A stretch of 46,044 nt of DNA from Ruminococcus sp. GTDB taxonomy: Bacteria; Bacillota; Clostridia; Oscillospirales; Acutalibacteraceae. Under the pieces are notes generated by a model. The model was not told the DNA's origin and searched no databases. It was given only the letters and a program-made list of their open reading frames with translations. Both the position numbers and the translations under genes were made by a program. The DNA is taken from assembly GCA_024403825.1 (NCBI GenBank), contig JAKSRB010000007.1, forward strand, positions 1-46,044, written 5' to 3'. How positions within the stretch are numbered: the stretch's first letter is position 1; each line of letters opens with the position of its first letter. Shown here one piece after another: positions 1 to 46,044 of the stretch.

Positions 1-70
1 TAAACTTGATATTTAATTTTGCCTTATGGCTGATAAATGGTTTTACCCATCAACAAAATCCAAATAATAA

Positions 71-2707
71 TTACTTGTTTGCAATAGCAGCCTGAGCAGC
101 AGCAAGGCGAGCGATTGGTACACGGAATGGTGAACAAGATACATAGTCAAGACCAATCTTATGACAGAATTCTACTGAAGATGGGTCACCACCATGCTCA
201 CCACAGATACCAACATGGAGCTTGTTATTTACTGGCTTACCAAGCTTAATTGCTGTTTCCATAAGCTTACCAACACCTGTCTGGTCGAGCTTAGCAAATG
301 GATCGTTCTCGAAGATCTTTGTATCATAGTAAGCGTTTAAGAACTTACCAGCATCATCTCTTGAGAAACCAAATGTCATCTGAGTAAGGTCGTTTGTACC
401 GAAGCAGAAGAAGTCAGCCTCAGCAGCAATCTCATCAGCTGTAAGAGCAGCTCTTGGGATTTCAATCATTGTACCTACTTCATATTCAAGCTCAACACCA
501 GCAGCAGCGATTTCAGCATCAGCTGTTTCAACTACTACCTTCTTAACGAACTTAAGCTCTTTGATTTCACATACGAGTGGAATCATAATCTCTGGCTTAA
601 CATTCCAATCTGGATGAGCAGCCTTAACTTCGATAGCAGCACGAATAACTGCCTTTGTCTGCATCTTTGCAATTTCAGGATATGTTACTGCAAGACGGCA
701 TCCACGATGACCCATCATTGGGTTGAACTCGTGAAGTGATGTGATGATAGCCTTGATTTCTTCTACAGACTTGCCCTGAGCATCAGCGAGCTTCTTAATA
801 TCCTCTTCATCAGTAGGAACGAACTCGTGAAGTGGTGGGTCAAGGAATCTGATTGTAACTGGGTTGCCTTCGAGAGCCTCATAAAGAGCCTTGAAGTCGC
901 CCTGCTGATATGGGAGAATCTTCTCAAGAGCAGCTTCTCTCTCTTCAACTGTATCTGAACAAATCATCTCACGGAATGCAGCAATTCTGTCTTCCTCAAA
1001 GAACATATGCTCTGTACGGCAAAGACCAATACCCTCTGCACCAAGCTCACGAGCCTTCTTAGCATCAGCTGGTGTATCAGCATTTGTTCTAACCTTAAGA
1101 GTTCTGAACTTGTCAGCCCAAGCCATTACACGACCAAATGTGCCTGCGATTGTTGCATCAACTGTTGCAATAGCACCCTCATAGATGTTACCTGTTGAAC
1201 CGTCGATTGAGATATAATCGCCTTCGTTAAATGTCTTGCCAGCAAGTGTAAATTTCTTGTTTTCTTCGTCCATATTGATGTCGCCACAACCAGATACACA
1301 GCATGTACCCATACCACGAGCAACAACGGCAGCGTGTGATGTCATACCACCACGAACTGTGAGGATACCCTGAGCAACCTTCATACCTGTGATATCTTCT
1401 GGTGATGTTTCGAGACGAACGAGGATAACCTTTTCACCCTTAGCATCCCAAGCTTCAGCGTCATCAGCTGTGAATACAACCTTACCGCAGGCAGCACCTG
1501 GTGAAGCGCCGAGACCCTTGCCGAGTGGTGTAGCAGCCTTGAGAGCCTTAGCATCGAACTGTGGGTGGAGAAGTGTATCGAGGTTTCTTGGATCGATCAT
1601 AGCAACAGCTTCCTGCTCTGTCTTGTGACCTTCCTTAACGAGATCAACAGCGATCTGAAGAGCAGCCTGAGCTGTTCTCTTACCGTTACGGCACTGGAGC
1701 ATATAGAGCTTCTTGTTTTCAACAGTGAACTCCATATCCTGCATATCATGATAGTGGTTTTCGAGAATATCGCAAACCTTAATAAACTCAGCATAAGCCT
1801 CTGGGAATTCCTTTTCCATCTGAGCGATTGGCATTGGTGTACGAACACCAGCAACAACATCTTCGCCCTGAGCATTGATAAGGAACTCACCCATGAGCTT
1901 CTTCTCACCTGTAGCAGGGTCACGAGTGAATGCAACACCTGTACCAGACTCTTCGTTTAAGTTACCAAATACCATTGGCATTACATTTACAGCAGTACCC
2001 CATGAATATGGAATATCGTTATCACGACGATATACATTAGCTCTTGGGTTGTCCCATGAACGGAATACAGCTTCAACAGCGAGCTTTAACTGCTCAACAG
2101 GATCTGATGGGAAGTCCTCACCTAACTGATTCTTATACTCAGCCTTGAACTGCTCAGCCAGAGTCTTTAAGTCAGCAGCAGTAAGATCAACATCATACTC
2201 AACGCCCTTTTCAGCCTTCATCTTGTCGATTAACTGCTCAAAATACTTCTTACCAACTTCCATTACAACATCAGAGAACATCTGAATAAATCTTCTGTAA
2301 GAGTCATATACGAAACGCTCAAACTTTGGATCTGGGTTGCCTGCGATCATAGCAGCAACAACTTCATCATTTAAACCAAGGTTGAGAATTGTATCCATCA
2401 TACCAGGCATTGATGCTCTTGCACCTGAACGAACTGAAACGAGAAGTGGATTCTGGAGATCGCCAAACTTCTTACCGTTGATTTCCTCCATCTTCTTAAC
2501 GCCTTCCATAGCCTGAGCCATGATTTCGTCATTAATCTTGCGTCCGTCCTCATAATACTGTGTACATGCTTCAGTAGTAATAGTAAAGCCCTGTGGTACT
2601 GGAAGACCGATGTCAGTCATTTCAGCAAGGTTAGCACCCTTACCGCCAAGGAGATTACGCATGCTCATATTACCTTCGCTGAACATATAAACCCATTTGT
2701 TTGCCAT
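71..2707 (-). CDS. ppdK: Pyruvate, phosphate dikinase
   Basis: Cytosolic enzyme interconverting pyruvate + ATP + Pi and PEP + AMP + PPi; in anaerobic clostridia it usually runs in the glycolytic direction or feeds gluconeogenesis. The 878-residue length is normal. The N-terminal ATP-grasp part starts with the GGKGANLAEM motif (about residues 22-31). The swivelling domain carries the phosphorylated histidine in GGMTSHAAVVARG (about residue 455). The PEP/pyruvate barrel ends with HVGICGEHGGDP, holding the catalytic cysteine (about residue 832). The ATG start has a strong AGGAGG-type RBS. It is monocistronic here, facing away from the plus-strand uridylyltransferase. No clear terminator is visible in the 70 bases downstream. 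Confidence 0.98.
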   Translation of the reverse strand: MANKWVYMFSEGNMSMRNLLGGKGANLAEMTDIGLPVPQGFTITTEACTQYYEDGRKINDEIMAQAMEGVKKMEEINGKKFGDLQNPLLVSVRSGARASMPGMMDTILNLGLNDEVVAAMIAGNPDPKFERFVYDSYRRFIQMFSDVVMEVGKKYFEQLIDKMKAEKGVEYDVDLTAADLKTLAEQFKAEYKNQLGEDFPSDPVEQLKLAVEAVFRSWDNPRANVYRRDNDIPYSWGTAVNVMPMVFGNLNEESGTGVAFTRDPATGEKKLMGEFLINAQGEDVVAGVRTPMPIAQMEKEFPEAYAEFIKVCDILENHYHDMQDMEFTVENKKLYMLQCRNGKRTAQAALQIAVDLVKEGHKTEQEAVAMIDPRNLDTLLHPQFDAKALKAATPLGKGLGASPGAACGKVVFTADDAEAWDAKGEKVILVRLETSPEDITGMKVAQGILTVRGGMTSHAAVVARGMGTCCVSGCGDINMDEENKKFTLAGKTFNEGDYISIDGSTGNIYEGAIATVDATIAGTFGRVMAWADKFRTLKVRTNADTPADAKKARELGAEGIGLCRTEHMFFEEDRIAAFREMICSDTVEEREAALEKILPYQQGDFKALYEALEGNPVTIRFLDPPLHEFVPTDEEDIKKLADAQGKSVEEIKAIITSLHEFNPMMGHRGCRLAVTYPEIAKMQTKAVIRAAIEVKAAHPDWNVKPEIMIPLVCEIKELKFVKKVVVETADAEIAAAGVELEYEVGTMIEIPRAALTADEIAAEADFFCFGTNDLTQMTFGFSRDDAGKFLNAYYDTKIFENDPFAKLDQTGVGKLMETAIKLGKPVNNKLHVGICGEHGGDPSSVEFCHKIGLDYVSCSPFRVPIARLAAAQAAIANK

Positions 2708-2820
2708 TGGAATTTCCTCCTGTTAAATAAATATAATATACGGCTATAGCGAATTTCAATTTGAATACATTAAAACACATTCTCACAAAAATCCGCCTGC
2801 TTATATTAAGCCTATGAGTT

Positions 2821-2829
2821 ATTATAACA
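2821..2829 (-). promoter_or_regulatory. Possible extended -10 promoter of ppdK
   Basis: On the minus strand this reads TGTTATAAT, a full TG-n-TATAAT extended -10 element, about 115 bases upstream of the ppdK ATG. No good -35 is seen at the right distance, which is tolerable for extended -10 promoters. Confidence 0.35.
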
Positions 2830-2973
2830 AAGTTTGGCAAAAATAGCTACACCTTTTTGAAAAATTTTTAAAAAATTTTAAATTTTTTCTAATAAAAATT
2901 TTTTTGCGATTTTTATGAATATTGTATAAATCGTTTAATTTGTCGATAATAAGCGTTTTTTTACAATTTGTAC

Positions 2974-3001
2974 TTGAAATTTGTAAAATTTATGCGATAA
3001 T
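2974..3001 (+). promoter_or_regulatory. Sigma-A type promoter of the GlmU-like gene
   Basis: TTGAAA at 2974-2979 and GATAAT at 2996-3001 are separated by 16 bases. This is a reasonable vegetative promoter for the gene starting at 3118 and possibly for prs downstream. Confidence 0.5.
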
Positions 3002-3117
3002 AGTATTGTCCGTAATTGTGCAGGAATACTGTGCGATTGATTCTGTGCCTTATCTCAGGTCTGATTATGGTGCAGTCTGAAATTTTTGATTTTTAAAGTT
3101 TTTTCAGGGAGATTTTT

Positions 3118-3870
3118 ATGAGTAACTGTGCTATTATTCTCGCAGGTGGCGAGGGCAAGAGAATGAAGTCTGATAAACCTAAAACTCTTTCACTTGTTCT
3201 TGAAAAGCCTATGCTTGAATGGGTTATCAGTGCAGTCCGCAAGGCAGGAATTGATAATATCTGCGTTGTAAAGGGCTACAAAAAGGAATGTATTGAAGAA
3301 TTTCTCAGTACAGATAATTACAGTAATGTTGAAAGTGTTTATCAGGCAGAGCGACTTGGTACAGGTCACGCTGTAATGATGGCAAAGGATTTTCTTAAAG
3401 AAAATAAAGGTAATGTTGTTATTCTTAACGGTGACGCACCATTTATGGACAGCGAAACCATTGCAAATGCATTAAAACAACATTCTGAGGGCAATTTTGC
3501 GGCAACTGTTATTTCTGCCAAGGTTGATGACCCTACAGGCTACGGAAGAATTGTTCGTACAGATGACGGAAGCCTGTTGTCAATCGTTGAGCAAAAGGAT
3601 GCCGATGAGGAAACACTTAAAATAAATGAGGTAAATTCAGGTGGATTCTGGTTTGACTCTGAAATGCTTTTAAGTGTACTCGACAGAATAAAGGCAAATA
3701 ATAATGCTAAGGAATATTACTTACCTGACGCACTCAAGCTTTTACTTATTGACGGTCAGAAGGTTGGTGCATATACCGCTGAATGTTCTGACACAGTTCT
3801 TGGTGCAAATGACCCTGCACAGCTTGAGGAGCTTAACCAGATTGCACTCGCTAAGGGTTATTCCTGTTAA
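3118..3870 (+). CDS. GlmU-type nucleotidyltransferase (uridylyltransferase domain only)
   Basis: Sugar-phosphate nucleotidyltransferase resembling the N-terminal half of GlmU, which makes UDP-GlcNAc from GlcNAc-1-P and UTP for peptidoglycan. The Rossmann-like NTP-binding signature LAGGEGKRMKS is at residues 8-18, with the lysine of KPKTL just after it. QAERLGTGHAV (about residues 79-89) and LNGDAPF (about 102-108) match the uracil- and metal-binding loops of GlmU; YGRIVR and EVNSGGFWF follow. The protein stops at 250 residues, so the left-handed beta-helix acetyltransferase domain of a normal ~450-residue GlmU is missing. It lies directly upstream of prs, the same order as glmU-prs in bacilli, supporting a GlmU role. 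GlcN-1-P acetylation would have to be encoded elsewhere. Another sugar substrate is possible. Confidence 0.85.
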   Translation: MSNCAIILAGGEGKRMKSDKPKTLSLVLEKPMLEWVISAVRKAGIDNICVVKGYKKECIEEFLSTDNYSNVESVYQAERLGTGHAVMMAKDFLKENKGNVVILNGDAPFMDSETIANALKQHSEGNFAATVISAKVDDPTGYGRIVRTDDGSLLSIVEQKDADEETLKINEVNSGGFWFDSEMLLSVLDRIKANNNAKEYYLPDALKLLLIDGQKVGAYTAECSDTVLGANDPAQLEELNQIALAKGYSC

Positions 3871-3952
3871 ATATATTTGCTTTTACAAATATTCATAAAA
3901 TCAGTTTATAATAAATTCATAATATACTTAATTCAAAGGAGAGTTATAACAA

Positions 3953-4912
3953 ATGAATTTTCATGGCAAGGACATTAAAATTTTTTCCGGCAATTCAAAT
4001 GTTGATGTAGCTCAGGGTATTGCAGGCTGTCTTGGTCTGCCACTTGGTAAGAGCGACTGCACACATTTTTCTGATGGTGAAATTGCTGTATCACTTCACG
4101 AGTCAGTTCGTGGCAGTGACTGCTTTATCGTACAGTCAACCTGTGCTCCTGTAAATGACAACCTTATGGAAATGCTCATTATGATTGACGCTATGAAGCG
4201 TGCATCAGCTGCAAGAATTACTGTTGTAATGCCATATTTTGGTTATGCAAGACAGGACAGAAAGGCTAAGGCAAGAGATCCGATTTCAGCTAAGCTTTGT
4301 GCTGATATTATTACTTGTGCAGGTGCTGACAGAGTTCTCACAATGGATCTTCACGCAAACCAGATTCAGGGCTTCTTTAACATTCCTGTTGACCACCTCC
4401 ATGGTGCTGCTCTCCTTGCAAATCATATGAGAGAAAAAATCGGCGGAAACTTTGATGATTATATCGTAGTATCACCTGACCTTGGTTCAGTTACTCGTTC
4501 AAGAAACTTTGCATCAAAAATCGGCACAGGTCTTGCTATTATCGACAAGAGAAGACCTAAGGCAAATGTATGCGAAGTAATGAATATCATCGGTGATGCA
4601 AGAGGCAAAAAGGTAATCCTCGTTGATGATATGATTGATACCGCAGGTACACTTTGCAATGCTGCTAATGCAATCGTTGAAAAGGGTGGTGCAACTGAGG
4701 TTTATGCTTGTGCAACACACGCAGTACTTTCAGGACCTGCTATTGAGAGAATTAAGAATAGTGCAATTAAAGAGGTTGTACTTCTTGACACAATTCCAGT
4801 ACCAGAAGAAAAAATGATTGATAAGTTTACAATTCTTCCTGTAGCACCAACATTCGCTGAGGCTATTGCAAGAATTTACAATGACAAGCCATTTACAGCA
4901 GCATTCGGCTGA
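3953..4912 (+). CDS. prs: Ribose-phosphate pyrophosphokinase (PRPP synthase)
   Basis: Makes PRPP from ribose-5-phosphate and ATP for purine, pyrimidine, NAD, His and Trp synthesis. The 319-residue length is typical of class I enzymes. It begins with the IKIFSGNSN type N-terminus, has VLTMDLHANQIQGFF (the PP/metal segment, about residues 124-138) and the PRPP-binding loop VILVDDMIDTAGTL (about residues 221-234). The RBS AAAGGAG precedes the ATG. An 82-base gap separates it from the GlmU-like gene. A TATAAT at 3907-3912 could give it an extra promoter, although the best upstream -35 is 19 bases away. A strong terminator follows. Confidence 0.97.
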   Translation: MNFHGKDIKIFSGNSNVDVAQGIAGCLGLPLGKSDCTHFSDGEIAVSLHESVRGSDCFIVQSTCAPVNDNLMEMLIMIDAMKRASAARITVVMPYFGYARQDRKAKARDPISAKLCADIITCAGADRVLTMDLHANQIQGFFNIPVDHLHGAALLANHMREKIGGNFDDYIVVSPDLGSVTRSRNFASKIGTGLAIIDKRRPKANVCEVMNIIGDARGKKVILVDDMIDTAGTLCNAANAIVEKGGATEVYACATHAVLSGPAIERIKNSAIKEVVLLDTIPVPEEKMIDKFTILPVAPTFAEAIARIYNDKPFTAAFG

Positions 4913-4938
4913 TTTGGCAAATAGAACATAAATAAAAT

Positions 4939-4993
4939 ACTCTGATATGACTAAATTCTTTGCAATAAGAAAAATCATATCAGAGTTTTTTTT
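4939..4993 (+). terminator. Rho-independent terminator after prs
   Basis: A perfect 12-base-pair stem (4939-4950 with 4975-4986) is followed by a run of eight T on the plus strand. Confidence 0.9.
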
Positions 4994-5014
4994 ACATATG
5001 AAAATATAGGCAAA

Positions 5015-5057
5015 ATCAAAGCACTACCGCACCTCAATTATGAAGTACGATAGTGCT
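5015..5057 (-). terminator. Terminator after murF
   Basis: A 17-base-pair stem with some G-U pairs (5020-5036 with 5041-5057) and a 4-base loop lies just past the murF stop on the minus strand. The T tract is short and interrupted. Confidence 0.65.
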
Positions 5058-5064
5058 TACATTT

Positions 5065-6414
5065 TTAAATCTGTTTCAGAAAATCAACAATTTTTTCAAA
5101 ATGCATTGAATGTGATGCCTTTACAAGAACAGTATCACCCTTATGTACAAGGTTTTTAAGCATTTTCAGACCGCTTTCAATATCCTCATACCAAATGCCA
5201 TTTGCTCCCTTTGCAAGCTCTCTTGCAAGAGGTCCTACCGCAAATACAAGATTTACACCCTTTTCCTTTGCGTATGCTCCAACCTCATAATGAAGCTTTA
5301 ATTCATCTGCACCAAGCTCCTTCATATCACCCAGAACAGCTATTTTTTTACCGCTGAAATTCATCAGAGTATCAATAGATGCCTTTACAGATGTTGGATT
5401 TGCATTATAGCAGTCATCTATAATTCGTATCTTTTCGGTATTTATTACATTTGCACGACTTCCGACCGTTTTATATGACTGTACTCCGTTTATAAGCTCC
5501 TCATCACTCAATCCAAGCTTTTTTCCTACAGCTACTGCCGCAAGTGCATTGCTTACCATATAATTTCCGATTGCAGGTATCGTAACAGGAAGTCTTGTAT
5601 CTCCAAAGCAGAGTGTACAGCCTACTCCGTTTTCGCCATTGTTTTCAATATCCTCTGCATGATAATCATTATCTGTTGCAAATCCAAAGTAAATCGGCTT
5701 TTTACCATTTACATTTTCTACAGTAAATAATTTATCATCATCACCATTGAGTATATACTCTGCATTTTCTCTTGCATTCATAAACATTTCCGTTTTTGCT
5801 TTAAGTACGCCATCTCTATCTCCGAGATTTTCAAGGTGACAACAGCCGATTATTGTCAACACACAGATTGTAGGCTCAACCATTTCTGAAAGTCTTGTCA
5901 TTTCACCAAAATCTGAAATGCCCATCTCAATAACTGCTGCCTGAGTATCTTCCTCCATTGCAAGCAAGGTCAGCGGTACTCCGAGTTCATTATTCAGATT
6001 TCCCTGAGTTTTATGTGTTTTGTATTTCTGAGATAGTACAGCATAAAGCATTTCCTTCGTTGAGGTTTTGCCGACACTTCCTGACACACCTATCATCGGT
6101 ATATCAAACTTTTTACGATATGCTTTAGCAATTTTCTTTACCGCCTCAAGTGTTGATTCTACAAGGATATATGGTTTTGTTGGATTTTCAGGAGCTTTTT
6201 CGCAAATTGCACATACTGCACCCATATCAAAGCATTGCTGAATATAATCGTGACCGTCAACACGCTCTCCCTTTATTGCAAGGAACAATGAACCCTCTTT
6301 TATATTTCGGCTGTCACGCTCAACAGAGGTAATTGCAGTTGTCTTTAAGCTTTCATCACCAACATATTTTCCATTGCAGGATAATGCGATTTCTTCAAGA
6401 GTAAAATTTTTCAT
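5065..6414 (-). CDS. murF: UDP-N-acetylmuramoyl-tripeptide--D-alanyl-D-alanine ligase
   Basis: Adds D-Ala-D-Ala to the UDP-MurNAc-tripeptide, the last cytosolic step of the peptidoglycan precursor. MKNFTLEEIALSCNG is the normal N-terminus. The ATP-binding loop GVSGSVGKTSTKEM, the family segment THKTQGNLNNELGVP and the C-terminal DCYNANPTS segment are all present, and the total of about 449 residues is normal. The frame stays open upstream to 6513, but that extension would overlap the ddl stop and translate through an 11-base-pair hairpin, so the ATG at 6414 with a GGGTG-like RBS is preferred. It follows ddl on the minus strand, an operon joining the two D-Ala-D-Ala steps. Confidence 0.95.
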   Translation of the reverse strand: MKNFTLEEIALSCNGKYVGDESLKTTAITSVERDSRNIKEGSLFLAIKGERVDGHDYIQQCFDMGAVCAICEKAPENPTKPYILVESTLEAVKKIAKAYRKKFDIPMIGVSGSVGKTSTKEMLYAVLSQKYKTHKTQGNLNNELGVPLTLLAMEEDTQAAVIEMGISDFGEMTRLSEMVEPTICVLTIIGCCHLENLGDRDGVLKAKTEMFMNARENAEYILNGDDDKLFTVENVNGKKPIYFGFATDNDYHAEDIENNGENGVGCTLCFGDTRLPVTIPAIGNYMVSNALAAVAVGKKLGLSDEELINGVQSYKTVGSRANVINTEKIRIIDDCYNANPTSVKASIDTLMNFSGKKIAVLGDMKELGADELKLHYEVGAYAKEKGVNLVFAVGPLARELAKGANGIWYEDIESGLKMLKNLVHKGDTVLVKASHSMHFEKIVDFLKQI

Positions 6415-6450
6415 ACTAACACCCATATTCTTATTTACTGTATTATGAAT

Positions 6451-6476
6451 AAACGGCAACAAAGCTGTTGCCGTTT
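6451..6476. terminator. Hairpin between ddl and murF (possible attenuator)
   Basis: A perfect 11-base-pair stem (6451-6461 with 6466-6476) with a 4-base loop lies in the ddl-murF gap. The T run is short on the minus strand (TTTATT), so partial termination or RNA stabilisation is more likely than full termination. The plus strand has a better T tail but no plus-strand gene is present. Confidence 0.4.
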
Positions 6477-6509
6477 TAATTTTTATATAAACAATTATTC
6501 TCTGATTAA

Positions 6510-7568
6510 TCAATAAAGACTTTTTGTCTTTTTGGTATATTTATCAAGAGAAATTTCAATAATTTTTTCACACAGCTCAGGATAATCAATACCCTCTACA
6601 GCAGCCTCCTGTGGCAAAAGGCTTGTTGGAGTCATTCCAGGCAGGGTATTTGCCTCTAAGCAGTATGTATCCCCATTTTCATCAAGCAGAAAATCTATTC
6701 TTGCATAGCTCTGCAAATGTAATGCCTGATAAACAGCCTCGGCATTTTCTCTGAGCTTTTTATCCTCAGCCTGAGTAATATCAGCAGGACAGGTTTCTAT
6801 TGTTTCGCCAGCCTGATATTTTGCCTTATAATCATAAAATCCAGATTTTGGAGCAATTTCAATCGGTGGCAATGCCTTACCTCCGAGCAGACCAACTGAA
6901 AATTCTCTGCCCTTTACAAACTGTTCAACAACTACTTCCTTTTCATAGCTGAAAGCATCTTTTACTGCCTCAATGTACTCAGTCTTATTTTCAGCCTTTG
7001 CAATGCCGACACTTGAACCACCTGAACAAGGCTTTACAACACAAGGGAAATAATCCCACTCTGATGCAGTTTCCTCATTAGAATACATCTGTCCTATCGG
7101 AGTATTTATTCTATTCTGAATAAGAACACTCTTTGTAATACCCTTATTCATAGCGAGTGCAGAGCCTAAATAGCCTGAGCCTGTATATTTTATGCCAAAC
7201 AAATCAAGAGTAGCCTGAATCTGTCCGTTCTCTCCCTCACCTCCATGCAGTGCAAGGAAAGTAATATCAGCTTCACTACAGATTGTTATGACATTAGTGC
7301 CGATAAATCTATCAGATTTATCAAGTCGTTTTTCACGAACATCATTAATATCTGACCTTGTTTCACCAACGCTTACTTTATCAGTAAAGCTGTAATTTCT
7401 TTCAAAAAGATTATCAATATCACAGATTTTTTCTTCATATCCTGCGAAAACATCAAGCAGAACCACATTATGCCCTTTTTTTCTAAGAGCCTCAGCAACA
7501 AGTGAACCTGACGAAATGGAAACATCACGCTCTGTGCTGAGTCCGCCTGCAAGTACAACAATTCTCAT
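6510..7568 (-). CDS. ddl: D-alanine--D-alanine ligase
   Basis: ATP-grasp ligase joining two D-alanines in the cytosol for MurF. The 352-residue protein has LAGGLSTERDVSISSG at the N-terminus, LHGGEGENGQIQATLDLFGI (substrate and ATP loop), VVKPCSGGSSVGI (ATP-grasp loop), YDYKAKY in the active-site region and EANTLPGMTPTSLLPQ with the metal ligands near the end. The tyrosine of the YDYKAKY segment is the residue found in ordinary D-Ala-D-Ala ligases, not the changed residue of VanA-type D-lactate ligases. ATG with AGGAG RBS. It sits between the MIF-like gene and murF, all on the minus strand. Confidence 0.96.
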   Translation of the reverse strand: MRIVVLAGGLSTERDVSISSGSLVAEALRKKGHNVVLLDVFAGYEEKICDIDNLFERNYSFTDKVSVGETRSDINDVREKRLDKSDRFIGTNVITICSEADITFLALHGGEGENGQIQATLDLFGIKYTGSGYLGSALAMNKGITKSVLIQNRINTPIGQMYSNEETASEWDYFPCVVKPCSGGSSVGIAKAENKTEYIEAVKDAFSYEKEVVVEQFVKGREFSVGLLGGKALPPIEIAPKSGFYDYKAKYQAGETIETCPADITQAEDKKLRENAEAVYQALHLQSYARIDFLLDENGDTYCLEANTLPGMTPTSLLPQEAAVEGIDYPELCEKIIEISLDKYTKKTKSLY

Positions 7569-7591
7569 AAATATTATCTCCTCGTAAAAAT

Positions 7592-7612
7592 GTTATCTGT
7601 CCAACAGATAAC
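7592..7612 (-). terminator. Inverted repeat upstream of ddl
   Basis: A perfect 9-base-pair inverted repeat with a 3-base loop (7592-7600 with 7604-7612) is followed on the minus strand by ATTTTTA. It could be a weak terminator after the MIF-like gene, or an operator or leader hairpin of ddl. Confidence 0.4.
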
Positions 7613-7667
7613 AGCTTTATGAATTTAATCATTATTATTTAAATTAATTCAAGGCAATTTCTGAAAA

Positions 7668-8009
7668 TCAGAACATAAATCCGTTCATACCCCAGTTTTC
7701 AGTTTCAAAATATGCCACATAGCAATTATCATTAATTCCTGCCACATCTTTTAAAATATTCTGAATTTCAGCAGTCAGCTTTTCATAGGATGACCTTGAA
7801 GCAGAATGAAGAACACTTACATTGACAAAAGCTATAGGACTATCATTTTTACCGCCAAACATCATAGAAATATCATCTTCAACAGCAGACATAATATAAC
7901 CGACACTTTTGCCTGGAATAACAGTAACTGCATTAGTAAGCCTTTTATTAAGCTCAGCTTTTTTATTATCATCAAGCTTTACATTAGTTTTAACATTTAT
8001 AAATGGCAC
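7668..8009 (-). CDS. MIF-family tautomerase (macrophage migration inhibitory factor homologue)
   Basis: Small protein of the MIF/D-dopachrome tautomerase branch of the tautomerase superfamily, which uses an N-terminal proline as the catalytic base. From the start chosen here it reads MPFINVKTNV and is 113 residues, matching the ~115 of MIF. Family marks include the lysine of PGKSVGYI (equivalent to MIF Lys32), FGG near residue 50, the NVSVLHS strand, and a C-terminus ending NWGMNGFMF. The frame extends to a GTG at 8021, but that codon lies inside the RBS. The GTG at 8007-8009 has AGGTGG eight bases upstream and directly precedes CCA (Pro), so Met removal exposes the catalytic proline. The CxxC of human MIF is absent. 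The substrate is unknown. It has its own promoter, with ddl-murF downstream. Confidence 0.88.
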   Translation of the reverse strand: MPFINVKTNVKLDDNKKAELNKRLTNAVTVIPGKSVGYIMSAVEDDISMMFGGKNDSPIAFVNVSVLHSASRSSYEKLTAEIQNILKDVAGINDNCYVAYFETENWGMNGFMF

Positions 8010-8041
8010 ACACAAAACCACCTTTTAGAATTTCAACTTAT

Positions 8042-8070
8042 ATTATAATATTAACATAAAATTAAATCAA
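8042..8070 (-). promoter_or_regulatory. Promoter of the MIF-like gene
   Basis: On the minus strand TTGATT (8065-8070) and TATAAT (8042-8047) are 17 bases apart. Transcription would start near 8035, just upstream of the RBS for the GTG at 8009. Confidence 0.65.
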
Positions 8071-8138
8071 GTATTTTTGGTAATATTTCGGAGTAAAACT
8101 TACATTATTAAATCATATTAATTATTCTATTTTAATTC

Positions 8139-8178
8139 AAAAAAGCCATACCAAGCTTTTACACTCGGTATGGCTTTT
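8139..8178 (-). terminator. Terminator after secA
   Basis: A perfect 12-base-pair stem (8141-8152 with 8167-8178) is followed by a T run on the minus strand, just past the secA stop. Confidence 0.85.
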
Positions 8179-8203
8179 ATTTGTGTAGTATTCAGATTAC
8201 TGC

Positions 8204-11074
8204 TTATTCATCTCTGCCACAGCATTTTTTATATTTCTTTCCGCTTCCGCATGGGCATGGGTCATTTCTGCCAACCTTATTGCCTTTGCGTACAGTCTTA
8301 TTTACTGTATCTGTTCCGTCTGCTGAGGTTTCCATTGGCTTTGCTATCTGCTCACGCTGTAAGGCTTTTTCAATTACACTTGACTGCTTTGGCTCTTCTG
8401 CTTCTTCGTCAGTTGTTCCCTGTGTCGCTGCGATTGCCTTTGCTGCCGCTGAGCGTGCTGCCTCGATTGCTGCCATTCTCTTCTGGTTTTCATATACTCG
8501 TCTTGGCATTACAAGCATCATTTTTACGGTGTCTTCGTGTATGTTTGCTATCATCTCATCAAACATATCAAAGCCCTCAAGTCTGTATTCTACTACTGGG
8601 TCATGCTGTCCATAAGAACGAAGTCTGATTCCTGACTTTAACTGCTCCATATTGTCGATATGATCCATCCAATGTGTATCTACACTTCTGAGCAGATATA
8701 CTCTTTCCATTTCTCTGATTGTGTCCTCAGGAAGAAGCTCTTCGTTTTCCTTGTAGATTTCAAGTGCGTCATCTACAAGCATCTGCTTAACCTCATCTGC
8801 TTCCATCTCTTCGAGGTCCTCAAGGTCAAAGTCATACTTGTCCTCGTCCCTGATTATCCAATCCTTATAGTAATCCTTAAGACTCTGAATATTCCAGTTT
8901 TCTCTTGGTCCATCAGGCAGATAGTGAGTAATTGAAAGACCTATTGTATTATCAATCATCTTGAGTACTGACTCATGGAGGTCATCTCCGTTAAGCACCT
9001 GATCTCTCTGTCCATAGATGATTTCACGCTGTTTATTCATTACATCGTCATACTGGAGTACATCCTTACGAATACCAAAGTTACGCATTTCAACCTTTTC
9101 CTGAGAACTCTCAATAATGTTGGAAAGCATCTTATTTTCAATAGCCATATCCTCTTCAACATTCATTCGATCCATAACAGCCTTCATTCTGTCGCCACCG
9201 AATAATCTCATTAAATCGTCCTCGGTTGAAAGGAAGAATCGGCTCTTACCTGGGTCGCCCTGTCGTCCTGCACGACCTCTGAGCTGATTGTCAATTCTTC
9301 GTGATTCGTGGCGTTCTGTACCGATTATAAATAATCCGCCTGCCTCACGAACCTGCTCTGCCTCGTCCTTGATTTCTTCCTTGTACTGATTATTAAGCTC
9401 CTGGAAGGTCTTGCGTGCCTCGATGATTTCTTCATTATCAGTTTCAGCATAACCTGTTGCCTCTTCAATAAGCTCCTCAGAATAGCCCTGCTTACGCATT
9501 GATGCCTTTGCCATATACTCAGCATTACCGCCAAGAATAATATCCGTACCACGACCAGCCATATTGGTTGCGATTGTTACTGCTCCCAGCTTACCTGCCT
9601 GTGCAACTATTTCAGCCTCTTTTTCATGCTGTTTTGCGTTAAGCACATTGTGCTTTATTCCACGCTTTTTAAGCATTTTTGAAAGAACCTCTGATTTTTC
9701 GATTGATATTGTACCTACAAGTACTGGCTGTCCGTTTTCGTGTGCCTCTGCTATTGTGTCTATTACAGACATAAACTTTCCGTTTTCTGTTTTATAGATT
9801 GCATCCGGTAAATCCTGACGAAGTACAGGCTTGTTTGTTGGAATTTCTACAACATCAAGCTTGTAGATTTCCTGAAACTCTTCTGACTCTGTCTGTGCTG
9901 TACCTGTCATACCTGAGAGCTTTTTATATAAACGGAAATAATTCTGGAATGTAATTGTTGCAAGTGTCTTGCTTTCACTCTGAACCTTTACTCCCTCTTT
10001 TGCCTCAATAGCCTGATGTAAGCCCTCATTAAAACGCCTGCCGTACATAAGACGACCTGTAAATTCGTCAACAATGATTACTTCGCCGTCCTTTACAACA
10101 TATTCAACATCAAGCTTCATTACACCGTTAGCTTTAATAGCCTGATTAATATGATGCTGAATTGTAAGGTTCTCTGGGTCAGTAAGATTTTCTATACCAA
10201 AATATTCCTCAGCCTTTTTAACACCGCTCTGTGTGAGTGTAGCTGTTTTCTGCTTTTCGTCAACAACATAATCTATGCCGTTTTCCTCGTAATATTCCTC
10301 CATATCCTCTTTGGAGTCAAGCTCTGCAAATTTCTGTAATTTGAGAGTTTTTGCAAATGAATCAGCCTTCTGATAGAGGTCTGTTGATTTGTCGCCCTTA
10401 CCTGAGATAATAAGCGGAGTTCTTGCCTCATCAATAAGAATTGAGTCAACCTCATCGACAATAGCAAATGCGTGTGGACGCTGAACCTTCTGATTTTTGT
10501 AAACCACCATATTGTCACGAAGATAATCGAAACCAAGCTCGTTATTTGTACCATATGTAATATCAGCGGCATAAGCCTCCTGACGCTGAGCATTCTCCAT
10601 ATCATGAGCAATAAGACCAACAGTAAGTCCGAGGTATCTGTAAAGCTTGCCCATCCACTCAGAGTCACGGCGTGCAAGATATTCGTTTACAGTAACAACA
10701 TGAACACCCTCGCCTGTAAGAGCATTGAGGTATGCAGGAAGAGTTGCAACCAAGGTTTTACCTTCACCTGTTCTCATTTCGGCAATTCTTCCCTGATGAA
10801 GAACGATACCACCGATAATCTGTACAGGGAAATGCTTCATACCAAGCACACGCCAGCCTGCCTCTCTACAGGTAGCAAATGCCTCTGGAAGAATATCATC
10901 TGTAGTTTCACCATTTGCAAGGCGTTCTTTAAGAATAGTTGTCTGATTTTTGAGTTCACTTTCACTCATTGCAGCATATTTTTCTTCAAGCTCAAGTACT
11001 TTATTACAAATTGGCTGTACACGCTTAACCTCACGCTTACTGTAGTTGCCAAACAAACTTTTTAAAATATTCAT
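8204..11074 (-). CDS. secA: Protein translocase ATPase SecA
   Basis: Motor ATPase that pushes preproteins through SecYEG at the cytoplasmic membrane. The 956 residues are somewhat longer than the Bacillus protein. Visible parts are the Walker A segment [20 protein letters not shown], the DEVD box ([17 protein letters not shown]), the preprotein cross-linking region, the second helicase domain ([13 protein letters not shown], and [18 protein letters not shown]) and a C-terminal SEC-C zinc motif [14 protein letters not shown] linker rich in Ala and Glu precedes the zinc motif. ATG start with a GGAAAG-type RBS. It supports export of the dockerin, amylase and lipoprotein products in this window. 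A possible extended -10 (TGGTAAAAT on the minus strand, near 11110) lies upstream, but no clear -35 is seen. Confidence 0.98.
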
Positions 11075-11205
11075 TATATATCTTTCCTTTCAAACATTAC
11101 ACATATTTTACCATACCAATATGGACAAAAGTTGTACAAATGCTATTTGTAATTTAATTTTTTAAAAATGTATAATGCCAATGTTTTTTATTTATATTTA
11201 TTTTA

Positions 11206-12609
11206 TCAGTTTACAGCCGAAGCCCCAAGGGATTTTGCCGCCTGAATCATTGCCGCCTCAGCAACAGGAGCAGCATAAACTGAGCCAAAGCCTGAATCTT
11301 CAACCACACAGGCAAAGGCAAGCGGACAATCGCTGTCTTTTGAATAACCTACAATCCATCCATTAGGCTCTTTATTTTCACCGACCTCAGCAGTACCTGT
11401 TTTTGCACAGACTGAAAGTCCTCCGTAAAGATTATCGCCATAATAATTGGTAATTGTATATCTCATAATTTCATCAAGCTTTGAGGCGGTTGAAGAATTA
11501 AACATTTCTCTATCAGGCTTGCTTGTATCAAAGCCTATCGCCTTAAGCAATTCATCTGTACCATCTGAAATCATCGTAGGCTTTATAGAACTGCCACCCC
11601 TTGCAATCGCACCGCAGATAATCGCCATCTGCATTGGGTTGACTTCATTATTATACTGACCAACGCCTGACCATGCAAGCTGATTTGTACTTGCATTGCT
11701 TACATCATAGTGACCCTTGGCAGTATTTATTCCGTCAATATTAAAGGCTTCATTTATACCGATTTTATTTGCAGTATCAGTCATTTTGTCTGCACCAAGC
11801 TCAACTGCAAGCTCTGCAAAAACTATATTGCAGGAATGTGCAAAAGCTCCCTTAAAATCTACATTCCCATGTGCCTCAACGCAGGTTACTTCATTTCCGC
11901 CTATTTCTTCTCGTCCTGAACAGTACCAACTGCGATTTTCTAAATCAGGAATATTTTCAATAGCGGCGGCTGAGGTTATTATCTTAAATATAGAACCAGG
12001 AGTATAGGTTGATGAAAGAACATTATCAAGATAAACTCCGTCATATTCCTTTTCATTTTCCTCTGTAATTTCAGGCGGAGAATTAGGGTCATAAGCAAAT
12101 GTACTTACTGAGCAGATTACCTCTCCTGTCTGATAGTTTAATACCACACACGCACCCTTTTTGTCATAGCCTGCAAGTACATCATATGCGGCTTTGCAGG
12201 TTTCTGCATCAATGGTAAGTGTTAAGTCATTCTTAAATTTGAGGGACTCAGGCATATTAAGTCCCCATATAAGACTGTATCCAGTAAGCTGAGAACGATA
12301 CATACTCTGAGCGGCTGTCGAGATATTAAGCGAATTATCTCCGACAACATGAAGTAAAGCCTTTCTGATAGATGCATCATCGTTATAGACACGAACACCA
12401 TCAAGTGTCTGAGCCAGCACCGTTTTATTTCTATCATAGATTTTACCTGCCTGCTCAAGACCACCCTCACCAGAAATATGAGCATTGTAGGCTTGGTCAA
12501 CCCAGTCATCAGCCTGAGTTACAAGCTCAAAGGTCAGATAACCCATACCACCGATAAAAGCAATAGTAAGAACAAAAATCATAGTGCTCCTGCGAAGCAT
12601 TTTTTTCAT
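11206..12609 (-). CDS. Class B penicillin-binding protein (transpeptidase, PbpA/FtsI type)
   Basis: Membrane-anchored DD-transpeptidase that cross-links peptidoglycan outside the cell. MKKMLRR is followed by one membrane helix (about residues 10-30), a short N-terminal module, and the transpeptidase domain with TPGSIFK (SxxK nucleophile), SCN (SxN) and AKTGTAEV (KTG). At about 467 residues it resembles the short PbpA form rather than the larger PBP2/SpoVD forms. The frame also has a TTG six bases upstream; the ATG at 12609 is chosen, with GGAGG ten bases upstream. It is 47-53 bases downstream of the FHA-SEDS gene, the classic pairing of a SEDS polymerase with its own transpeptidase. It may act in elongation, division or sporulation. 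Confidence 0.93.
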   Translation of the reverse strand: MKKMLRRSTMIFVLTIAFIGGMGYLTFELVTQADDWVDQAYNAHISGEGGLEQAGKIYDRNKTVLAQTLDGVRVYNDDASIRKALLHVVGDNSLNISTAAQSMYRSQLTGYSLIWGLNMPESLKFKNDLTLTIDAETCKAAYDVLAGYDKKGACVVLNYQTGEVICSVSTFAYDPNSPPEITEENEKEYDGVYLDNVLSSTYTPGSIFKIITSAAAIENIPDLENRSWYCSGREEIGGNEVTCVEAHGNVDFKGAFAHSCNIVFAELAVELGADKMTDTANKIGINEAFNIDGINTAKGHYDVSNASTNQLAWSGVGQYNNEVNPMQMAIICGAIARGGSSIKPTMISDGTDELLKAIGFDTSKPDREMFNSSTASKLDEIMRYTITNYYGDNLYGGLSVCAKTGTAEVGENKEPNGWIVGYSKDSDCPLAFACVVEDSGFGSVYAAPVAEAAMIQAAKSLGASAVN

Positions 12610-12662
12610 TGGCAATCCAACCTCCTTTTTAATAGTATAGTTTAAAACAGATATTATTATAA

Positions 12663-14342
12663 TTATCTTTTAACAGCATATGTTCTTTCGTCAGCCGCCT
12701 TAATAAAAGCAAGCAAGCCCCAGCAAGACATAATACTTGAACCGCCACAGGAAATAAACGGAAATGTAACACCTGTAAGTGGCAGAATATCGGTTGCACC
12801 AAAAACATTAAGTGACAACTGAATAACAAAAAGACCAGCGGCACAGCAAGCCGTAATTGAATAAAAGGTACTTCTGCTTCTTGTGGTAATTGCTCTTGCA
12901 TAAACAACGAGCAGACTAACCGCCAAAGCAAGGGTAATTGCGACAATAACACCCATTTCCTCAGCAACCAGACCAAACACAAGGTCACTTTCGGAGGCGG
13001 CAACCTGCTTTAAAAAGCCGTTTCCTATGCCGACACCAAACAAACCGCCACTTGCTATATAGGTAAGCACACGCACCTGCTGATAACCGAGATTATCCTG
13101 AGTATGCTCCCAGATATGACGCCAACCGCTGAAACGCTCAGCTACATAAGCTTTAAACTTAAGAACTATAGTAACACCGAATATTGCGGCAGAAACAGCA
13201 AGGATAATCGTTTTGAAATCTCCGGAACGCATAAAAGCGACAAGCAGGAAAGTAAGGAAAAATATCAAAGCTGTACCAAAGTCACCCATAAGAGCAAGCA
13301 AGCCCACACATACAGCAGAAAATATAATTAATTCAATAAGGTTTTTATTAGTCTGCAAAACATCAAGGGCACTTGCACCAATAAAGATATAGAGAATTTT
13401 TACCAGCTCAGACGGCTGAATAGAAATTGAGCCAATATAAATCCAGTTTGAAGCACCATTTGTAATTTTTCCGAAAACAATACTCAACAATAACAGACAA
13501 ACAGCCACAATCATTGCTGGAAGTCTGAGTTTATTTACCTTATCAGGGTCCTCAATAAGCTTAATAATAATGCAAAAGACAATCATACCTGCAACAGCGG
13601 CAATCAGCTGTACATATGCAGACCTAAGCTCCTGACGAACAAGAAGCATAACACCAATACCTGTCAGGAAAAGTGCCAGAGCCTCCAGCTCAAAATTAAC
13701 CCTGCGTAAAATAAATGAGGAAACGAAAAAGAAGAGCCATTCAACGACAGTTAAAGCACCAAATACAACTACAGGAGCATAAACCGCAGTACCGCCATTC
13801 CAGAACATAGCCTCAACGCACATAAAGAAATGGAAAATAGTAATCAGAAGCATAAGCTTCCATGATTTAATGGCAGGCTTTGTGCTGACCTTAGAAAAAA
13901 ATCTGTCAGCGGTAAGTCTTTCGTTAAATTCCTCGCCACGCCTGAACTGAAATTCCGTAGAGCCAACCTGAATAATATCATCAATAAGCACTCTTTTTCT
14001 GCCAATAGTTTCCTCTCCGTTTACGAAAGTACCGCCACTTGAATAAGAGTCAGAAATAAACCAGCCTTCCTTGCGTCTGAGCAGTACACAATGATTTCTT
14101 GAAACAGTAGGGTCAGAAACAACAATATCGCTTCCCCTGCCTCTGCCAATAGAATTTTCCCAGAAAATAATAGGAATTTTCTCACCGGTTTTAATATTAA
14201 AAAGAGTTACAAGAGGTTTTTCAGTGCGTCTGCGACGACGCATAGCGGCATAACATTGATAAACGATAACAACGGCATACACAGGCATTAACATTCTTAA
14301 AGCCACAACACCAATATCGAATATTACCGATAAATTGAACAA
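12663..14342 (-). CDS. FHA domain-SEDS (FtsW/RodA/SpoVE) peptidoglycan polymerase fusion
   Basis: Multi-pass membrane glycosyltransferase that polymerises lipid II, partnered with the PBP downstream. One membrane helix (about residues 8-30) is followed by a basic MRRRRR stretch and a cytosolic FHA domain (about residues 60-130) with its core residues: SIGRGRGSDIVV, SRNHCV and GTFVNGE. About ten membrane helices then carry SEDS signatures: ASNWIYIGSISIQPSELVK, MGDFGTALI, TQDNLGYQQVR (the aspartate at the catalytic extracellular loop), SGGLFGVGIGNG and LPLTGVTFPFISCGGSS. FHA domains bind phosphothreonine, so control by a Ser/Thr kinase is likely. The start is TTG with AAGGAG nine bases upstream; no ATG occurs before residue 17. 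Promoter at 14411-14439. Confidence 0.93.
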   Translation of the reverse strand: MFNLSVIFDIGVVALRMLMPVYAVVIVYQCYAAMRRRRRTEKPLVTLFNIKTGEKIPIIFWENSIGRGRGSDIVVSDPTVSRNHCVLLRRKEGWFISDSYSSGGTFVNGEETIGRKRVLIDDIIQVGSTEFQFRRGEEFNERLTADRFFSKVSTKPAIKSWKLMLLITIFHFFMCVEAMFWNGGTAVYAPVVVFGALTVVEWLFFFVSSFILRRVNFELEALALFLTGIGVMLLVRQELRSAYVQLIAAVAGMIVFCIIIKLIEDPDKVNKLRLPAMIVAVCLLLLSIVFGKITNGASNWIYIGSISIQPSELVKILYIFIGASALDVLQTNKNLIELIIFSAVCVGLLALMGDFGTALIFFLTFLLVAFMRSGDFKTIILAVSAAIFGVTIVLKFKAYVAERFSGWRHIWEHTQDNLGYQQVRVLTYIASGGLFGVGIGNGFLKQVAASESDLVFGLVAEEMGVIVAITLALAVSLLVVYARAITTRSRSTFYSITACCAAGLFVIQLSLNVFGATDILPLTGVTFPFISCGGSSIMSCWGLLAFIKAADERTYAVKR

Positions 14343-14379
14343 ACCCTTCAGCTCCTTAAACTACAAAAAATTAATTACA

Positions 14380-14399
14380 AACTGTAATCAATTACAGTT
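14380..14399. promoter_or_regulatory. Perfect 20-base palindrome in the leader of the FHA-SEDS operon
   Basis: Arms AACTGTAAT and ATTACAGTT (14380-14388 and 14391-14399) are separated by CA. It lies just downstream of the predicted transcription start and about 40 bases before the RBS, so it could be an operator or a small leader hairpin. Confidence 0.5.
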
Positions 14400-14410
14400 A
14401 TACATATTAA

Positions 14411-14439
14411 ATAATACATTAGAAAGCAAAAAAAGTCAA
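14411..14439 (-). promoter_or_regulatory. Promoter of the FHA-SEDS/PBP operon
   Basis: On the minus strand TTGACT (14434-14439) and TATTAT (14411-14416) are 17 bases apart, and TG immediately precedes the -10. Confidence 0.6.
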
Positions 14440-14618
14440 CTGATTTTTTGAAATCAGCACGGAAATCAATTTTGCTGATTAAATTAATTGCCTTTTGTTA
14501 AATAGGAGGGTTTTTGATTATTTTTATTCGCTATCAAGTCGCATAAATGTGTTGGAACTACAAAAAATGTCAAAAATATGATACTTAACAGCATAAATTT
14601 TGAAAATTGATTTCCGTG
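14440..14618. repeat. Nested hairpins and a 16-base inverted repeat pair
   Basis: A 7-base-pair hairpin (CTGATTT/AAATCAG, 14440-14457) adjoins CACGGAAATCAATTTT at 14458-14473. The exact reverse complement of that 16-mer lies at 14603-14618, 129 bases away, directly before the helicase-tail remnant. The layout resembles the edges of a small decayed mobile element, but no transposase is present between the arms. Confidence 0.45.
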
Positions 14619-14621
14619 TGA

Positions 14622-14882
14622 AATCAGGCTATATCTGCTGCTGATACAAACAACAAGCGAAATATTGAGGATATATGCTCTGAGGAAATTCTGAATGCAA
14701 TTAACGAGATTATCAATGAGCAAATCAGCCTGAGTATTTTTGACCTTATCAGAGAAACTGCATTGCGATTTGGTTTTTCAAGAACAGGAAATACAATAGA
14801 TACTGTAATTCGCTGTGCTGTTGAAAAAGGAATACAAAAAGGCAAATTGCAGAATACAAATGACAGAATATTAAAAGCATAA
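14622..14882 (+). pseudogene. Remnant of a DUF3320-type helicase C-terminus
   Basis: An open plus-strand frame of 86 codons with no start codon begins right after an in-frame TGA and ends at a TAA. Its translation contains EEILNAINEIINEQISLSIFD and then LIRETALRFGFSRTGNTIDT, closing with KGKLQNTNDRILKA. This resembles the DUF3320 tail found at the end of large DUF4011-type superfamily I helicases (DLIRE..LFGFSRTG and a final basic GR-I segment). Only the last part of a protein normally well over 1000 residues long is left, so it is a dead fragment. The family call rests on memory of the motif and should be tested by a profile search. Confidence 0.55.
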
Positions 14883-15206
14883 GAAATCATTATGCTGACA
14901 AGTAAAAATCTTGTTAAATATTTGTTAATATGCACAAATCTTTGTTAAATAATTGTCAATTATTTAGTTAAATCTTTAACAGGTTTTTGTATCAAATGTC
15001 AAAAAATCATAGTGAAATTTATTCAAAAAGTAAAAAATCATTTATTTGTATTGGCTAAATTAACAAACATTTTTTAAAATCTTTTGTTATTTTCCTACTA
15101 TTAAAATGAAAATTTTTATTGTATAATATAACCATAGTGAATCAAACAAACCAACAGAAAACAGATTTGCTAAATTAAAAATAAATTTCCAAAAGGGGAT
15201 ATAAAT

Positions 15207-15956
15207 ATGAAATTCGATACAGTACTTGCTAAAAGACAAAATAAGGTTATATACAAAGACGGTGATTTGGTTGCAAAGGTTTTTGATGAATCATTCCCAA
15301 AATCAGATATTTTGAATGAAGCTTTGAATCAATCCAGAGTTGAGGAAACTGGTCTTAAGATACCAAAAATCGAGGAAGTAACCAAGGTTGACGGCAAATG
15401 GGCTATTGTTTCAACATACATTGAAGGAAAAACTATGGCAGAATTAATGGCAGAAAATCCTGATAAAATTGATGAACTTCTTGAAAAGTTTGTTGATATT
15501 CAGATTGAAATTCTCAGCCAGAAAGCTCCTTTACTTAATAAGCTTCAGGACAAAATGAAGAGAAAGATTGATGAAACAACACTTGATGCAACCACAAGAT
15601 ATGAATTGCAGACAAAATTAAATGGTATGCCAAAGCACACAAAGGTTTGCCATGGCGACTTTAACCCAAGTAATGTTATTATCTCTGCTGACGGAACACC
15701 ACATATCCTTGACTGGTCACACGCAACTCAGGGCAATGGTGCTGCTGATGCCGCAAGAACCTATTTGTTATTCAAGCTTGGAAAACAAGATGACATTGCT
15801 GAAAAATACATTAAATTATTCTGCAATAAAACTGACACCGCTCGCCAGTATGTAAATGAGTGGCTTCCAATCGTAGCCGCTTCGCAGTCTGTAAAGGGCA
15901 AGCCAGAAGAAAGAGAATTTCTGCTTTCATGGGTAAATATCTGCGATTATCAGTAA
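15207..15956 (+). CDS. Aminoglycoside phosphotransferase/choline kinase-fold protein
   Basis: Cytosolic small-molecule kinase of the APH/choline-kinase fold, 249 residues. It has an N-lobe lysine in DLVAKVF (about residue 24), the catalytic loop VCHGDFNPSNVI (about residues 148-159, HGD plus the Asn) and the metal-binding ILDWSHA (about residues 167-173). The helical segment between the lobes contains IEGKTMAELM. The natural substrate cannot be told from sequence; most such genes in gut clostridia are not antibiotic-resistance enzymes, and some resemble the TIGR02172 paralogous family. Clear RBS (AAAAGGGG) before the ATG. It stands alone between a gene remnant and the Rpn gene, and is followed by a hairpin terminator. 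Confidence 0.8.
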   Translation: MKFDTVLAKRQNKVIYKDGDLVAKVFDESFPKSDILNEALNQSRVEETGLKIPKIEEVTKVDGKWAIVSTYIEGKTMAELMAENPDKIDELLEKFVDIQIEILSQKAPLLNKLQDKMKRKIDETTLDATTRYELQTKLNGMPKHTKVCHGDFNPSNVIISADGTPHILDWSHATQGNGAADAARTYLLFKLGKQDDIAEKYIKLFCNKTDTARQYVNEWLPIVAASQSVKGKPEEREFLLSWVNICDYQ

Positions 15957-16017
15957 TACCCCTTTTAACATAATTATGCATTAAAATAAATCCTATCCTT
16001 ACTTTTAAGTTTTATAT

Positions 16018-16052
16018 ACAACTCCCTCACCGATTTTCTGTGAGGGAGTTGT
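16018..16052 (+). terminator. Terminator hairpin after the APH-like gene
   Basis: A perfect 13-base-pair GC-containing stem (16018-16030 with 16040-16052) lies 62 bases past the stop. The T tail (GCTTTAAG) is short. Confidence 0.6.
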
Positions 16053-16062
16053 GCTTTAAGAT

Positions 16063-16107
16063 AGCTGTAAAAAATGCAATTTTCAGAACTTCATCTTACA
16101 TTCCCTT
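16063..16107. repeat. Degenerate hairpin element, copy A
   Basis: The sequence GCTGTAAAAAATGCAATTTT...AACTTCATCTTACATTCCC is a decayed version of the hairpin at 17829-17873. The core CTGTAAAA, AACTTCAT and TCCCTTGT segments occur in the same order in both. It lies immediately upstream of the Rpn gene promoter. Confidence 0.55.
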
Positions 16108-16134
16108 GTAAATAAATAAAATAAATGATATAAT
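16106..16134 (+). promoter_or_regulatory. Promoter of the Rpn-family gene
   Basis: TTGTAA (16106-16111) and TATAAT (16129-16134) are 17 bases apart, and TGA before the -10 makes an extended element. The -35 overlaps the end of hairpin copy A. Confidence 0.6.
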
Positions 16135-16155
16135 TTAATAAAGAGGTGTTGTACT

Positions 16156-16974
16156 ATGGCACAAGAAATAATATCAGCAAAGCTGGATGTAGTATTTAAA
16201 ACATTATTTGTAAGACACCAGAATTTGCTAAAAGCGTTTATATCTGATATGCTTGATATACCGAGAAATGATATTGAAAGCTTAGTAGTTACTAATCCTG
16301 AGATGACACCAGATACATTTGACGGAAAATTCAGCAGACTTGACTTAAATATAAGTGTAAAAGGTAAGCTGATAAACATAGAAATACAGATAAATAATCA
16401 AAGCGATTATAAAGACCGAGCATTATTTTATTGGGCAAAGCTATTTACATCTGAATTAAAAAGTGGTCAAATGTATAGTGATTTAAAATCGGCATATACA
16501 ATAAATATAGTAGATTTTATAATGTTTGAGGGAACAGCATATCATAATGAAGTAGTACCAATGATAAAGGGTACAGAAAAAATCTTTTCAGAAAAGATGA
16601 ATATACACTTTTTTGAATTACCAAAGGTAGTGCAGAAAATAGACAAAAATAACCGAAAACAGCTTTGGTTACAGTTCATTAAAGCAGACTGCAAGGAGGA
16701 ATTTGATATGTTGACAAATACACAGGTACAAGAGATAGTAGAAGCAACAAATGTACTTTATGATATGAGTGCAGATACACAAATCAAAGAGCTTGCACGA
16801 ATAAGAGAAAAAACCTTAAGGGATGAAATGTCCATACGAGAAGGTGCTTGGCGAGAAGGTCGTACTGAGGGTATAGCTGAGGGTATAGCTAAAGAAAGAC
16901 TGGAAATTATTGAAAAAATGAAAAAATCAGGAATGACCGATGAGCAAATTAATGCTATAATAAATATTAAATAA
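16156..16974 (+). CDS. Rpn-family recombination-promoting nuclease / putative transposase (PD-(D/E)XK)
   Basis: 272-residue protein of the PD-(D/E)XK Rpn family (PF12784-like), DNA endonucleases that promote RecA-independent recombination. The N-terminus (AKLDVVFKTLFV) is typical. The active-site core is visible as RLDLNISV (Asp) and then LINIEIQI (E-x-Q), about residues 60-80. The family feature YWAKLFTSEL and the low-complexity C-terminal helix REGRTEGIAEGIAKERLEI are also present. It appears full length with its own extended -10 promoter and an AGAGGTG RBS. It is commonly multicopy in Ruminococcus-like genomes. Here it lies between two copies of a related hairpin element, suggesting a mobile or recombining unit. 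Confidence 0.9.
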   Translation: MAQEIISAKLDVVFKTLFVRHQNLLKAFISDMLDIPRNDIESLVVTNPEMTPDTFDGKFSRLDLNISVKGKLINIEIQINNQSDYKDRALFYWAKLFTSELKSGQMYSDLKSAYTINIVDFIMFEGTAYHNEVVPMIKGTEKIFSEKMNIHFFELPKVVQKIDKNNRKQLWLQFIKADCKEEFDMLTNTQVQEIVEATNVLYDMSADTQIKELARIREKTLRDEMSIREGAWREGRTEGIAEGIAKERLEIIEKMKKSGMTDEQINAIINIK

Positions 16975-16984
16975 TATTCATTAG

Positions 16985-17143
16985 CAGGCACAGAATTATT
17001 TGCGTGAATTAAACACCAGATATTTCTTTGTCACAGATGGATGTGATTTTGATGGATTTTATTATGATACCATTGAGGATATTCACTTAGATGAAATTCC
17101 TAAGTATGAAAGATGGTATTATTACCCAACATCTAAACATTAG
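16985..17143 (+). pseudogene. C-terminal remnant of an unidentified gene
   Basis: This 53-codon open frame has no start codon, begins after an in-frame TAG and ends at TAG, 17 bases before the HNH gene. Its translation, rich in Tyr and Asp (RYFFVTDGCDFDGFYYDT, then PKYERWYYYP), is protein-like rather than random. It looks like the tail of a gene whose front part was lost, probably when the Rpn unit arrived. Its spacing to the HNH gene suggests the two were once an operon. I do not recognise the family. Confidence 0.4.
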
Positions 17144-17160
17144 TAATATGGGAGATAAAA

Positions 17161-17730
17161 ATGGAGAAAGTACAAGCATTAGAAATGGCTGCACAAGAAA
17201 TCTTAAAAGGTAAAATGAAATGTGCAGAAGATATTATAAAAAAAGAATATCCTTTTAATAAGCTCGCTTCAACAGGAAGAAATTATACTGATAAGCAGAA
17301 GATGGAACAGTTTGTGAGTGATGGGTTCATTGATAGGTATAGCGGTCAAAAACTTTTAAATCCAGGCATACTGAAGGTGCTTTCTTATTATATGCCAGAT
17401 GTATTTCCTTATCATGCACATTGGAAAATGGAAGAATGTCATAATGCTTATTGGGAGTTTGTTCCTACAGTAGATCATATTTATCCTGTAGCCCTTGGTG
17501 GTGCTGATTCGGAAGAGAATTGGGCATCAACATCAATGCTACATAACTCTATCAAGAATAATTGGACATTGGAGCAGTTACAATGGGAATTGTTTGATGC
17601 TGGGGACTATCAAGAGTGGGATGGATTAACAGGTTTGTTTGTTGAATTGGTTGAAGCTAATACTGAGATGCTTGAGGATTCATACATAAAGAAATGGTAT
17701 AAGTTGTCGAAGAATGTAATTAAAAAATAG
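17161..17730 (+). CDS. HNH endonuclease-like protein
   Basis: 189-residue protein whose C-terminal half contains a likely HNH nuclease core: VPTVDHIYPVALGGADSEENW (D-H with the GG and downstream Asn, about residues 101-121), then SMLHNSIKNN supplying the last His/Asn. The N-terminal half is helical and Lys-rich, with NYTDKQKMEQFVSDGFIDRYSGQKLL leading into the HNH domain. ATG start with GGGAG upstream. No promoter of its own is apparent; the preceding remnant may once have been its partner. A role in defence, toxin activity or a mobile element is possible, but the partner proteins are missing. A tiny 15-codon ORF with a good RBS (17764-17811) follows. Confidence 0.75.
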   Translation: MEKVQALEMAAQEILKGKMKCAEDIIKKEYPFNKLASTGRNYTDKQKMEQFVSDGFIDRYSGQKLLNPGILKVLSYYMPDVFPYHAHWKMEECHNAYWEFVPTVDHIYPVALGGADSEENWASTSMLHNSIKNNWTLEQLQWELFDAGDYQEWDGLTGLFVELVEANTEMLEDSYIKKWYKLSKNVIKK

Positions 17731-17763
17731 CTTACTATAAAGGTTTGGCAGGAGCGTGATACT

Positions 17764-17811
17764 ATGAGAGTTCCATTTACTAAGGAAATGATAGAACTAG
17801 ATGGAATTTAA
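17764..17811 (+). pseudogene. 15-codon ORF, probably the 5' stub of a truncated gene
   Basis: ATG preceded by AGGAG nine bases upstream reads MRVPFTKEMIELDGI and then stops. The good RBS and the position 33 bases after the HNH gene suggest the front end of a third gene of the same operon, cut off just before hairpin element B. A true micro-peptide is the alternative. Confidence 0.35.
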
Positions 17812-17828
17812 TACCCAAAATTTACAAA

Positions 17829-17873
17829 GGGGCTGTAAAATGTAGTTTTTAAAACTTCATTTTTACAGTCCCC
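17829..17873. repeat. Hairpin element, copy B (also a likely bidirectional terminator)
   Basis: Long imperfect palindrome: GGGGCTGTAAAATGTAGTTTT pairs with AAAACTTCATTTTTACAGTCCCC, about 20 paired bases with two small bulges. It lies between the convergent HNH region and the secreted-protein gene, and is related to the degenerate copy at 16063-16107. Confidence 0.6.
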
Positions 17874-17916
17874 TTGTGTTTTAAGGAGTTACTAATCAAC
17901 TCTTGCTATCAAATTT

Positions 17917-18855
17917 TTATGCAATTCTTGATACATTGCCTTTTGCATCTACTGTAAGTGTCATTGGTACTGTTACCCAATCATTGTCACTTACCTTATA
18001 CATAAGCTTTGCATTTACTGTTCCTGCACTAATACCCTTAACTGTGAAGGTATATTCATTTGTTTTGAAATCATAAGTACAATTTACTGTAACATTTTTT
18101 CTGTCAATGCTGTAATTCCAATCATAACCCTTTGAGGTTTTTCCTGTTGCCTTGAAAATGAATGGTGTTCCGTTAAGTACTGATGCTGTAGTTGCCTGTG
18201 TAGGCTGTACTGACTGTGTGGTTGGCTGTGTTGGTGTTGTCTGAGCTGTTGGAGCCTGCTCTTCTTTAACTCTCTGTATATTACCTGTTAAGGTCACATT
18301 TCCGCTCTTATCTACTGCTACAGGAATACTGTCTGTTACCTTCTTGCCATCTGTTAAATATGAAAGCTCTATTTTTCCGTTACTTGCTCCAAGACCTATT
18401 ATATTGAATGTATATTGCTTTGTCTGATAATTATATGTTCCGCTTACCTTAACATTTGCACCATTCAGCACATACCAATAATTATAATTACCCTTAACAT
18501 TGGCTGATACAACATACTTATATGGTGTTCCATTAAGTGTATTTGCTATTGTTGTTTCCTGCTGGCTCTGTGTTTCCTTTGGTTCACTTCTTTTTGATGT
18601 ATTATTTTTTGTGAAAGGTTGTGTGGTTTCTTCAATATTCTGTTTTCTTGTATATGCCTGTGTTGTTTCTGCTATATGCTGATTTTTGGTGTATGCCTGT
18701 GTTGTTGCCTGTGTGCTTACTGCCTGAGTAGTTGTAACCTCTGCTGCTGATACATCTGATTTATCAGAGAAACATGTTACTGCACAAAGTGTTGATACTG
18801 TTCCGATTGCTACTACTAATGCTGCTGCGCTTGCGATGATACCTGTCTTTTTCAT
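17917..18855 (-). CDS. Secreted protein with a duplicated ~85-residue beta-rich domain and Thr/Gln linkers
   Basis: 312-residue exported protein of unknown function. It has an N-terminal signal or anchor helix (residues 6-28) and then a TTQ-rich stretch with repeats of TTQAYTKNQ and TTQAYTRKQ type (about residues 40-100). Two related domains follow, about residues 107-193 and 226-312. Each starts LNGTP, has a Y-x-W-x-Y/S-x-D/N block, a T-Y-x-Y/F-x-T-x-x-Y-T-F segment and ends V-D-x-x-G-N-V. A second Pro/Thr/Gln linker separates them. The build suggests an extracellular beta-sandwich pair, perhaps carbohydrate- or wall-binding, but no catalytic motif or dockerin is present. ATG with AAGGAG RBS; extended -10 upstream; monocistronic. 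Confidence 0.75.
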   Translation of the reverse strand: MKKTGIIASAAALVVAIGTVSTLCAVTCFSDKSDVSAAEVTTTQAVSTQATTQAYTKNQHIAETTQAYTRKQNIEETTQPFTKNNTSKRSEPKETQSQQETTIANTLNGTPYKYVVSANVKGNYNYWYVLNGANVKVSGTYNYQTKQYTFNIIGLGASNGKIELSYLTDGKKVTDSIPVAVDKSGNVTLTGNIQRVKEEQAPTAQTTPTQPTTQSVQPTQATTASVLNGTPFIFKATGKTSKGYDWNYSIDRKNVTVNCTYDFKTNEYTFTVKGISAGTVNAKLMYKVSDNDWVTVPMTLTVDAKGNVSRIA

Positions 18856-18935
18856 AATTAATTACTCCTTAAATAATTTTTTAAACTTTATAAATTTTTT
18901 GTAGTAAATTTTTTCTTTATCTTTACTATGGCTTT

Positions 18936-18944
18936 ATTATATCA
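18936..18944 (-). promoter_or_regulatory. Extended -10 promoter of the duplicated-domain secreted protein
   Basis: The minus strand reads TGATATAAT, a full extended -10, about 80 bases upstream of the ATG. The -35 is poor. Confidence 0.45.
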
Positions 18945-19023
18945 GACACACTATGACAAGATTTGGACAGAATATTTAAAAAATTAAAATTATTTTAAAA
19001 TTTTTAAAATTTCCTTGCTTGTC

Positions 19024-19057
19024 AAAAAAACAGTACAGACAAATTTTGCCTGTACTG
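19024..19057 (-). terminator. Terminator after cardiolipin synthase
   Basis: An 11-base-pair stem (19031-19041 with 19047-19057, one G-U pair) is followed on the minus strand by seven T. Confidence 0.9.
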
Positions 19058-19084
19058 CCTTTGCTTAACTTATTAAATTTAAAA

Positions 19085-20647
19085 TTACATAAGTGGGGCT
19101 ATTAATCTCATAAAACTGCCAAATATTTTAGTAACTAATTTTTCATTATAAACATCATCAAGACTAACCTTTTTGCATTTTAACAAGGTATCTTCAAAAT
19201 CCTTTTCAATATCACCAATGCAATCAACATCATAAAGATATGTACCACACTCAAAATGATGATACAGGCTTCTGTAATCAAGATTAATTGTTCCAACAAC
19301 CGCCTTTATATCATCCGAAACAAAAACCTTTGCATGTACAAATCCCGGTGTATATAAATATATCTGAACACCTGATTCTATCAAAGTCTTAAAATATGTT
19401 TTTGCCAATGCATATACAGCCTTTTTATCCGGAATACCTGGCAATATCAGTTTTACATCAACACCACGCTCAGCGGCAAATTTAATTGACTGCAATAACT
19501 CATCATCTAATATAAGGTAAGGTGTCATTATATGTACATACGAATTTGCTCGGTTAAGAATATCAATATATACCATTTCCCCCAACCTGCGTTTATCAAA
19601 TGGGTTAAATCCATATGGCATTGCATATCCGCTGCATTCTTTATAAACTTGGCAGCTGTTATTTATATACGGACTATAATCGGCATTCTCTTCGCCAAAT
19701 GACCACATATTTAAAAACATATGTGTAAGGCTGTTTACTGCCTCTCCCTTTATGCGGATTGCTGTATCCTTCCAATGACCGAAACGCTCAATCCTATTGA
19801 TATACTCATCTGCAAGATTTACGCCTCCGCAAAATCCAACCTTTCCGTCAACTACAAGTATTTTCCTATGGTCCCTATAGTTATAGTATGTTGAAACAAA
19901 TGGTCGCAGAGGTGCAAACATTCTGCATTTTATACCTAATTCATTTATCATTTCAGGATAGCCGTAAGGCAATAGGGAAATTGCACAGGTTCCGTCATAC
20001 ATTAGCCTGACATCAACACCCTGTTCAGCCTTATCCTTCAGAATTTTCAGAATTTTGCCCCACATCTCACCCTCATCTACAATAAAGTATTCCATAAAGA
20101 TAAAATGCTCTGCTTTCTTTAACTCCTCAAGCATATCAACCCATTTTTGTTCACCCAATGGATAATAATTAATTTTGTTATATCTTGAAATCGGAAATAT
20201 CTGAGTTTGATTAAGATAAGTGAATAATTCTAAGGTATCGTGACTTTCCTTTTCCAGAACTTTCAAAGTATCTTCATCTTGCTTAAGGTCGTTTCTATGC
20301 TGTTGCGTCAGCCTTGCATATTCCTTTTTTTCTGTACGGCTTCCTATATCCATCTTTGTGAATATATAAAATAATGTACCAAAAACTGAAGTAACCGCTA
20401 CCACCAATATCCATGTTATTTTGGCTGACGAGTCCATATCAGTATTCATCAGTATCACTATAACTATTAGATTAAATAATCCCACTCCACCAAGTATGGT
20501 ATTTATTAATCCTGCAAAAAAAGTCATAACAACAAAAAATATTACTATTGCTAATAATATCAGCAATAATATTATTCCTGTTCTGCTGAAAACAAGTCCT
20601 AAAACTCCCTTTTTTCGTTTTGTTAAAAGTCTGATTTCGTCTTCCAA
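19085..20647 (-). CDS. cls: Cardiolipin synthase (phospholipase D family)
   Basis: Membrane enzyme that condenses two phosphatidylglycerols into cardiolipin. Two or three N-terminal membrane helices (about residues 20-100) are followed by two PLD domains, each with an HKD motif: DHRKILVVDGKVGFCGGVN (about residues 250-270) and VHAKVFVSDDIKAVVGTIN (about residues 435-455). The length of 520 fits the Cls family. The start is TTG (LEDEIR, read as Met) with GGGAGG eight bases upstream; no ATG lies nearby. The upstream gap is only about 100 bases and shows no convincing promoter. It is followed by a strong terminator, so it is a single-gene unit. Confidence 0.94.
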   Translation of the reverse strand: MEDEIRLLTKRKKGVLGLVFSRTGIILLLILLAIVIFFVVMTFFAGLINTILGGVGLFNLIVIVILMNTDMDSSAKITWILVVAVTSVFGTLFYIFTKMDIGSRTEKKEYARLTQQHRNDLKQDEDTLKVLEKESHDTLELFTYLNQTQIFPISRYNKINYYPLGEQKWVDMLEELKKAEHFIFMEYFIVDEGEMWGKILKILKDKAEQGVDVRLMYDGTCAISLLPYGYPEMINELGIKCRMFAPLRPFVSTYYNYRDHRKILVVDGKVGFCGGVNLADEYINRIERFGHWKDTAIRIKGEAVNSLTHMFLNMWSFGEENADYSPYINNSCQVYKECSGYAMPYGFNPFDKRRLGEMVYIDILNRANSYVHIMTPYLILDDELLQSIKFAAERGVDVKLILPGIPDKKAVYALAKTYFKTLIESGVQIYLYTPGFVHAKVFVSDDIKAVVGTINLDYRSLYHHFECGTYLYDVDCIGDIEKDFEDTLLKCKKVSLDDVYNEKLVTKIFGSFMRLIAPLM

Positions 20648-20749
20648 TTAAAAAGCCTCCCTTTGTATTTTTCCGCTATATTCCTACAGCAGAAAACACA
20701 CATAAATAACATTACAAGGTATGCTAATATTTTACCAAAAAATTGCTTT

Positions 20750-21172
20750 TTATTCAACTAAAAAATCAGTCCAATCTGCGTGACAGTATTCCATTATCTC
20801 GGTTGATTTTGTCATTCCAAGCTTTTCATAAAACGGTATTGCTGAATCATTTGCACACACATACACATTAATATCTTTTTCACCGCCTGCCACTCTATGA
20901 GCTTCATTCATAAGCATTGTACCTATTCCCTTTCCTGAATAATCTCTGTCAACACCTATATCGGTCACAAAAAGCCAGTATGCAAAATCGGTAATACCGA
21001 ATATTACTCCCACAATTTTCTCAGCATTTTTTGCTACAATACTTATATCAGCATTTTTCACAAGCCTTTCTATTCTTTCATAAAATCTTTCCTTTGGATA
21101 TTGCGAGCCTAAATCTGTTCTTTTCAGATACTCTATGTATTCATCTGCTGTCAGTCTTTGATTGTATAATTT
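20750..21172 (-). pseudogene. GNAT N-acetyltransferase lacking a start codon
   Basis: The frame open from 21172 to 20750 gives about 140 residues of a GNAT enzyme: YNQRLTADEYIEYL, KRTDLGSQYPKERF, then VGVIFGITDFAYWLFV, TDIGVDRDYSGKGIGTMLM (the acetyl-CoA loop) and YVCANDSAIPFYEKLGM. No ATG, GTG or TTG exists before the GTG at 21061, and a TAA lies just upstream of the frame. Starting at 21061 gives only 103 residues and loses the first strand and helix of the fold. The sequence begins immediately after the terminator of the dockerin gene. Either the first few codons were lost, making a recent pseudogene, or a non-standard start is used. Confidence 0.55.
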
Positions 21173-21192
21173 TTACACTATTAAAAGTTCAA

Positions 21193-21215
21193 GGCTACAT
21201 CGTTAAAATGTAGCC
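21193..21215 (-). terminator. Terminator after the dockerin-transglutaminase gene
   Basis: A perfect 8-base-pair stem (21193-21200 with 21208-21215) is followed on the minus strand by TTGAACTTTTAA. Confidence 0.6.
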
Positions 21216-21237
21216 TGAGTTTTAATGAGATATTTTA

Positions 21238-22716
21238 TTATGAGAAAAGTAACCATTGAATAGCTGTGGCATCATCAACATCAACCGCTCCATCTCCATT
21301 ATAGTCTGCCGCAATAAGGTCAATATCCTTTGAGCTTATTAAGCCAACAATATATTTCTGAATTATTGTCGCATCAGAAATATCTAACCTATTGTCCATA
21401 TTAGCATCACCAATAGCACGATTATTTACTGTTACCTTTGCGATATATTTTTCTGTACCACTTTCATTTGGTGTTTTGCTGATATTAGCATAAATTGCAC
21501 CATTTTCAATTTTCATTCCATAATAATTGCTGTAATTTTTAAGTGTGTTGTCCTTATAATATACCTGAGAAGTATTATTACTTACATTATACTGCATAAT
21601 GCAGTTTGTAGTATTGTAATAAAGAACATTGCCTACATTACCAATGCCCATAAATCCACCGTTAAAATAAGTACCCTCGCCAACAAACCAGGTTTCATTG
21701 AGTTTTTTAACTAACTTTGCAGTATCAGTTGCAGGAACATATGTAATAAGGCATCTGTCATAAGCACTTGTAGAATTATTATCTATAGTATAAAATTTGC
21801 CGTCAATATAACAAAGCGGATTATCAAAGGTTCCTAATCTGCTTTTATCATATTTTGTACTTGTAGCCTTATAGTAGGCATCATCAAAGCCTATGTGTGC
21901 CTTGCGATAATTATCAGTAGATTTAAATGCAGAATCACTCAACATAAAATATTTATGTGACACTCTGCCATAGCGAACATCTCTTGATGCATCATAAGCT
22001 ACATCAACATTATAATAACTGCCGTTGATTTTTATTTTATTCCAATAACGGTACATATCGGCAGAAAATACAATTTCACTATAAATACCTGCTCTTGCAA
22101 GCAAAGCAGAATAAGCCATTGCAAAGGCAGCTGTTGATGCCTCACCTTTAACAAGTGCATCATAAACTGTTACAGCAGACTCATTGTATTCACAATCTGC
22201 AATAAGCTTATCATGTAAAATCAATGCCTTGTCTATCTCAGACATATTGGAATTTACATATCCGAGATATTTTCTGATTGCATTATCAAGTTCAACACTC
22301 TTGGAAGCTATTTCACTTTCAGAGTAAAGATAATTAGGCATAACCACATCAAGTCTTGTGCCTGTGCATATACATAAAATTTTATTTATATTAACATAAA
22401 AAAGCTCAGGATTTCTTGAAACAATTTCTCTTGTGATTTTTGAAATTTCCTTTGAGTCAACATCTCTTGTACGCAGGGTAAGTTCAATAGACCTGTTTCT
22501 GAAGCATTTCTCAAGCTTTTGAGCAATTTCAAGATGTTCATCATAAACGGTCTTATTATCAGCAATTATTCTGCTTGCATAAACCGCAGAAACATTTTGC
22601 GGATCATCTGCCACTTCTGTCGCCAAAGCAGGCATAGAAGCTGTACATAAAATTATTACTGAAAGCAGTAATGAAACATTTGCAAATATTGCTTTTTTGA
22701 TTTTATTTCCTTTCAT
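21238..22716 (-). CDS. Secreted dockerin protein with a degenerate transglutaminase-like domain
   Basis: Exported protein of about 492 residues. It has a signal peptide ending near MPALATEV, a helical N-terminal region, a transglutaminase/protease-like core (about residues 160-265) and a C-terminal segment ending in a type I-like dockerin. The dockerin has two EF-hand-like repeats, GDANMDNRLDISDATIIQKY and ADYNGDGAVDVDDATAIQWL. In the core, family members usually read GxxVCQGYA and NHAWN; here these positions read GEASTAAFA and YRYWN, so the catalytic Cys and His are replaced by Thr (or Ala) and Arg. The Asp strand YYNVDVAYD remains. It is therefore probably a non-catalytic binding module carried to a cohesin. 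ATG at 22716 is preferred over a GTG at 22725, which sits only about 3 bases from the AAAGGA RBS. Confidence 0.85.
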   Translation of the reverse strand: MKGNKIKKAIFANVSLLLSVIILCTASMPALATEVADDPQNVSAVYASRIIADNKTVYDEHLEIAQKLEKCFRNRSIELTLRTRDVDSKEISKITREIVSRNPELFYVNINKILCICTGTRLDVVMPNYLYSESEIASKSVELDNAIRKYLGYVNSNMSEIDKALILHDKLIADCEYNESAVTVYDALVKGEASTAAFAMAYSALLARAGIYSEIVFSADMYRYWNKIKINGSYYNVDVAYDASRDVRYGRVSHKYFMLSDSAFKSTDNYRKAHIGFDDAYYKATSTKYDKSRLGTFDNPLCYIDGKFYTIDNNSTSAYDRCLITYVPATDTAKLVKKLNETWFVGEGTYFNGGFMGIGNVGNVLYYNTTNCIMQYNVSNNTSQVYYKDNTLKNYSNYYGMKIENGAIYANISKTPNESGTEKYIAKVTVNNRAIGDANMDNRLDISDATIIQKYIVGLISSKDIDLIAADYNGDGAVDVDDATAIQWLLFS

Positions 22717-22743
22717 AATTTTCACTATCCTTTCTTTGTTTTT

Positions 22744-22772
22744 ATTATAACACTAAAGGAAAATAATGTCAA
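22744..22772 (-). promoter_or_regulatory. Perfect consensus promoter of the dockerin-transglutaminase gene
   Basis: On the minus strand TTGACA (22767-22772) and TATAAT (22744-22749) are 17 bases apart, with TGT before the -10. This predicts strong sigma-A transcription. Confidence 0.85.
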
Positions 22773-22862
22773 TACCAATAAAAATGCTTTTATATGATGA
22801 AATATTTTTATAATTTGAGGCACAAAAAAATCAATATTTAGCAATTTCGCAAAATCAGGCAC

Positions 22863-22889
22863 AAAAAAAGACCATAAGCTATGGTCTTT
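22863..22889 (-). terminator. Terminator after the DegT/DnrJ aminotransferase
   Basis: A 10-base-pair stem (22867-22876 with 22880-22889) is followed by a run of T on the minus strand. Confidence 0.9.
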
Positions 22890-22919
22890 AAATGTTACAA
22901 TTTAGTACTTAAAATTTCA

Positions 22920-24125
22920 TCACTTTAGCATACTAATGCATTGCTTAAAGGTTTCAGTAACATACCACGCATCATCATCAGTCAATGTGGTATTCATTGG
23001 CAATGTAAGCTGATTTTTATGCATATTATATGCATTTGGGAAATCTGCAATATCAAATCCCCTCTTGCTGTACGCTGAAAGCATAGGCAACGGCTTAAAG
23101 TGAACATTACACATTACCCCATGCTCAGCCATCATATTATAAAACTTATTTCTATAATCAGCATCTTTTCCAATGAAGCGAACAAAATACAAATGACCAC
23201 TACTGCGATGTGTATCATCGCAATGGTTAAGAACCTGAATAGGCAAGTCCTTAAATTCCTCATTATACATTTTTATAAGCTCGTGACGACGATTTAAAAT
23301 ACTTTCATATCTTGAAAGCTGGGCAACACCAAGAGCCGCCAGAACATCAGGCATATTGCACTTGTACTGAGTATCTACAACATCATATTCCCAAGACGCA
23401 ACTTTATTTTTCTGGTAAGCATCTTTTGTCTGCCCATGAAGAGAGAGCAACATATATTGCTTATAAAGCTCCTCTTCATTTATTCCGTTATGAGGTCTGT
23501 GAACAGCCGCTCCACCCTCAGCAGTAGTCATATTTTTAACAGCATGGAAACTGAAGTTTGTAAAATCAGCAATTTCACCGCACATTTTGCCACGACGCCT
23601 TGCACCGAAAGCATGTGCAGAATCAGCAATTACAAAAATTCTTCCAAACTTTTCCTGAATCTCATTTTTTGGCTTAAAAACGCCCTTTTTACGCTCAACC
23701 GCCTCAAAAATCTTATCATAGTCACAGATAACACCTGCAAGGTCAACAGGGATAACCGCTTTGGTATTATGATTAATAGCCGCTTCCATTTTATCATAAT
23801 CCATTTCAAAGCTGCCACTTTTGCAGTCAATCATAACAGGCTTTGCTCCAACATGATACACAATAGATGCCGTAGCAGTATATGTATATGCAGGAACTAT
23901 AACCTCATCTCCCGGACCAATTCCAAGAATACGCAAAGTAAGCTCTGCACAAGAGGTCTGTGAAGAAAGGCAGACAGCTTTATTTACATTGCAATAATCC
24001 GCAATTTGTGATTCAAAAAGCTTTGTTTCAGGTCCGGTAGTAATCCAGCCAGAACGCACAACCTTAATAACCTCGTCAATTTCGGTCTGAGATATATCAG
24101 GCGGTGAAAAAGGTATTTTTTTCAT
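22920..24125 (-). CDS. DegT/DnrJ/EryC1/StrS-family PLP aminotransferase
   Basis: Cytosolic PLP enzyme of the sugar aminotransferase family, which usually aminates a keto nucleotide sugar for a surface glycan. The 401-residue protein has the N-terminal IPFSPPDISQTEIDEV segment, the cofactor-binding LSSQTSCAELTLRILGIGPGDEVIVP region, IADSAHAFGA and the Schiff-base lysine in SFHAVKNMTTAEGG (about residue 190). The C-terminal small domain holds SGHLYFVRF and FKPLPMLSAY. No sugar dehydratase or glycosyltransferase gene is adjacent, so the substrate is unknown. ATG with AAGGAG RBS, its own promoter and a strong terminator show a single-gene unit. Confidence 0.92.
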   Translation of the reverse strand: MKKIPFSPPDISQTEIDEVIKVVRSGWITTGPETKLFESQIADYCNVNKAVCLSSQTSCAELTLRILGIGPGDEVIVPAYTYTATASIVYHVGAKPVMIDCKSGSFEMDYDKMEAAINHNTKAVIPVDLAGVICDYDKIFEAVERKKGVFKPKNEIQEKFGRIFVIADSAHAFGARRRGKMCGEIADFTNFSFHAVKNMTTAEGGAAVHRPHNGINEEELYKQYMLLSLHGQTKDAYQKNKVASWEYDVVDTQYKCNMPDVLAALGVAQLSRYESILNRRHELIKMYNEEFKDLPIQVLNHCDDTHRSSGHLYFVRFIGKDADYRNKFYNMMAEHGVMCNVHFKPLPMLSAYSKRGFDIADFPNAYNMHKNQLTLPMNTTLTDDDAWYVTETFKQCISMLK

Positions 24126-24180
24126 AACAAAATCTATCTCCTTGTGTATAAAACAAAGATTACATAATAATATATTTTAG

Positions 24181-24209
24181 ATTATACAACAATAAAATGC
24201 AAATGTAAA
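24181..24209 (-). promoter_or_regulatory. Promoter of the DegT/DnrJ aminotransferase
   Basis: On the minus strand TTTACA (24204-24209) and TATAAT (24181-24186) are 17 bases apart. Confidence 0.65.
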
Positions 24210-24278
24210 GTTAAGAACAAAAATTAATTCATATTATTTCTCAAAAAACAAAGAAAATGAATTATCTCACACAATATT

Positions 24279-25487
24279 TTAATTATTATCACTAAAGTTA
24301 AACTGATTAAATTCAGGCAATACTTTTAAGCTTCGTTTCAATATACCGTTAATATGTGCTATTGCTGTTCCATAGTTTGTGAAAGGTATGTCGTTTTCCT
24401 CTGCCCTGTTCATTCTGGACTGCATTTCCTTTTCATTAAGCATACAGCCTCCACAATGGATAATCAAAGAGTAATCCGACAAATTTTCCTCAAAGCCTAA
24501 GCCTGATGTATAACTAAAGTCCAGATTTTTACCTGTATATTCATTAATCCAGCTTGGGAGCTTTACACTTCCAATATCTCCGCATTTTCTGTCATGCGTA
24601 CATCCCTCAGATATTAAAATCTTATCTCCGTCCCTGAGTCTGTCAAGCTGTATTGCTCCCCTTACCGCTGTTTTTAAAAAACCTTTATATCTTGCCATTA
24701 AAATTGAAAATGAGGTCAACGGTATCCTTTCAGGGACTATCTCTGATACTCTCTTAAACACCTGACTATCAGTAATTACCAATGACGGTGGTTTATATGT
24801 TTTTGAAATAAACTGCTTTAACTCGCTTTCCTGCAAGCATAACGCACAGGCATTTACATCAAGAATATCTCTTATTGTCTGTTGCTGTGGCAAAATCAAC
24901 CTGCCTTTTGGTGCAGATGAGTCAATCGGCATTACAAGCACAACCAAGTCACCTTGCCTTACTAAATCCCTACAAATAGATTTTTGTGAAAAATTCGGTT
25001 TAATCAGCTTTGCCATTCTGTTTTTCAGCTCATCTATATTTATTGAGTTTCTGGCACTCACCATTAATCCGTCTGAATATACAGCCGTTTCGGTTAAATC
25101 GCATTTGTTATATGCTATTATGTAAGGTATTTTCAGCGACTTGAAAATATTTATTATTTCCTTATCCTCGTTCCTCTTTCCTGTATTTGCATCAATTACC
25201 AGAATTGCAATATCTACCCTACGCAAAATCTCCCTTGTGCGGTTCACTCGCAGTTCCCCAAGCTCTCCCTCATCATCAAATCCAGGAGTATCAATTATCA
25301 TTACAGGTCCTAACGGCAGCAGCTCCATTGTTTTGGTTACCGGGTCAGTTGTTGTTCCTCTTACAGAGGATACTACTGACACCTGCTGATTGGTTACAGC
25401 ATTGACAAGACTTGATTTACCTGCATTTCTTCTTCCAAAAAATCCTATATGTATTCTCTCTGAGGTCGGTGTGTCATTAAGTCCCAT
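24279..25487 (-). CDS. hydF: [FeFe]-hydrogenase H-cluster maturation GTPase HydF
   Basis: Scaffold that assembles and delivers the diiron subcluster to [FeFe]-hydrogenase in the cytosol. The 402-residue protein begins with a TrmE-type GTPase domain: GRRNAGKSSLVNA (P-loop, residues 18-30), RGTTTDP and DTPGFDDEG, and YNKCDLTE. A dimerisation domain follows. The C-terminal Fe-S cluster domain has EGCTHDRKCGDIG and then HCGGCMLN about 45 residues later. These give the CxHx(n)HCxxC ligand set. The radical-SAM partners HydE and HydG are not in the window. The gene lies 20 bases downstream of the HAD phosphatase gene, so the two are probably co-transcribed. It implies H2 metabolism and an anaerobic life. 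Confidence 0.96.
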   Translation of the reverse strand: MGLNDTPTSERIHIGFFGRRNAGKSSLVNAVTNQQVSVVSSVRGTTTDPVTKTMELLPLGPVMIIDTPGFDDEGELGELRVNRTREILRRVDIAILVIDANTGKRNEDKEIINIFKSLKIPYIIAYNKCDLTETAVYSDGLMVSARNSINIDELKNRMAKLIKPNFSQKSICRDLVRQGDLVVLVMPIDSSAPKGRLILPQQQTIRDILDVNACALCLQESELKQFISKTYKPPSLVITDSQVFKRVSEIVPERIPLTSFSILMARYKGFLKTAVRGAIQLDRLRDGDKILISEGCTHDRKCGDIGSVKLPSWINEYTGKNLDFSYTSGLGFEENLSDYSLIIHCGGCMLNEKEMQSRMNRAEENDIPFTNYGTAIAHINGILKRSLKVLPEFNQFNFSDNN

Positions 25488-25507
25488 TGTTAAATCTCCT
25501 TAATTTT

Positions 25508-26350
25508 TCAATCGCAATTACTGTTATGCTGTAAAATAGTTTCTATCAATTCTGCAACACCATTCTCATTATTTGACGATACAATAATATCCGCTGAGTT
25601 CAGACAATTTTCAGAGGCATTACTTACAGCCACTCCCATTCCGCTCCAACGAACCATATCTGCATCATTATCAGCATTTCCACAGGCAGATGTATTTTCT
25701 TTTTCTATGCCAAGGTAACTGCATATCCATTCAAGTGCATATGCCTTTGTTGCATTTTTATTCATCATTTCAACAAAAGATGGTGTTGACGAGGTTATAT
25801 ACATTTCTGTTTTTGTTTCAAGCTCGTTCCATAAATAGCTTCTTAATTTTTCGTTATGCTCAAGAATTTCAAGGCTGTCAAATTCGTTTCTATGCTCATA
25901 AATAAATTTACGCATATCTGCTATATGTCCGTAGGACGAACGCACATAATCTACATATGCTTCACTACAGCCATATGCTCTTGGGTCTTGCACATACCTT
26001 AAATCGGTATATGTCAGACCATTTATAAATCCCTCAAAAATCAAATCATACGGCTCCGTTATATCCAGAAATTTTAAAACATCATTTTCATCAATAAGGA
26101 TACGCTTTACAGCCTCACCATTTTTATAAATTCCTGCACCATTTGATGATATTACATATTCAAGATTTGGAATATCAATAATATTCTTTGGCATAGTGCC
26201 AAAAGGTCTGCCACTTGCCGCAACTATAATAATATTATTATCAATCGCCTTTTCAATGGCTGACCTTACTTCCTTAGTAAGCGTATTATTATCGGTAAGA
26301 GTTGTACCGTCTAAATCAAGTGCAAGTAATTTTATTTTTGATTTTGTCAT
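25508..26350 (-). CDS. Cof-type HAD-superfamily phosphatase
   Basis: Cytosolic HAD phosphatase of the Cof/YbjI type (IIB cap), 280 residues. Motif I is LALDLDGTTLTDNN (residues 8-21, DxDGT), motif II is AASGRP (about residues 58-63), and motif IV appears as CGNADNDADMV (about residues 222-232). The cap domain between them includes FEGFINGLTYTDL and MRKFIYEHRNEF. Such enzymes hydrolyse sugar phosphates, flavin or pyridoxal phosphates with loose specificity, so the substrate is unknown. ATG with AAGGAG RBS. It is 20 bases upstream of hydF; the pairing may be just operon sharing. The divergent gene upstream is spoVT. Confidence 0.9.
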   Translation of the reverse strand: MTKSKIKLLALDLDGTTLTDNNTLTKEVRSAIEKAIDNNIIIVAASGRPFGTMPKNIIDIPNLEYVISSNGAGIYKNGEAVKRILIDENDVLKFLDITEPYDLIFEGFINGLTYTDLRYVQDPRAYGCSEAYVDYVRSSYGHIADMRKFIYEHRNEFDSLEILEHNEKLRSYLWNELETKTEMYITSSTPSFVEMMNKNATKAYALEWICSYLGIEKENTSACGNADNDADMVRWSGMGVAVSNASENCLNSADIIVSSNNENGVAELIETILQHNSNCD

Positions 26351-26531
26351 AAGCTACTCCTTGGTATATAATAATAAAATTCCATATTTTTACAAAACCA
26401 TTTTAACCAAAAAATACTAACAGAAAATAAAGGTTTTGCGTTAAATTTCCGTATAAAAATTCCTGTAAATCAAACAATATAAAAGCAATTAGAAAATAAT
26501 TTGCCGAAAACAAAGTTGAGGAGTTTTAGAT

Positions 26532-27074
26532 ATGAAAGCAACAGGAATTGTAAGACGAATTGATGACTTAGGAAGAGTTGTCATTCCAAAGGAAATCAGA
26601 CGAACCTTGCGTATTCGTGAGGGCGACCCTCTTGAAATATATACAGCAACAGACGGAGAAGTAATCTTCAAAAAATACTCTCCTGTTGGTGAGCTGTCAG
26701 AGTTTGCAAGCCAATATGCAGATGTTCTGTCAAGGATAAGCTCAATGCCTACTTTGATATGCGACAAAGACCATGTAATAGCTGCCGCAGGTGTGTCAAA
26801 AAGGGAATATCTTGAAAGACGCATAAGCACCGTACTTGAAAACTATATGGACAGCAGAAAAAGCTATGCAGCTACTCAGCAGACTGCCGATGATGTGCAG
26901 CCGATTGAGGGAATAGAAACCTCTGCCGCTGTTATCTACCCAATAATAGCATCAGGAGATGTTACAGGTGCAGTAATAATGCTTGCAGGAGAAAGTGTAA
27001 AAATTCCGTCAAATGCGGAAATCAAACTGGCACAATCTGCCGCTGCTTTTCTCGGAAAACAAATGGAAGAATAA
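26532..27074 (+). CDS. spoVT: Stage V sporulation protein T (SpoVT) transcription regulator
   Basis: AbrB-type DNA-binding regulator that acts in the forespore late in sporulation. The N-terminal swapped-hairpin domain MKATGIVRRIDDLGRVVIPKEIRRTL (residues 1-26) is nearly diagnostic. A GAF-like C-terminal domain follows (about residues 55-178), ending LAQSAAAFLGKQMEE. The 180-residue length matches Bacillus SpoVT. RBS is GAGGAG. A GTATA (26451-26455) followed 19 bases later by CAATATA (26475-26481) weakly resembles a forespore sigma-G promoter, as would be expected from Bacillus, but spacing and match are imperfect. It indicates a spore-forming organism. It is convergent with the cohesin-like gene. 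Confidence 0.96.
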   Translation: MKATGIVRRIDDLGRVVIPKEIRRTLRIREGDPLEIYTATDGEVIFKKYSPVGELSEFASQYADVLSRISSMPTLICDKDHVIAAAGVSKREYLERRISTVLENYMDSRKSYAATQQTADDVQPIEGIETSAAVIYPIIASGDVTGAVIMLAGESVKIPSNAEIKLAQSAAAFLGKQMEE

Positions 27075-27119
27075 TTATATTATTGTATTCTGTCCTTTGC
27101 CAGATAGTATTATTTTTAT

Positions 27120-27171
27120 AAGCTGATAAAATGCATTAATGTTCTATTGTTTCATTGCTTTTTATCAGCTT
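27120..27171. terminator. Hairpin between spoVT and the cohesin-like gene
   Basis: Twelve-base arms (27120-27131 and 27160-27171) are perfectly complementary with a 28-base loop. One arm lies inside the last codons of the minus-strand gene. It could stop transcripts of the convergent pair, but the loop is long and T tails are weak. Confidence 0.3.
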
Positions 27172-27919
27172 CTTTCTGTGTTTTTATTATTCGCTTTTCC
27201 GAATGAAGCTTATATAAATACATTCCAAAAAATACTGCTATTGTAACACCTGCACCTATTGCTATACCGATTATCGTATCTGATTTGCTATCTGAGTTTG
27301 AAAAATTAAAAAACCCCAGATTATCTGTTGTTGAATTTTTATCTGCCTGTGTTGCTTCATTTTGCGTACTTTTCGTCTTTGAGCTTGATATATTGGAGCT
27401 TTTATCCTTATTGTTACTGTCCTTTGAATTATCTTTTTCAGATTTATCAGTATTACTTTTTCCTATATTTACATTTGAAGCTGTACAGCTTTTAATGTCA
27501 ATAAAATCTAAATCTGAACCAACACAATCACTTGCAGTTAAATCAATTCTGCAGCTTCCTTCTTTTATAGATTTAAATGTAAGAGAACATATTTTTGCTC
27601 CATCTGATATATTTTTACCTGACGGATTAAGAAAAGAAATCTTTATTTTTCCATTGCTATCCTTTGCTACAACTTTTGAGTTACTATCATCACACTTTAT
27701 TTCCCTGTAACTTATCATTTCATTATCATATTCAAGCTCAAAAATTACAGCACTAAGCTCCTGATTACCGCTTGCTAATATATCAACTGTAAACAATCTG
27801 TTATTGCTACATTCAACATTGCTCAAGCTAAACTCAATATCTCCTGTAGCACCCACCGAAAAAACAGCCGACATTATTAACAATAAAACCAAAAATACAG
27901 CAGAAAATTTCCTAATCAA
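27152..27919 (-). CDS. Cohesin-like domain protein with C-terminal membrane anchor
   Basis: 255-residue surface protein. It has a signal peptide (residues 1-24, ending SVGATG), a single cohesin-like beta-sandwich (about residues 27-150), a Ser/Asn/Lys/Asp-rich linker with many SKDN and NKDKSS type repeats (150-210), one membrane helix (IGIAIGAGVTIAVFFGMYLY, about 216-235) and a basic cytoplasmic tail. Cohesin traits are FTVDILASGNQELSAVIFEL, EYDNEMISYREI, GKIKISFLNPSGKNISDGAKI and SLTFKS. Known cohesins bind dockerins, so it may hold one dockerin protein at the membrane. The start is TTG with GGAG eight bases upstream. It lies about 150 bases downstream of the dockerin amylase stop but has its own strong promoter. 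A non-cohesin adhesin of the same fold is the alternative. Confidence 0.72.
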   Translation of the reverse strand: MIRKFSAVFLVLLLIMSAVFSVGATGDIEFSLSNVECSNNRLFTVDILASGNQELSAVIFELEYDNEMISYREIKCDDSNSKVVAKDSNGKIKISFLNPSGKNISDGAKICSLTFKSIKEGSCRIDLTASDCVGSDLDFIDIKSCTASNVNIGKSNTDKSEKDNSKDSNNKDKSSNISSSKTKSTQNEATQADKNSTTDNLGFFNFSNSDSKSDTIIGIAIGAGVTIAVFFGMYLYKLHSEKRIIKTQKEADKKQ

Positions 27920-27951
27920 TATTATTTCTCCAATAAGTCGAATTATAAAAT

Positions 27952-27981
27952 ATTATATCATCTATTTAAAAATGCTGTCAA
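27952..27981 (-). promoter_or_regulatory. Promoter of the cohesin-like gene
   Basis: On the minus strand TTGACA (27976-27981) and TATAAT (27952-27957) are 18 bases apart, with TGA before the -10. Confidence 0.7.
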
Positions 27982-28005
27982 TATAAATTGATTATAAAAA
28001 ATTAA

Positions 28006-28033
28006 GTGTGCAAGCCTTGTCTGACCTGCACAC
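28006..28033 (-). terminator. Terminator after the amylase gene
   Basis: Arms GTGTGCA (28006-28012) and TGCACAC (28027-28033) are followed on the minus strand by TTAATTTTTTATAA. Confidence 0.5.
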
Positions 28034-28067
28034 CCTTCAAATTATTCTATATTCCTTAAATTTTATA

Positions 28068-30827
28068 TTACCATGTACTTACATTATATCTGCCCTTGGA
28101 ATCAGTTGTATTTACGACATAGTATCTTGCACTTCCTGATACTGTCACATTTTCTGTCTGTACACTTCCATTTGAGAATATAACATACTGGGCATCACTT
28201 GGAATGTCATATGTATATATACTCTGTCCATAGCTGTTTGTCTTGGAGTATGACATTGTCTTTCCTGGCCATGTTGACATTGTTTTATTTGTATCTGACC
28301 AGTAATAACAATAAATTGTACCGCTCCAATTAAGTGAATTAGTAAATGTCATTGTGTATTTTGCTGGCTTTGTTGTTGCAGGCTCTGTTGTTGGTGCAAC
28401 TGTTGTTGCAGGAACTGTAGTAGGTGCAACGGTTGGAGTTGTTGTTGGATTAATAATATCATCAATATTCTTTTTTACACCACAATTACAGCTTTTTGAT
28501 GAAATGCCATTAAGGTAGTACTGAATTGCAGTTGCATCCTTAATATTAACATTTTTATCAGCATCCGTATCCGCTGCTAATAAACCATTCTTAGAAATCT
28601 GAGAAAGCTCCACAAGATATTGCTGAATTAAGGTTGCATCATTAACATCAATAGTATCATTGCAATCAGCATCACCAATAAGAACATAATTATTATCTGT
28701 TGTAGGCTCTGTAGTTGTCGGAGATACTGTTGTAGCTTCGGTTACAGTTGTTGGCGGTACAGTTGTGCTTGCTGTTGTTGTAGGAACAGGCACATATTCT
28801 TTCCAGCTATGATTTGATGAAAACAGCATTGATTTTCCGTCAAGTGATAAGCCTGTGGCACCGTCAGCAGGATAACGATTTGTTGTTGCAGTTGAGCTTT
28901 CTGTAAATATAACCTTTGCATTTGCAAGCTTTTCTTCAACCTCAAGCTCATAGTAGCCTGTTGCAGAGTTATATGTCATAGCCTCACCAGGCCAAACTGC
29001 ATTTTTTACAGTTGTACCTGTTGATTTATCATACACATACGCATAAACCTTTGACCATTTATATGATGTATTATCAAAATAAATTTTTAGGGTTTCGGAT
29101 GGGTCTTTTTTAACATATGTATATTTACTTACAGCAGAGGTTGTTGTTCCGTCAGATGCCTTTACAGATACTACTGTTGAAGAGCCGTAAGGAAGTCCAC
29201 TGCCTATTGTAATTGTATCTCCGTTTTTGAATGTCTTATACTCTGAATTGTCTATTGCATAATATGCAGTTGTTGCATTTTCGCAATTAAGTGTAATTTT
29301 AAGCGTATCTGTTTTATATGTAGTTGACTCAGGAGATGCTGTTGCAATCGGTGTATTTTCGCAGTTATAAACAACTGCAACACCTGAAGAGCTTACCTCA
29401 CCCGAAATAGTACCATTTGATACTGTAAATGTACGACCTGAAATCTGGTCTTTATAACTGCCTGATACCATTTTATTGGCTTTCAGACTAACATTTCCGC
29501 CACCGTCAAGCTTTGATATAACTACACCTGTTGTACCTCTTTCAATATATGCAACCTTACCACTGCTTGAAAGATATTCGCTCTGACCGTCAAAGTAATT
29601 TTTAAATTTATTAACCTCTTTTACAGCAGTAGATTTCCATGTTGTGTCTGTACTTGCATCACCCATATTTGCAGCTGGGCGAGCAAAGAAAAGCGAGGTT
29701 GATTTTGCTCTTGCTCCGATAATTGCCCACGCTTTCTTGATGACAGCATCAGATACACCGCTTGTATTTTTCAATGCATTAATAGAACCTGAATCTCCCA
29801 TATATGTATCATGAGATTCTACCCATAATACTGAATGACTTGCACCAGCTTCGAGTACATACGAAGAGCTTGCAAGCATTCCTGCATCACTTATATATGC
29901 ACCATAAAGTGCAGAGTCACCTGTTTTATTATCAGTAACATTGATATACTTTGTATAATTGGAAATATCAGTACTCGCGGTATTGAGAATTTCACCATAA
30001 TAATAAATCGGATTAGAGGTAGTTGCCTTTGAGCCATCTACAACAACTGGCCAGAAATCGCTTGCACAATTACTATCAGTAGGCAATTCAATATGCTTTG
30101 CGGCATCAAATCTGAATCCGTCAACACCAAGTCCGATAAGTTCAACTAACAGGTTTTTAAATGACTTCTGAATATATGAATTTCCCGTATTAAGGTCAGG
30201 CTCACCAATACTTCCACGAGTCATATCATAGCGATTGCTGTCACTTGCCCAGATACTATTAATATGCCAATAATCAGAATTTGAACGCAGGGTTGAATTA
30301 ACACTACTATGAATGTCACTCATTTTATTTCCTTTACCTTCAATATTAGCCATATGATTTGCTACAATATCAACTATAACCTTTATACCATACTTATCTG
30401 CCTCAGCACACATTTCTTTTAATTCTGCCTTAGTTCCAAGCCAGCTTTGACCGCTGTCTGCAATGGAAATATCAATAGGCTGATAAAGCTTCCACCATTG
30501 ACCGCTTTGGTCCTTCCAACTGGATTTATAATCCTTTGGTGGCTGTACCGGAGAGGTTTGAACAGCAGTATAGCCTGCCGCCTTAATATCCTCAAGATTT
30601 TCTTTAATTGAGTTATAAGACCAGTTAAAGCAATGCAATACATTTGAACCGTCAACAGTTTTCTGAGGTCCCTGACTTGAAGCTGATGCCTTTTCCTGTT
30701 CAGTAGTGGCTGAAACTTCTGAACGCTCAACAGTAACTGCATTTGAAGTCAATGAACCTGTAATAAGGCTTGTTGCAAGAATACTGACAGCCAGTATCGA
30801 GCTTATAGCTTTGTTTTTTAATTTCAC
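28068..30827 (-). CDS. Secreted GH13 alpha-amylase with two CBM26-like modules and a dockerin
   Basis: 919-residue exported starch hydrolase. After the signal peptide (about 1-31) the GH13 barrel begins HCFNWSYNSIKENLEDIKAA, as in Bacillus subtilis AmyE (subfamily 28). The four conserved regions are visible: VDIVANH (about 152), GFRFDAAKH (nucleophile Asp, about 239), YGEIL (acid/base Glu, about 277) and WVESHD (about 335). A beta domain and a first CBM26-like starch-binding module (about 577-676, TLKIYFDNTSYKWSKVYAYVY) follow. After a Thr/Pro linker come a dockerin (about 715-780) with two calcium-loop repeats carrying DATLIQQYL and DATAIQYYL, and a second CBM26-like module at the C-terminus (about 824-919). 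The internal dockerin position is unusual. GTG start with AGGAGG RBS. Confidence 0.95.
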   Translation of the reverse strand: MKLKNKAISSILAVSILATSLITGSLTSNAVTVERSEVSATTEQEKASASSQGPQKTVDGSNVLHCFNWSYNSIKENLEDIKAAGYTAVQTSPVQPPKDYKSSWKDQSGQWWKLYQPIDISIADSGQSWLGTKAELKEMCAEADKYGIKVIVDIVANHMANIEGKGNKMSDIHSSVNSTLRSNSDYWHINSIWASDSNRYDMTRGSIGEPDLNTGNSYIQKSFKNLLVELIGLGVDGFRFDAAKHIELPTDSNCASDFWPVVVDGSKATTSNPIYYYGEILNTASTDISNYTKYINVTDNKTGDSALYGAYISDAGMLASSSYVLEAGASHSVLWVESHDTYMGDSGSINALKNTSGVSDAVIKKAWAIIGARAKSTSLFFARPAANMGDASTDTTWKSTAVKEVNKFKNYFDGQSEYLSSSGKVAYIERGTTGVVISKLDGGGNVSLKANKMVSGSYKDQISGRTFTVSNGTISGEVSSSGVAVVYNCENTPIATASPESTTYKTDTLKITLNCENATTAYYAIDNSEYKTFKNGDTITIGSGLPYGSSTVVSVKASDGTTTSAVSKYTYVKKDPSETLKIYFDNTSYKWSKVYAYVYDKSTGTTVKNAVWPGEAMTYNSATGYYELEVEEKLANAKVIFTESSTATTNRYPADGATGLSLDGKSMLFSSNHSWKEYVPVPTTTASTTVPPTTVTEATTVSPTTTEPTTDNNYVLIGDADCNDTIDVNDATLIQQYLVELSQISKNGLLAADTDADKNVNIKDATAIQYYLNGISSKSCNCGVKKNIDDIINPTTTPTVAPTTVPATTVAPTTEPATTKPAKYTMTFTNSLNWSGTIYCYYWSDTNKTMSTWPGKTMSYSKTNSYGQSIYTYDIPSDAQYVIFSNGSVQTENVTVSGSARYYVVNTTDSKGRYNVSTW

Positions 30828-30879
30828 CTTGATTTCCTCCTGATAATTTCAAACTTCTACAGAAAACATCTGTAAAAAT

Positions 30880-30909
30880 ATTATACTATACAATTAAACT
30901 TTTTTGCAA
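30880..30909 (-). promoter_or_regulatory. Promoter of the amylase gene
   Basis: On the minus strand TTGCAA (30904-30909) and TATAAT (30880-30885) are 18 bases apart. No cre-like catabolite operator was recognised nearby. Confidence 0.6.
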
Positions 30910-30942
30910 CATAAATACAATATTATTCATTATCAGTGCATA

Positions 30943-30996
30943 GAAAAACAAGCGGATTTTTTAGTAATTATTTCTAATAACTTAAAAAATCCGCTT
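30943..30996 (-). terminator. Terminator after the FliB-like gene
   Basis: Long AT-rich stem closed by AAGCGG (30950-30955) and CCGCTT (30991-30996), with TGTTTTTC following on the minus strand. Confidence 0.65.
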
Positions 30997-31051
30997 ATAT
31001 TTATAATATTATTTATTATAACAGCATAAATTTTGCTTTCTTGCCTGTAAA

Positions 31052-32095
31052 TCAGTTTAAAGCATAAATTAAATTTTCGATACTAAAATTATTATCTGTA
31101 AAAAATTTCTCCTCCATTAACTCAACATTCTCATAGGAATGTTCTACTTCCTTTGAGTATTGCTGAAAAATCTGTACTAATCCATTTTCATCAGTTTTCT
31201 TGCTTACGCATAAGGCTGATATTACTATCACAGCACAAATCAGCCGTTTTATTGTAAAGGTCACATCATAAGTATCAATCGCACTCAGATAATATCTAAA
31301 TAAATAATACTGTGATAATATTTCCAGAGCCTTTTGAAGATACTCATAAGCTAAATATTCACTTTGAATTTCTGTATTACACAATTCTTTATAAAAATCC
31401 TCATTCATAATATCCATTGACTTATGCATTTCAAATATAAAATCGCAATCCTTTTTCTGCTCTGATAACCCAGAAAAATCACAGCTTTTCAAATCATTCA
31501 GCATTGAAATATCATATACCTCATTATTAATCATATTTTGTACTTGAGCGTTAAATATCAAAGCCTTTTTCAGTCTTTCAGAAATTAATTTCTGACTGTC
31601 AGCTATAATATCCGAGGTTATTTTGCGTGCTTTAATAAGAAAATTCATCAATTCTAAATCATAATCAAGCTCTGTATTCTCAATCTTAAAATCTTCAATA
31701 TAATCGAATTTTTCAAGAGCAAGCATAATTTTTGCCGCCTCAGGGCAGGAAAGTGACAGCATATGCTCCGAAAATGCTGTATAGTCCTGAGTTAATCGAG
31801 GAAATTCTCTACAGGTTTTACAAAGCATTTCTTCGCCAAGATTTATGTATATATCACAAAGCATATCATCATTCCAGAATGGACATTTTCCATTTTCAGA
31901 TTCAAAAATTCTGTCGCCGTCTTCGTCAATAATCATTTTTTCATTGAGTTTTTTTCCAAATTCTCCGCAAACACAGCTATATACTTCGGCTGACTTATCA
32001 TCAACCACAACATCCCAATCCTTACAACAGCTGTCAGGGCATCTATCTGCTATACATTTAAAATTTTCATAAAAATCAGGGTATATCTTTTTCAT
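31052..32095 (-). CDS. FliB-family (lysine N-methylase-like) cysteine-rich protein
   Basis: 347-residue protein of the family annotated after FliB, which methylates flagellin lysines in Salmonella. The N-terminal third carries the cysteine pattern of the family: YPDFYENFKCIADRCPDSCCKDW (about residues 5-27), then NGKCPFWNDDMLCDIY, a CKTCREFPR segment, and LSLSCPEAAKIML. These probably bind a metal or Fe-S cluster. The C-terminal two thirds are helical, with no recognisable motif. No flagellar genes are in the window, and many clostridia without flagella carry this family, so the substrate here is open. ATG with AAAGGTAG RBS. It lies downstream of the RND gene but behind a terminator. Confidence 0.8.
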   Translation of the reverse strand: MKKIYPDFYENFKCIADRCPDSCCKDWDVVVDDKSAEVYSCVCGEFGKKLNEKMIIDEDGDRIFESENGKCPFWNDDMLCDIYINLGEEMLCKTCREFPRLTQDYTAFSEHMLSLSCPEAAKIMLALEKFDYIEDFKIENTELDYDLELMNFLIKARKITSDIIADSQKLISERLKKALIFNAQVQNMINNEVYDISMLNDLKSCDFSGLSEQKKDCDFIFEMHKSMDIMNEDFYKELCNTEIQSEYLAYEYLQKALEILSQYYLFRYYLSAIDTYDVTFTIKRLICAVIVISALCVSKKTDENGLVQIFQQYSKEVEHSYENVELMEEKFFTDNNFSIENLIYALN

Positions 32096-32114
32096 AGCTA
32101 CCTTTCTTTATTAA

Positions 32115-32149
32115 AAGCCGATTATCAAGCTTTACCTGATAATCGGCTT
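32115..32149 (-). terminator. Terminator after the RND transporter gene
   Basis: A perfect 13-base-pair stem (32115-32127 with 32137-32149) follows the stop on the minus strand; the T tail is TTAATAAAG, so some read-through is possible. Confidence 0.65.
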
Positions 32150-32172
32150 AATCTTAAAATTAATAATAAATA

Positions 32173-35100
32173 TTATTCGTCAATAGCCTCAAGGTCATAT
32201 TCTGAAACCTTGCGAGGTTCTTTCTTATTAAATATATCGTATATTACAGGAATTATAAACAATGTCATAAATGTTGCATACACAAGTCCGCCAATACATA
32301 CTATTGCCAACGGCTGCATCATTTCTGCACCTGTACCAATTCCCAATGCCATTACTGACAAGCCAAGAATTGTTGTAAGTGCAGTAATAAGAATTGGACG
32401 CATACGGGTTTTTCCCGCCTCTACTATAGCTTCAATTCTTGTTGTACCTGCAATTCTAAGCTGATTAATGTAATCAACCAACACGATACCGTTATTTACT
32501 ATGATACCACAAAGCATAATAAATCCGATAAGTGCTATTACGCTGACATCAAAGCCGGTAATGATAAGTGCAAGGAAACCTCCTGTAAATGCAAGTGGTA
32601 TTGTAAACATAATAATGAACGGGGATTTCAAGCTCTGGAATTGTGCTACCATTATAAGATATATCAGAATTACACCCAGCAACATCATAAGCATCAGCTG
32701 TCCTACTGCTTCCATTGTTGTTTCATCTGAACCAGAGTATTCTATTGAACAATCCTTTGGCAATTCATAGTTATCAAAAAGCTCTTTAACTTCATTTGCT
32801 ACATTTGTAAGAATATAACCATCCTTTAATATACCAGTTATTATTAAATATCGCTTTTGGTCTGATCTGCTAATAACATTCATTGTTTCTGAGTTTGATA
32901 TATCTGCAATGGATGACAATGAAATTTTCTTTGTTTCACCCTCTTTATTAGTATAGGAAATCTTTATTTCTCCAACCTTATCGTATAAAACCTTACTGCT
33001 TTCATCCTTTATAATTACAACATCTATTGAATCACCATTATCATTTGTCAATGTTGTTGAAGTTGTTTCAGTACTTACCGCTGAGGCTATCTGCTGGAAT
33101 ACCTGTGCAACTGTAAGTCCCTTTTCAATAGCTTTCTGCTTATTTACAGTAACCTTGATTTCCGGTGAGGTTGCACCTACACCATTATCAACAGTAGCAA
33201 TTCCCTCAACACTTTCAAGCTGTTTTGCCATATCCTCGGCAGTTGATTGCAGATTTTCAAGGTCATTACCATTGAGATTAATCTGAATACTCTGTTCACC
33301 AAGCATCATACTCATTGAGCTTGAAGAACCTCCGCCAACTGTAACCTCACCATCAACATTTTCAAGATCACTTTCAAGTCGCTTGGTTATATCCTTACCG
33401 TCTTTTGTGTATTTTTCATTCAGAACACAATACGCCATTACTGAACCTGCATCATTTGATGCTCCGCCTATAGACATACCCATAAGACTTGAGGTTGAAC
33501 CAACCATTACACCTACTGTGTCAAATTCCTCATACTTGTTTAAAACCTCATTAACCTGATTTGCCACATCAACAGTTTCTTCAAATGTAGCATTTTTATC
33601 AAGTGTTACATCAATCTCAATTTCAGTACTGCTCATCTCAGGCATAAAGCTGAAGCCCTTTGCCAATGCTCCGAAAACACTTCCGAATAAAAGTGCAATT
33701 ACTACAATAATTGTTACAACCTTATGCTTTAATATCGTTCTGAGTGATTTTTCATAGGCATTTAAGATTTTACTGCCATTTTTATTTTTATGCTTAGGCT
33801 CTCTGATTTTCTTAAGCATACCCTGACTCATTGCAGGAACAAGTGTAAGAGCAACAATAAGGCTTGCAAGAAGTGAATAAGCAATAGTAAGTGCCATATC
33901 AACAAATAACTGCCTTGTGATACCTTCAACAAATACGATAGGAGTAAAAACGCAGATTGTAGTAAGTGTTGAAGCGGCAATAGCACCTGCAACCTGACCT
34001 GCACCATTAACGGCTGCTCTGATTGGGGAATATCCAAGTCCACGCAGTCGATAGATATTTTCGATAACAACAACCGAGTTATCTACAAGCATACCTACAC
34101 CGATAGCAAGACCTGAAAGTGAAATCATATTTAATGATATTCCGCTGAAATACATAAGTACAATAGCGAAAACTACACTAATAGGAATTGAAAATCCAAC
34201 AATAACAGTTGGCTTAATATCACGCAGGAAAAGGAAAAGAATAATAATTGCAAGCACCGCACCCATAAGCAGGTTCTGTAAAACGCTGTTTACAATAATT
34301 GAAATATAATCGCCCTGATTATAAAGATTTGTAAAATGAAGTCCTTCATTTTCCTCTGAAAGCTTTTCAAATGTAATGTTAATATTTTCACATACCGTTG
34401 AGGTAGCAACATCACTTTGCTTTGAAAAGCTTAATACAATTCCGTCCTGTCCATTTATTTTTGCATATGTTTCAGATGCATTATCAGCTATAAACACATC
34501 CGCTACATCATCAAGCTTAACTACACCAATACCGTCAATACCAGTATCAAAAAGCACAAGATGACGCATTTCATCTTCATTGGCAATCTTGTCACCAACT
34601 CTAATCATATACTGATTATTCAAATCATCCTTAACATATCCGGCAGGCATTGAAAAGTTCTGAGCGGTAAGGATACCTGAAATGGTTTCAACAGTAACCA
34701 TATTGCTCATATCCGCCTTATCCTTAGCATCAGACTTTGTATCAGATAATTTATCAATCTGTGTCTGTACTTCTTTTTTTGCTGATTCAAGCTGAGTTAA
34801 AGTAGATGATAATTCAGTTTGCTTTGAGGTAAGATTTGTTACAGCTGATGACATCTGAAAATCCGTACCTGACTGTTGCTGTAAAATTGTTGCAAGTGCA
34901 TCATTTACTGAAACAGATTGTTCATCAAGACCATTTATAGTTTCAGATATTTGAGCATTGCCCATATCAAGCTGTGCAATACCCTCTGACATTGTATTCA
35001 AAGTAGCATCGATACTATCATATGAAATTTGCATTTCCATAAGTGTTGATTCAATCTTAGCCAATGATGAATTAACAGTTTCTAATGCATTCTCTAAATC

Positions 35101-36216
35101 TGAAATATGAGAATCAAGTTCAGACAATTTAATGTTATACTCGCTTAATGATTTCTCAAGTTCAGCAATCTGACCTTGATACCATTGGTATTCCTCGCTA
35201 CCCTCTTCAACCATACTCATTGCATCTTTTAATTGATTGTACATTTCTTGTATTTCTGATAGTTGAGATATGGATTTATTTAAAGTATCCTGTTGCTCCG
35301 TAAGCTCCTCATATGTCTTTTTCAACATAATTAAATCCTGATAAGATTTTTCAAGCGAAGACTTTTGAGTTTCAAGACTCATTTTCTGGTCGAGCAGCTG
35401 CATTTTTGCAGACAAAATCTGAACCATTCCATTATCTGCCTGTTTCTGAGCCTCAGAAAGCTGTTTTGCTACCTCTGCCTGCTGTTCTGTAAGGTCCTCC
35501 ATTGTGCTTGTTATAGTTGCAGAACCCTCTTCAGCAAGATTAATATTATTATTCAATTCATCCTTTGCATTCTGTAACTGATCCTCAGCATCTGCAAACT
35601 GTGAATCAAGTGCCGCAGAAATTTTTTTGTTAAGCTTATTTACTTTTTCCTGCGAAATAATTACATTTTCTTTTTCTGTAAGAATACCCTTGTTTGAGAT
35701 TGAGGCTACACCGTCTATTCCCTCCAACTGATTGAGCAGGGTATTTTCAACATATTCGGATATTTCGCTCTGATTCATACCCTCATAATCAACTGCCGCC
35801 ATACCTATTGGCAACATATTTGGATTAATTTTAAGCAGATATGGGGAGCCTACTCCGTCAGGCCAACGGTCAGATATTGTATCAAGGGCAGACCTTAAAT
35901 CTACGGTTGCTGTATTCATATCTGTTCCGTCCTCAAATTCTATCATCAACATGGAATAGTTTTCAGAAGAATTTGAAGTAATTGCTTTTACACCGTCTAT
36001 TGTTGCAATAGACTGCTCCAGAGGCTTTGTAACAGTTGATTCGACCGTTTCAGGTGTCTGACCAACATATGTTGTCATAATCATTGCATATGGAAGATCC
36101 ATATTAGGCAAAAGGTCAGGTGTCATTTTCATAAATGATACTATACCAAGTACAATGACGATAACAACGCACACAAAAACCGTCATAGGTTTTTTAACGC
36201 TGAATTTTGATAACAT
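32173..36216 (-). CDS. RND-family transporter with a ~300-residue coiled-coil insertion
   Basis: Large membrane transporter of the AcrB-like (HAE) RND superfamily, 1347 residues against about 1050 for AcrB. TM1 is near residues 10-30, then PDLLPNMDLPYAMIMTTYVG. The first extracytoplasmic loop contains about 300 residues (195-500) of almost pure heptad-like coiled coil rich in Gln, Glu, Leu and Ser. TM2-TM6 start near residue 649. TM4 has GLAIGVGMLVDNSVVVIENIYR, with one Asp of the AcrB DD pair kept and the other Asn. The second half repeats the layout, with MLCGIIVNNGIVLVDYINQLR in TM10. The cargo may be drugs, lipids or peptides. It is downstream of a TetR gene on the same strand. ATG with AAGGAG RBS. 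Confidence 0.92.
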   Translation of the reverse strand: MLSKFSVKKPMTVFVCVVIVIVLGIVSFMKMTPDLLPNMDLPYAMIMTTYVGQTPETVESTVTKPLEQSIATIDGVKAITSNSSENYSMLMIEFEDGTDMNTATVDLRSALDTISDRWPDGVGSPYLLKINPNMLPIGMAAVDYEGMNQSEISEYVENTLLNQLEGIDGVASISNKGILTEKENVIISQEKVNKLNKKISAALDSQFADAEDQLQNAKDELNNNINLAEEGSATITSTMEDLTEQQAEVAKQLSEAQKQADNGMVQILSAKMQLLDQKMSLETQKSSLEKSYQDLIMLKKTYEELTEQQDTLNKSISQLSEIQEMYNQLKDAMSMVEEGSEEYQWYQGQIAELEKSLSEYNIKLSELDSHISDLENALETVNSSLAKIESTLMEMQISYDSIDATLNTMSEGIAQLDMGNAQISETINGLDEQSVSVNDALATILQQQSGTDFQMSSAVTNLTSKQTELSSTLTQLESAKKEVQTQIDKLSDTKSDAKDKADMSNMVTVETISGILTAQNFSMPAGYVKDDLNNQYMIRVGDKIANEDEMRHLVLFDTGIDGIGVVKLDDVADVFIADNASETYAKINGQDGIVLSFSKQSDVATSTVCENINITFEKLSEENEGLHFTNLYNQGDYISIIVNSVLQNLLMGAVLAIIILFLFLRDIKPTVIVGFSIPISVVFAIVLMYFSGISLNMISLSGLAIGVGMLVDNSVVVIENIYRLRGLGYSPIRAAVNGAGQVAGAIAASTLTTICVFTPIVFVEGITRQLFVDMALTIAYSLLASLIVALTLVPAMSQGMLKKIREPKHKNKNGSKILNAYEKSLRTILKHKVVTIIVVIALLFGSVFGALAKGFSFMPEMSSTEIEIDVTLDKNATFEETVDVANQVNEVLNKYEEFDTVGVMVGSTSSLMGMSIGGASNDAGSVMAYCVLNEKYTKDGKDITKRLESDLENVDGEVTVGGGSSSSMSMMLGEQSIQINLNGNDLENLQSTAEDMAKQLESVEGIATVDNGVGATSPEIKVTVNKQKAIEKGLTVAQVFQQIASAVSTETTSTTLTNDNGDSIDVVIIKDESSKVLYDKVGEIKISYTNKEGETKKISLSSIADISNSETMNVISRSDQKRYLIITGILKDGYILTNVANEVKELFDNYELPKDCSIEYSGSDETTMEAVGQLMLMMLLGVILIYLIMVAQFQSLKSPFIIMFTIPLAFTGGFLALIITGFDVSVIALIGFIMLCGIIVNNGIVLVDYINQLRIAGTTRIEAIVEAGKTRMRPILITALTTILGLSVMALGIGTGAEMMQPLAIVCIGGLVYATFMTLFIIPVIYDIFNKKEPRKVSEYDLEAIDE

Positions 36217-36333
36217 AACATTCTCCTTTATAATTGCTTACAGAACTGTTTCGGATAATAATATGTTTAAGACAGACAAAACAAATAACATTTTTAAAAT
36301 TAATATTTTGTTTATTCAGTCTTTGTCCTAAAC

Positions 36334-36963
36334 TTATTTTTGCGTAGAACTCTCCACAACAGCACCATTTTTAATTATTTCAAATTTTCTCAACAGATTT
36401 TTCAGTACAAGCTGGTCATCCTCGCCCATCACAAAGACATTGAAAACTGCATTTTTCAAAAGCTGAGAAAGAATAAGCGAAAGATTTTTTACATCCTCAT
36501 CATCTTTAAAACGCAAATTATCCCTGTTGAACTTATTTGTCATATCCTCAATTTCTGCAAATCCCTTGAAACGATTTAAGATAAAATCAGAAATCAAATC
36601 ATCATTTGCCTTTAAATTTTTAAAAAGATTTTTTAATACACTTTTGGTTTTTGTATCATTACCCATATTAGTAATAATCTTAAAAAGCTCGATATATGTA
36701 TAAAAAACATCACCACCAGATGCTTCGATAACCGAATTGATTTTTTCTATCGAAATTCCTATTATAAATTTGGTAATAACCTCAATCAAATCAACCTTAT
36801 CATCAAAATACTGATAAAAGCTTCCCCTTGAAATATCGGCAGTTTTGATTATACGATTTATGCTGACCTTTTCAGTTGACGAGCTTGCAAACTCCATCAT
36901 TACTGCATCAATAATTCTATTGCGTTTTTCCTCAGGCAGATTATAAAAGGTACTTTTAATCAA
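36334..36963 (-). CDS. TetR-family transcriptional regulator
   Basis: About 209-residue regulator with an N-terminal HTH: LPEEKRNRIIDAVMMEFA, VSINRIIKTADISRGSFYQYFDDKVDLIEV (recognition helix and the usual FYxYFxxK signature), and a helical ligand-binding C-terminal domain. The frame reaches an ATG at 36993, but that start would have no RBS and would sit only about 17 bases from the predicted transcription start. The TTG at 36963, with AAAGGAG nine bases upstream, is preferred. It is co-directional with and 117 bases upstream of the RND transporter, so it most likely regulates itself and the transporter through the palindromes at 36988-37018. Confidence 0.88.
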   Translation of the reverse strand: MIKSTFYNLPEEKRNRIIDAVMMEFASSSTEKVSINRIIKTADISRGSFYQYFDDKVDLIEVITKFIIGISIEKINSVIEASGGDVFYTYIELFKIITNMGNDTKTKSVLKNLFKNLKANDDLISDFILNRFKGFAEIEDMTNKFNRDNLRFKDDEDVKNLSLILSQLLKNAVFNVFVMGEDDQLVLKNLLRKFEIIKNGAVVESSTQK

Positions 36964-36987
36964 TAATCGACACTCCTTTCGCAAAAA

Positions 36988-37018
36988 TGACAAACTGTCA
37001 TATGACTATCTGTCATAT
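36988..37018. promoter_or_regulatory. Tandem palindromic operator of the tetR-RND operon
   Basis: Two overlapping inverted repeats: TGACAaacTGTCA (36988-37000) and ATATGACtatctGTCATAT (37000-37018). They share the TGTCATATGAC junction, overlap the -10 and cover the predicted transcription start, as expected for TetR autorepression. Confidence 0.75.
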
Positions 37019-37045
37019 TATAGCATTGTGAATATTTAGTGTCAA
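37017..37045 (-). promoter_or_regulatory. Consensus promoter of the tetR-RND operon
   Basis: On the minus strand TTGACA (37040-37045) and TATAAT (37017-37022) are 17 bases apart, with TGC before the -10. Such a perfect promoter makes sense under tight repression. Confidence 0.85.
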
Positions 37046-37089
37046 TAAAAGTATATAAACTGTAATTATTATGTTATTTTTTATAAATC

Positions 37090-37127
37090 AAAAAACTGTA
37101 TCAGATTTTACACTCCGATACAGTTTT
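37090..37127 (-). terminator. Terminator after asnB
   Basis: A perfect 11-base-pair stem (37092-37102 with 37117-37127) is followed by TTTTTTGATTT on the minus strand. Confidence 0.8.
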
Positions 37128-37137
37128 CATTTATTAT

Positions 37138-39450
37138 TTAATTTTCATCGTCTGATAATGGTTTGTCATAAAGATTATTGTCATCAGGATTTGAAATATT
37201 TACATACTGCTCAGGCTTTGGTGCTTCTTCTTTTTTCTCCTCAGGTTCATCATTTTCTATTATGACAGATTCGTTTTCATCATAATATGTTTCTGTTTCC
37301 TTAACTACCTTATCAATAGTTTTTTCCATACTATTGTCAGCGTTTTTTTCAACAGAATTGTCCTTTGATGAGCTTACCGCCCTTACAAGTGAATTTTCTG
37401 CATCCTTTAGCTCTGCATCATCTTCAATTATATGTGTATTCGCTTTATACTCAGGAGAAGACTTATCTACTCCAAAATTCGGAGCATCATAATCTTCAAC
37501 TGTATTTTCAGCAGCCTCCATTATCACATCGCCAACTGCATCTATTTCAGCCTGACGCTTTGCCTCAGCCTTTGCCTTTAACTCATCAAGATGATTTTCT
37601 GGCTTTTTTACCTTGTTTGAATTATCGCTGAAATATATTTCATACCATACAAGGAATACATAAACTGTCCATACTCTACGGCTGTTATCCTCTTTACCGC
37701 TGAAATGCTCATCAAGCCAACCTACCAAAGCATCTGTATTAAAGAATTTCTCTGCTGTTTCGCTCTTGAACTTCTTCTTTACAACATCATAATATTTTGC
37801 ATCACGCAGCCATACACGAGTTGGTACTGGGAAACCAAGCTTTTCCTTTTCTGCTGTAGCCTCAGGCATATGACGGACTGCCGCCTTACGCATTGCATAT
37901 TTTGTATTGTGCTTATTGCAACGCAAATGAGTTGGAAGTGTAGATGCAACCTTGAATACTTCCTTATCGAGGAATGGTACTCTCAACTCAAGAGAGTTTG
38001 CCATACTCATACGGTCAGCCTTTAGGAGAATATCGCCAACCATCCACATATTTATATCAAGATACTGCATTTTTGTCACATCGTCATACTTACGGCAACG
38101 ATAGTAATATTTTCTTACTAAATCCTGTGGTCTTGTGGCTATTGAAGGGTCCTTCAGAATTGAGCGTTTTTCCTTGAGGTCATACATAAATGCATTACCA
38201 ATATAACGCTCCTCAAGTGGGTCACAAGCTCTGATAAGATAATCTCTTCCCTTAATATCAGGTAATTTTTTACATACCGCACGAATTGCCTTACGAATAC
38301 AATGCGGAACTATAGTCTGATAAATTTTGAAAACTCTTGGGTCATTGTAGCAGGTATAACCGCCAAATAATTCATCAGCACCCTCACCAGATAAAACAAC
38401 CTTAACATACTGGCTTGCAAGCCTTGATACAAAGTAAAGTGCAATACAGGATGGGTCTGCGAGAGGCTGGTCCATATGATACTGAACTGTAGGAACAGCA
38501 TCCCAAAATTCTTCACTTGAAATAAGATGGGTATGATGTTCAACACCAATTTCCTTACTGAGATTTTCAGCCCAGCTGATTTCATTATATTTCTTGCCAA
38601 AATCAAAGCCTACTGTAAATGTTTTCTGGTCAGCAAAGTATGTTGAAACATAGCTTGAATCAACACCGCTTGAAAGGAAACAGCCAACCTCCACATCAGC
38701 AATTTTATGTGCATTAACTGAGTTTTCAAAAACCTTTTCGATTGCATCAACGGCTTCTTCTTCGGTCATATCTTCATTTGGAATAAAGCGAGGCTCAAAG
38801 TATCTTACTGTTTCAACCTCACCGTCACGATACCAAAGATAATTACCAGGCATAAGACAATATACATCCTCAAAGAATGTTTCAGGAGGAGCAGCATACT
38901 GGAATGAAAGGTAAGAATCAAGAGCTTTTTTATTAAAACGCTTAACGAATTTCGGATGTTCAAGAATACTCTTAATTTCGCTTGCATAAACAAAATTGTT
39001 GCCAATAGTTGTATAATGCATAGGCTTGATACCAAAAAAGTCACGAGCAATAAAAAGTGAATGGTCTATTGTATTATAAATCGCAAATCCAAACATACCT
39101 CTGAGCTTAGGCAATAAATCCTCCTGCCACTCCTCAAAGCCATGAATAAGTACCTCACTATCGGTATCAGTATAAAATCTGTGGCCCTTACTCATCAGGA
39201 TTTTTCTTAATTCCTGATAGTTATAAATTTCGCCATTAAAGGTAAGGACAAGTGTTTTATCCTCATTATAAATAGGCTGATGACCTGCATCAAGGTCAAT
39301 AATTGAAAGACGGCGAAAACCCATAGTAATTACGTCATCACTGAAAAATCCGTCTGAATCCGGACCTCTGTGAGTAATAGCCTCAGTCATATTTCTGATT
39401 ACGGAATCTTTGTTGTTAAGCTGTCCAACAAATCCACAAATACCGCACAT
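37138..39450 (-). CDS. asnB: Asparagine synthase (glutamine-hydrolysing) with long acidic C-terminal tail
   Basis: Makes asparagine from aspartate, glutamine and ATP. MCGICGFVG exposes the catalytic Cys at the N-terminus after Met removal. The glutaminase domain contains THRGPDSDG, LTFNGEIYNYQEL and SEVLIHGFEEW. The synthetase domain has FLSSGVDSSYV (PPi loop, about residues 257-267), VVLSGEGADELFGGY and RVPFLDKEVF. The conserved part ends near residue 610 (VWYEIYFSD). About 160 further residues (610-770) form a charged, low-complexity tail rich in Glu, Asp, Lys and Asn, with no fold apparent. Usual AsnB proteins end near 510-640. ATG with AAAGGAG RBS and its own promoter; single-gene unit. 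Confidence 0.95.
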   Translation of the reverse strand: MCGICGFVGQLNNKDSVIRNMTEAITHRGPDSDGFFSDDVITMGFRRLSIIDLDAGHQPIYNEDKTLVLTFNGEIYNYQELRKILMSKGHRFYTDTDSEVLIHGFEEWQEDLLPKLRGMFGFAIYNTIDHSLFIARDFFGIKPMHYTTIGNNFVYASEIKSILEHPKFVKRFNKKALDSYLSFQYAAPPETFFEDVYCLMPGNYLWYRDGEVETVRYFEPRFIPNEDMTEEEAVDAIEKVFENSVNAHKIADVEVGCFLSSGVDSSYVSTYFADQKTFTVGFDFGKKYNEISWAENLSKEIGVEHHTHLISSEEFWDAVPTVQYHMDQPLADPSCIALYFVSRLASQYVKVVLSGEGADELFGGYTCYNDPRVFKIYQTIVPHCIRKAIRAVCKKLPDIKGRDYLIRACDPLEERYIGNAFMYDLKEKRSILKDPSIATRPQDLVRKYYYRCRKYDDVTKMQYLDINMWMVGDILLKADRMSMANSLELRVPFLDKEVFKVASTLPTHLRCNKHNTKYAMRKAAVRHMPEATAEKEKLGFPVPTRVWLRDAKYYDVVKKKFKSETAEKFFNTDALVGWLDEHFSGKEDNSRRVWTVYVFLVWYEIYFSDNSNKVKKPENHLDELKAKAEAKRQAEIDAVGDVIMEAAENTVEDYDAPNFGVDKSSPEYKANTHIIEDDAELKDAENSLVRAVSSSKDNSVEKNADNSMEKTIDKVVKETETYYDENESVIIENDEPEEKKEEAPKPEQYVNISNPDDNNLYDKPLSDDEN

Positions 39451-39503
39451 ATATGCAAACTCCTTTCAAAGCTGAGTTGGAATTATTAAACTTATATTTA
39501 TAT

Positions 39504-39532
39504 ATTCTACCATAACTGGATTTTAAATTCAA
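39504..39532 (-). promoter_or_regulatory. Promoter of asnB
   Basis: On the minus strand TTGAAT (39527-39532) and TAGAAT (39504-39509) are 17 bases apart, with TGG before the -10. An 8-base inverted repeat TCAAAAGA/TCTTTTGA lies just upstream (about 39551-39591) and might be an operator. Confidence 0.65.
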
Positions 39533-39672
39533 CACTCATAAAAGCATATTTCAAAAGAAGTGGTATATTTTGTAAAAGTGGAATATCTTTTGATAATAAC
39601 AAGCATTTTTTTGTTTTAATCGCTGTTTAATACTTTTAACAAGCCAGAATTTCAAGAAATATTAATGAAAAT

Positions 39673-40644
39673 TTATTTAAAAATCTTTCCTAAATAATTA
39701 TAGTAGCCCAATCTCCAGAAATCACCGTCATGTTCATAACCTTTAACCAAATCAGTCTGATTTTTTATACCGTTTAATGTTAGAACCTCGCCATAGTACA
39801 AGGTTGTTTCAACATTCCAAGGGTCTTCATCTCCAACAGTAAGATATAAATAATACGGCTCATTTCCATCTGTAATTTCAAAATCATCCATTACAGGCCA
39901 ATTCCAATAAGTGTCCTTATAAAATTCTGTTGGAATTACACCAGGGTCTGGAGCAAAGCTTGCAATATATCCTATAACATCCTGATGTATAAATCCTGTT
40001 GCCAGACTTTCACTCGCACCCTGTGAAACACCTGCAATGGCGGTATTTTCTCTGCCTGTTTTAATCGGATATGTGTTTTCAATAAACGGCATCAGGTCAT
40101 TTCTTATATCATAAATAACCTTGTCATAGCATAACCTTAATTCTTCTTCTGTTTTTGATTCCTTGTCAGCCAGCTTGTCTGTGTACATATCTACTGAAAC
40201 AATTATCATAGGAACAGTAAGATTATCTTTAAGCATATTTCCATACAAAATCTGTAAATAGGAGTCCTGATGAATCTGTCCTGTATAATCACCGCCCCAA
40301 CCATGAATGGCGTACATAACAGGATATTTTTCATTTTTATCATAATTTGCTGGCAGCAAAACATTGCACATTTTATAATCCTGTGCCGTTTCGGAATAAT
40401 ACTTTACATCTTCATCAATAGTTCCATAATCAACATTATTATGCTTATCAATATATTTTTTAGGAACAGAGGTCACATTCTCTATTAAATATGGGTCAAA
40501 AGCTTCTTTATCTGTTGTATCATCCGCAGTCTGATTTACTGCACTATCATTAGTAGCAACAGGCTTATCATCTGATTTCTGACATCCGGAAATTGTTGTC
40601 AACAGTGATAAAGCACACAAAACTGCAATTACTATTTTTTTCAT
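39673..40644 (-). CDS. Esterase lipoprotein (alpha/beta hydrolase, esterase D/feruloyl-esterase type)
   Basis: Membrane-anchored extracellular esterase of about 323 residues. MKKIVIAVLCALSLLTTISGC is a lipoprotein signal with a lipobox ending ISGC. A Thr/Asp-rich spacer leads into an alpha/beta hydrolase of the putative-esterase (CE1-like) family: YPVMYAIHGWGGDYTG (oxyanion region), IAGVSQGASESLATG (nucleophile Ser in GxSxG) and a C-terminal KGYEHDGDFW with the likely catalytic His. The substrate could be feruloyl or acetyl esters on plant polysaccharides, but this is not proven. The frame extends to 40743, but the promoter (40697-40725) lies inside that extension, so the ATG at 40644 is chosen (GGAG ten bases upstream). 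Confidence 0.87.
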   Translation of the reverse strand: MKKIVIAVLCALSLLTTISGCQKSDDKPVATNDSAVNQTADDTTDKEAFDPYLIENVTSVPKKYIDKHNNVDYGTIDEDVKYYSETAQDYKMCNVLLPANYDKNEKYPVMYAIHGWGGDYTGQIHQDSYLQILYGNMLKDNLTVPMIIVSVDMYTDKLADKESKTEEELRLCYDKVIYDIRNDLMPFIENTYPIKTGRENTAIAGVSQGASESLATGFIHQDVIGYIASFAPDPGVIPTEFYKDTYWNWPVMDDFEITDGNEPYYLYLTVGDEDPWNVETTLYYGEVLTLNGIKNQTDLVKGYEHDGDFWRLGYYNYLGKIFK

Positions 40645-40696
40645 CACATTCACACTCCATTTCAGTACATATGACTTATCATATTGTTTCATAATA

Positions 40697-40725
40697 ATTA
40701 TAACAAACGAACCAATAAATTGCAA
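40697..40725 (-). promoter_or_regulatory. Promoter of the esterase lipoprotein gene
   Basis: On the minus strand TTGCAA (40720-40725) and TATAAT (40697-40702) are 17 bases apart, with TGT before the -10. Confidence 0.75.
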
Positions 40726-40736
40726 ACATAATATTA

Positions 40737-40765
40737 TTGACAAAGATTTTACTGCGTGATAAAAT
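40737..40765 (+). promoter_or_regulatory. Promoter of the zinc-ribbon/isochorismatase/rdgB operon
   Basis: TTGACA (40737-40742) and TAAAAT (40760-40765) are 17 bases apart, with TGA before the -10. Its -35 lies only 11 bases from the -35 of the divergent esterase promoter. Confidence 0.75.
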
Positions 40766-40826
40766 TTTCATAAAGAAAAAACTAATAAATGAATTTTTTA
40801 TATTTGTAAAAAAGGAGATTTTTAAT

Positions 40827-40985
40827 ATGTCTAAAGATTTTAAGCTTTGTCCTCTATGCGAAAGCCCTATGATGAATGTACAGGACGATAAAAACAATGG
40901 CGAACCTTATTTTGAATGTTCAAACTGTGGATTGAGATTTCAGATTGAAGGTTTTGATGAAAAGCCAGTTGAAATCAAGGAATAA
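40827..40985 (+). CDS. Small zinc-ribbon protein
   Basis: 52-residue protein with two cysteine pairs, LCPLCESPM (about residues 7-15) and FECSNCGLRF (about residues 30-39), a classic zinc ribbon. The rest is short and acidic. The frame extends upstream to 40737, but that would start inside the promoter; the ATG at 40827 with AAAGGAG RBS is correct. It is the first gene of a tight operon, with the next ATG four bases after its stop. The function is unknown; such proteins are often nucleic-acid- or ribosome-associated. Confidence 0.75.
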   Translation: MSKDFKLCPLCESPMMNVQDDKNNGEPYFECSNCGLRFQIEGFDEKPVEIKE

Positions 40986-40988
40986 ACT

Positions 40989-41507
40989 ATGAAATGCTTA
41001 ATTGTTGTTGATTATCAGGTTGACTTTGTTACAGGTACGCTCGGATTTAAAAAGGCAGAATTGCTTGATGAGATAATATGTAAAAAAATCGAGGAGTACC
41101 GCAAAAATAACGGTGAAGTAATATTTACATTCGACACACATACGGAAGACTATTTGCAATCTTATGAGGGCAAAAATCTGCCTGTGCCACATTGTATTGA
41201 GAGTACAGAAGGACATTCGCTATATGGCAAGGTTGCAGAATTAATTAGGGTTAATGACAAATGCTTTTATAAAAAAACATTTGGTTCAGTAGAGCTTTTG
41301 GACTACCTCAGAACCAGAGAATATGAAAGCATTGAGCTTTGCGGAGTTGTATCAAATATTTGTGTAATTTCAAATGCTGTACTTGCAAAAGCCGTTCAAA
41401 CTGAAACAGATATAATAGTTGACAGCTGTGCTGTTGCCTCAAATGATGATACATTAAATCGTTATGCCCTTGAGGTTATGAAAGGAATGCAGATAAAAGT
41501 CATATGA
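40989..41507 (+). CDS. Isochorismatase-family cysteine hydrolase (nicotinamidase-like)
   Basis: 172-residue cytosolic hydrolase. The three catalytic positions of the family are visible: Asp in VVDYQVDFVTG (about residues 6-16), Lys in CFYKKTFGS (about residue 93), and Cys in CGVVSNICVISNA (about residues 118-130, with the cis-peptide VVSNICV). DTHTEDYLQSYEG resembles the metal-binding loop of nicotinamidases (D-x-H), so salvage of nicotinamide to nicotinate for NAD is a fair guess. It overlaps the next gene by four bases (ATGA type), showing translational coupling. Confidence 0.85.
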   Translation: MKCLIVVDYQVDFVTGTLGFKKAELLDEIICKKIEEYRKNNGEVIFTFDTHTEDYLQSYEGKNLPVPHCIESTEGHSLYGKVAELIRVNDKCFYKKTFGSVELLDYLRTREYESIELCGVVSNICVISNAVLAKAVQTETDIIVDSCAVASNDDTLNRYALEVMKGMQIKVI

Positions 41508-42121
41508 TAAAAATAATTTATGGTACAGGAAATCAGGCAAAAGTCAATGCAATGAAAAACAGATTAACTCCGCTTGGCATTGATGTTATAGGATTAAAGC
41601 AATTAAATGCCGATATTCCAAATATTATTGAAGATGGAACATCACCCCTACAGAATGCCTGTAAGAAAGCAGTTGAATATTATAAAGTATTTAAAACACC
41701 GATATTTTCCTGCGATTCAGGTTTATACTTTGATACTCTTCCTGACGAGCTTCAACCAAAAGTAAATGTCCGCACAATAAACGGAAAGTACTGTACAGAT
41801 GATGAAATGATTGAATATTATTCCAAGCTTGCTGAAAAATACGGAGATATTACAGCACGATACAAAAATGCAATTTGCCTGATTATTGACAATAATCACA
41901 TATATAGTGCAATGGACAGCACTATGGAAAGCGAGCCTTTTATATTAACATCAAAGCCACACCAAATCAGAAAAAACGGTTTCCCTCTTGACAGTCTGTC
42001 AAAGCATATAGCAAGTGGCAAATATTACTATGATTTAGATAAAAATGAGCTTGACAAGGTAGCTGTTGAAGATGGCTTTCTTGAATTTTTCAAAAAGCAT
42101 CTCAATGAGCTTAAAAGCTAA
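41504..42121 (+). CDS. RdgB/HAM1-type non-canonical NTP pyrophosphatase
   Basis: 205-residue enzyme of the ITPase/HAM1 family, which hydrolyses ITP, dITP and XTP to monophosphates to keep damaged purines out of nucleic acids. The N-terminus YGTGNQAKVNAMKNRL is the nucleotide-binding signature. EDGTSPLQNACKKAVEYY and FSCDSGLYFDTLP hold the metal-binding residues. The segment ITARYKNAICLII and the basic loop before the C-terminus (DSLSKHIASGKYY) fit less well than usual, so it may be a divergent subgroup. It overlaps the isochorismatase-like gene by four bases and is followed by a strong terminator. Confidence 0.85.
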   Translation: MIKIIYGTGNQAKVNAMKNRLTPLGIDVIGLKQLNADIPNIIEDGTSPLQNACKKAVEYYKVFKTPIFSCDSGLYFDTLPDELQPKVNVRTINGKYCTDDEMIEYYSKLAEKYGDITARYKNAICLIIDNNHIYSAMDSTMESEPFILTSKPHQIRKNGFPLDSLSKHIASGKYYYDLDKNELDKVAVEDGFLEFFKKHLNELKS

Positions 42122-42134
42122 TAACATTAAATCT

Positions 42135-42172
42135 AAAAAACTCGGCAGAGAACATTTCTGCCGAGTTTTTTC
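42135..42172. terminator. Terminator after the rdgB-like gene (bidirectional shape)
   Basis: A-run, 9-base-pair GC-rich stem CTCGGCAGA/TCTGCCGAG and T-run: it works for the plus-strand operon and could also act in the other direction. Confidence 0.9.
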
Positions 42173-42190
42173 ATTTATACTCTTTAATAC

Positions 42191-42222
42191 AAAAAGGCTG
42201 CCCGCACTTTACGGACAGCCTT
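42191..42222 (-). terminator. Terminator of the ribosomal protein operon after rplQ
   Basis: An 11-base-pair stem (42194-42204 with 42212-42222, one mismatch or wobble) with TTTTTG following on the minus strand. Confidence 0.85.
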
Positions 42223-42242
42223 ACAAAATCTATTTATACAAA

Positions 42243-42593
42243 TCAGATAAGCTCGATAACAGCCATTTCTGCACCGTCACCACGACGAGGACCAATCTTA
42301 GTTACACGAGTATAACCGCCATTTCTGTCGCTGTACTTTGGAGCAATTTCCTTAAAGAGCTTTGTAACAACATCTTCAATAGTAACAAAAGCTAAAACCT
42401 GTCTTCTGTTGTGAAGTGTGTCATTCTTTGCTATTGTAATCATCTTCTCAGCCATAGCCTGAACTTCCTTGGCACGAGTAAGAGTTGTTTCGATTTTGCC
42501 GTTTTCGAGAAGGAATGTAACCATTGCACGGAGCATTGCAATTCTCTGAGCAGTAGTTCTTCCTAATTTTCTTGTACCTGGCATTTTATTCAC
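42243..42593 (-). CDS. rplQ: 50S ribosomal protein L17
   Basis: 116-residue large-subunit protein near the peptide exit tunnel. [46 protein letters not shown] is the standard N-terminal half. The C-terminus has [25 protein letters not shown]. It is the last gene of the operon, directly after rpoA, as in most bacteria, and is followed by a terminator. Start ATG with an AAGGAG RBS. Confidence 0.98.
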
Positions 42594-42620
42594 TCCTTTA
42601 CCGTTGGGTTTAAAAAGGGT

Positions 42621-43574
42621 TTATTCGTCTTCCTTCTGAAGACCGAAACCGAGAGAATTAAGCTTCTGTACAACTTCTTCAAGTGACTTTCTGCCGAGGT
42701 TACGAACCTTCATCATATCCTCTTCGGTCTTATTTATAAGATCCTCTACAGTATTAATTCCTGCACGCTTCAAACAATTAAATGAACGCACTGAAAGGTC
42801 AAGATCTTCAATAGTCATTTCAAGGATTTTTTCCTTGCCCTTGTCATCCTTTTCAACCATAACTTCAGCACTTGAAGCCTTGTCTGAAAGATTAACAAAG
42901 AGGTTGAGATGCTCAGTAAGAACCTTTGCTGACAAAGATACTGCCTCCTGAGCATTGATAACACCATTAGTCCAAACATCTAAAGTAAGCTTGTCATAGT
43001 CAGTAATCTGACCAACACGAGTATTATCAACAGTATAGTTGACCTTTAATACCGGAGTATATATAGAGTCAATAGGTAAAACACCTATAACATTATTACC
43101 TGTTAAAAGCTTGTTACGCTCAGCTGGAATATAACCACGACCCTTGTCGATTGTGATTTCCATATTCAGCTTTGCACCCTCGCCGAGAGTAGCAATGTGA
43201 AGCTCAGGGTTAAGGATTTCAACTTCGCTATCACACTTAATGTCGGCAGCTGTCACAACACAAGGACCTTCGGCTGCAATTTCGACAACCTTAGGGCTTA
43301 TCTCATAGAGCTTTGGAACAAGGCTTTTCATATTAAGAACAATTTCCGTAACGTCTTCCTTTACGCCGGGAATAGTTGAAAATTCGTGAAGAACGCCGTC
43401 AATCTTAATAGATGTAACCGCACAGCCTTCAAGTGAGGAAAGTAAAACTCTGCGAAGGCTATTGCCTAAGGTGTTGCCAAATCCACGCTCAAGTGGTTCA
43501 ACAACAAATCTGCCGTACTTTCCGTCCTCGGTTAATTCCTCGGTTTCAATTCTTGGCTTTTCAATTTCTATCAT
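42621..43574 (-). CDS. rpoA: DNA-directed RNA polymerase subunit alpha
   Basis: 317-residue RNA polymerase alpha subunit. The N-terminal domain has [36 protein letters not shown] (the dimerisation helix) and the C-terminal domain has [44 protein letters not shown], which contacts UP elements and activators. Length and order (rpsD-rpoA-rplQ) are standard. ATG with GGAGG-type RBS. Confidence 0.99.
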
Positions 43575-43649
43575 TCGCGAATCCTCCTAAACAATCAAGC
43601 AGCTGCATATACAACTAATGTGTATGTAACCTGCAAAAAATTAAACGGA

Positions 43650-44252
43650 TTACTTGGAGTACAACTCGACAATGAGGTGTTCTTCAACAGGAAAGTCAAT
43701 ATCCTCTCTCTGTGGAGCTGCAATAACCTTACCGCCAAGAAGATTCTCGCTCTTCTGGAGCCACTTAGGAGTTACTGAAGAAGATGTTTCACCGTCAGCA
43801 ATAGCCTTAAATCTTGTTGTTGAACGGCTCTTTTCCTTAACCTCGATAACATCGCCAACCTTAACAAGGTATGATGGGATGTTTACCTTCTGACCATTTA
43901 CAGTAAAGTGAGCATGGCTTACAAGAACTCTTGCTTCTCTTCTTGTTGCTGCAAGACCGAGTCTGAAAATAACATTGTCAAGTCTGCGTTCAATGAGTGT
44001 AAGAAGAACAGCACCTGTCTTACCCTCAGCCTTTTCAGCCTTTTCATAGTAAGCTCTGAACTGCTTTTCCTGAACGCCATAAATAAACTTAACTTTCTGC
44101 TTTTCAGTGAGCTGCATGCTGTACTCACTCTTTTTTCTTCTCATCTTACCGCCAGGGTTTCTGTTGGAAGTCTTTTTAGAATAACCCATTACAGCAGGTG
44201 AAATGCCAAGTGCTCTGCAACGCTTTGCGATTGGCTGCATATTCTTTGCCAT
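43650..44252 (-). CDS. rpsD: 30S ribosomal protein S4
   Basis: 200-residue small-subunit assembly protein. The S4 RNA-binding domain reads ERRLDNVIFRLGLAATRREARVLVSHAHFTVNGQKVNIPSYLVKVGD. The N-terminus (MAKNMQPIAKRCRALGISPAVMGY) lacks the zinc-binding cysteines, so it is the zinc-free form. In bacilli S4 often regulates its own mRNA through a leader pseudoknot; no such element was recognised here. It lies between rpsK and rpoA. ATG with GGAGG RBS. Confidence 0.98.
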   Translation of the reverse strand: MAKNMQPIAKRCRALGISPAVMGYSKKTSNRNPGGKMRRKKSEYSMQLTEKQKVKFIYGVQEKQFRAYYEKAEKAEGKTGAVLLTLIERRLDNVIFRLGLAATRREARVLVSHAHFTVNGQKVNIPSYLVKVGDVIEVKEKSRSTTRFKAIADGETSSSVTPKWLQKSENLLGGKVIAAPQREDIDFPVEEHLIVELYSK

Positions 44253-44274
44253 AGATATATCCTCCTTTTAAATA

Positions 44275-44676
44275 CTATACGCGTCTTCTCTTTGGAGGAC
44301 GGCATCCATTATGAGGAATTGGAGTAACATCTTTAATCATAGTTACTTCAAGACCAGCTGTCTGCAATGCTCTGATTGCAGCTTCTCTGCCCTGTCCAGG
44401 TCCTTTTACATAAACCTCGACGAACTTCATACCGTGTTCCATTGCTGCTTTAGCGGCAGTTTCAGCTGCTGACTGAGCGGCAAATGGAGTTGACTTCTTA
44501 GAACCTCTGAATCCAAGCTCGCCTGCACTTGCCCAAGAAACAGCATTGCCCTGTGTATCAGAAATTGTAACAATAGTATTGTTAAATGTTGACTGAATAT
44601 GAGCCTGGCCCTTTTCGATATTTTTGCGTTCACGACGACGGCGAACTACTTTTTTACCACCTTTTGGTGCTGCCAT
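44275..44676 (-). CDS. rpsK: 30S ribosomal protein S11
   Basis: 133-residue small-subunit platform protein. It begins [19 protein letters not shown] and has [22 protein letters not shown], then [21 protein letters not shown] and the end [18 protein letters not shown]. Standard position between rpsM and rpsD, 15 bases after rpsM. ATG with a GGAGG-type RBS. Confidence 0.98.
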
Positions 44677-44691
44677 AATCCTTTGCCCTCC

Positions 44692-45060
44692 TTACTTCTT
44701 CTTATTAGCCATGGTCTTACGAGGACCCTTGCGAGTACGAGCGTTTGTCTTTGAACGCTGACCTCTTACAGGTAAGCCTTTTCTGTGACGAACGCCACGG
44801 TAACAACCAATATCAATAAGTCTTTTAATATCAAAAGCAATGTCACGGCGAAGGTCACCTTCAACGCGGCAGTTATGCTCAATGTACTCTCTGAGCTTAG
44901 AAACATCTTCCTCAGTTAAATCTCTGACACGAGTGTCAGGATTTACACCTGTTGCAGCAATAATGTCGTCTGCAGTTTTACGGCCGATACCGAAGATATA
45001 AGTTAAACCGATTTCAACTCTTTTATCTCTTGGTAAGTCAACACCTGCTATACGAGCCAT
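44692..45060 (-). CDS. rpsM: 30S ribosomal protein S13
   Basis: 122-residue small-subunit head protein contacting the P-site t[29 protein letters not shown] is the N-terminus, and the basic tail contains RGLPVRGQ-like [20 protein letters not shown]. Standard position after rpmJ. ATG with GGAGG RBS. Confidence 0.98.
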
Positions 45061-45114
45061 ACAGTTGCACCTCCATATAAAATTAAAAAATAGTTATTGT
45101 CAAATTACTGGTAA

Positions 45115-45228
45115 TTAACCCTGACGCTGCTTATGCTTAGGGTTCTCGCAGATTACGAGAGTCTTACCTTTTCTCTTGATGATTTTGCACTTATCGCACA
45201 TTTTCTTTACTGAAGGTCTGACTTTCAT
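45115..45228 (-). CDS. rpmJ: 50S ribosomal protein L36
   Basis: 37-residue ribosomal protein. The minus strand reads [20 protein letters not shown] and ends NPKHKQRQG. The CxxC near residue 11 and the later Cys and His form the zinc site, so this is the zinc-binding form. It sits between infA and rpsM, as usual. ATG with AAAGGAA RBS. Confidence 0.97.
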
Positions 45229-45273
45229 TGTATAATCATTCCTTTCTAAAAAATTAGTGTTAATTACTCTGGC

Positions 45274-45492
45274 TTACTTTGAACGCCAGGTAATTCTTCC
45301 TCTGGTCAGGTCATATGGTGACATTTCCACAGTAACCTTATCACCCGGCAAAATGCGAATGAAGTTCATTCTCAATTTGCCTGAAATAACAGCTAATATT
45401 TCGTGCCCGTTCTGAAGTTCAACCTTAAACTGAGCGTTTGGAAGAGCTTCCTTAACAATACCTTCAATTTCAATTACATCCTGTTTAGACAT
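45274..45492 (-). CDS. infA: Translation initiation factor IF-1
   Basis: 72-residue S1/OB-fold initiation factor that binds the ribosomal A site with IF-2 and IF-3. [26 protein letters not shown] and [24 protein letters not shown] are standard. Four bases separate it from the upstream KOW gene, so they are co-transcribed. Confidence 0.99.
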
Positions 45493-45496
45493 ACCG

Positions 45497-45739
45497 TCAA
45501 CCTCCGTTTTTAAAATCTTTTAGAATTTTTCTTATTTTCGGATTGGTTTCAAATGAACCCTTGATAACCGTTTTTGTAGCTTTTAGATGTTTAAGCTTTT
45601 TTCTTTTAGGATGCTCCAGAGTTCTGCGTTTTCCGTCAGCTATAAGAGCATATTCGGAATCAATCTCCAAAACAACAAAAAAGCCACACTTATCACGCCC
45701 TGCCAGAGCTTCGACTATAGTACCTTTTACAATGTTCAT
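45497..45739 (-). CDS. KOW-domain RNA-binding protein (L14e/L6e-like)
   Basis: 80-residue protein with an N-terminal KOW-type barrel: [51 protein letters not shown]. The C-terminus is basic. It is a common clostridial companion between map and infA in the ribosomal protein operon, and resembles archaeal/eukaryotic L14e by fold. The exact role is unknown; a ribosome-associated or rRNA-binding function is likely. ATG with AAAGGTG RBS. Confidence 0.85.
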
Positions 45740-45751
45740 AAATCACCTTTA

Positions 45752-46044
45752 TCAACACAAGGTCATAATCTTAGGCCCGTCAGGTGTTATCGCTACTGTG
45801 TGTTCAAAATGAGCAGACAGCTTACCATCAACGGTTACTGTTGTCCACTTATCTTTTAGTACACGCACCTTGTGAGTGCCCTCATTTACCATGGGTTCAA
45901 TGGCTATTGTCATACCCGGAATAAGTCGCACGCCCTTGTTTGGTGTACGGTAATTGGGTACGCTCGGGTCTTCGTGTAAATTCGCACCTACGCCGTGGCC
46001 GACAAAATCTCGTACCACCGAGTAACTGCGAGCTTCGACATACT
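45752..46044 (-). CDS. map: Methionine aminopeptidase, type I (C-terminal part, cut by window end)
   Basis: Removes N-terminal Met from new proteins. The window holds roughly the last 97 residues: [13 protein letters not shown] (metal-ligand His), [21 protein letters not shown] (metal-ligand Glu) and [15 protein letters not shown] (last Glu ligand). The frame continues off the right edge at 46044, so the start lies outside. An ATG is not seen. It leads the visible stretch map-KOW-infA-rpmJ. Confidence 0.96.

Follow-up and report, generated by a model that had tools for sequence, protein, structure and literature searches.

Organization of the locus

The window, by which we mean the whole 46,044-nucleotide stretch of Ruminococcus sp. 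DNA that was analysed, encodes a small single-cohesin membrane protein, which we label COH_TM. Its gene lies downstream of, adjacent to and co-directional with a gene for an Amy16-like alpha-amylase (Table 1). The preliminary description had placed a GH13/CBM26 amylase with a dockerin beside the cohesin gene, and all three domain types were matched: hmmscan returned GH13 at 56.8 bits and CBM26 in two stretches, and the best match among solved structures is R. bromii Amy16 (E 5.6e-142). The amylase dockerin scored 21.5 bits by hmmscan, below the cut-off of 22.9, and 28.8 bits in the genome search, above it; its calcium loops appear intact when aligned with other dockerins of the same genome. 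Separate promoters for the two genes had also been proposed, in agreement with a perfect promoter match upstream of COH_TM and a strong terminator-like hairpin between the genes, equalled in fold by none of 200 shuffles. As classes, these sites show no clear excess in the region, which holds 27 promoter-like sites versus 21.2 +/- 4.6 in shuffles and 3 terminator-like sites versus 2.6 +/- 2.0. A GGAG-type ribosome site, recognized by eye, lies immediately 5' of the COH_TM start. The window encodes a second dockerin protein, in which no further Pfam domain was found at E 1e-5.

Table 1. Features of the window discussed in the text.
Feature	Position	Strand	Description	Basis
COH_TM	27152..27919	-	single-cohesin membrane protein, 255 aa	ORF, TTG start
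COH_TM signal peptide	27845..27919	-	about residues 1-25	by eye from sequence
COH_TM cohesin domain	27458..27841	-	residues 27-154	PF00963, 30.6 bits, E 4.5e-7
COH_TM linker	27278..27457	-	polar (Ser/Lys/Asp/Asn), 60 residues	sequence
COH_TM membrane helix	27215..27277	-	C-terminal	hydropathy
COH_TM basic tail	27155..27214	-	about 20 residues, predicted cytoplasmic	sequence
Promoter-like site of COH_TM	27952..27981	-	TTGACA-18-TATAAT with TG	12/12 consensus bases
Intrinsic terminator-like hairpin	28004..28035	-	3' of amylase gene, 13 pairs	fold z -5.1
Dockerin alpha-amylase, Amy16-like	28068..30827	-	GH13, CBM26, dockerin, second CBM26 stretch	Pfam, solved structures
Amylase dockerin	28509..28676	-	two calcium-loop repeats	PF00404, 28.8 bits; aligned with other dockerins of the genome
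Second dockerin protein	21238..22725	-	495 aa	PF00404, 31.0 bits

Domain architecture of COH_TM

COH_TM had been described beforehand as a signal peptide, one cohesin, a linker and a single membrane helix, and the open reading frame, PF00963 and hydropathy bear this out; the order of cohesin, linker and C-terminal helix is common to the 106 loci examined. A hydrophobic stretch lies N-terminal of the cohesin in 105 of the 106 family members, and the linker has a median length of 61 residues (range 44-82). Every member has a C-terminal hydrophobic stretch, read as a helix by hydropathy, with a lowest mean of 2.02; the best Kyte-Doolittle mean of the COH_TM helix is 2.15 in a 19-residue window. 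The tail that follows has a median length of 20 residues (range 1-69, the value of 1 belonging to a protein cut by a contig end).

Comparison with PF00963 confirmed a cohesin above the curated cut-off of 24.1 bits, both with the isolated domain (30.4-30.6 bits, E about 5e-7) and in a six-frame search of the genome (29.9 bits), although hmmscan of the whole protein listed no cohesin. Among 53 family domains, taken as every second of the 106 members, PF00963 was matched at E<=0.01 in 44 and not matched at E 0.01 in 9. The best solved structure for the family profile, itself a weak match, is the cohesin of C. perfringens NagJ (2jh2 and 2ozn, E about 3e-5), and cellulosome cohesin structures matched more weakly still. 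A disulfide was considered as a mark of the family and rejected, as both cysteines are invariant in 22 sequences yet occur together in 49 of the 106 members.

The window protein contains no LPxTG-like motif. No SLH domain appeared in Pfam scans of the whole protein, which also missed the cohesin, or of its domain, and about 20 residues are left beyond the signal peptide, cohesin, linker and helix. COH_TM has the features of the non-SLH anchoring scaffoldins held by a TM helix (one or more cohesins plus a TM helix at the C-terminus, here assigned by hydropathy) and not those of a sortase-anchored one (an LPxTG-like motif, a helix and a basic tail).

Cohesins and dockerins of the genome

We found 42 dockerin ORFs in the genome, at least seven of which also carry GH13 (the window amylase and six others). 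The amylosome-type system is therefore real, with dockerin GH13 enzymes and cohesin proteins in one genome. COH_TM is not the only anchor: five proteins, itself included, exceed the PF00963 cut-off, and among the others are two with sortase-like tails (L001 and L005) and one more with a C-terminal helix (L004). Because PF00746 scores 16.1 and 14.3 bits on the L001 and L005 tails, below its cut-off of 20, these sorting signals rest on our reading of the tails. L004 belongs to a second family of TM single-cohesin proteins, together with L104 and L109 of R. bromii and L101, which is distant kin of the COH_TM family (hhalign 90.3%, E 1.5e-6) and whose profile gives weak cohesin matches to solved structures. 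R. flavefaciens ScaE has one cohesin, and the second family was considered as a possible relative of it; a search with one sequence of this family found no solved structure at E 0.01.

Distribution and gene neighbourhood

A nine-sequence alignment of the family led to 14 named loci. The small exported single-cohesin membrane protein is widespread in its group of starch-degrading gut bacteria: 128 of 150 genus genomes, our own and R. bromii included, gave a match (67 of the 75 of good quality), as did 14 of 118 genomes sampled from other genera of the taxonomic family, and the weakest matches of either search may be other cohesins. Orthologues are present in R. bromii 5AMG and ATCC 27255, and dockerins were found at E 1e-6 in all 12 genus genomes tested. 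Of the 22 genus genomes that lack a match, eight were tested and all eight have dockerins and PF00963 proteins, so COH_TM itself may be dispensable; in five of them a single-cohesin ORF bearing a C-terminal helix, from the COH_TM or the second TM family, is present.

The window is the only one of the 106 loci at which a dockerin GH13 gene neighbours the cohesin gene, with 2 kb flanks on both sides present in 73 of the 105 others. Conserved synteny with a dockerin amylase was accordingly rejected, and the adjacency looks peculiar to this genome. At L187 a GH13 stretch lies 1.6 kb from the cohesin gene, and no dockerin ORF was found there. Among the genes tested, a radical-SAM block is the commonest neighbour, occurring at 26 of the 105 loci; in our genome, no cohesin ORF was seen in the stretch around it. 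Dockerin ORFs occur in the fetched stretch at 17 of the 105 loci and at none of the remaining 88. Their excess near cohesin genes is modest: 11 of 24 lie within 1 kb, compared with 5.5 expected (p about 0.01), although these 11 loci are not independent, as neighbours look alike in L201/L161/L177, in L203/L178 and in L118/L146. Ten of the 11 are on the strand of the cohesin gene.

A probable general receptor close to the membrane

We consider it probable, on the sequence evidence, that COH_TM is a general, membrane-close single-cohesin receptor shared by some of the genome's dockerin proteins and not dedicated to the amylase. Its predicted export and topology would leave it in the cytoplasmic membrane, retained by the C-terminal helix. 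The linker that carries the cohesin, about 60 residues long, would span at most about 20 nm when fully stretched. Set against the general thickness of the wall, this reach suggests that the cohesin probably acts in the space separating membrane and wall or in the inner wall itself. There the divergent domain would, judging from its family, catch the calcium-loaded dockerins of secreted proteins. COH_TM could in this manner provide a common docking point for some of the 42 dockerin proteins, complementing the sortase-type scaffoldins, which would be better placed for display of enzymes on the outside.

The preliminary description saw in the locus a minimal amylosome surface module, with the cohesin as docking site for the adjacent amylase or for a scaffoldin to which that enzyme is bound. 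The cohesin, the C-terminal helix and the amylosome-type genome are supported, but the minimal module with the adjacent amylase is not, as that adjacency occurs at a single locus, the gene is genus-wide and other anchors are present. We regard this pairing as unlikely: the genes are adjacent and co-directional in a genome with at least seven dockerin GH13 ORFs, and the amylase dockerin appears to have kept its calcium loops, but one adjacency in 106 loci is about what chance would give (roughly 0.8, for 7 genes, 1800 genes per genome and 106 genomes), the promoter-like site and terminator make separate transcription units, sortase-type scaffoldins are available and the COH_TM linker is short. 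Distinctly improbable, in our assessment, is that the domain is a beta-sandwich of cohesin-like form that does something else than bind dockerins; the divergence of the domain, the fixed positions of two cysteines (a pair that 49 of 106 members retain) and the want of a fixed dockerin gene adjoining the cohesin gene agree with such a function, whereas the PF00963 matches in 44 of 53 domains, the modest excess of dockerin neighbours and the dockerins in 12 of 12 genomes argue against it. It is very improbable that the helix belongs to an unusual sorting signal through which the protein becomes wall-linked. Helix and basic tail do resemble the end of such a signal and the genome has nine sortase matches, but an LPxTG-like match occurs in one of 106 members (a weak LSTGE in L189), the tail, with a median of 20 residues, reaches 69, and PF00746, searched up to E 10, has no match at the COH_TM gene. 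The GxLN-like stretch that precedes the helix in some members would favour wall linkage, but was rejected as a sorting motif, being found in just 36 of the 106.

A further, rather unlikely possibility is that COH_TM is a membrane receptor for dockerin-tagged cobalamin-capture proteins and passes these on to an ECF transporter that shares its membrane; this reading overlaps with the general receptor as a special case. In two relatives, G149 (L118) and G076 (L146), genes for dockerin-DUF4430, toroid, DUF4430 and ECF proteins follow immediately downstream of the cohesin gene and on its strand, with cobalamin riboswitches (RF00174) of 95.6 and 42.3 bits, above the cut-off of 31.5, and our own genome has such a cluster on contig C83, with two dockerin proteins and an RF00174 match of 38.2 bits. 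Against this, such neighbours occur at 2 of 105 loci, the DUF4430 match in L146 (21.3 bits) is below the cut-off of 23.8, and our own cluster is on a separate contig that begins 39 bases before its riboswitch. In addition, the riboswitch lies 3' of the cohesin gene, which is therefore probably outside its control. We suggest only tentatively that in the genus of R. bromii cohesin-dockerin docking serves micronutrient capture besides polysaccharide breakdown, with dockerin-tagged proteins resembling transcobalamin halves (an alpha/alpha toroid and DUF4430) held by a bilayer-anchored cohesin. The cohesin would stand near the ECF transporter and a membrane protein carrying DUF4430, and a cobalamin riboswitch precedes the capture genes. 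If the link is true, such docking would extend past carbohydrate breakdown into vitamin uptake.

Comparison with known systems

In the available part of its description, the model of the R. bromii amylosome has complexes tethered to cells via sortase-linked scaffoldins (PMC5814915). A conserved cohesin held in the bilayer, as in the general receptor favoured here, points to a second type of docking place, nearer the membrane, and the anchoring scheme of this keystone resistant-starch degrader may consequently be incomplete. Like our genome, the R. bromii genomes encoding Sca1-Sca5 are of the amylosome type, and those of 5AMG and ATCC 27255 contain the COH_TM orthologue; Sca2 and Sca5 are given sortase signals in the same portion of that source (PMC5814915), whereas the orthologue shows none. 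R. flavefaciens ScaE is likewise an anchoring scaffoldin of the cell surface, but is covalently wall-linked by sortase according to the accessible sections of PMC4081043 and PMC12484212, and COH_TM has no such motif. The NagJ cohesin, closest to the family profile among solved structures, is part of an O-GlcNAcase, whereas COH_TM is a small membrane anchor. The preliminary description had called the arrangement a different surface architecture; the single C-terminal helix and the missing LPxTG-like motif agree with this, but scaffoldins with a single cohesin and a TM anchor have already been published as a category, with partners given as unclear in the available part of PMC11557425. The non-SLH TM-helix scaffoldins of H. 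luporum, C. cibarium and Lachnoclostridium sp. MSJ-17 listed there resemble COH_TM in layout, each pairing a single cohesin with a C-terminal helix presumed to lie in the bilayer, and those of H. luporum and C. cibarium have Coh2-type cohesins (PMC11557425). COH_TM differs from the proteins in that part of the listing in being a genus-wide family, found in R. bromii and its kin in genomes of the amylosome type.

A predicted membrane-held single-cohesin family of the genus

The preliminary description read the cohesin protein as carrying a signal peptide, one cohesin, a linker and a single membrane helix, and this predicted layout agrees with our analysis. From the N- to the C-terminus, the ORF encodes a putative signal peptide, the cohesin, a 60-residue polar linker, one helix and a basic tail of about 20 residues. 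A Pfam scan of the whole 255-residue protein did not pick up the cohesin; the isolated domain matches PF00963 at 30.4-30.6 bits (cut-off 24.1), and a search of the genome gave 29.9 bits. A single-protein search (E 1e-3) matched 128 of 150 genus genomes, its own included, and 67 of the 75 of good quality, although the weakest of these matches could be other cohesins. Of the 127 other matching genomes, 105 supplied loci for comparison (14 named plus 91 more), the 22 weakest matches being left out; an ORF matching the family profile is present in all 105 and in the window. A C-terminal hydrophobic helix occurs in all 106 members (lowest score 2.02) and a hydrophobic N-terminus in 105, the linkers span 44-82 residues (median 61), and a single member contains an LPxTG-like string. 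PF00963 recognizes 44 of 53 family domains at E 0.01 (every second domain of the 106), and a profile built from these 53 domains retrieves NagJ of C. perfringens first among solved structures (E 3e-5), with cellulosome cohesins matching more weakly.

In the wider taxonomic family, 16 of 120 sampled genomes match at E 1e-6, including the window's genome and one congener; 14 of the 118 from other genera do so, and some of these matches fall within long frames and could represent other cohesins. Six loci fetched from this set (L233-L238) score well against the full family profile and have a hydrophobic stretch in the C-terminal part. Among the 22 genus genomes lacking a match, PF00963 proteins and dockerins were each found in 8 of 8 tested, and in five of these eight there is an ORF (L215, L216, L217, L227 and L228) that combines one cohesin with a C-terminal helix and may be a divergent family member or belong to a second transmembrane family. 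Members of this second group, likewise with one cohesin and a C-terminal helix, include L004 of the window's genome (L127:3877-4689), L104 and L109 of R. bromii, and L101; its gene lies near that of a sortase-like scaffoldin in the window's genome and in R. bromii. L112 (R. bromii 5AMG), L002 (the window's genome) and L102 have a single cohesin after an N-terminal helix or lipobox-like start, with no C-terminal helix apparent on reading the sequences, and perhaps represent a third way of holding a cohesin at the membrane.

Coordinates of the cohesin gene, its neighbours and the cobalamin clusters
Feature	Position	Strand	Basis or remark
Single-cohesin protein	27152-27919	(-)	ORF, 255 residues
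Alpha-amylase, CBM26 in two stretches, dockerin	28068-30827	(-)	Pfam; upstream of cohesin gene
Terminator-like hairpin, 13 pairs	28035-28004	(-)	between amylase and cohesin genes
Sigma-70-type promoter match, 12/12	27981-27952	(-)	between amylase and cohesin genes
Cobalamin cluster, genome G149	L118:7872-15474	same as cohesin gene	directly downstream; Pfam, similarity, Rfam
Cobalamin cluster, genome G076	L146:1-5954	same as cohesin gene	directly downstream; Pfam, similarity, Rfam
Cobalamin cluster, window's genome (L252)	contig C83, 40-7735		Pfam, similarity, Rfam

Cohesins, sortases and dockerins of the genome

The genome, 94.75% complete and assembled into 139 contigs totalling 1.97 Mb, matches PF00963 in seven places, five of them over the cut-off, and has nine sortase matches, every one over the cut-off. 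A VQTG-helix-RKK tail that resembles a sortase signal closes both L001 (573 aa, with what look like two cohesins) and L005 (635 aa); against PF00746 they score 16.1 and 14.3 bits, under its cut-off of 20. L004 (271 aa), like the window's cohesin protein, combines one cohesin with a C-terminal helix, and L002 (286 aa) has a helix at the N-terminus only. Under the cut-off are L006, with cohesin-like domains and a dockerin, and L007, with a cohesin-like domain and repeats that we take to be X25-like.

Dockerins were found in 43 places at E 10, and our own profile identified 42 dockerin ORFs in the fetched stretches, of which 21 were scanned with Pfam and all were compared by blastp with the window GH13; at least seven contain GH13 (the window enzyme and six others). 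Judged from predicted domains, the dockerin set reaches beyond starch to papain-type and M60-type peptidases; the ORFs are L242:1309-2994, L265:1944-3806 and L273:4026-6125 (two papain-type, and M60-type), the dockerin of L273 being recognized by our own profile. A 2220-residue dockerin protein (L241:4609-11268) combines BspA-type leucine-rich repeats with CBM26.

The amylase is not a conserved neighbour

Pfam bears out the GH13/CBM26 amylase with a dockerin directly upstream of the cohesin gene, and among solved structures the enzyme matches R. bromii Amy16 best. Its dockerin scores 21.5 bits in one scan (cut-off 22.9) and 28.8 bits in the other, and by eye both calcium loops appear intact. 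The separate promoters claimed for the two genes are likewise plausible, as a terminator-like hairpin (z -5.1; 0 of 200 shuffles fold equally well) and a full promoter match between them suggest that they are probably separate units, though as classes both signals are near chance in the region (27 promoter-like sites against 21.2 +/- 4.6, and 3 terminator-like sites against 2.6 +/- 2.0). The proposal that cohesin and neighbouring amylase form a minimal amylosome surface module is not supported by comparison: a GH13 stretch near the cohesin gene was found in the window, L187 (1.6 kb, with no dockerin ORF found in that locus) and L113 (6.8 kb), so the amylase neighbour is not conserved.

A radical-SAM block, whose first gene is TIGR01212 (MnmL/YtqA), adjoins the cohesin gene in 14 of 14 named loci, a biased sample found with a query built from nine similar family members, and lies within 2.5 kb in 26 of all 105. 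At the MnmL/YtqA locus of the window's genome (L126) no cohesin ORF is seen, so in this genome the cohesin gene was either relocated or replaced. Within the block, L093:11241-13106 encodes a B12-binding radical SAM protein (TIGR03960), probably housekeeping, though notable beside the cobalamin link. The window cohesin gene adjoins a SpoVT-like gene (231.2 bits, slightly under the cut-off of 235.9) with counterparts within 2.5 kb in three other loci. A fluoride riboswitch (RF01734, 40.8 bits) occurs at L118:3361-3431. Dockerin ORFs of any kind are present in 17 of the 105 loci, of which only 73 have 2-kb flanks on both sides. Dockerin genes near the cohesin gene are somewhat over-represented: of 24 dockerin ORFs, 11 are no more than 1 kb away, with 5.5 expected under uniform placement (p ~0.01), a count that omits both dockerin ORFs of the window and a fragment of 40 residues and whose 11 loci are not independent, several neighbours being alike.

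Cobalamin clusters and a probable docking point near the membrane

Directly downstream of the cohesin gene, G149 and G076, which belong to two further species of the genus, encode a dockerin-DUF4430 protein, an alpha/alpha-toroid protein, a DUF4430 protein and EcfT-like and EcfA-like proteins, with EcfS additionally in G149. The DUF4430 of the G076 dockerin protein scores 21.3 bits, under the cut-off of 23.8. The toroid protein is dockerin-tagged in G076; that of G149 gave no dockerin match and has, by eye, a C-terminal hydrophobic stretch. No Pfam match was obtained for the EcfT-like protein of G149, which resembles one in the window's genome that matches CbiQ. A cobalamin riboswitch (RF00174, cut-off 31.5) separates the cohesin and dockerin-DUF4430 genes, at 95.6 bits in L118 and 42.3 bits in L146. 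The cluster of the window's genome comprises a dockerin protein with two DUF4430 domains, a dockerin toroid-like protein (recognized by similarity to those of G149 and G076, and not by Pfam at E 1e-4), a DUF4430 protein, a CbiQ-like EcfT, ABC and EcfS domains, and a riboswitch (RF00174, 38.2 bits); the contig starts 39 bases ahead of the riboswitch, placing the upstream gene off the contig. In transcobalamins, the half other than DUF4430 is an alpha/alpha barrel. A passage of PMC4350170 places DUF4430 at the transcobalamin C-terminus. Two adjacent cohesin-cluster pairs were observed against about 0.1 expected in 105 genomes, a rough figure made after the fact that assumes one cluster per genome and ~1800 genes.

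Held by its membrane helix and a linker of about 60 residues, the cohesin would reach at most ~20 nm. With 20-40 nm as the usual figure for the thickness of a Gram-positive wall, the cohesin probably works close to the membrane, short of the outer surface. Docking at that depth would fit proteins supplying membrane transporters with small molecules; alternatively, the cohesin could retain freshly exported dockerin proteins until they move outward.

Comparison with known systems

In the open-access literature that we searched, no description of dockerin-tagged cobalamin uptake appeared among the papers listed, one of which, PMC12844089, uses each of the terms dockerin, cobalamin and ECF transporter one or two times. 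The family protein is present in R. bromii 5AMG and ATCC 27255. Cohesin proteins occupy six places in 5AMG: C24, C37 (two) and C36 (two), all over the PF00963 cut-off, and C34, found by similarity to L007. A cohesin-plus-dockerin protein of ATCC 27255 (23.4 bits, under the cut-off) is one that we take for Amy4. Sca2 of R. bromii is said to resemble ScaE. PMC5814915 reports five scaffoldins in this species, of which Sca2 and Sca5 carry sortase signals; given six cohesin places in 5AMG, at least one may not belong to the published five. PMC11557425 does not assign a bona fide cellulosome to R. bromii, lists a C-terminal transmembrane helix as one feature of non-SLH anchors, and describes single-cohesin transmembrane proteins, similar in layout to the present family, in H. 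luporum, C. cibarium and Lachnoclostridium MSJ-17.
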